A stretch of DNA of 20,265 bases, from IMG/VR virus record IMGVR_UViG_3300049440_000138, positions 1 through 20,265 of that record, one strand, 5' to 3'. Shown here piece by piece: positions 1-20,265 of the stretch (position 1 is the stretch's first letter; every line of letters begins with the position of its first letter). A model generated the notes under the pieces. It did no database searches, was not told the origin of the DNA, and saw only the letters and a program-made list of their open reading frames with translations. This stretch comes from a virus. The position numbers and the translations under genes are program-made.

Positions 1-692
1 CGGATGGCGGTGGCGCAGGCCGTAGCTAACCCGGGCCCGACGCTGAAATAGTGCTTGTGCTTCTCGTACTGCTCATCGCACACCCTCGCGCATTCCTCGA
101 TGATCGCGGGGCGGGAGGAGAGGGTCTTGTCCATGAGCATGACCGCGTTGCAAAGGGCCTGAATCCCATTCGGCGTCAGCGTCGGCCTATTCTCCAGCCA
201 GTCCATCGCTAGATTGACTGCATCGCCGCGATCAATCCTAGCCTCGGCAGCGCGGGCGGCGATCGCCCGATCGAAATGCGGGTGGCCGTTGCCGTCATAG
301 CTCAGGCCCTTGCGATATAGCTCGAGCAGGTCGATCTCCCGAAGCAGCGCCATAAGCATCGGGCGCTGGCTTGCTGGGGTATCCGGGTGAAGGACCATCC
401 AGCGCGCCTGCTTGAGCAGCTCCTCGTGCGAGGGCGGCGCGATTTTCTCGCGGGCAGCTGCCATTTCTTCGGCGACGGTCATAAGCTTCTCTCCTCCTTT
501 CACCAGGTCCTCCGGGCTCGTCGACTGCGCAGTGCTCTGCAGCACTCCGTTTTTCCAATAGCGCACGAATACGTTGCTCCCGTTCTGGCTCCTGACGACG
601 CCGTGCTCGCAATCCGGATGCCGGCGATCGCCGTGCGCGTGACTGGGAACATAGAGAACGGCGTCGTCGGGTTTGAAGTCGGATGCTTTCAT
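1..692 (-). CDS. Phage hypothetical protein, two-part, open at left edge
   Basis: The frame is open from ATG at 692 to the window edge, giving at least 230 residues, and the ATG overlaps the stop of the upstream helix-turn-helix gene (ATGA, 689-692). Residues 1-65 resemble a small stand-alone phage protein: a start VPSHAHGD, then HPDCEHGVV, a short beta-rich stretch and a closing SPEDLVK. From residue 71 (MTVAEEM) the character changes to a helical protein ending near the edge in ARVCDEQYEKH, a pattern common in small phage proteins. A strong Shine-Dalgarno lies before Met71, so this may be two products from one frame or a fusion of two genes normally separate. No function is known. I am sure of the coding frame and unsure whether one or two proteins are made. 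Confidence 0.75.
   Translation of the reverse strand, partial: MKASDFKPDDAVLYVPSHAHGDRRHPDCEHGVVRSQNGSNVFVRYWKNGVLQSTAQSTSPEDLVKGGEKLMTVAEEMAAAREKIAPPSHEELLKQARWMVLHPDTPASQRPMLMALLREIDLLELYRKGLSYDGNGHPHFDRAIAARAAEARIDRGDAVNLAMDWLENRPTLTPNGIQALCNAVMLMDKTLSSRPAIIEECARVCDEQYEKHKHYFSVGPGLATACATAI
480..497 (-). promoter_or_regulatory. Strong internal ribosome binding site and in-frame ATG
   Basis: On the minus strand GGAGGAG (497-491) sits 8 bases before an ATG (482-480) inside the frame that begins at 692. It is as good as any ribosome site in the window and marks the border between the two different-looking halves of the protein, so it probably starts a second, shorter product. Confidence 0.6.
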
Positions 693-2608
693 GCGGCCCT
701 CGCCTCGAGCTGCGCGCTCGCGTGCCCGGGAGGTATCCAGACCGGCGGCACGGCGCGACGAAAGCGGACGGATTGCCAGTAGAGTCGTGCTCGAGCGCGC
801 ACGGATCTGCGGTGATAGCGCCAGCCGAGCCGCGATCGCCGGCGCTTCACTTCGCCGTCCTCCGACCACTTGTGCAGGGTCGCGTTGGAGACGCCTGCCT
901 CCGTCGCGGCCGCGCTCAGGAAAAGCCAGTTCGCGCCGAACCGTTCGCGCTTCACAGGATGCCGCTTCGCCTCGAGCAGCCGTTTGAACTGCGGCTTGCT
1001 GATGTAGATCCGCCGGCGGTCCCACCTGGTCCTCGAGATCCTGATCGTGCCGTCGAGCTTTCGATCATGGATCCACTTCTCGGAGACGCCGAGCTCAGCC
1101 GCGGCTTGCGCGAGCGTGTAGCCTTCCTGCGATTCGTACCGCTGCTGCAGTGCGCGCACGGTCGCAAGCGGGATTCCTTTCGTCTGATCGCGCCACTGGC
1201 ATCCGTGCAGCAGGATCCGCAGCCTCTCGATCGAGACACCGACGCGGCGCGCCGCCTCATCCTCTGAGAATCCGATCGCCTGGCGCAACTGCCCGCACAT
1301 ATGCCTCGAGACGTAGGTCTCACCGCGCATCGGACCGTTGGTGCCGATCTTCGCGAGCAGCTTGCGATCGGCGATGAATCGCCGCAGCTGCCGGCGCGTG
1401 AACAGGTATTGCTTGCTGGCGGTCGCGAGTGAGATCCAGCACTTGTCGCTGTCTCCCGTTGGGCACCTGCGCGCGCGCCAGTGCGTCGCATCGGTCCGCG
1501 AGAGATAGATGCGGCGCCCCCGGCGAGTCGCGCTCAGCACTCCATTCGCGATCGCGCGCGCAACCCTCGAGGGCCCGCATCCGACAAAGCGCGCGGCCTC
1601 CGCCGGCGTCATGCCCGGCGTCCATTTGCGCGTGAGGTGCCGTTTCGCGCCGAGGGCAAGCGGCGGATATCTGCGCAGGTAGTCATCGTAGGAATGCGGT
1701 GCACCCTCCGGGCCCCAGATCTGCGCGCAGGTGCTGCAGGCCTTCGGGTGCAGGCGCGCGCGCAGCTTGCGCCAGGTCACGGCGAGATTGCCAGGCTCAG
1801 GCTTCCCGTGCCAGGGCATCGGCCTGCCGGCGCGTCGATCGGCGACGAGCTTTCTCGCGAGCTTCGGATCGATGAACCAGGTGCCGAACCGTGTGGAATG
1901 AATATCGAGGCCGAAGGGATTGCAGCGCACCGCGGTGGGGATATAGCCGGCGCGCGCCCACTCGGACAGCTTGTCGCTGCGGATCCCGAGCGGCCGCCGG
2001 ATCTTGCTCAGCTGGACATATCCCTTCGGCGGGAAGATCCTCGTTTTCTTCCAGGCCTCCCAGGACGCGCGCGGTATCACCCAGAGGCGCCCCACGCGAA
2101 ACGGGCGCAGCTGCTTCGAGCGGATGCACTGGTAGATGATCGCGCGTGAACCCACTTCGCGACCGGCCTCGGCGATCGTCATGCCGCCTACGACATCGGT
2201 CGTGACCATGCCCAGGCGGTGGTTGATCGCCATCTGCACGCTGTGATGCGAGCGCACGGCGCGGCGATCGCCGGTGCGCTTGCGGAGGCGCTCGGTCATG
2301 ATCTTCGAGATCTCCGCCTTACCGAGACGCCCGACCAGGCTCGCGACCACGGCGAGATCCGGAGCCTGCCATTCGTAGGCGCCGCGCCGGCCGGCTTTCC
2401 GAGGCATCGGCCATTCGTCATCACGTGGCGTGCGGCCGCGCCAGAGCGAGAAGAGTTCCACGAAGCGCTTCGTTTTCTTCTGCCTCGAGCACGCACCAGT
2501 TTCGCGGATCCGCAGGACCTCCTCGATCGAGCGGCCGAGCACCGCGGCGAGCTCGTGCGAGGGCGTGCGCCAGCCATGCTCGAGGATGAAGCGCTGCCAG
2601 GCAATCAT
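689..2608 (-). CDS. Large protein of tandem helix-turn-helix (MerR/excisionase-like) units
   Basis: The start at 2608 is chosen because its ATG overlaps the stop of the ATPase gene (ATGA); the longer upstream frame is a shadow of that gene. The 639-residue product contains a repeated plan of helix-turn-helix, a basic wing and a short helix, at roughly residues 143-189, 197-252, 333-379, 392-440, 446-490, 497-547 and 562-612. Examples are EAGREVGSRAIIYQCI, AARFVGCGPSRVARAI, AAELGVSEKWIHDR and AATEAGVSNATLHKW, often followed by an R-rich turn and an aromatic strand such as RRIYLS or RRIYIS. An N-terminal helical part (about 85-135) may be another DNA-binding unit; H287, C291 and C294 could form part of a metal site. 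The family of single units (MerR/Xis/AlpA-like winged helices) binds DNA; such a long array is unusual. Binding to a long DNA site or several sites at once is inference, as is cooperation with the ATPase next door. Confidence 0.8.
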   Translation of the reverse strand: MIAWQRFILEHGWRTPSHELAAVLGRSIEEVLRIRETGACSRQKKTKRFVELFSLWRGRTPRDDEWPMPRKAGRRGAYEWQAPDLAVVASLVGRLGKAEISKIMTERLRKRTGDRRAVRSHHSVQMAINHRLGMVTTDVVGGMTIAEAGREVGSRAIIYQCIRSKQLRPFRVGRLWVIPRASWEAWKKTRIFPPKGYVQLSKIRRPLGIRSDKLSEWARAGYIPTAVRCNPFGLDIHSTRFGTWFIDPKLARKLVADRRAGRPMPWHGKPEPGNLAVTWRKLRARLHPKACSTCAQIWGPEGAPHSYDDYLRRYPPLALGAKRHLTRKWTPGMTPAEAARFVGCGPSRVARAIANGVLSATRRGRRIYLSRTDATHWRARRCPTGDSDKCWISLATASKQYLFTRRQLRRFIADRKLLAKIGTNGPMRGETYVSRHMCGQLRQAIGFSEDEAARRVGVSIERLRILLHGCQWRDQTKGIPLATVRALQQRYESQEGYTLAQAAAELGVSEKWIHDRKLDGTIRISRTRWDRRRIYISKPQFKRLLEAKRHPVKRERFGANWLFLSAAATEAGVSNATLHKWSEDGEVKRRRSRLGWRYHRRSVRARARLYWQSVRFRRAVPPVWIPPGHASAQLEARAA

Positions 2609-3549
2609 CGTCTTGTCCCCAGCTCGTCCTGCAGGGCTCGGTCGCCCGAGAGCATCTGCTGCGGTGAGAGGCCGGCGACGGCGCCGAGCAGGGCAACCAG
2701 GGGCGGCGTGAGGGCGCGCAGCCTGGGCGTGGGCACGTCGCGCATGGCGCGGTCCCATTGGCTGAAGGTGGTCGGCAGCTTGGGCTTCGCGGCTTTCGCC
2801 TTGGGCGCGACGCGCTTGAGCGCCTCGGCCATCGGCATGCGCACCTTCTCGGCGCCGGCGCGGCTGAAGCAGAAGAATTCTCCCGGCGCGAGCGCGGTGA
2901 GATCTCCGAACTCGATCTTGGAGGAGCGGAACTGCGGCGCGAGCGCGGCCCAGGCCGTCGGATCCTCCTGGCAACCGATCAGGGACAGGTTCTTCGTGCC
3001 GAAGATCGAGCGGTGGAGGGATCCGGTGAAGCGCAGCGCCGTGAGAAAGAGATCCAGGGCGCGTTTGCGGCCGCGCTCGGCGAACTGGTTGACGATGTCG
3101 GAGGCCTCGCCGATGTCGCCCTTGCGCTTCTTCGGCGCGCTGAACGCCTGTCCCTCGTCCATCATCACGAAGATCGGCTTGCGGTCCTGCTCGGCCGCCT
3201 CGAGGATCATGCGGCCGTAGGGGATGAACTCCGAGGCGTCCCTCGCCGACACGACCAGGATCGGCTGATCGCGCTTCGCCAGGCGCTCGCGCAGCTCGCT
3301 GACGCCGCGGACCGCATCGCCGTACATGGACTCGAGCTCGCCCTCTGGATCGATCAGGATAGACACCCAGCCCTGGCGGGAGAGCTGCTCGGCCACCAGC
3401 AGGCCGGCGTTGGTCTTGCCGATGCCGCTCGGGCCCACGGCGACCATGCGCAGCCCGGTCGTGGCGTATTCCGACAGGTCGATCGCGACGCTGCCGAAGT
3501 CCAGGATCGCGCCCTCGAGCTCCTTACGGATGATGACGGTGCGCTTCAT
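2605..3549 (-). CDS. HerA/DUF87-like P-loop ATPase
   Basis: The 314-residue product has a clear Walker A motif (GPSGIGKT, residues 39-46) and a Walker B motif (IFVMMDEGQAF, catalytic D131 and E132). The LIDPEGE strand after Walker A (about residues 66-71) and the N-terminal IRKELEGAILDFG strand are typical of the HerA/FtsK/DUF87 branch, which couples ATP use to movement on DNA. The C-terminal third (about 250-314) is basic and proline-rich and may bind DNA or a partner. Start and stop both overlap neighbours by ATGA (3546-3549 and 2605-2608), so it is probably made together with the 134-residue protein upstream and the helix-turn-helix array downstream. Its exact role in the phage (DNA transport, transposon-helper-like remodelling or defence escape) is not visible. 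Confidence 0.8.
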   Translation of the reverse strand: MKRTVIIRKELEGAILDFGSVAIDLSEYATTGLRMVAVGPSGIGKTNAGLLVAEQLSRQGWVSILIDPEGELESMYGDAVRGVSELRERLAKRDQPILVVSARDASEFIPYGRMILEAAEQDRKPIFVMMDEGQAFSAPKKRKGDIGEASDIVNQFAERGRKRALDLFLTALRFTGSLHRSIFGTKNLSLIGCQEDPTAWAALAPQFRSSKIEFGDLTALAPGEFFCFSRAGAEKVRMPMAEALKRVAPKAKAAKPKLPTTFSQWDRAMRDVPTPRLRALTPPLVALLGAVAGLSPQQMLSGDRALQDELGTRR

Positions 3550-3950
3550 TCGTCCGCGTCCTTCGCCTTCAGCAGGACATCATGGAGGTTGAGGACCTGG
3601 CGCGCGTTGAGCGAGAACACGACGGCGAAGTCGTCGATCACCTGGCGCGTGACGCGCTCCAGCACGCCATCGCGGCGCGCCTTCGCGACGAGCTTGCGCA
3701 GGCTCGACCAGTCGTGGCCGCCGGCGGGCATGGCGCCTGAGTCTCCGATCTCCGCGTAGAGCTGCTCCATGGTGTGCTGCGGTTCGTCGGGCCCGAGATC
3801 GGCGGCGAGGCGTTCGTTCAGGATCTCGAGCAGCTGCTGAGCCGGCATGTAGCCGTGCACCTTGCCAATCAGGGCCTTCTCGGCCGCGGTGAAGGCGCGC
3901 GGCCTATCCTTCATGAGATTGATCGCCCTGATGTTGGCCGGGGCGTTCAT
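3546..3950 (-). CDS. Hypothetical phage protein, 134 aa, ATPase neighbour
   Basis: This is a soluble, mainly helical protein with no motif I can name. Residues 1-60 hold a basic helix around FTAAEKALIGKVHGYMPAQQLLEILNERL, part of which looks like a DNA- or protein-binding helical pair; the end is acidic (AKDADE). It overlaps the ASCH-like gene upstream and the ATPase gene downstream by ATGA, so stoichiometric expression with the ATPase is likely. A role as adaptor or loader for that ATPase is inference from position alone. Confidence 0.72.
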   Translation of the reverse strand: MNAPANIRAINLMKDRPRAFTAAEKALIGKVHGYMPAQQLLEILNERLAADLGPDEPQHTMEQLYAEIGDSGAMPAGGHDWSSLRKLVAKARRDGVLERVTRQVIDDFAVVFSLNARQVLNLHDVLLKAKDADE

Positions 3951-4312
3951 GCCGTCGGCCCCATGTAGGCGAACTCGATGCGATTGACGTCATCCCACGG
4001 CTTGCACTTGTGGGATATGCAGAAGTTGTAGACGAACTCCGCGGGCGGTAATCCGGGGAAGCCCTCGCGGATCATTTCCCGCGCGCCATATTCGGACTCG
4101 AGCTCCAGGCGATTGAGTTTCTCGATCCGCACGTCACGGATCAGGATCTGGCCGAGCTTCACAACGCGCTCACCCTTCTTCAGCCCTTGGCTCTTCTCGA
4201 CCCCCATCAGCTCCTCGTCGACCTCGAGATCCCACCAGCCGCGGCGCCGAGTTATCGACTTCGAGCGATCACGGAATTGCGCCGTGGTCAGCGCGAAAGA
4301 GATATTCCTCAT
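3947..4312 (-). CDS. ASCH-domain-like phage protein
   Basis: The 121-residue product begins MRNISFALTT, then KSITRR, a GWWDLEVDEELMGVEKSQG stretch, GLKKGERVVKLGQI and, near the end, FPGLPPAEFV and NRIEFAYM. This order (start strand, TRR, a turn carrying a G-E-K patch, a beta barrel strand, then an EGF-PAEFV helix) matches small phage ASCH-like proteins. ASCH domains resemble PUA and bind RNA or modified nucleosides; some cut N4-acetylcytidine. ATG at 4312 is preferred because it overlaps the upstream stop (ATGA); an ATG four codons earlier is in frame. The neighbouring methyltransferase suggests a nucleic-acid modification pair, which is inference. Confidence 0.68.
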   Translation of the reverse strand: MRNISFALTTAQFRDRSKSITRRRGWWDLEVDEELMGVEKSQGLKKGERVVKLGQILIRDVRIEKLNRLELESEYGAREMIREGFPGLPPAEFVYNFCISHKCKPWDDVNRIEFAYMGPTA

Positions 4313-4515
4313 GGGCTTCTCCATCCCATCAGAATCAGCTTCGCGATCACGCGCGGGGAGAAAAGGGGCTGGCCGATCGTCTCGAGTGCGGCGCACTTGT
4401 ACTCGCGGCACATCTGCTCGAGCGTGGGATGCAGATCCTCGGGGAGCGACGCCTTCGCCTTGAGGAACGCCGGCGACGTGGTGTTGACGGCGATCGGGTC
4501 GGCCGGGCCATTCAT
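4309..4515 (-). CDS. Small hypothetical phage protein, 68 aa
   Basis: The start at 4515 overlaps the methyltransferase stop (ATGA, 4512-4515) and its own stop overlaps the ASCH-like gene in the same way; a much longer upstream frame is a shadow. The product is helical, with HPTLEQMCREYK and a closing LFSPRVIAKLILMGWR. I do not recognise a family with a known function. Confidence 0.65.
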   Translation of the reverse strand: MNGPADPIAVNTTSPAFLKAKASLPEDLHPTLEQMCREYKCAALETIGQPLFSPRVIAKLILMGWRSP

Positions 4516-5144
4516 CGCGGTGCACCGAGAAGCTGGAACTGGCGGCCGATCTCGCGGGGAAAGGCCCAGGCGCCCTGGCGAGGCAGGTCGATCCACGGCT
4601 TGAACTTCCGGAAGAGCATGACGTGGGCGCAGTGCAGATCCGCGGAGGACTCGAACCAGAGATCGTGCCAAGCGAAGTCCCAGCTGGCGCCGGCTGGCGG
4701 TTGCCATTTGAGCGCATCGGCGCGATGGAGCGTGCACCGTGTGGATCCTCGGAATTCGGCGCCGACGTGGCGCATGATCAGCGGATCGATCTCGACGACG
4801 TCGACGTGCTCGACCGCGGGCGATGCGAGGAGGCCGCGCACGACGCACCCGAGACCGAGCCCCGTGATCAGCACGCGGCCGCGGGCCCTCATCCAGATTG
4901 GCAGGTGCCGGCGAAGCTCGCGCGCCGAATCCTCCATGACGATGTGGCCGTCCTCGAGTTGCAGATTACTGAGCGTGGTGCGCATCAGGACCGTGTAGTC
5001 CGGCCAGCCGATTGGCTCCAGCCGGGCGGCGCGCATCAGGTCCTCCAGTGGCGATTCGAGGCGCTTGATCTCCCACAGGCCGAACTGCTGAGGCTTGAGC
5101 GAGTGCGGCACGCGGGCCGCCTCGAGGAAGTCGCGCGGGGTCAT
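4512..5144 (-). CDS. SAM-dependent methyltransferase-like Rossmann protein
   Basis: The 210-residue protein has a spermidine-synthase-like SAM-binding core. Motif I is RVLITGLGLGCV (residues 90-101) and the acidic end of strand 2 is DVVEIDP (115-121), where E118 would bind the ribose; HRADALKW (140-147) fits motif III. The stretch ASWDFAWHDLWF (153-164) sits where motif IV would be. Residues 1-85 form an N-terminal part (WPDYTVLMRTTLS, then VMEDSARELRRHLP) seen in phage methyltransferases of this type. There is no DPPY or PC motif of standard DNA-base methylases, so the substrate cannot be read from sequence; DNA, a small molecule or a protein are all possible. It overlaps the coiled-coil gene upstream by ATGA. 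Confidence 0.7.
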   Translation of the reverse strand: MTPRDFLEAARVPHSLKPQQFGLWEIKRLESPLEDLMRAARLEPIGWPDYTVLMRTTLSNLQLEDGHIVMEDSARELRRHLPIWMRARGRVLITGLGLGCVVRGLLASPAVEHVDVVEIDPLIMRHVGAEFRGSTRCTLHRADALKWQPPAGASWDFAWHDLWFESSADLHCAHVMLFRKFKPWIDLPRQGAWAFPREIGRQFQLLGAPR

Positions 5145-5968
5145 TTCGGTTGCCGCTGGTAAGTTCTGATCGCCTTGACGATCTGCTCGAATTCCTCAAT
5201 TTTTCCGTAATGCTCGACGAATAGCGCGAGCATTCCTCTGGCATCAGCTAGTGCTACCTCCTGCTGGCGTTTTTGCCGCGCTACGTCGTCCCGCGCTTGT
5301 TGCGCGAGACGTTCCTGCCGTTCGGCTTCCCGGCGCTCCGCAATGGCCTTTTCTTCCTGCTCCCTGCGGGCGCGGTCCACGGCCTCGCGTTCGGCCCGCA
5401 GGCGATCTTCTTCCGCCAGTCTGACTTTCCTCGCCTCGTCTTCTGCCGCTTGAATCCTGGCGCGCGCCTCGCGCTCCTCGACTTCAATCCGCTCGCGCGC
5501 TTGGCGCTCCAGAGAGAGTCTTTCGTGCTCAGCGCGGTCCAGTTCAGCCTTTCGACGGGCGATCTCGGTTCGCTCCGCAGCAAGGCGCCCCTCCTCAGCT
5601 TCCCTGATGGCTCGCTGCTCGGCCTCGATGCGCGCCTGCTCCGCCCGTATGGCCGCTTGCTTCTCGGCTTCCTTGCGGTTCTCCTCGGCCTTGATCTGCG
5701 CGTCGATCGGGTCTTCGAGCTCGACCAGTGCCGCAGTGATGCGCTTCGCCTCGGCATCGATCAGGCGGCAGCGCTCCAGGGCGGGCGACTTGATCTCGAC
5801 TCGCTTCGCCTCGAGCCCAGTTCTATAGGTCCGGATTTCCGCCCTGGCCTTTCTGGCTGCATCCATGTCCGCTGGCTTGGTGACGTCATAGATCACGCCC
5901 TTGAAGCGGCTGGCGAGGTCCGCTAGCGCTGCGGCCGTCTGGTTGTATTCCTGAATTTGCGTTTCCAT
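5141..5968 (-). CDS. Coiled-coil protein, DUF1351-like
   Basis: The 275-residue product has an N-terminal helical part (residues 1-90: ALADLASRFKGVIYDV, then RKARAEIRTYRTGLEAKR) followed by LVELEDPIDAQIKAEE, the hallmark of phage DUF1351-like proteins. A very long charged coiled coil rich in E, R, K, A and Q follows (about 91-240), with a short C-terminal domain (about 241-275, ADARGMLALFVEHYGKIEEFEQIV). Such genes usually stand next to phage single-strand annealing proteins, as here, where the RecT-like stop is 7 bases upstream. A scaffold or partner role in recombination is inference. GC-rich repeats of GAG/CGC codons in the coil produce long false frames on the other strand. Confidence 0.75.
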   Translation of the reverse strand: METQIQEYNQTAAALADLASRFKGVIYDVTKPADMDAARKARAEIRTYRTGLEAKRVEIKSPALERCRLIDAEAKRITAALVELEDPIDAQIKAEENRKEAEKQAAIRAEQARIEAEQRAIREAEEGRLAAERTEIARRKAELDRAEHERLSLERQARERIEVEEREARARIQAAEDEARKVRLAEEDRLRAEREAVDRARREQEEKAIAERREAERQERLAQQARDDVARQKRQQEVALADARGMLALFVEHYGKIEEFEQIVKAIRTYQRQPK

Positions 5969-5975
5969 CGAATCC

Positions 5976-7064
5976 TCAGCTCTTCGCCTTGCCGACCTTC
6001 TTCTGCTTGATCTCTTCCTTCGCCGCGGCGATCGCCTTCTTGGCGCCCTCGAGCTGCTCTCCGGCGAGCGCGCCCAGGACCGACTCGGCTTCCTCGAGCT
6101 GCAGGAGCGAGACTTCCTTGTCGACCTCGAGCGCGACGTCCTTTGTCAGGATCCCGCGCGCGCGTTCGATCATCCTCATGACGTCGTCGAAGCCTGGCGC
6201 GCCGGTGGTTGCGGCCGGCGCGCTCGCGCCCATCGCCGCCTTGAGGCCGGCCACGCCGCTCTTCGCCGGCACTGCGGGCGCCGCAGGCGCATCGGTCTTG
6301 AAGAAGTCTCCTGCCTGCGCCATGCCGTCTTTCAGGCTGTTGTAGATCCTGCGCAGCTGCACGACCAGGCCGGGCGTGATCGCGGTGATGTGCCGCTGGA
6401 TCCGCTCCTCGATCATTTCTTTCGAGATCCCGAATTTGCTGAACTGGTCGACCATCGAGCCGATGAGCTCTGGGGTGATGTCGACCTTGGTCTTGAGCGT
6501 GAGCTGGCACTGATCGGCCGCCTGGCGAATGATGTCCGCCGGGATCACGGCTTCCATGCAGGCGCGCTTGCGGCGCGCTCCCATGTTTGCGCCGAGCTCG
6601 TAGATGTCGCGCTCGTCGGTGAGCAGATATCCGCCCTTGTTCGTATCGCGCCAGTGCTTGACCTGGAAGATCTTCGAATCGCGCCAGCCGGTCTCCAGGT
6701 CCATGGCGAATGCCCGGAATTCGGAATAACCGTCCTGGCGTGAGATCTCCTCGATCCCGGTCTCGAGGTTGCCCCACCGGCGCGCAACCGCCTCGAGGAG
6801 TCGGATGCTAGGCCCGCTGATCTTCGAGCCGCCGCGCGAGTATTCGTACTCGGCTTCCTCGGCGAGGTCGATGTCGGTGCAATCCTGCAGTATGAGATCG
6901 AGCGACTGCTTGCGATCGCGCGGCATGGCGCGCGCGACGAGCATCGACGCCTGGACCTGGGCGATCGCGCGTTGCTGCTCGACCGAGACCAAGCCTCCGG
7001 CCTTGGCCTGACTGTGGAATGGATTCCTCTGTTCGGGTTTGGCTGCTGTTGCGGCTTCGTTCAT
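5976..7064 (-). CDS. RecT-like single-strand DNA annealing protein (putative)
   Basis: The 362-residue product has a helical start (EQQRAIAQVQASMLVARAMPRD) followed by a core with EAEYEYSRGGSKISGPSIRLLEAVARRWGN, DLETGWRDSKIFQVKHWRDT and DERDIYELGANMGARRKRAC. This core (about residues 35-250) is the signature of a family of phage proteins found beside YqaJ/lambda-type exonucleases, thought to anneal single strands in the manner of RecT/Bet. The last part (about 265-362) is an Ala-rich linker and a charged helix that may bind single-strand-binding protein or the exonuclease. A good Shine-Dalgarno (GAAGGAAG) precedes the ATG. The exonuclease gene ends 28 bases upstream. Function is inferred from family and neighbour. 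Confidence 0.68.
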   Translation of the reverse strand: MNEAATAAKPEQRNPFHSQAKAGGLVSVEQQRAIAQVQASMLVARAMPRDRKQSLDLILQDCTDIDLAEEAEYEYSRGGSKISGPSIRLLEAVARRWGNLETGIEEISRQDGYSEFRAFAMDLETGWRDSKIFQVKHWRDTNKGGYLLTDERDIYELGANMGARRKRACMEAVIPADIIRQAADQCQLTLKTKVDITPELIGSMVDQFSKFGISKEMIEERIQRHITAITPGLVVQLRRIYNSLKDGMAQAGDFFKTDAPAAPAVPAKSGVAGLKAAMGASAPAATTGAPGFDDVMRMIERARGILTKDVALEVDKEVSLLQLEEAESVLGALAGEQLEGAKKAIAAAKEEIKQKKVGKAKS

Positions 7065-7092
7065 GGTTCTTCTTCCTTCGTCGTTATGGGAG

Positions 7093-8067
7093 TTAGGACT
7101 TCTTGAATCGGAACGGCCTGAACCAATGCTCTTTCGTGAACGCCGCGGTGATGTCCGGATGCGCCTCGCGCAGGCCTCGCTGGTCTAAGTGCGATCCCCG
7201 CTGTTTCTTCCAGGTGCAGATCGCCTTTCCGTTCATGCGCAGCTCGGCGTTGTCGATCAGCTGCGGTGGCGTGCTCGGATCTGGCAGGCCCCACGAGGTC
7301 CGAACGAAATCGGCGATCTCGAATTCGAGAGTTTCCTTCTCGTTTTCCATCGCTTTCAGGCTGTCGCGGATTGCCTGCAGCTGTGTGAGCTTCTTCGCGA
7401 TCTCTTCGGAGCACTCGACAGGTCGCCCATTCGTCTTGGCGAACATCGCCATCATGTCGAGCCAATCCTGCGGCGCAGGCGGCACGCGCGGGACGATGTG
7501 GTCGTTCCAGAATTGGATGCACTTCGCGCGCATCGTCGCGATCATGTCGTCATCGCGCGGCACCCTGTAGAACACCATGTCATCGATGCCGATCAGGGCT
7601 GCGACTACGCACAAGTTGCGGCGCTTCACGCTCATGCCGTGCATGACCTGGGCGACATACTGGATCGGGATCTCGTCCGACCCCGGCTCGCCCCAGCCGT
7701 GCTGCTCGCCAAAGGCCATCGGGTGCACGGTTTTGATTTCCCCATTCTGGATCTCACCTTCCGCATCACGCCACTCGAAGTCGAGTTCGGCCGCGAGGAA
7801 GGAATGCTCAGGATCCTGGTATCGCTGATTGACAGCGACGATCTCGGCATCGAATTCCTCGCGCAGCATCGCCACGATCTGAGGCTCGAAGCGTTTGCGC
7901 CGCTCGAGGAACTTGCGCTGCTTCGGATCGAGTTCCTCGGGCTGCTCGCTCGTCTTGGAGAGCCAGACCTTGTAGGCTGTGCGGCCGTAGGCGCCGAGGC
8001 CCATGACCGCGGCACTGTCGCTCCCGCCTAAAAATGTCCGCCTGTCGGAGAAGTCGACGACGCCCAT
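7093..8067 (-). CDS. YqaJ/lambda-type 5'-3' exonuclease
   Basis: The 324-residue protein matches the YqaJ viral recombinase fold. GGSDSAAVMGLGAYGRTAYKVW (residues 14-35) is the usual N-terminal motif, and the PD-(D/E)XK active site is formed by D96 (AELDFEW) with E110 and K112 (GEIKT). QYVAQVMHGM (137-146) is the conserved helix after the active site. Such enzymes degrade the 5' strand of a double-strand end and hand the 3' strand to the annealing protein encoded next. Residues about 215-324 extend beyond the nuclease and contain a coiled coil plus a small C-terminal domain. Its ATG overlaps the upstream stop (TGATG). This is a confident call. Confidence 0.88.
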   Translation of the reverse strand: MGVVDFSDRRTFLGGSDSAAVMGLGAYGRTAYKVWLSKTSEQPEELDPKQRKFLERRKRFEPQIVAMLREEFDAEIVAVNQRYQDPEHSFLAAELDFEWRDAEGEIQNGEIKTVHPMAFGEQHGWGEPGSDEIPIQYVAQVMHGMSVKRRNLCVVAALIGIDDMVFYRVPRDDDMIATMRAKCIQFWNDHIVPRVPPAPQDWLDMMAMFAKTNGRPVECSEEIAKKLTQLQAIRDSLKAMENEKETLEFEIADFVRTSWGLPDPSTPPQLIDNAELRMNGKAICTWKKQRGSHLDQRGLREAHPDITAAFTKEHWFRPFRFKKS

Positions 8068-8549
8068 CAGTGGAACTCCACCGCGCCACCGTCAGCAGCG
8101 ATTTCAAAAGCGAGCTTCCATTCCCCATATCTATCGATGAACCAGGCGTCGTCCGTGGCCTTGGCTTGATCCTCGAACTGTGCGAAATCGGCTGCGAGCT
8201 TCTTCGCGACGATCGGACCGATCGTGCCCTCGTTGTCCGCGAAATTGATCAACTCGGAGAAAGGCCCCGCTGCCCCTCGCCAGCAGGCCGCGGCGTGTTT
8301 CATAGTGGTCTCGCCGTCGTGATCGCGCCATTCGGTGGCAGGATAGCCGGCGAGCTTCGCCAGATTTTCGCGCCAAGTGTTGTATCCCCCGTAGCTGCCG
8401 GCTCGGAAGTGGAAGTCCTGAGCACTGGAATAAAGCGCCGCCATGTCCACCCCTTCGGCCCTCGGCGCGAAGCAGGGGATGTTGGGCGACAACCGGAAGC
8501 CTTCATCGGAGGGCGCGAGTTGCCTGTGCGCGACGATGTCAAGGCCCAT
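8067..8549 (-). CDS. Conserved phage hypothetical protein, 160 aa
   Basis: The start at 8549 is set by TGATG overlap with the upstream membrane-protein gene; the longer frame above it is a shadow. The product begins MGLDIVAHRQL and has two recognisable phage-conserved blocks, FRAGSYGGYNTWRENLA (residues 48-64) and FSELINFADNEGTIGPIV (97-114). I know of no assigned function for proteins with these blocks. It is soluble and slightly acidic. It lies directly before the exonuclease, again with TGATG overlap, so it may take part in early DNA metabolism. Confidence 0.75.
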   Translation of the reverse strand: MGLDIVAHRQLAPSDEGFRLSPNIPCFAPRAEGVDMAALYSSAQDFHFRAGSYGGYNTWRENLAKLAGYPATEWRDHDGETTMKHAAACWRGAAGPFSELINFADNEGTIGPIVAKKLAADFAQFEDQAKATDDAWFIDRYGEWKLAFEIAADGGAVEFH

Positions 8550-8803
8550 CACATTTCCCGTTTCTTCAAAACGAAGTCGAAGCAGCCGCGCTTGAGCGAC
8601 TCGCGGACCTGATCGGCATGCATCCGGGCAGCTTTGATCCCTGCGAGGATCGATGCCTCGCGTTCGGCGAACCGCGGCTCCGCCGTCCAGTCCCCGGTGA
8701 GGAATCCAGCGGCCCAGGCCATAACTGCGATGAACACGGCCAACGGCATATGCAACTTTCTTCTCTCCACAACGATGTACTGCGCTGCGGTTGCAGGTTT
8801 CAT
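8549..8803 (-). CDS. Small single-pass membrane protein, 84 aa
   Basis: ATG at 8803 is chosen because AAAGGAG stands 6 bases before it; a longer frame starting at 8887 lacks such a site. Residues 18-38 (HMPLAVFIAVMAWAAGFLTGD) form one transmembrane helix with a basic N-terminal side (ERRK), predicting a cytoplasmic N-terminus. The rest is a charged helix in the periplasm (about 40-84). The function is unknown; the early position argues against a classical late spanin or holin, but a role at the host membrane is plausible. Confidence 0.7.
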   Translation of the reverse strand: MKPATAAQYIVVERRKLHMPLAVFIAVMAWAAGFLTGDWTAEPRFAEREASILAGIKAARMHADQVRESLKRGCFDFVLKKREM

Positions 8804-8820
8804 GGGAACTCCTTTCGTTG

Positions 8821-8883
8821 TCACCACGGCATTGCACTCCCAAGCAGAATTCCGATGAGGATGAGAATTTCGGCGCGCGTCAT
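8821..8883 (-). CDS. Very short hydrophobic peptide, 20 aa
   Basis: The ATG at 8883 overlaps the stop of the 26-residue peptide gene (ATGA, 8880-8883). The product starts MTRAEIL and is otherwise almost all hydrophobic, long enough for one membrane helix. Support is the overlap with the gene above, the hydrophobic composition and the lack of any other coding use of this stretch. It may be a true peptide or merely a coupling device that carries ribosomes to the next gene. Confidence 0.45.
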   Translation of the reverse strand: MTRAEILILIGILLGSAMPW

Positions 8884-8960
8884 TCATGCGCGAGCGAGCC
8901 GAAGATGTAGGCGACGACCAGGCCGACGAGGATCCAGGCGAGCAGGATGGCCGCGGTCAT
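8880..8960 (-). CDS. Very short membrane peptide, 26 aa
   Basis: The ATG at 8960 overlaps the stop of the 92-residue gene (ATGA, 8957-8960). The product is one hydrophobic helix (LLAWILVGLVVAYIFGSL) followed by AHE. Size, coupling and composition fit phage micro-peptides that sit in the inner membrane. No family can be named. Confidence 0.55.
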   Translation of the reverse strand: MTAAILLAWILVGLVVAYIFGSLAHE

Positions 8961-9235
8961 GCCGGCACCATGTCGCGCGCGGGCATGAATCCGATGAACT
9001 TTCCGCCGTCGTGTTTCAGCTCATCCCAGGCGCCCTCGGAGTCCTGGTAGATAACTCGGCGCCCGGGATAGTCGTGCCAGACCCTGCGGCAGACGCCGAC
9101 CGCGTCGTTTGTGACGCTGATCGATCCGAGGTCAAGGTCGCGGATCCAGACGACTTCGGGCGTAATCTTCACGTACTCGAAATCCGCGGTCAGATATTCG
9201 AGGTTGGCCGTCACCCGCTCGGAGCTGGCGCTCAT
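8957..9235 (-). CDS. Hypothetical phage protein, 92 aa
   Basis: ATG at 9235 overlaps the stop of the RMF-like gene (ATGA). The protein looks like a small beta-rich fold: EYVKITPEVVWIRDLDLGS, then a cysteine turn (GVCRRVWHDYPGRRVIYQD) and DELKHDGGKFIGFMPA at the end. The YPG-RVIY-D and F-GF block occurs in other small phage proteins, all of unknown role. Confidence 0.7.
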   Translation of the reverse strand: MSASSERVTANLEYLTADFEYVKITPEVVWIRDLDLGSISVTNDAVGVCRRVWHDYPGRRVIYQDSEGAWDELKHDGGKFIGFMPARDMVPA

Positions 9236-9438
9236 GTCCCGAGCTCCGTGCAGGCCTCCGCCGCGATATAGCCGCCGCGCTGGCGGCGCTGCGCGTCGCG
9301 CTCGGCGAGCTCCTCGGCTGTGGCCTGGCGCCAGGCCTGCTCCCACGCGAGGGCGTCAGCGGTGCCGTCCTTGAAGGGATTGAGCGAGGGCGCGATGAAA
9401 GCGCGGCCCGCTGCGCGCCCGAGGGTCGCCGCGTTCAT
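9232..9438 (-). CDS. RMF/CrpP-like small protein, 68 aa
   Basis: The product has GRAAGRAFIAPSLNPF (residues 7-22) and an AW-x3-AW pair (W32, W36), which is the G-x-A-x3-G-x5-NPF...W-x3-W pattern of small proteins related to ribosome modulation factor and plasmid/phage CrpP-like proteins. RMF dimerises ribosomes; the roles of phage relatives are not settled. The C-terminal half is a charged helix. It overlaps both neighbours by ATGA and is the second gene from the pL-like promoter, so it would be made very early. Family assignment is by pattern only. Confidence 0.6.
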   Translation of the reverse strand: MNAATLGRAAGRAFIAPSLNPFKDGTADALAWEQAWRQATAEELAERDAQRRQRGGYIAAEACTELGT

Positions 9439-9719
9439 TCCGGCTCCCCGGCGAGCTCGGCCGCGCGATCGAATAAGGCGTCGGAGTCTTCCAGCCTGGC
9501 GCGCAGATGGCGCTCAAGCTCTGCGTCGTCCGCGGCCGGGTGATCCTCGCGCAATCCGTCGAGGGTGAACGTCAAGAACCCGGAGCAGACGCGGCCGCCG
9601 GACATGACGCGCTCGACCAGGTCGTCGAGGGCGTCTTGGAGAAAGGGATCGGAGTCCCGAACGGCCCGCGCCTGGTCGGCGGCGTATTGGCGTTCGGCTG
9701 CGGTGTTGCCGTCGAGCAT
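9435..9719 (-). CDS. First gene of the left early operon, 94 aa hypothetical
   Basis: ATG at 9719 is chosen because GGGAGGG stands 5 bases upstream and because the start lies about 32 bases downstream of the predicted pL-like start point. The product is acidic and helical (ERQYAADQARAVRDSDPFLQDALDDLVERVM, then DDAELERHLRARLEDSDALFDRAAEL). I do not recognise a family. As the first left-arm gene it occupies the place of lambda N or of small host-takeover proteins, but it is not basic like N. Confidence 0.72.
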   Translation of the reverse strand: MLDGNTAAERQYAADQARAVRDSDPFLQDALDDLVERVMSGGRVCSGFLTFTLDGLREDHPAADDAELERHLRARLEDSDALFDRAAELAGEPE

Positions 9720-9756
9720 CGTTCCCTCCCGTCGCCTGGCTGTGAGGCTGTGGAGG

Positions 9757-9773
9757 AACACTAGCAAACGCTA
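9757..9773 (-). promoter_or_regulatory. Phage operator, left site 1
   Basis: The minus strand reads TAGC-GTTT-GCTAGTGTT. The dyad TAGC/GCTA with a 4-base spacer and the GTG extension recur at three other sites around the repressor and cro genes. It covers the -10 of the pL-like promoter, so bound repressor or Cro would block the left operon. Confidence 0.7.
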
Positions 9774-9786
9774 TTGAGAAAGTCAA
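9758..9786 (-). promoter_or_regulatory. pL-like early promoter of the left operon
   Basis: The minus strand has TTGACT (9786-9781), a 17-base spacer and TAGTGT (9763-9758). Spacing is ideal for sigma-70 and the same arrangement recurs at the pR-like promoter. Expected start near 9751, about 32 bases before the first gene. Confidence 0.65.
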
Positions 9787-9800
9787 GCAGTTGCTAGTGT
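9785..9800 (+). promoter_or_regulatory. Phage operator, left site 2
   Basis: The plus strand reads AAGC-AGTT-GCTAGTGT, opposite in direction to site 1, with centres about 3 helical turns apart. It touches the -35 of the pL-like promoter. Confidence 0.65.
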
Positions 9801-9821
9801 CACGTGGAACATGATGCCCGA

Positions 9822-9838
9822 GCCGGTCAAGATCCGGC
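9822..9838 (-). terminator. Weak hairpin behind the lipoprotein gene
   Basis: GCCGG/CCGGC pair over a 7-base loop between the lipoprotein stop and the pL-like promoter. There is no T tract, so it may only stabilise the 3' end of the repressor-lipoprotein message or be a weak or factor-dependent stop. Confidence 0.25.
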
Positions 9839-9848
9839 GGCGCTGCTA

Positions 9849-10253
9849 CTACTTGGTGCTGGGGAAGACGTCCCGGCAGGCTGCCGGGGTTTCCGTGATG
9901 CGGTGCAGCGTGAACTTAGTGCCGGAGATGTGCGCCAGGATCTCGGCCTCGCTTATCGAGTCGACGGTCAGCGGGCCGTCCTCTGTATAGATGAAGGCGC
10001 CGTCATACCGTATGTCGCCGGCGGACACGATTCCGCCGCCGATACCTCGCACGCACCCTATCCCGCGCCCGTCAGCTCTCATCAGGAGGGTGACAGTGCC
10101 GCCTTGCGGCGTGCCCGAATACATGCCTGCATAGGGGAACGGCCTAGGCGTTGCCGTGATTACACCGCTCGCATCCGGGGGAGTGAAAGTGCACCCGGGC
10201 GCGATGAGGGCCAGGACCAGGACTATGGGCGCGACTGCCCGCCGGCTAGTCAC
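9849..10253 (-). CDS. Lipoprotein co-encoded with the repressor
   Basis: The 134-residue product has a lipoprotein signal: basic MTSRR, hydrophobic core APIVLVLALIAPG, and C21 as the acylation site (IAPGC; the -3 residue is Ala rather than the usual Leu). The mature part is a small beta-rich domain (GTVTLLMRADGRGIGCV, GGIVSAGDIRYDGAFIY) with a further Cys pair candidate (C51 region and C127 region) that could form a disulfide in the periplasm. It starts with GTG overlapping the repressor stop (GTGA), so it would be made in the lysogen. Surface lipoproteins in this place often alter the host envelope or block superinfection; here that is inference. Confidence 0.75.
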   Translation of the reverse strand: MTSRRAVAPIVLVLALIAPGCTFTPPDASGVITATPRPFPYAGMYSGTPQGGTVTLLMRADGRGIGCVRGIGGGIVSAGDIRYDGAFIYTEDGPLTVDSISEAEILAHISGTKFTLHRITETPAACRDVFPSTK

Positions 10254-10765
10254 TCGAGGAAATCGTCCATCGCGGTCCCGGGCTCTCGGCCCGGGGTTCT
10301 AGGGCGCTTCTTGTGCTCCTGCTTCAAGGGGACATGGCCGAATGAGCTCTCGATCTGAGCATCGCTCACCCCACGCAGTGGCTTCTGACCGAGTTCCTTT
10401 CGGGTGATCTGGTTGGCCTGGAATAAGGCATGCATATCGTTGATCAGCTCTCGCTGCTGATGCGAGAACAGCCCGGAAAATAGATGGACCAGGATCTCGG
10501 CTTTGCCTGAAAGTTCATAGCCTGCTCGAGGCTGCTCTGCGATATCCGGGCCAGCATCCAGGGCGCCCCTCGGTAGCTCGAGCTTGCCCTCGACGTGTCG
10601 CGCGATGCGCTCACCCATGTTGCGCTTCGCGTTCAGCAGCTGCCAAAGGTAGGCATCGCTCCGCTCGAGCACGCGGCTCATATCAGCGATCCGGCCCCTG
10701 AATCTGTTTTCCAGGAGCTGCTTCAAGTTCGCCCGGCGGGTGTCGCCGGGCTCATTCGGTGCCAT
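10250..10765 (-). CDS. C1-type repressor, helix-turn-helix, no protease domain
   Basis: ATG at 10765 (MAPNEPGD) is preferred over an upstream ATG at 10831 because the latter would lie inside the operator at 10826-10842. The 171-residue product has an N-terminal XRE-like helix-turn-helix (about residues 12-60: NLKQLLENRF, ADMSRVLERSDAYLWQLLNAKRNMGERIARHVE). The C-terminal half (about 85-171) is helical and basic and lacks the Ser-Lys S24/LexA protease domain. Induction therefore probably does not rest on RecA-stimulated self-cleavage but on an antirepressor or another partner. It is divergent from the Cro-like gene with shared operators between them. Confidence 0.8.
   Translation of the reverse strand: MAPNEPGDTRRANLKQLLENRFRGRIADMSRVLERSDAYLWQLLNAKRNMGERIARHVEGKLELPRGALDAGPDIAEQPRAGYELSGKAEILVHLFSGLFSHQQRELINDMHALFQANQITRKELGQKPLRGVSDAQIESSFGHVPLKQEHKKRPRTPGREPGTAMDDFLE
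10277..10295 (-). other. GC-rich hairpin near the end of the repressor gene
   Basis: CCCGGGC/GCCCGGG form a perfect 7-base stem over a 5-base loop, ending about 24 bases before the GTG of the lipoprotein gene. It could reduce or pace translation into that gene or cause partial transcription stop. It is also simply coding sequence, so its role is unproven. Confidence 0.35.
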
Positions 10766-10781
10766 ATCGGTCAGCGTACGC

Positions 10782-10797
10782 GCGCAATTGCTAGCCT
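10782..10797 (+). promoter_or_regulatory. Phage operator, right site 1
   Basis: The plus strand reads GCGC-AATT-GCTAGCCT: the GC-NNTT-GCTAG core is kept but the GTG extension is lost, so it is the most degenerate copy. It lies 17-32 bases before the repressor ATG, where it could control the repressor's own promoter. Confidence 0.5.
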
Positions 10798-10812
10798 GAA
10801 ACGAGCAAAAGC

Positions 10813-10841
10813 TTGCCTTTTCGTAAAGCATTTGCTAGTGT
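10813..10841 (+). promoter_or_regulatory. pR-like early promoter of the right operon
   Basis: TTGCCT (10813-10818), a 17-base spacer and TAGTGT (10836-10841). The same -10 and spacing occur in the pL-like promoter. The expected start, 6-8 bases after the -10, falls at or next to the ATG of the Cro-like gene. Confidence 0.6.
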
Positions 10842-10842
10842 T
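10826..10842 (+). promoter_or_regulatory. Phage operator, right site 2
   Basis: The plus strand reads AAGC-ATTT-GCTAGTGTT and shares the 12-mer TTTGCTAGTGTT exactly with left site 1. It covers the -10 of the pR-like promoter. It lies 44 bases, about four helical turns, from right site 1. Confidence 0.7.
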
Positions 10843-10848
10843 CGGCCG

Positions 10849-11079
10849 ATGAAGCTCTGCGACTACCTGAAGGATCTATCCATCGAGGAGCGCGCGGACT
10901 TCGCGAAGCGCTGTGACACCTCTCCCGACTATCTCTGGCAAATCGGCGACGGCAGACGCAAGCCCAAGGCCGCGCTTTGCATCGACATCGAGCGCGAAAG
11001 CGACGGCAAGGTGTCCTGCGAGGAGCTGCTCCCCGAGGCCGACTGGGCCTATATTCGCCGGCGAAAGGTCGTCGCGTGA
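10849..11079 (+). CDS. Cro/YdaS-like DNA-binding protein
   Basis: The 76-residue product has the pattern of Cro/YdaS-type helix-turn-helix proteins: LCDYLKDLSIEERADFAKRCDTSPDYLWQIGDGRRKP, in which residues about 12-45 form the helix-turn-helix, followed by AALCIDIERESDGKVSCEELLPE. ATG at 10849 fits the domain start; the in-frame upstream ATG would be inside the promoter. No Shine-Dalgarno stands before it and the predicted transcript starts at about the ATG. It is the first rightward gene and would oppose the divergent repressor at the same operators. Confidence 0.8.
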   Translation: MKLCDYLKDLSIEERADFAKRCDTSPDYLWQIGDGRRKPKAALCIDIERESDGKVSCEELLPEADWAYIRRRKVVA

Positions 11080-11101
11080 TTGTTGTTCCGCGGGCGATCG
11101 C

Positions 11102-11344
11102 ATGAGCCTCCGTGGGAAAGACTTCCGCTGCGAGATCGACGGAGAACTGCACGACAAGCTGCGTGCGATGGCCGGATTGAAGGGCGTCGAGGTCTCGACC
11201 TTGGGCGCCGAATTCCTCGAAAAAATGATCGTCGCTGAATTCCATGTCGCAAGCGTATTTGCCGAGCGCGTGGTGCGCAGCGGAATCGTGCGGAAAGATG
11301 CGGCACGGCAACAGCCCGATCTCTTCAAGGGGGAGAAAAAATGA
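11102..11344 (+). CDS. Small ribbon-helix-helix-like protein (putative), 80 aa
   Basis: The start MSLRGKDFRCEIDGELHDKL followed by RAMAGLKGVEVSTLGAEFLEKMIV reads like a short beta strand and two helices, as in Arc-like ribbon-helix-helix DNA-binding proteins. The C-terminal tail is basic and ends QQPDLFKGEKK. No good ribosome site is seen in the 22 bases after cro, so reinitiation is likely. The next gene overlaps by ATGA. A regulatory role is likely but not shown. Confidence 0.6.
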   Translation: MSLRGKDFRCEIDGELHDKLRAMAGLKGVEVSTLGAEFLEKMIVAEFHVASVFAERVVRSGIVRKDAARQQPDLFKGEKK

Positions 11345-11568
11345 AAGCCAATCCGAAGCTCTTCACTGTGAGCGCGCGGGACGAAGAGGCCGCGCTCGCC
11401 GCGCGCCTGGTGCGCGCACAGACGCAGAAGCAGGTCGAGAAGTTCCTCGAAGCTGAGGCGATCGCAAAGGTGCGCGCGGATCTGAAGGTCGAGTCAGCGA
11501 CGCCGGACGAGATCCACGAGCTCGCGGTCGCCGGCGTGAAGATCGAAGAGATCCCGGAGGCAGCATGA
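11341..11568 (+). CDS. Hypothetical phage protein, 75 aa
   Basis: A small, charged, wholly helical protein (RDEEAALAARLVRAQTQKQVEKFLEAEAI) with a C-terminal part EIHELAVAGVKIEEIPE. ATG and stop overlap the neighbours (ATGA both sides), and GGGGGAG precedes the start. I recognise no family. Confidence 0.65.
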   Translation: MKANPKLFTVSARDEEAALAARLVRAQTQKQVEKFLEAEAIAKVRADLKVESATPDEIHELAVAGVKIEEIPEAA

Positions 11569-11780
11569 TCGCGTGGCTCGCCGGGAATGCCGGGTATCTG
11601 CTGATCGTGATTTTCGTCGTCGTGATCCTCGTCCTCTGCATCATGGCACTCGCGCGCGAGCTCGACACGACGCGACCGCTCACCGACGAAGAAAAGCAGC
11701 GCCTCAAGTATTGGTTCGAGGGCAGTCGCACCCATGCTCGATCGCAGATCTCCGATCGCGCGTACGACGACATTCACTGA
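11565..11780 (+). CDS. Small membrane protein, 71 aa
   Basis: Residues about 9-30 (AGYLLIVIFVVVILVLCIMALA) form one strong transmembrane helix at the N-terminus, followed by a charged cytoplasmic or periplasmic tail (DEEKQRLKYWFEGSRTHARS). The ATG overlaps the stop before it (ATGA). Function unknown; one of several early membrane peptides in this phage. Confidence 0.65.
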   Translation: MIAWLAGNAGYLLIVIFVVVILVLCIMALARELDTTRPLTDEEKQRLKYWFEGSRTHARSQISDRAYDDIH

Positions 11781-11795
11781 GCGGGGAGGGCTGCC

Positions 11796-12398
11796 GTGAG
11801 CGCAACCAAGCCTGTTCTCCAGGCGTTAGCCGTGGTGTGCGAGCTCACGGGCACGCATCTTTCCGAACCAGCCACTCGGGTGATGGCCCGCGATCTCGCT
11901 GCGTATCCAGAGGCTCAGGTGCTTGGGGCCTTGGACCGCTGTCGCAAGGAGCTTCGCGGGCGCTTAACGCTCGCCGATGTGCTGAGTCGTCTGGATGATG
12001 GTCGACCTGGCCCGGAAGAAGCGTGGGCGATCGTGGCGCCCGCTCTTGCCGACGAGCGGATCACAATAGTCTGGACCGAGGAAATGGCGCTCGCCTCCGG
12101 ACCCGCGAGCGCGATCATCGGGGATCCGGTGGCCGCCCGCATGGCATTCCTCGAGGGCTACCGGCGCATGGTCCAGCACGCCCGAGATGCTCGCGAGCCG
12201 GTCAAGTGGTCGCCGTGTCTCGGATGGGATGTCGGCGGGCGAGCCGGGCCGCTGCTCGATGCCGCGCGCAAAGGCCGGTTGTCAGGCGCGCATGTGGCCG
12301 GACTCTTGCCCCATCGTGAGGATGCGGCGCCAGAAGTCGCGGCGCTGCTGAAACCACATTCCAAGCTGCCAGCCAGCGTGAAGCAGGAGGCGGCTTGA
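11796..12398 (+). CDS. Phage protein beside the replication gene (putative helicase-loading role)
   Basis: GTG at 11796 follows GGGGAGGG by 6 bases. The 200-residue product has an N-terminal helical part (VCELTGTHLSEPATRVMARDLAAYPEAQVLGALDRCRKELRGRLTLADVLSRL, residues 14-66), a PEEAWAIVAPAL stretch, and a conserved RMAFLEGYRRMVQHARD followed by PVKWSPCLGWD. These blocks recur in phage proteins encoded directly before DUF1376 replication genes. Position suggests replication, perhaps a helicase partner, but there is no P-loop, so it is not an AAA+ loader of the DnaC type. Its stop overlaps the next start by TTGA. Confidence 0.6.
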   Translation: MSATKPVLQALAVVCELTGTHLSEPATRVMARDLAAYPEAQVLGALDRCRKELRGRLTLADVLSRLDDGRPGPEEAWAIVAPALADERITIVWTEEMALASGPASAIIGDPVAARMAFLEGYRRMVQHARDAREPVKWSPCLGWDVGGRAGPLLDAARKGRLSGAHVAGLLPHREDAAPEVAALLKPHSKLPASVKQEAA

Positions 12399-13279
12399 AC
12401 TATTACCGCCGGTACGTCGGGGATTTCCAGCGGGACACCGGGCACTTATCCCTGACGCATGTAGGGGCCTATGACAGGCTGCTTGATCACTACTATGCGA
12501 CCGAGGGTGCGCTACCGGATGAGATCGACGTGCTGTGCCGTATCTGTAGGGCGGTGTCTGACCAAGAACGGGCTGCAGTGCGTGAGATCGTGGACCACTT
12601 CTTCCCTGTCTGGAAGGACAAGAAACGTCACAATAACCGCGCGGATCATGAGCTTGCTGTTTCGAGGCAGGCGCGGGAGAACGGGAAAGAGGGTGGGCGC
12701 CCTAGAAAAACCGGAGACCCAACCGGAGCACAAACCGGAATAGAAACCGGAAGTATAACCGGCGACATAACCGGAAAGGGGGCCGGATCGGGACAACCAC
12801 CAACCACCAACCACCAACCACCAGCCTCCAGCCTCCAGCCTCCAGCCTCCAGCCTCCAGGAAGGTCAACCCCCTGCGTCCGGGGCTTCGCCCGCGGCCGC
12901 CCGCAGTTCCAGAAAGTCGAACGGCAAGGACCACAACCCCAAGACCGCGGCCACCTGGGACGCATATCGGACAGCCTACGCGTCGCGCTACGGAACCCCG
13001 CCGGTCAGGAACGCGACTGTGAACGCGCAGCTCGCGGGCTTCGTGAAGCGCATCGGGGCTGAAGAATCACCGGGTGTGGCAGCGTTCTATGTCGGACACA
13101 GCCGTGGCCTCTACGTCTCGGCCAAGCACGCGGTGAATCTTTTGCTCAGGGATGCAGAAGGCCTGCGCACCGAATGGGCGACAGGATCCAAGGTCACCGA
13201 CACCCAGGCCAGGCAGTCGGACCAGACCGCGACCACAGGCGCTGTTTTTCAGAAGTTGATCGCAGAAGCAGACGGATAA
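12395..13279 (+). CDS. DUF1376-family replication protein with internal repeats
   Basis: The start is TTG at 12395, overlapping the upstream stop (TTGA) behind AGGAGG. Residues 1-80 are a DUF1376 domain (NYYRRYVGDFQRDTGHLSLTHVGAYDRLLDHYYATEGALP, then DHFFPVWKDKKRHNNRADHE), found in phage replication-initiator-like proteins. A low-complexity linker (about 95-185) is made of T-G-x-x repeats and then PPASSLQ repeats, both caused by DNA repeats beneath. The C-terminal domain (about 195-294, TWDAYRTAYASRYGTPPVRNATVNAQLAGFV) is a helical unit usual for these proteins. The layout of DNA-binding domain, repeat-bearing linker and C-terminal domain mirrors lambda O, whose gene holds the origin. Confidence 0.75.
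   Translation: MNYYRRYVGDFQRDTGHLSLTHVGAYDRLLDHYYATEGALPDEIDVLCRICRAVSDQERAAVREIVDHFFPVWKDKKRHNNRADHELAVSRQARENGKEGGRPRKTGDPTGAQTGIETGSITGDITGKGAGSGQPPTTNHQPPASSLQPPASSLQEGQPPASGASPAAARSSRKSNGKDHNPKTAATWDAYRTAYASRYGTPPVRNATVNAQLAGFVKRIGAEESPGVAAFYVGHSRGLYVSAKHAVNLLLRDAEGLRTEWATGSKVTDTQARQSDQTATTGAVFQKLIAEADG
12709..12792 (+). repeat. Iteron-like array, 12-bp period: candidate replication origin
   Basis: CCGG begins at 12711, 12723, 12735, 12747, 12759, 12771 and 12783, exactly 12 bases apart. The first six units begin with perfect AACCGG; the seventh is GGCCGG. Four of the six perfect copies continue AACCGGA with different following bases. The stretch is richer in A than its surroundings. 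It encodes the T-G-x-x linker of the DUF1376 protein. Confidence 0.6.
12794..12859 (+). repeat. Two adjoining heptamer repeat tracts
   Basis: Four perfect CAACCAC units (12794-12821) and, after the triplet CAG, five perfect CCTCCAG units (12825-12859). Unit length 7 is not a multiple of 3, so three units encode seven residues (PPASSLQ) and any change of one or two units would shift the frame of the replication gene. Confidence 0.9.
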
Positions 13280-13293
13280 ATCGCTTTCCCACC

Positions 13294-13308
13294 GCGGCGA
13301 TGCGCCGC
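13294..13308 (+). other. Small GC-rich hairpin after the replication gene
   Basis: GCGGCG/CGCCGC pair over a 3-base loop, 15 bases behind the stop of the DUF1376 gene. No T tract follows, so it may be an RNA-stability element or a weak stop rather than a full terminator. Confidence 0.3.
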
Positions 13309-13328
13309 ACAACCGAAGGAGTGAACCG

Positions 13329-13625
13329 ATGGATGCAGCGACAGAAACAGGCAAGGGAGTGAAGGGCCGGAAGGATCAAGGCCAGGAGGCCGTCATCAAG
13401 ACTGAAGTCCTGAGCTCGAAGCTGAAGGAGCTCGTGCACCTCCACAACAAGGCGGCCGAGGCAGGCGAAGCACTCGCCGATGCCGTGAAGCGCGTGGCCG
13501 AGAAGTCGGGGCTGCTCGCGTCAGTTGTGCGCAGCGTCGTATCCGCAAGCGCGAACGACAAGTTCGAGGACAAGAAGAAGAACGCGCAGCAGCTCGCCCT
13601 CGCGTTCGAAGAATGCGATGGGTAA
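13329..13625 (+). CDS. Hypothetical phage protein, 98 aa
   Basis: A strong GAAGGAG stands 7 bases before ATG 13329. The product is a soluble helical protein: a basic start (GKGVKGRKDQGQ), then VLSSKLKELVHLHNKAAEAGEALADAVKRVAEKSGLLASVVRSVV and a lysine-rich DKFEDKKKNAQQLALAFEE. It may form a coiled coil. I recognise no named function. The following gene starts 8 bases before its stop. Confidence 0.7.
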   Translation: MDAATETGKGVKGRKDQGQEAVIKTEVLSSKLKELVHLHNKAAEAGEALADAVKRVAEKSGLLASVVRSVVSASANDKFEDKKKNAQQLALAFEECDG

Positions 13626-13938
13626 ATCGGCTCACGCAGCGATGAAGCTCGCCGACTGTCCAGTCAGGATGGTGCGCGACGGACACGATGTCACTCCTTT
13701 CGGATACTCCGGCGCCGCGAATAGCGAAATGCTGCCGATCGACAAGGGAGTTCCAATCCCGGATCGAGGGCTGCCGCATGATGTTCTCATGCGCACCCTA
13801 CGCGCGATGGAGGTCGGTGATTCCATTTTCGTCAAGCGCAGCTGCACCACGAAAATTTACGTGCATGCAAAGACAGCCGGGATCCGGATCACGACGCAGC
13901 GATCTGGAAAGCGCGTCAGGATCTGGAGAATTTCGTGA
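13618..13938 (+). CDS. Conserved phage hypothetical protein, 106 aa
   Basis: The carboxyl half carries the block IDKGVPIPDRGLPHDVLMRTLRAMEVGDSIFV (residues 41-72) and ends SGKRVRIWRI; a K-GIP-P, M-VGDSFFV and R-WRI order is common in small proteins near phage replication genes, all of unknown function. ATG 13618 overlaps the gene before by 8 bases. Confidence 0.7.
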   Translation: MGKSAHAAMKLADCPVRMVRDGHDVTPFGYSGAANSEMLPIDKGVPIPDRGLPHDVLMRTLRAMEVGDSIFVKRSCTTKIYVHAKTAGIRITTQRSGKRVRIWRIS

Positions 13939-14078
13939 CGCACTGGGAAGAAGAACAGGCGGAACAGCGCCGGCGTGCCGAGGATAATGCGCAAGGAACC
14001 ACGTTCCTGATTCTCCTGGTAGCCGCAGCTTTCGTCGTCGCGATGTTGCGACAATTTCTCGTGTGGGCGTGTTCGTGA
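13935..14078 (+). CDS. Small membrane protein, 47 aa
   Basis: GTG at 13935 overlaps the upstream stop (GTGA) and its own TGA overlaps the RusA GTG in the same way. Residues 1-20 are charged (EEEQAEQRRRAED) and 23-39 (TFLILLVAAAFVVAMLR) form one transmembrane helix. Both overlaps and the membrane helix support a true gene. Function unknown. Confidence 0.6.
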   Translation: MTHWEEEQAEQRRRAEDNAQGTTFLILLVAAAFVVAMLRQFLVWACS

Positions 14079-14575
14079 AGATCGTCGTTCCCTATCCGAT
14101 CAGCGCCAACGCCTATTGGCGCACGGCCGTCGTGAAAGGCCAGCGCCTGGCACGGGACCAGTCCCCCTACGCGAACACCTACGTCAGCGAAGAGGCGCGG
14201 CGGTACAAGCGCCAGGTGAAGATCGCAGCTTTCGAGGCCGGGATCCGGGAGCCGCTCGCCGGGCGCGTTTCGCTTTCGCTCGAACTCTATCCGCATCGTC
14301 CGATCGACTGGGAAAAGCGGGCTCGCCGAGATCCAATGAATTGGGACGACGACGTTCGCTGTATCGATCTTGACAACGCGCTCAAGGTTCTCATCGACGC
14401 GCTGAAAGGTGTCGCCTACAAGGACGACGCCTGGGTGCGCAGGATCTCGGCCGATCGCATGGAGCCCGACCAGAGCGGCGAGCGCGCTGTCGTGGTCGTC
14501 GAGCCGATCCGGCGTGAGAGCCCGCAGCCTCCACTTTTCAGTTCAACGGGATCTGCGTTTCGGCAGGTCCATTGA
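14075..14575 (+). CDS. rusA: RusA-type Holliday junction resolvase
   Basis: GTG at 14075 is preferred because it overlaps the previous stop (GTGA) and gives the usual N-terminus (MKIVVPYPISANAYWR). The conserved RusA order follows: SEEARRYKRQV (residues 38-48), then D98 and D100 with N101 in IDLDNALKVLIDALKGV (97-113), and D117/D118 (KDD). These aspartates match the metal-binding residues of RusA, which cuts four-way junctions. At 166 residues it is longer than the usual 120 or so because of an insert (IDWEKRARRDPMNWDDDV) and a C-terminal tail. It would resolve recombination or replication intermediates made by the left-arm enzymes before packaging. Confidence 0.88.
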   Translation: MKIVVPYPISANAYWRTAVVKGQRLARDQSPYANTYVSEEARRYKRQVKIAAFEAGIREPLAGRVSLSLELYPHRPIDWEKRARRDPMNWDDDVRCIDLDNALKVLIDALKGVAYKDDAWVRRISADRMEPDQSGERAVVVVEPIRRESPQPPLFSSTGSAFRQVH

Positions 14576-14603
14576 TGGCAGTTCAACCACGAGAGGGAAA
14601 ATC

Positions 14604-14867
14604 ATGACGACGAATACCGAGAAAGACAAACGCAGGAAAAGGGACGCGCTGCGCAGAGCGGCCGAGCAGGAGACAAAGCACCAGCACGAGCTCGCGATCG
14701 CGAAGGCCGAAAGCCGTAACTCCGGCGTCAAGGATGGGCGCCAGCTCGGTGCGAAGCAGATCCGCGATCTGGTCCTCGAGCGCGCCGGCAGCCTTTACAA
14801 GCAGGGCAACGACGTCGCAGCGGATGCGGTGCGCGAGGCGCACGGCTTGCTACCGACAAGCGTTTAA
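14604..14867 (+). CDS. Hypothetical phage protein, 87 aa
   Basis: ATG at 14604 has GAGAGGG 7 bases upstream. The product is very basic at the start (KDKRRKRDALRRAAEQE), then helical, with SGVKDGRQLGAKQIRDLVLERAGSLYKQGNDVAADAVREA. It looks like a nucleic-acid-binding or DNA-associated helical protein, but I know no family. Its TAA stop lies inside the palindrome GCGTTTAAACGC. Confidence 0.65.
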   Translation: MTTNTEKDKRRKRDALRRAAEQETKHQHELAIAKAESRNSGVKDGRQLGAKQIRDLVLERAGSLYKQGNDVAADAVREAHGLLPTSV

Positions 14868-14871
14868 ACGC
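14860..14871. repeat. Palindrome GCGTTTAAACGC
   Basis: A perfect 12-base palindrome that contains the stop codon of the 87-residue gene. Its ten central bases, CGTTTAAACG, recur at 19811-19820, also just behind a stop codon. Confidence 0.6.
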
Positions 14872-14881
14872 GAAAGGCGCC

Positions 14882-14971
14882 GTGAGCACGGAAGAGCTGA
14901 TGACGATCAGGGACCTCGCCGGCTTGGCAGTCCTGCTTGTGGTCGTCATCGGCATCTTTTTCGGAAAATGA
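14882..14971 (+). CDS. Very short membrane peptide, 29 aa
   Basis: GTG at 14882 opens a frame whose TGA overlaps the ATG of the radical SAM gene (ATGA, 14968-14971). The product has one hydrophobic helix (LAGLAVLLVVVIGIFFG) after a charged start STEELMTIRD. The overlap and composition support it. Confidence 0.55.
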   Translation: MSTEELMTIRDLAGLAVLLVVVIGIFFGK

Positions 14972-15792
14972 CAGAGGCATTCATTCCCCTGTCGAGCCTG
15001 AGGTCCGATGGCGTGTCGGTGCGCGGGTGCTCGTATATCTACGCGCCTCGAGGACAGGCCGGCGAGTACTCCGCGCTGGCGGCCAATCCCTATCGCGGCT
15101 GCGGCCACAAGTGCGTCTACTGCTATGTCCCCGCGGTCCTTCGCATGGAGCGTGCCGAATTCGACGCCGGCGCCGTGCCGCGGGAAGATTTCCTCGAGCA
15201 CCTCGAGAAGGACGCGAAGAAGTACCAGGCGGCCAAGATCACCGAGCAGGTGATGCTGAGCTTCACCACCGACGTCTACAACCCGGTCGACACATCGATC
15301 ACGCGTGCAAGCTTGCAGATCCTGCAGGCGTACGGCATGGGGATCTGCGTGCTCACAAAAGGTGGCAGCCGCGCGCTTCGCGATCTGGATCTCTATCGCC
15401 CCGATCGCGACGCCTTTGCATCGACTCTGACGAGCCTCGATGATCGTTTTTCATCGAAGTGGGAGCGCGCCGCGCAGCTCCCCGAGGACCGAATCGCGAC
15501 GTTGCGCTATTTCCACGAAAAGGGAATCTTTACCTGGGTAAGCCTCGAGCCGACCCTCGATATCGAATCAAGCCTCGAGATAGTCAGGCAAACGCACAGC
15601 TTCGTCGATCTGTTCAAGATCGGACGCGCGAACTATCTCCCGATGACGAAGACTGCGGATTGGCGCGATTACACATTGCGGATGATCGAGCTCTGCCAAC
15701 GGCTCGGTGCGAAGCATTATGTCAAGGAGGATCTGCAGCGCTGGCTCCCGGCCGGATATCACAACCCGCGGCGAGTGCCGCAGCACCATTGA
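14968..15792 (+). CDS. Radical SAM protein, spore-photoproduct-lyase-like
   Basis: The ATG overlaps the micro-peptide stop (ATGA). The 274-residue product has the CxxxCxxC cluster motif at C45, C49 and C52 (RGCGHKCVYCY), which binds a 4Fe-4S cluster for radical chemistry, preceded by NPYRG. Later elements of the barrel are MLSFTTDVYNPVD (about 94-106), GICVLTKGG and FTWVSLEPTLDIE. This order is that of the SPL (DNA photoproduct repair) branch of radical SAM proteins, which is widespread in phages under the same loose name. The substrate is not known; repair or modification of nucleic acid is inference. It does not carry the C-terminal SPL cysteine that I would expect for true spore lyase. Confidence 0.8.
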   Translation: MTEAFIPLSSLRSDGVSVRGCSYIYAPRGQAGEYSALAANPYRGCGHKCVYCYVPAVLRMERAEFDAGAVPREDFLEHLEKDAKKYQAAKITEQVMLSFTTDVYNPVDTSITRASLQILQAYGMGICVLTKGGSRALRDLDLYRPDRDAFASTLTSLDDRFSSKWERAAQLPEDRIATLRYFHEKGIFTWVSLEPTLDIESSLEIVRQTHSFVDLFKIGRANYLPMTKTADWRDYTLRMIELCQRLGAKHYVKEDLQRWLPAGYHNPRRVPQHH

Positions 15793-16004
15793 AAAGCCAG
15801 ATCCTTCCATCGTGGATGTACGGCGATCCTGCCGACGTCGCCGAGAGAATTGAGACAGGCGAGCGGCGCGCGATCGCAATCAGGGAGCGCCAACCAGAAC
15901 CATGCAGCAAGTCCAAACCGAACTTCTCTCTCGTCAGCGCGGCGACGCGCCGCTTGATAAATCGCACGCGCATCCGCGAGCTCATGAAGCAGGTCCGCGG
16001 ATGA
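15789..16004 (+). CDS. Hypothetical phage protein, 71 aa
   Basis: TTG at 15789 overlaps the radical SAM stop (TTGA); an ATG at 15816 is another possible start. The product begins with ILPSWMYGDPADVAERIETGERRA and ends basic (RRLINRTRIRELMKQVRG). The stop overlaps the next gene by ATGA. I see no known domain. Confidence 0.55.
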   Translation: MKSQILPSWMYGDPADVAERIETGERRAIAIRERQPEPCSKSKPNFSLVSAATRRLINRTRIRELMKQVRG

Positions 16005-16558
16005 TCCTCGAGCAGCCGCTCTTCCGAACAGTGAACGGCGCGCTCAGCTTCGCTTTCAATTTCAAGCATGGACACCTCAAGCCGTCCGCGCTCGCGACGA
16101 TGATGGCCGGCGCAAGGCCCAAAGGCAAAGGCCTCGGAGGCCTCGATGGAGCAGCTCAGGCAGGGATGATTCGCGAGCAAGTGGATTCGCTCGGCCTTCG
16201 CGGTGATATCTTGACCGCGCGATTCGCGGTGCGCGCGCTGCCCTGTCCATGCAGGCGACCATGCTGCTCAGGTTGGCGCGGGAACGAGGAATGGCTGCAG
16301 GCGATCGCGGCAATCTCCAACCATGTACGGAGTGTCGCGCTCAAGGGCACGACGGTGAACTTCACCCTCAGGCTGGCGATCGTTCGGCGCTACTTCGGCG
16401 TGAGGCAAAGCCTGGCCGATGCTGCGCACGCATCAGGAGTCGAGCGCCACACAGCCAGCGCCCACGCTAACAAGGCGATCACCTACCTAAAAGCCGAGGA
16501 AGCGCAGGCCAGGTATGCCATCGAGGCCAAGCTCAAGGCCTCAGGCGTAGTGGAGTAG
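16001..16558 (+). CDS. Zinc/HTH protein in the position of a Q-type late regulator
   Basis: ATG at 16001 overlaps the stop before it (ATGA). The 185-residue product has a cysteine cluster (CPCRRPCCSGW) in the middle and, near the C-terminus, a helical DNA-binding-like part (AIVRRYFGVRQSLADAAHASGVERHTASAHANKAITYL). This arrangement, plus its place as the last early gene directly before a strong promoter and the packaging genes, is what one expects of a late-gene antiterminator or activator of the Q/DUF1133 kind. Position and layout are clear; the functional name is inference and the protein could be another late regulator. Confidence 0.6.
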   Translation: MILEQPLFRTVNGALSFAFNFKHGHLKPSALATMMAGARPKGKGLGGLDGAAQAGMIREQVDSLGLRGDILTARFAVRALPCPCRRPCCSGWRGNEEWLQAIAAISNHVRSVALKGTTVNFTLRLAIVRRYFGVRQSLADAAHASGVERHTASAHANKAITYLKAEEAQARYAIEAKLKASGVVE

Positions 16559-16571
16559 CGACGATGAGAAC

Positions 16572-16600
16572 TTGACATCTACCATTTAAGGGCGTAAATA
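16572..16600 (+). promoter_or_regulatory. Candidate late promoter (pR'-like)
   Basis: TTGACA (16572-16577), a perfect -35, then 17 bases and TAAATA (16595-16600). It stands in the only gap of over 100 bases of the right arm, directly after the putative late regulator and before the packaging genes. Confidence 0.65.
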
Positions 16601-16634
16601 GCCTGCAATCTGCTAAATATCCCGAAGTATTTCC

Positions 16635-16662
16635 AGGGCTCGCAAGAACACCAGCGGGCCCT
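16635..16662 (+). terminator. Terminator-like hairpin right after the late promoter
   Basis: AGGGCTCGC and GCGGGCCCT pair over a 10-base loop (nine pairs, one of them G-U) about 35 bases behind the -10. A short, weak T stretch (ATTTCT) follows. This is the layout of lambda pR'/tR', where Q lets polymerase through. Confidence 0.5.
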
Positions 16663-16690
16663 TCGCATTTCTGAACCCGAGGAAAGTCAG

Positions 16691-17029
16691 ATGGCCAGGA
16701 TGAACTGGCCCGCATCCTCACGTCAATCAAGGGGATACGGTGCGGACTGGCAAGCCATCCGCAAGCGGATCCTCGAGCGAGACAATTACCTCTGCCAGTG
16801 CCGTCATTGCAAGACTGCTGGCCGCACCAGGCTTGCCACCGAGGTCGATCACATCAAGCCTCGCGCCCAAGGCGGCACCGACGACGATGCCAACCTGCAG
16901 GCGATCAGCCACGATTGCCACGCGATCAAGACCCTTGAAGACGAAGGCAAACGATCGCGCGATAAGGTCGGCTTCGATCGAGACGGCTGGCCAATCTGGG
17001 AAAAGGATGGGGGGGTGGTGAAGAAATGA
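16691..17029 (+). CDS. HNH endonuclease, packaging-associated
   Basis: The 112-residue protein has the HNH core: zinc-type Cys pairs (CQCRHC, residues 35-40), EVDHIKPRAQGG (51-62, catalytic H54), TDDDANLQ (N69 region) and CHAIKT (76-81). Small HNH proteins of this size beside terminase, as in HK97 gp74, help terminase cut cos sites. GAGGAAAG before the ATG gives a good ribosome site. It is the first gene behind the candidate late promoter. Confidence 0.88.
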   Translation: MARMNWPASSRQSRGYGADWQAIRKRILERDNYLCQCRHCKTAGRTRLATEVDHIKPRAQGGTDDDANLQAISHDCHAIKTLEDEGKRSRDKVGFDRDGWPIWEKDGGVVKK

Positions 17030-17041
17030 AAATTCGTTCCT

Positions 17042-17058
17042 CGCGCAGGACCGCGCAG
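17042..17058 (+). repeat. Direct repeat CGCGCAG, twice at 10-base spacing
   Basis: Two identical 7-mers separated by GAC, in the short gap between the two HNH genes. It could be part of a terminase-recognition or cos region, but nothing further supports this. Confidence 0.35.
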
Positions 17059-17097
17059 CTCCTACGCCCGAAAAATATTTGAGAATTTGAGGTATCG

Positions 17098-17688
17098 GTG
17101 AAAATTTTCTCGCAATCCAGATGCACTTGCGGCGAGGCCATACCTGCCAGATCGGGCCGTGGCCGACCGGCATCTTATTGCTCAGGTACTTGTAGACGCA
17201 GGGATTATCGCCGTAAGAATGGCGAGCAGCTTCGTGCCTACGACAGGGGCCGCTATACCAGCGAAGCGGCAAAGAGATGCTCGTGCTCTGTTTGCGGCGC
17301 ACCAACATGGCCACGATCGACCAAGTGCTGGGCCTGTTATTGCGCCAAGCGGCCTTCGAATCGCGATCTTTCGAATCGCATTCACAACGCCAAGCGCAAG
17401 GCAGCGGTCCGCTGCGCGCCCGGGGGCGAGCGCGTAGACCCGTTCCGAATCTTCGAGCGCGATGGCTGGCGATGCAGGATCTGTGGCGGGGATACGCCGA
17501 AGGAGCTTCGCGGAACCGTGGAGCGCAGTGCACCGGAACTCGATCACGTCGTCCCGATCTCAAGGGGCGGGCAGCATACCCATGAGAATCTCCAGTGCGC
17601 ATGCCGAGGCTGCAATATCCGTAAGTCGAACAAGATCGCACCTATAACCGCGCCGATCGCGCGGGGGAAATGCGAGGTGCGCGCCTGA
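17098..17688 (+). CDS. Second HNH endonuclease with two N-terminal zinc clusters
   Basis: GTG at 17098 has GAGG upstream (17088-17091). The 196-residue product has a Cys-rich N-terminal part (C9, C11, C28, C32, then C61, C63, C66, C77, C80) that looks like two zinc ribbons, then an HNH domain: RCRICGG (C126, C129), ELDHVVPISRGGQHTHENLQ (H150, N164) and C169/C172. The gene overlaps the small terminase by TGATG. Two HNH genes in tandem beside terminase are not standard; the second may be a homing-like or accessory nuclease. Confidence 0.85.
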   Translation: MKIFSQSRCTCGEAIPARSGRGRPASYCSGTCRRRDYRRKNGEQLRAYDRGRYTSEAAKRCSCSVCGAPTWPRSTKCWACYCAKRPSNRDLSNRIHNAKRKAAVRCAPGGERVDPFRIFERDGWRCRICGGDTPKELRGTVERSAPELDHVVPISRGGQHTHENLQCACRGCNIRKSNKIAPITAPIARGKCEVRA

Positions 17689-18020
17689 TGGAAAAAAATC
17701 TGAAGCTGGTGCAGCCGGCGGCGACCGAATCGACGCCAGGGACTGCGCCCGAGCTCGTCATGCCAAGCCACTTCAAGGCGCCGCAGAAGGCGGCGTGGAA
17801 GGATCTGTTCGAGAGCACCGGCAGCGCGCTCCACACGAAGGAAAACCGCTTCACCTTCGAGATGGCGGCCGTCCTGATGGCGAAATTCAGGTCAGGGAAG
17901 GCGATGAATGCGACTGAGACGAAGGAGTTGAAGAAGCAACTCGTCGAGCTCGGGCTACGGAAGGACGACGAGGGAGGCGCGCCGAAGAAGTCGAAGAATG
18001 CCGGCAAGTATTTCAGCTGA
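17688..18020 (+). CDS. terS: Terminase small subunit, P27-like
   Basis: ATG at 17688 overlaps the HNH stop (TGATG). The 110-residue protein has the P27-family order: a disordered start, MPSHFKAPQKAAWKDLFESTG, a helical core (TKENRFTFEMAAVLMAKFRSG) and ATETKELKKQLVELGL, ending in a basic KKSKNAGKYF. It binds the packaging site and stimulates the large subunit, whose gene overlaps it by 23 bases. Its family call rests on this pattern and the neighbour. Confidence 0.8.
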   Translation: MEKNLKLVQPAATESTPGTAPELVMPSHFKAPQKAAWKDLFESTGSALHTKENRFTFEMAAVLMAKFRSGKAMNATETKELKKQLVELGLRKDDEGGAPKKSKNAGKYFS

Positions 18021-19800
18021 CCCAGTCCTCCAGTACGCGCAGGCCGTCGTCGACCGGCGCATCGTGGCCGGGCCGCTCGTACGGAAGGCCGGCGAGCGGC
18101 ACCTGGCGGATCTGGAGCGCGGGCCCGGGCGAGGCCTGATCTGGAGGCCGGATCGGGCGCTCCGCGCGATCGAGTTCTTCGCTGATGTTCTGCGGCTGCC
18201 GGACGTCGAGAAGGATCCGGTCTCGGGCGACGAGATCATCCATTTCGAGGATGCCGAGCCGTTCAAGCTCGACCTGTGGCAGCAGTTCGTAGTCGGGTCC
18301 CTGTTCGGGTGGTATTGGGACGACGTGGCCCGCCGGTTTCGGGTGGGTTACATCGAGGTCGGAAAGGGGAACGGCAAGACTCCGATGGCCGCAGGCATCG
18401 GCCTCTACATGCAGAACGCGGACGGTCAGCCAAAGGCCGAGTGCTATGCCGCGGCCGCCGTCAAGGATCAGGCGAAGATCCAATACCGGGACGCGGTGAA
18501 CATGGTCCAGGCGAGCGAGGATCTGCGCGAGCTGGTGGAGCAGCACGGCGAGAAGGAAGTCTACAATCTGGTCAATCGGAAGACCGGGAGCTTCTACAAG
18601 CCGATCAGCGCCGAGAAGCGAGGCCTGGACGGAAAGCGCGTGCACTACGCCGGGATCGACGAGGTGCACGAGCACACGAACGATCTCGTGTGCAACAAGA
18701 TGCGCGCCGGAACGAAGGGACGCCGCAGCGCGCTCATCCTGGAGATCACGAATAGCGGCTTCGACCGGACAACGGTCTGCTACCAGCATCACGAGTACTC
18801 CGACCGCGTGCTCTCAGGCCAGGTGCCGCTCGCCGATTCCGATTCCTGGTTCGCCTATGTCTGCAGCCTTGATGAGGGCGACGACCCGATGGTAGACGAG
18901 GCCTGCTGGCCGAAGGCCAACCCGAATCTCGGGGTCTCGATCCAGACTCGATACCTGCGCGACCAGGTGAGCGAAGCGCGCGGGATGCCGAGCAAGGAAA
19001 GCATCGTCCGGAGGCTGAATTTCTGCCAATGGGTGGACGCCGAGAGCCCGTGGATCGACAGCGACCTGTGGCGCGCCTGCGAGAAAGATTTCGACCTCGA
19101 GGAGCTGCGCGGGCGCCGCGGCTATGGCGGCCTCGACCTTTCGGGCACGCGAGATCTGACCGCACACGCGATGGCTTTCCAGCGCGAGGACGGCGGCGTC
19201 GATGCGTTCGTGGAATTCTGGACGCCGGCAATCACGCTCGCCGAGCGCTCGAAAGCAGACAAGGTGCCCTACGACGTTTGGGTGAAGCAGGGGCATGTGC
19301 GGGCGACACCAGGTAGAGCGGTCGACTACGCATTCGTCGCGCAGCGCCTCGGAGAGCTGAAGGAGATCTACGACTTCGACTCCGAGGCCTTCGACCCGTA
19401 CCGCATCAAATATTTTGAGACGGAGCTCGCCGAGGCCGCGATCGAGTTACGCCTGGTGCCGCACTCGCAGGGCTACTTCAAGGCGAGCGACAAGGAAGGC
19501 AAGGAGAAAGCGAAGGCCTCTGGCGAAGAGCCGGCTCCGGATCTGTGGATGCCGCGATCTGTCGAGCTGCTCGAGGACCTCGTGATGAAAGGGCTCTTGC
19601 GCGTGAAGTTGAACCCGTGCCTGCGCTGGAATAGCGCGAGCGCGGTATTGAAGCCCGATCCGAAGAACAATCGGATCTTCGACAAGTTGCGCTCGAAAGG
19701 GCGGATCGACGGAATCGTGGCGCTCGCGATGGCGATTGGCCTTGCGCTCAACGGAGAAGCGGAAGCACCGAAGACGGAGCCGCAGCTCTTCTTCATCTGA
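17998..19800 (+). CDS. terL: Terminase large subunit, HK97/Terminase_1-like
   Basis: The 600-residue protein has the motor and nuclease parts of a packaging terminase. Walker A is EVGKGNGKT (residues 120-128), Walker B is AGIDEVHEH (218-226) with D221/E222, and the nuclease begins at GYGGLDLSGTRDLTA (375-389, metal-binding D380) with DPYRI (D466) as another core residue. The length is normal for this family. ATG at 17998 lies within the small-subunit gene (23-base overlap), as often seen. It pumps DNA into preformed heads through the portal and cuts it. This is the most secure call in the window and places the phage among HK97-like siphophages. Confidence 0.95.
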   Translation: MPASISADPVLQYAQAVVDRRIVAGPLVRKAGERHLADLERGPGRGLIWRPDRALRAIEFFADVLRLPDVEKDPVSGDEIIHFEDAEPFKLDLWQQFVVGSLFGWYWDDVARRFRVGYIEVGKGNGKTPMAAGIGLYMQNADGQPKAECYAAAAVKDQAKIQYRDAVNMVQASEDLRELVEQHGEKEVYNLVNRKTGSFYKPISAEKRGLDGKRVHYAGIDEVHEHTNDLVCNKMRAGTKGRRSALILEITNSGFDRTTVCYQHHEYSDRVLSGQVPLADSDSWFAYVCSLDEGDDPMVDEACWPKANPNLGVSIQTRYLRDQVSEARGMPSKESIVRRLNFCQWVDAESPWIDSDLWRACEKDFDLEELRGRRGYGGLDLSGTRDLTAHAMAFQREDGGVDAFVEFWTPAITLAERSKADKVPYDVWVKQGHVRATPGRAVDYAFVAQRLGELKEIYDFDSEAFDPYRIKYFETELAEAAIELRLVPHSQGYFKASDKEGKEKAKASGEEPAPDLWMPRSVELLEDLVMKGLLRVKLNPCLRWNSASAVLKPDPKNNRIFDKLRSKGRIDGIVALAMAIGLALNGEAEAPKTEPQLFFI

Positions 19801-19810
19801 AGTCGAAGCT

Positions 19811-19820
19811 CGTTTAAACG
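19811..19820. repeat. Second copy of palindrome CGTTTAAACG
   Basis: Identical to the centre of the palindrome at 14860-14871, here 11 bases behind the large-terminase stop and adjoining the terminator stem (19810-19821 is a 12-base palindrome). Confidence 0.6.
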
Positions 19821-19851
19821 AAGGCCGCCATCGCGCGGCCTTTTTCTTTTT
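19821..19851 (+). terminator. Intrinsic terminator after large terminase
   Basis: AAGGCCGC and GCGGCCTT form a perfect 8-base stem over a 6-base loop, followed by TTTC and TTTTT. It would stop unmodified polymerase between terminase and the head genes. Confidence 0.85.
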
Positions 19852-19862
19852 CCGGAGCACTC

Positions 19863-20039
19863 ATGACGATCCAGAAGGCGCGCGCGAACGACGTCATGGG
19901 CTTCCTCGAGCCCAAGCCGATCAGCGTCTGGGTCCGGTTCGCGCTCATCGGCCAGCAAACGCAGCGATTTGTCGTCCAGCGCTTCCACATAGAGCGCCAT
20001 GACGTCAAGCCAGATCCCCAGCACGGAGCACAACCATGA
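19863..20039 (+). CDS. Small hypothetical protein, 58 aa
   Basis: ATG at 19863 follows GGAG by 8 bases, just past the terminator. The product (QKARANDVMGFLEPKP, then VWVRFALIGQQTQRFVVQRFHIERHDV) looks like a compact beta-rich domain. The stop overlaps the next ATG (ATGA). I do not recognise a family; its place between terminase and head genes fits a minor structural or connector role. Confidence 0.6.
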   Translation: MTIQKARANDVMGFLEPKPISVWVRFALIGQQTQRFVVQRFHIERHDVKPDPQHGAQP

Positions 20040-20265
20040 TCTCAGTCAATGCCGCCGGCGTCGCCCACGCGAAGAACCTGATCGCCGCGGGCAAGGTGAA
20101 CAAGGGCTCGTGGAGTTTCTCCGCTTCCGACGGCGATGCTCTGCTCGGGCCGAAGGGCGACGACTGGGAGAGATTCGGCAAGTATCACCTCGCGGTCCAC
20201 ACAGACCAGCCGAGCGACACGAAGGCGCATTTCGGATATCCGTTCGGCAAGGACGGCGAGGTCTA
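20036..20265 (+). CDS. Phage head-region protein, N-terminal part, cut by window end
   Basis: ATG at 20036 overlaps the stop before it (ATGA) and GGAG stands 10 bases upstream. The 76 visible residues contain LIAAGKVNKGSWSFSASDGDALLG, DDWERFGKYHLAV, and TKAHFGYPFGKDGEVY. The WSFS-x-DG, then W, then K-x3-YPFGK-G-VY pattern is found in phage proteins of the portal, protease and capsid segment, and I believe often in prohead proteases, but I cannot settle this from the fragment. Confidence 0.7.
   Translation, partial: MISVNAAGVAHAKNLIAAGKVNKGSWSFSASDGDALLGPKGDDWERFGKYHLAVHTDQPSDTKAHFGYPFGKDGEV

Follow-up and report, generated by a model that had tools for sequence, protein, structure and literature searches.

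Iteron plasmid origins of the Rep_3 type are built from evenly spaced direct repeats that are read by a winged-helix initiator. Origins that lie within a gene have been described in phages: gene O of lambda contains four 18-bp iterons together with a 38-bp AT-rich tract (PMC3349717; PMC7466680), and oriL of SPP1 is located within gene 38 (PMC6316719). The Rac prophage of Escherichia coli K-12 carries an active origin, oriJ (PMC3945230), and encodes YdaU, a DUF1376 protein (PMC10044804). An initiator role for YdaU already exists as an annotation and is not new – NCBI names some relatives 'phage replication initiator YdaU family protein'. NCBIfam has no model for these DUF1376 proteins. In the part of the literature that we covered, we found no earlier description of a DUF1376-family origin, and the one mention of DUF1376 appeared in a gene list only.

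Here we analyze an IMG/VR virus record of 20,265 bp (hereafter the window, meaning the whole stretch of DNA analyzed). We describe a repeat array within its DUF1376 gene that is very probably this phage's own replication start site, with a lambda-like build.

A DUF1376 gene with a repeat-encoded linker

The gene layout of the window is of the temperate-phage type (Table 1). A radical SAM protein gene is also present in the phage early region (14734-15789), and a 761-aa open frame on the minus strand (689-2974) has several helix-turn-helix matches along its length (HTH_17, HTH_23, MerR-like), possibly representing a multi-HTH protein.

Table 1. Genes, repeats and protein domains of the window, with positions numbered from its first base.
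Feature	Position	Strand	Evidence
Repressor-like gene	10250-10831	minus	
YdaS/Cro-like gene	10813-11079		
phrog_6028 gene	11796-12398		
DUF1376 replication protein gene, 294 aa, TTG start, holds the whole element	12395-13279	+	ORF list, PF07120, PHROG
DUF1376 domain (residues 2-88), winged-helix-like by prediction and the proposed reader of the iterons	12398-12658	+	Pfam; AlphaFold2
Basic tail NGKEGGRPRK, GGRP class	12680-12709	+	
Six iterons AACCGG at 12-bp spacing (12709, 12721, 12733, 12745, 12757, 12769)	12709-12774	+	
Degenerate seventh unit GGCCGG, in register	12781-12786	+	
Heptad tract 1, (CAACCAC)x4.3, top strand C-rich and G-poor	12794-12823	+	
Heptad tract 2, (CCAGCCT)x5.6	12821-12859	+	
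C-terminal domain, residues about 178-280	12926-13234	+	phrog_11527; tblastn
RusA gene	14063-14575		
Terminase gene	17998-19800		

The DUF1376 protein, which has a 100% match in loci L002 and L003, matched PF07120 with an E-value of 1.3e-23 and 83.6 bits (curated cut-off 30.1), and its PHROG matches were annotated 'primosomal protein'. At E <= 1e-3, Pfam returned DUF1376 alone for this protein, with no lambda O family and no Rep_3 match. An AlphaFold2 model of the DUF1376 domain built from 93 sequences reached a mean pLDDT of 91.8; the full protein, modeled without an alignment, gave a poor result (pLDDT 45). A Foldseek search with the domain model returned no match at E <= 1e-3, and comparison with solved structures gave weak matches (best Z 5.5), mostly to winged-helix domains that included those of ORC and DnaD-N. 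Since these matches are weak though mostly winged-helix, we tentatively assign the DUF1376 domain a winged-helix-like fold.

The C-terminal domain is common to phage replication proteins with other N-terminal domains (identified by tblastn in F116, Parlo, LESphi3 and others; loci L007-L031). Several of these (L008, L024, L029 and similar) have short-repeat linkers at the same place (EQEQEQ, GQGQGQ). In the nearest relative by domain (L006, 4001-5059), DUF1376 is followed directly by an inserted T5orf172 domain, and there is no iteron array. In the window protein, the array and the heptads that follow it encode the linker between the two domains; an earlier note on this DNA had placed the array there, and Pfam and PHROG domain positions agree.

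Organization of the AACCGG array

The earlier note, made from the sequence of the window alone, reported six AACCGG and seven CCGG at exactly 12 bp. A count of positions confirmed both, with the seven CCGG copies falling at 12711 + 12n. Of the extent that it gave, 12709-12792, the start holds; the array ends at 12786, because the last CCGG occupies 12783-12786. AACCGG as such is not unusual in number (10 copies in the window, 7.5 expected). A run of four CCGG with exact 12-bp spacing occurs nowhere in the window except at the array, and none of 100 dinucleotide shuffles produced one.

The array is translated as K-T-G-D-P-T-G-A-Q-T-G-I-E-T-G-S-I-T-G-D-I-T-G. All six threonines are encoded by ACC, and the codons that precede them (AAA, CCA, CAA, GAA, ATA, ATA) all end in A – a joint probability of about 8e-10 under phage codon usage. 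Consistent with this, 200,000 synonymous redraws with phage codon usage never produced more than four AACCGG. Permuting the linker's own codons gave 4.96 expected sites (p 0.25), a test that is uninformative for the window linker because it holds almost no other codons to deal. Comparing the units with one another, we found the six core columns to be 100% identical and spacer positions 9-12 to be only 13-20% identical in pairwise comparison. Identical cores with near-random spacers exclude a recent tandem duplication, bearing out the earlier argument that recent duplication of a peptide repeat does not explain the array.

GC content is 0.55 in the array, 0.65 in the heptad tract and 0.63 in the window. 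By GC content of the array and heptads, we did not find an AT-rich unwinding tract beside the array of the kind present in lambda; a strand-asymmetric tract lies there instead. No exact DnaA box was found near the array, and one-mismatch matches occurred at chance level, the nearest being 281 bp past the heptad tract.

The DNA repeat is conserved independently of the peptide

Repeats in a coding sequence could reflect the protein, not the DNA: a disordered linker may gather short repeats unopposed, at the peptide level or by slippage, leaving a DNA period that has no function. The linkers are indeed low-complexity, and CCAACCA-type heptads also occur in tandem outside phage replication genes (L034, L039, L041). 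Conserved cores with near-random spacers in the window argue against this explanation, and further evidence comes from relatives. We collected 200 ORFs, reduced them to 130 representatives at 85% identity and retained the 122 with a linker long enough for analysis.

These 122 linkers contain 278 AACC[CG][AG] sites, compared with 179+-7 when synonymous codons are permuted within each linker and 82+-8 when codons are redrawn from codon usage. Pairs of sites spaced by 11 or 12 nt numbered 136 (59+-5 by permutation; 14.5+-3.5 by redraw), and spacings between sites peaked at 11 (83) and 12 (45), then at 22-23 and 34. Sites occupy all three reading frames (65/97/116). Individually, 83 of the 122 linkers were significant for repeats at p<=0.05 by codon-usage redraw, and about a third were not. 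A motif-free analysis gave lag peaks at 7, 11, 12, 14, 22, 23, 34 and 35 nt, which were present also in 61 linkers without AACC sites. The peaks belong mainly to the linker, being much weaker or absent in flanking 180-nt stretches; the domain-side flank shows a small lag-11 excess (15 versus 7), possibly from boundary error.

The reading frame of the repeats provides the most direct separation of DNA from peptide. Loci L214 and L247, whose DUF1376 domains are 75% identical, have an AACCGG/AACCGA array of 12-bp period in common, together with the heptad stretch that follows it (GGACATCCTCCAACC...), yet they read the array in different frames, as T-G/T-E in L214 and as K-P/Q-P/E-P in L247. The earlier note had proposed aligning related DUF1376 genes and had named, as the outcome that would count against it, relatives that keep the T-G peptide and lose the DNA period; we found the opposite, with the 12-bp period kept where the peptide changes. 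Many relatives have a core of AACCCA at 11 bp, a pitch that rotates the frame so that successive units code for different peptides – in L191 the units read T-Q, E-P, N-P and T-Q. A clean array of this type, with four AACCCA at 11 bp, is found in phage zth2-2 (L355). In L004, which is closer to the window, E-T/K-T recurs every 6 nt; ACC predominates among the threonine codons that keep the 12-bp register, and the two that do not are ACT. In 60 independent pairs, where a residue is unchanged its third codon position is identical more often in cores (79%) than in spacers (61%; Fisher p 1e-7) or in the domain (56%). The frame change, the frame-rotating pitch, the codon choice in L004 and the conserved core third positions each run counter to a peptide-level or slippage origin of the repeats, which we consider unlikely. 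Selection acts on the DNA of the array, not on the peptide that it encodes.

We also scanned viral contigs for AACCGG at 12 bp and obtained 120 stretches, mostly low-complexity and unrelated to replication, among which DUF1376 was found only in one group (L063/L081/L090/L131/L139/L151). Cores in this group lie in TTCAAC units with a different tail and their AACCGG may be convergent, so we dropped it as evidence of frame change and the frame argument rests on L214 and L247.

A strand-asymmetric heptad tract follows the iterons

The top strand of the heptad tract is 51% C and 14% G, and the heptads are kept in a DNA alignment of relatives. Periodicity of 7 bp was detected in 69 of the 122 DUF1376 linkers, versus 28 expected. 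The heptads carry CCA every 7 nt (CCAACCA and CCAGCCT in the window; CCAGACA and CCATAAG in relatives). Such repeats, of a length that is no multiple of 3, are found 3' of the array in more than half of the DUF1376 linkers.

Rho-loading (rut) sites have a C-rich, G-poor make-up. The composition of the heptad top strand resembles theirs, and the tract could accordingly be read as a rut site or as part of an RNA structure. However, predicted folding of the stretch is no stronger than that of shuffled sequences (z 0.06), iterons are also found as inverted pairs (e.g., AAACCCAGTGGGTTT), which suit a protein that binds duplex DNA, and a terminator within an essential early gene would be costly. We regard an RNA element as very improbable.

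The N-terminal half and the array are exchanged as a unit

Natural recombinants indicate which parts of the gene move together. L005 differs from L025/L026 in the N-terminal half and the array, and identity is 98% from L005:4490 onward, a point just 3' of the L005 heptad tract. In E. coli, the similarity of L362 (K-12 ydaU) to L363 breaks off 15 bp before ydaU and resumes 496 bp into the gene, past the linker repeats, and unrelated N-terminal domains occupy the interval. In these sequence comparisons, the predicted DNA-binding half and the array travel as one cassette.

Breakpoints just 3' of the array would also be expected if the repeats served as the recombination joint for N-terminal domain swaps. 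However, swap partners carry different arrays, so the array is not their shared homology, which lies outside it. We consider a recombination joint highly improbable.

Cores vary among relatives while the pitch is retained. At least two AACC[C/G][A/G] sites were found in 58 of 68 proteins with a GGR(P) tail at the end of the DUF1376 domain and in 3 of 54 with other tails (Fisher p 4e-20, uncorrected for kinship). In the TNR and RW classes the association between tail and core has some circularity, since core-like DNA encodes the tails of these proteins. Linkers without AACC have other cores at the same pitch, including ATGCGAACGCA-like, ACGAATCGT-like and GTCACG-like cores and GAAAGC (L189). 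On the domain tree, motif types are clustered yet undergo 27 changes (47 when shuffled), which indicates that cores have changed repeatedly.

It is possible, though we lean against it at present, that DUF1376/YdaU proteins are a large family of phage initiators whose iterons follow a readable code. Under such a code, the core would be set by the end of the domain (GGRP with AACC[C/G][A/G], ARW with ATGCGAACGCA, TNR with ACGAATCGT and RRxRERR with GTCACG), the pitch would be fixed at 11-12 bp, domain and sites would form one cassette, and the heptads would act as a 7-nt ruler for single-strand loading.

A proposed replication origin

Because relatives conserve the repeat as DNA and not as peptide, a replication origin is very probable. 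The specific arrangement that we infer, and consider likely, is a theta origin of the lambda O kind. Each AACCGG would be a double-stranded site for the winged-helix-like DUF1376 domain, so that the protein would bind within the part of its own gene that encodes its linker. With one site per 12 bp, about one helical turn, several protomers could sit side by side. Strands would open at the C-rich, G-poor heptad tract, where one strand would be held, and the C-terminal domain would recruit a helicase or its loader. Theta replication would then start at the array, as it does with O at ori-lambda.

In relatives, the gene next to the DUF1376 gene encodes DnaB, a primase/helicase, or a DnaC-like or ATP-binding YdaV protein. 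We recognized no helicase or loader gene by Pfam or PHROG among the window genes tested, so the host helicase may serve this phage.

The same array could instead be an operator, at which a phage or host protein controls transcription of the early operon and not the start of replication. Evenly spaced sites for a winged-helix protein suit autoregulation too, and the same data would be expected. The arrangement argues for an origin: an in-gene site between two domains, beside a strand-asymmetric tract and, in relatives, helicase or loader genes, is the layout of the lambda and SPP1 origins. We judge an operator distinctly unlikely. The candidate-origin reading of the earlier note is supported, and on sequence evidence it keeps the word candidate; the heptad tract and the differences in core between subfamilies were absent from it.

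If this reading is correct, the widespread but functionally uncharacterized DUF1376 protein, known in E. coli K-12 as YdaU, gains a concrete job and a DNA target. Origins would be predictable in over a hundred phages by sequence alone, and initiator-origin specificity would become a testable code. Joint exchange suggests why such sites might lie within genes – recombination swaps the reader and its sites together. Coding-frame evidence also offers a way to separate DNA-level signals from peptide repeats within genes.

Comparison with known replication systems

Iterons of the Rep_3 type usually lie outside the coding region, measure about 20 bp and are accompanied by DnaA boxes, whereas those of the window are in-gene, have a 12-bp pitch and have no such box near. 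With neither a Rep_3 match nor an exact DnaA box, the array does not fit an iteron plasmid origin of this type.

YdaU of the Rac prophage shares DUF1376 with the window protein, and its gene neighborhood is RacR-YdaS-YdaT-YdaV. Unlike in the window, repeats in the ydaU linker are weak (three copies of TGTTCA at 33 bp, or 3 x 11, with one inverted copy). These TGTTCA repeats are a weak candidate array near oriJ.

In SPP1, as proposed for the window, where binding is predicted, the sites of the origin-binding protein (gp38) lie inside its own gene, and helicase and loader genes are nearby (PMC6316719). SPP1 differs in that its unwinding element is AT-rich and that it has oriR as a second origin, and we found no Pfam domain common to the two proteins.

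The layout also resembles the origin of lambda and its Stx phage relatives, where initiator-bound direct repeats lie in the middle of the initiator gene, with a special tract adjacent, in the early operon (PMC7466680, PMC3349717). The window differs from lambda in its 6-8 bp core, 12-bp pitch and C-rich heptad tract, and its protein was not matched to lambda O in Pfam. In-gene origins are known from lambda and SPP1; judged against the literature covered, what is new here is the protein family, the short cores at an 11-12 bp pitch, the variety of those cores and a heptad tract in place of an AT-rich one.
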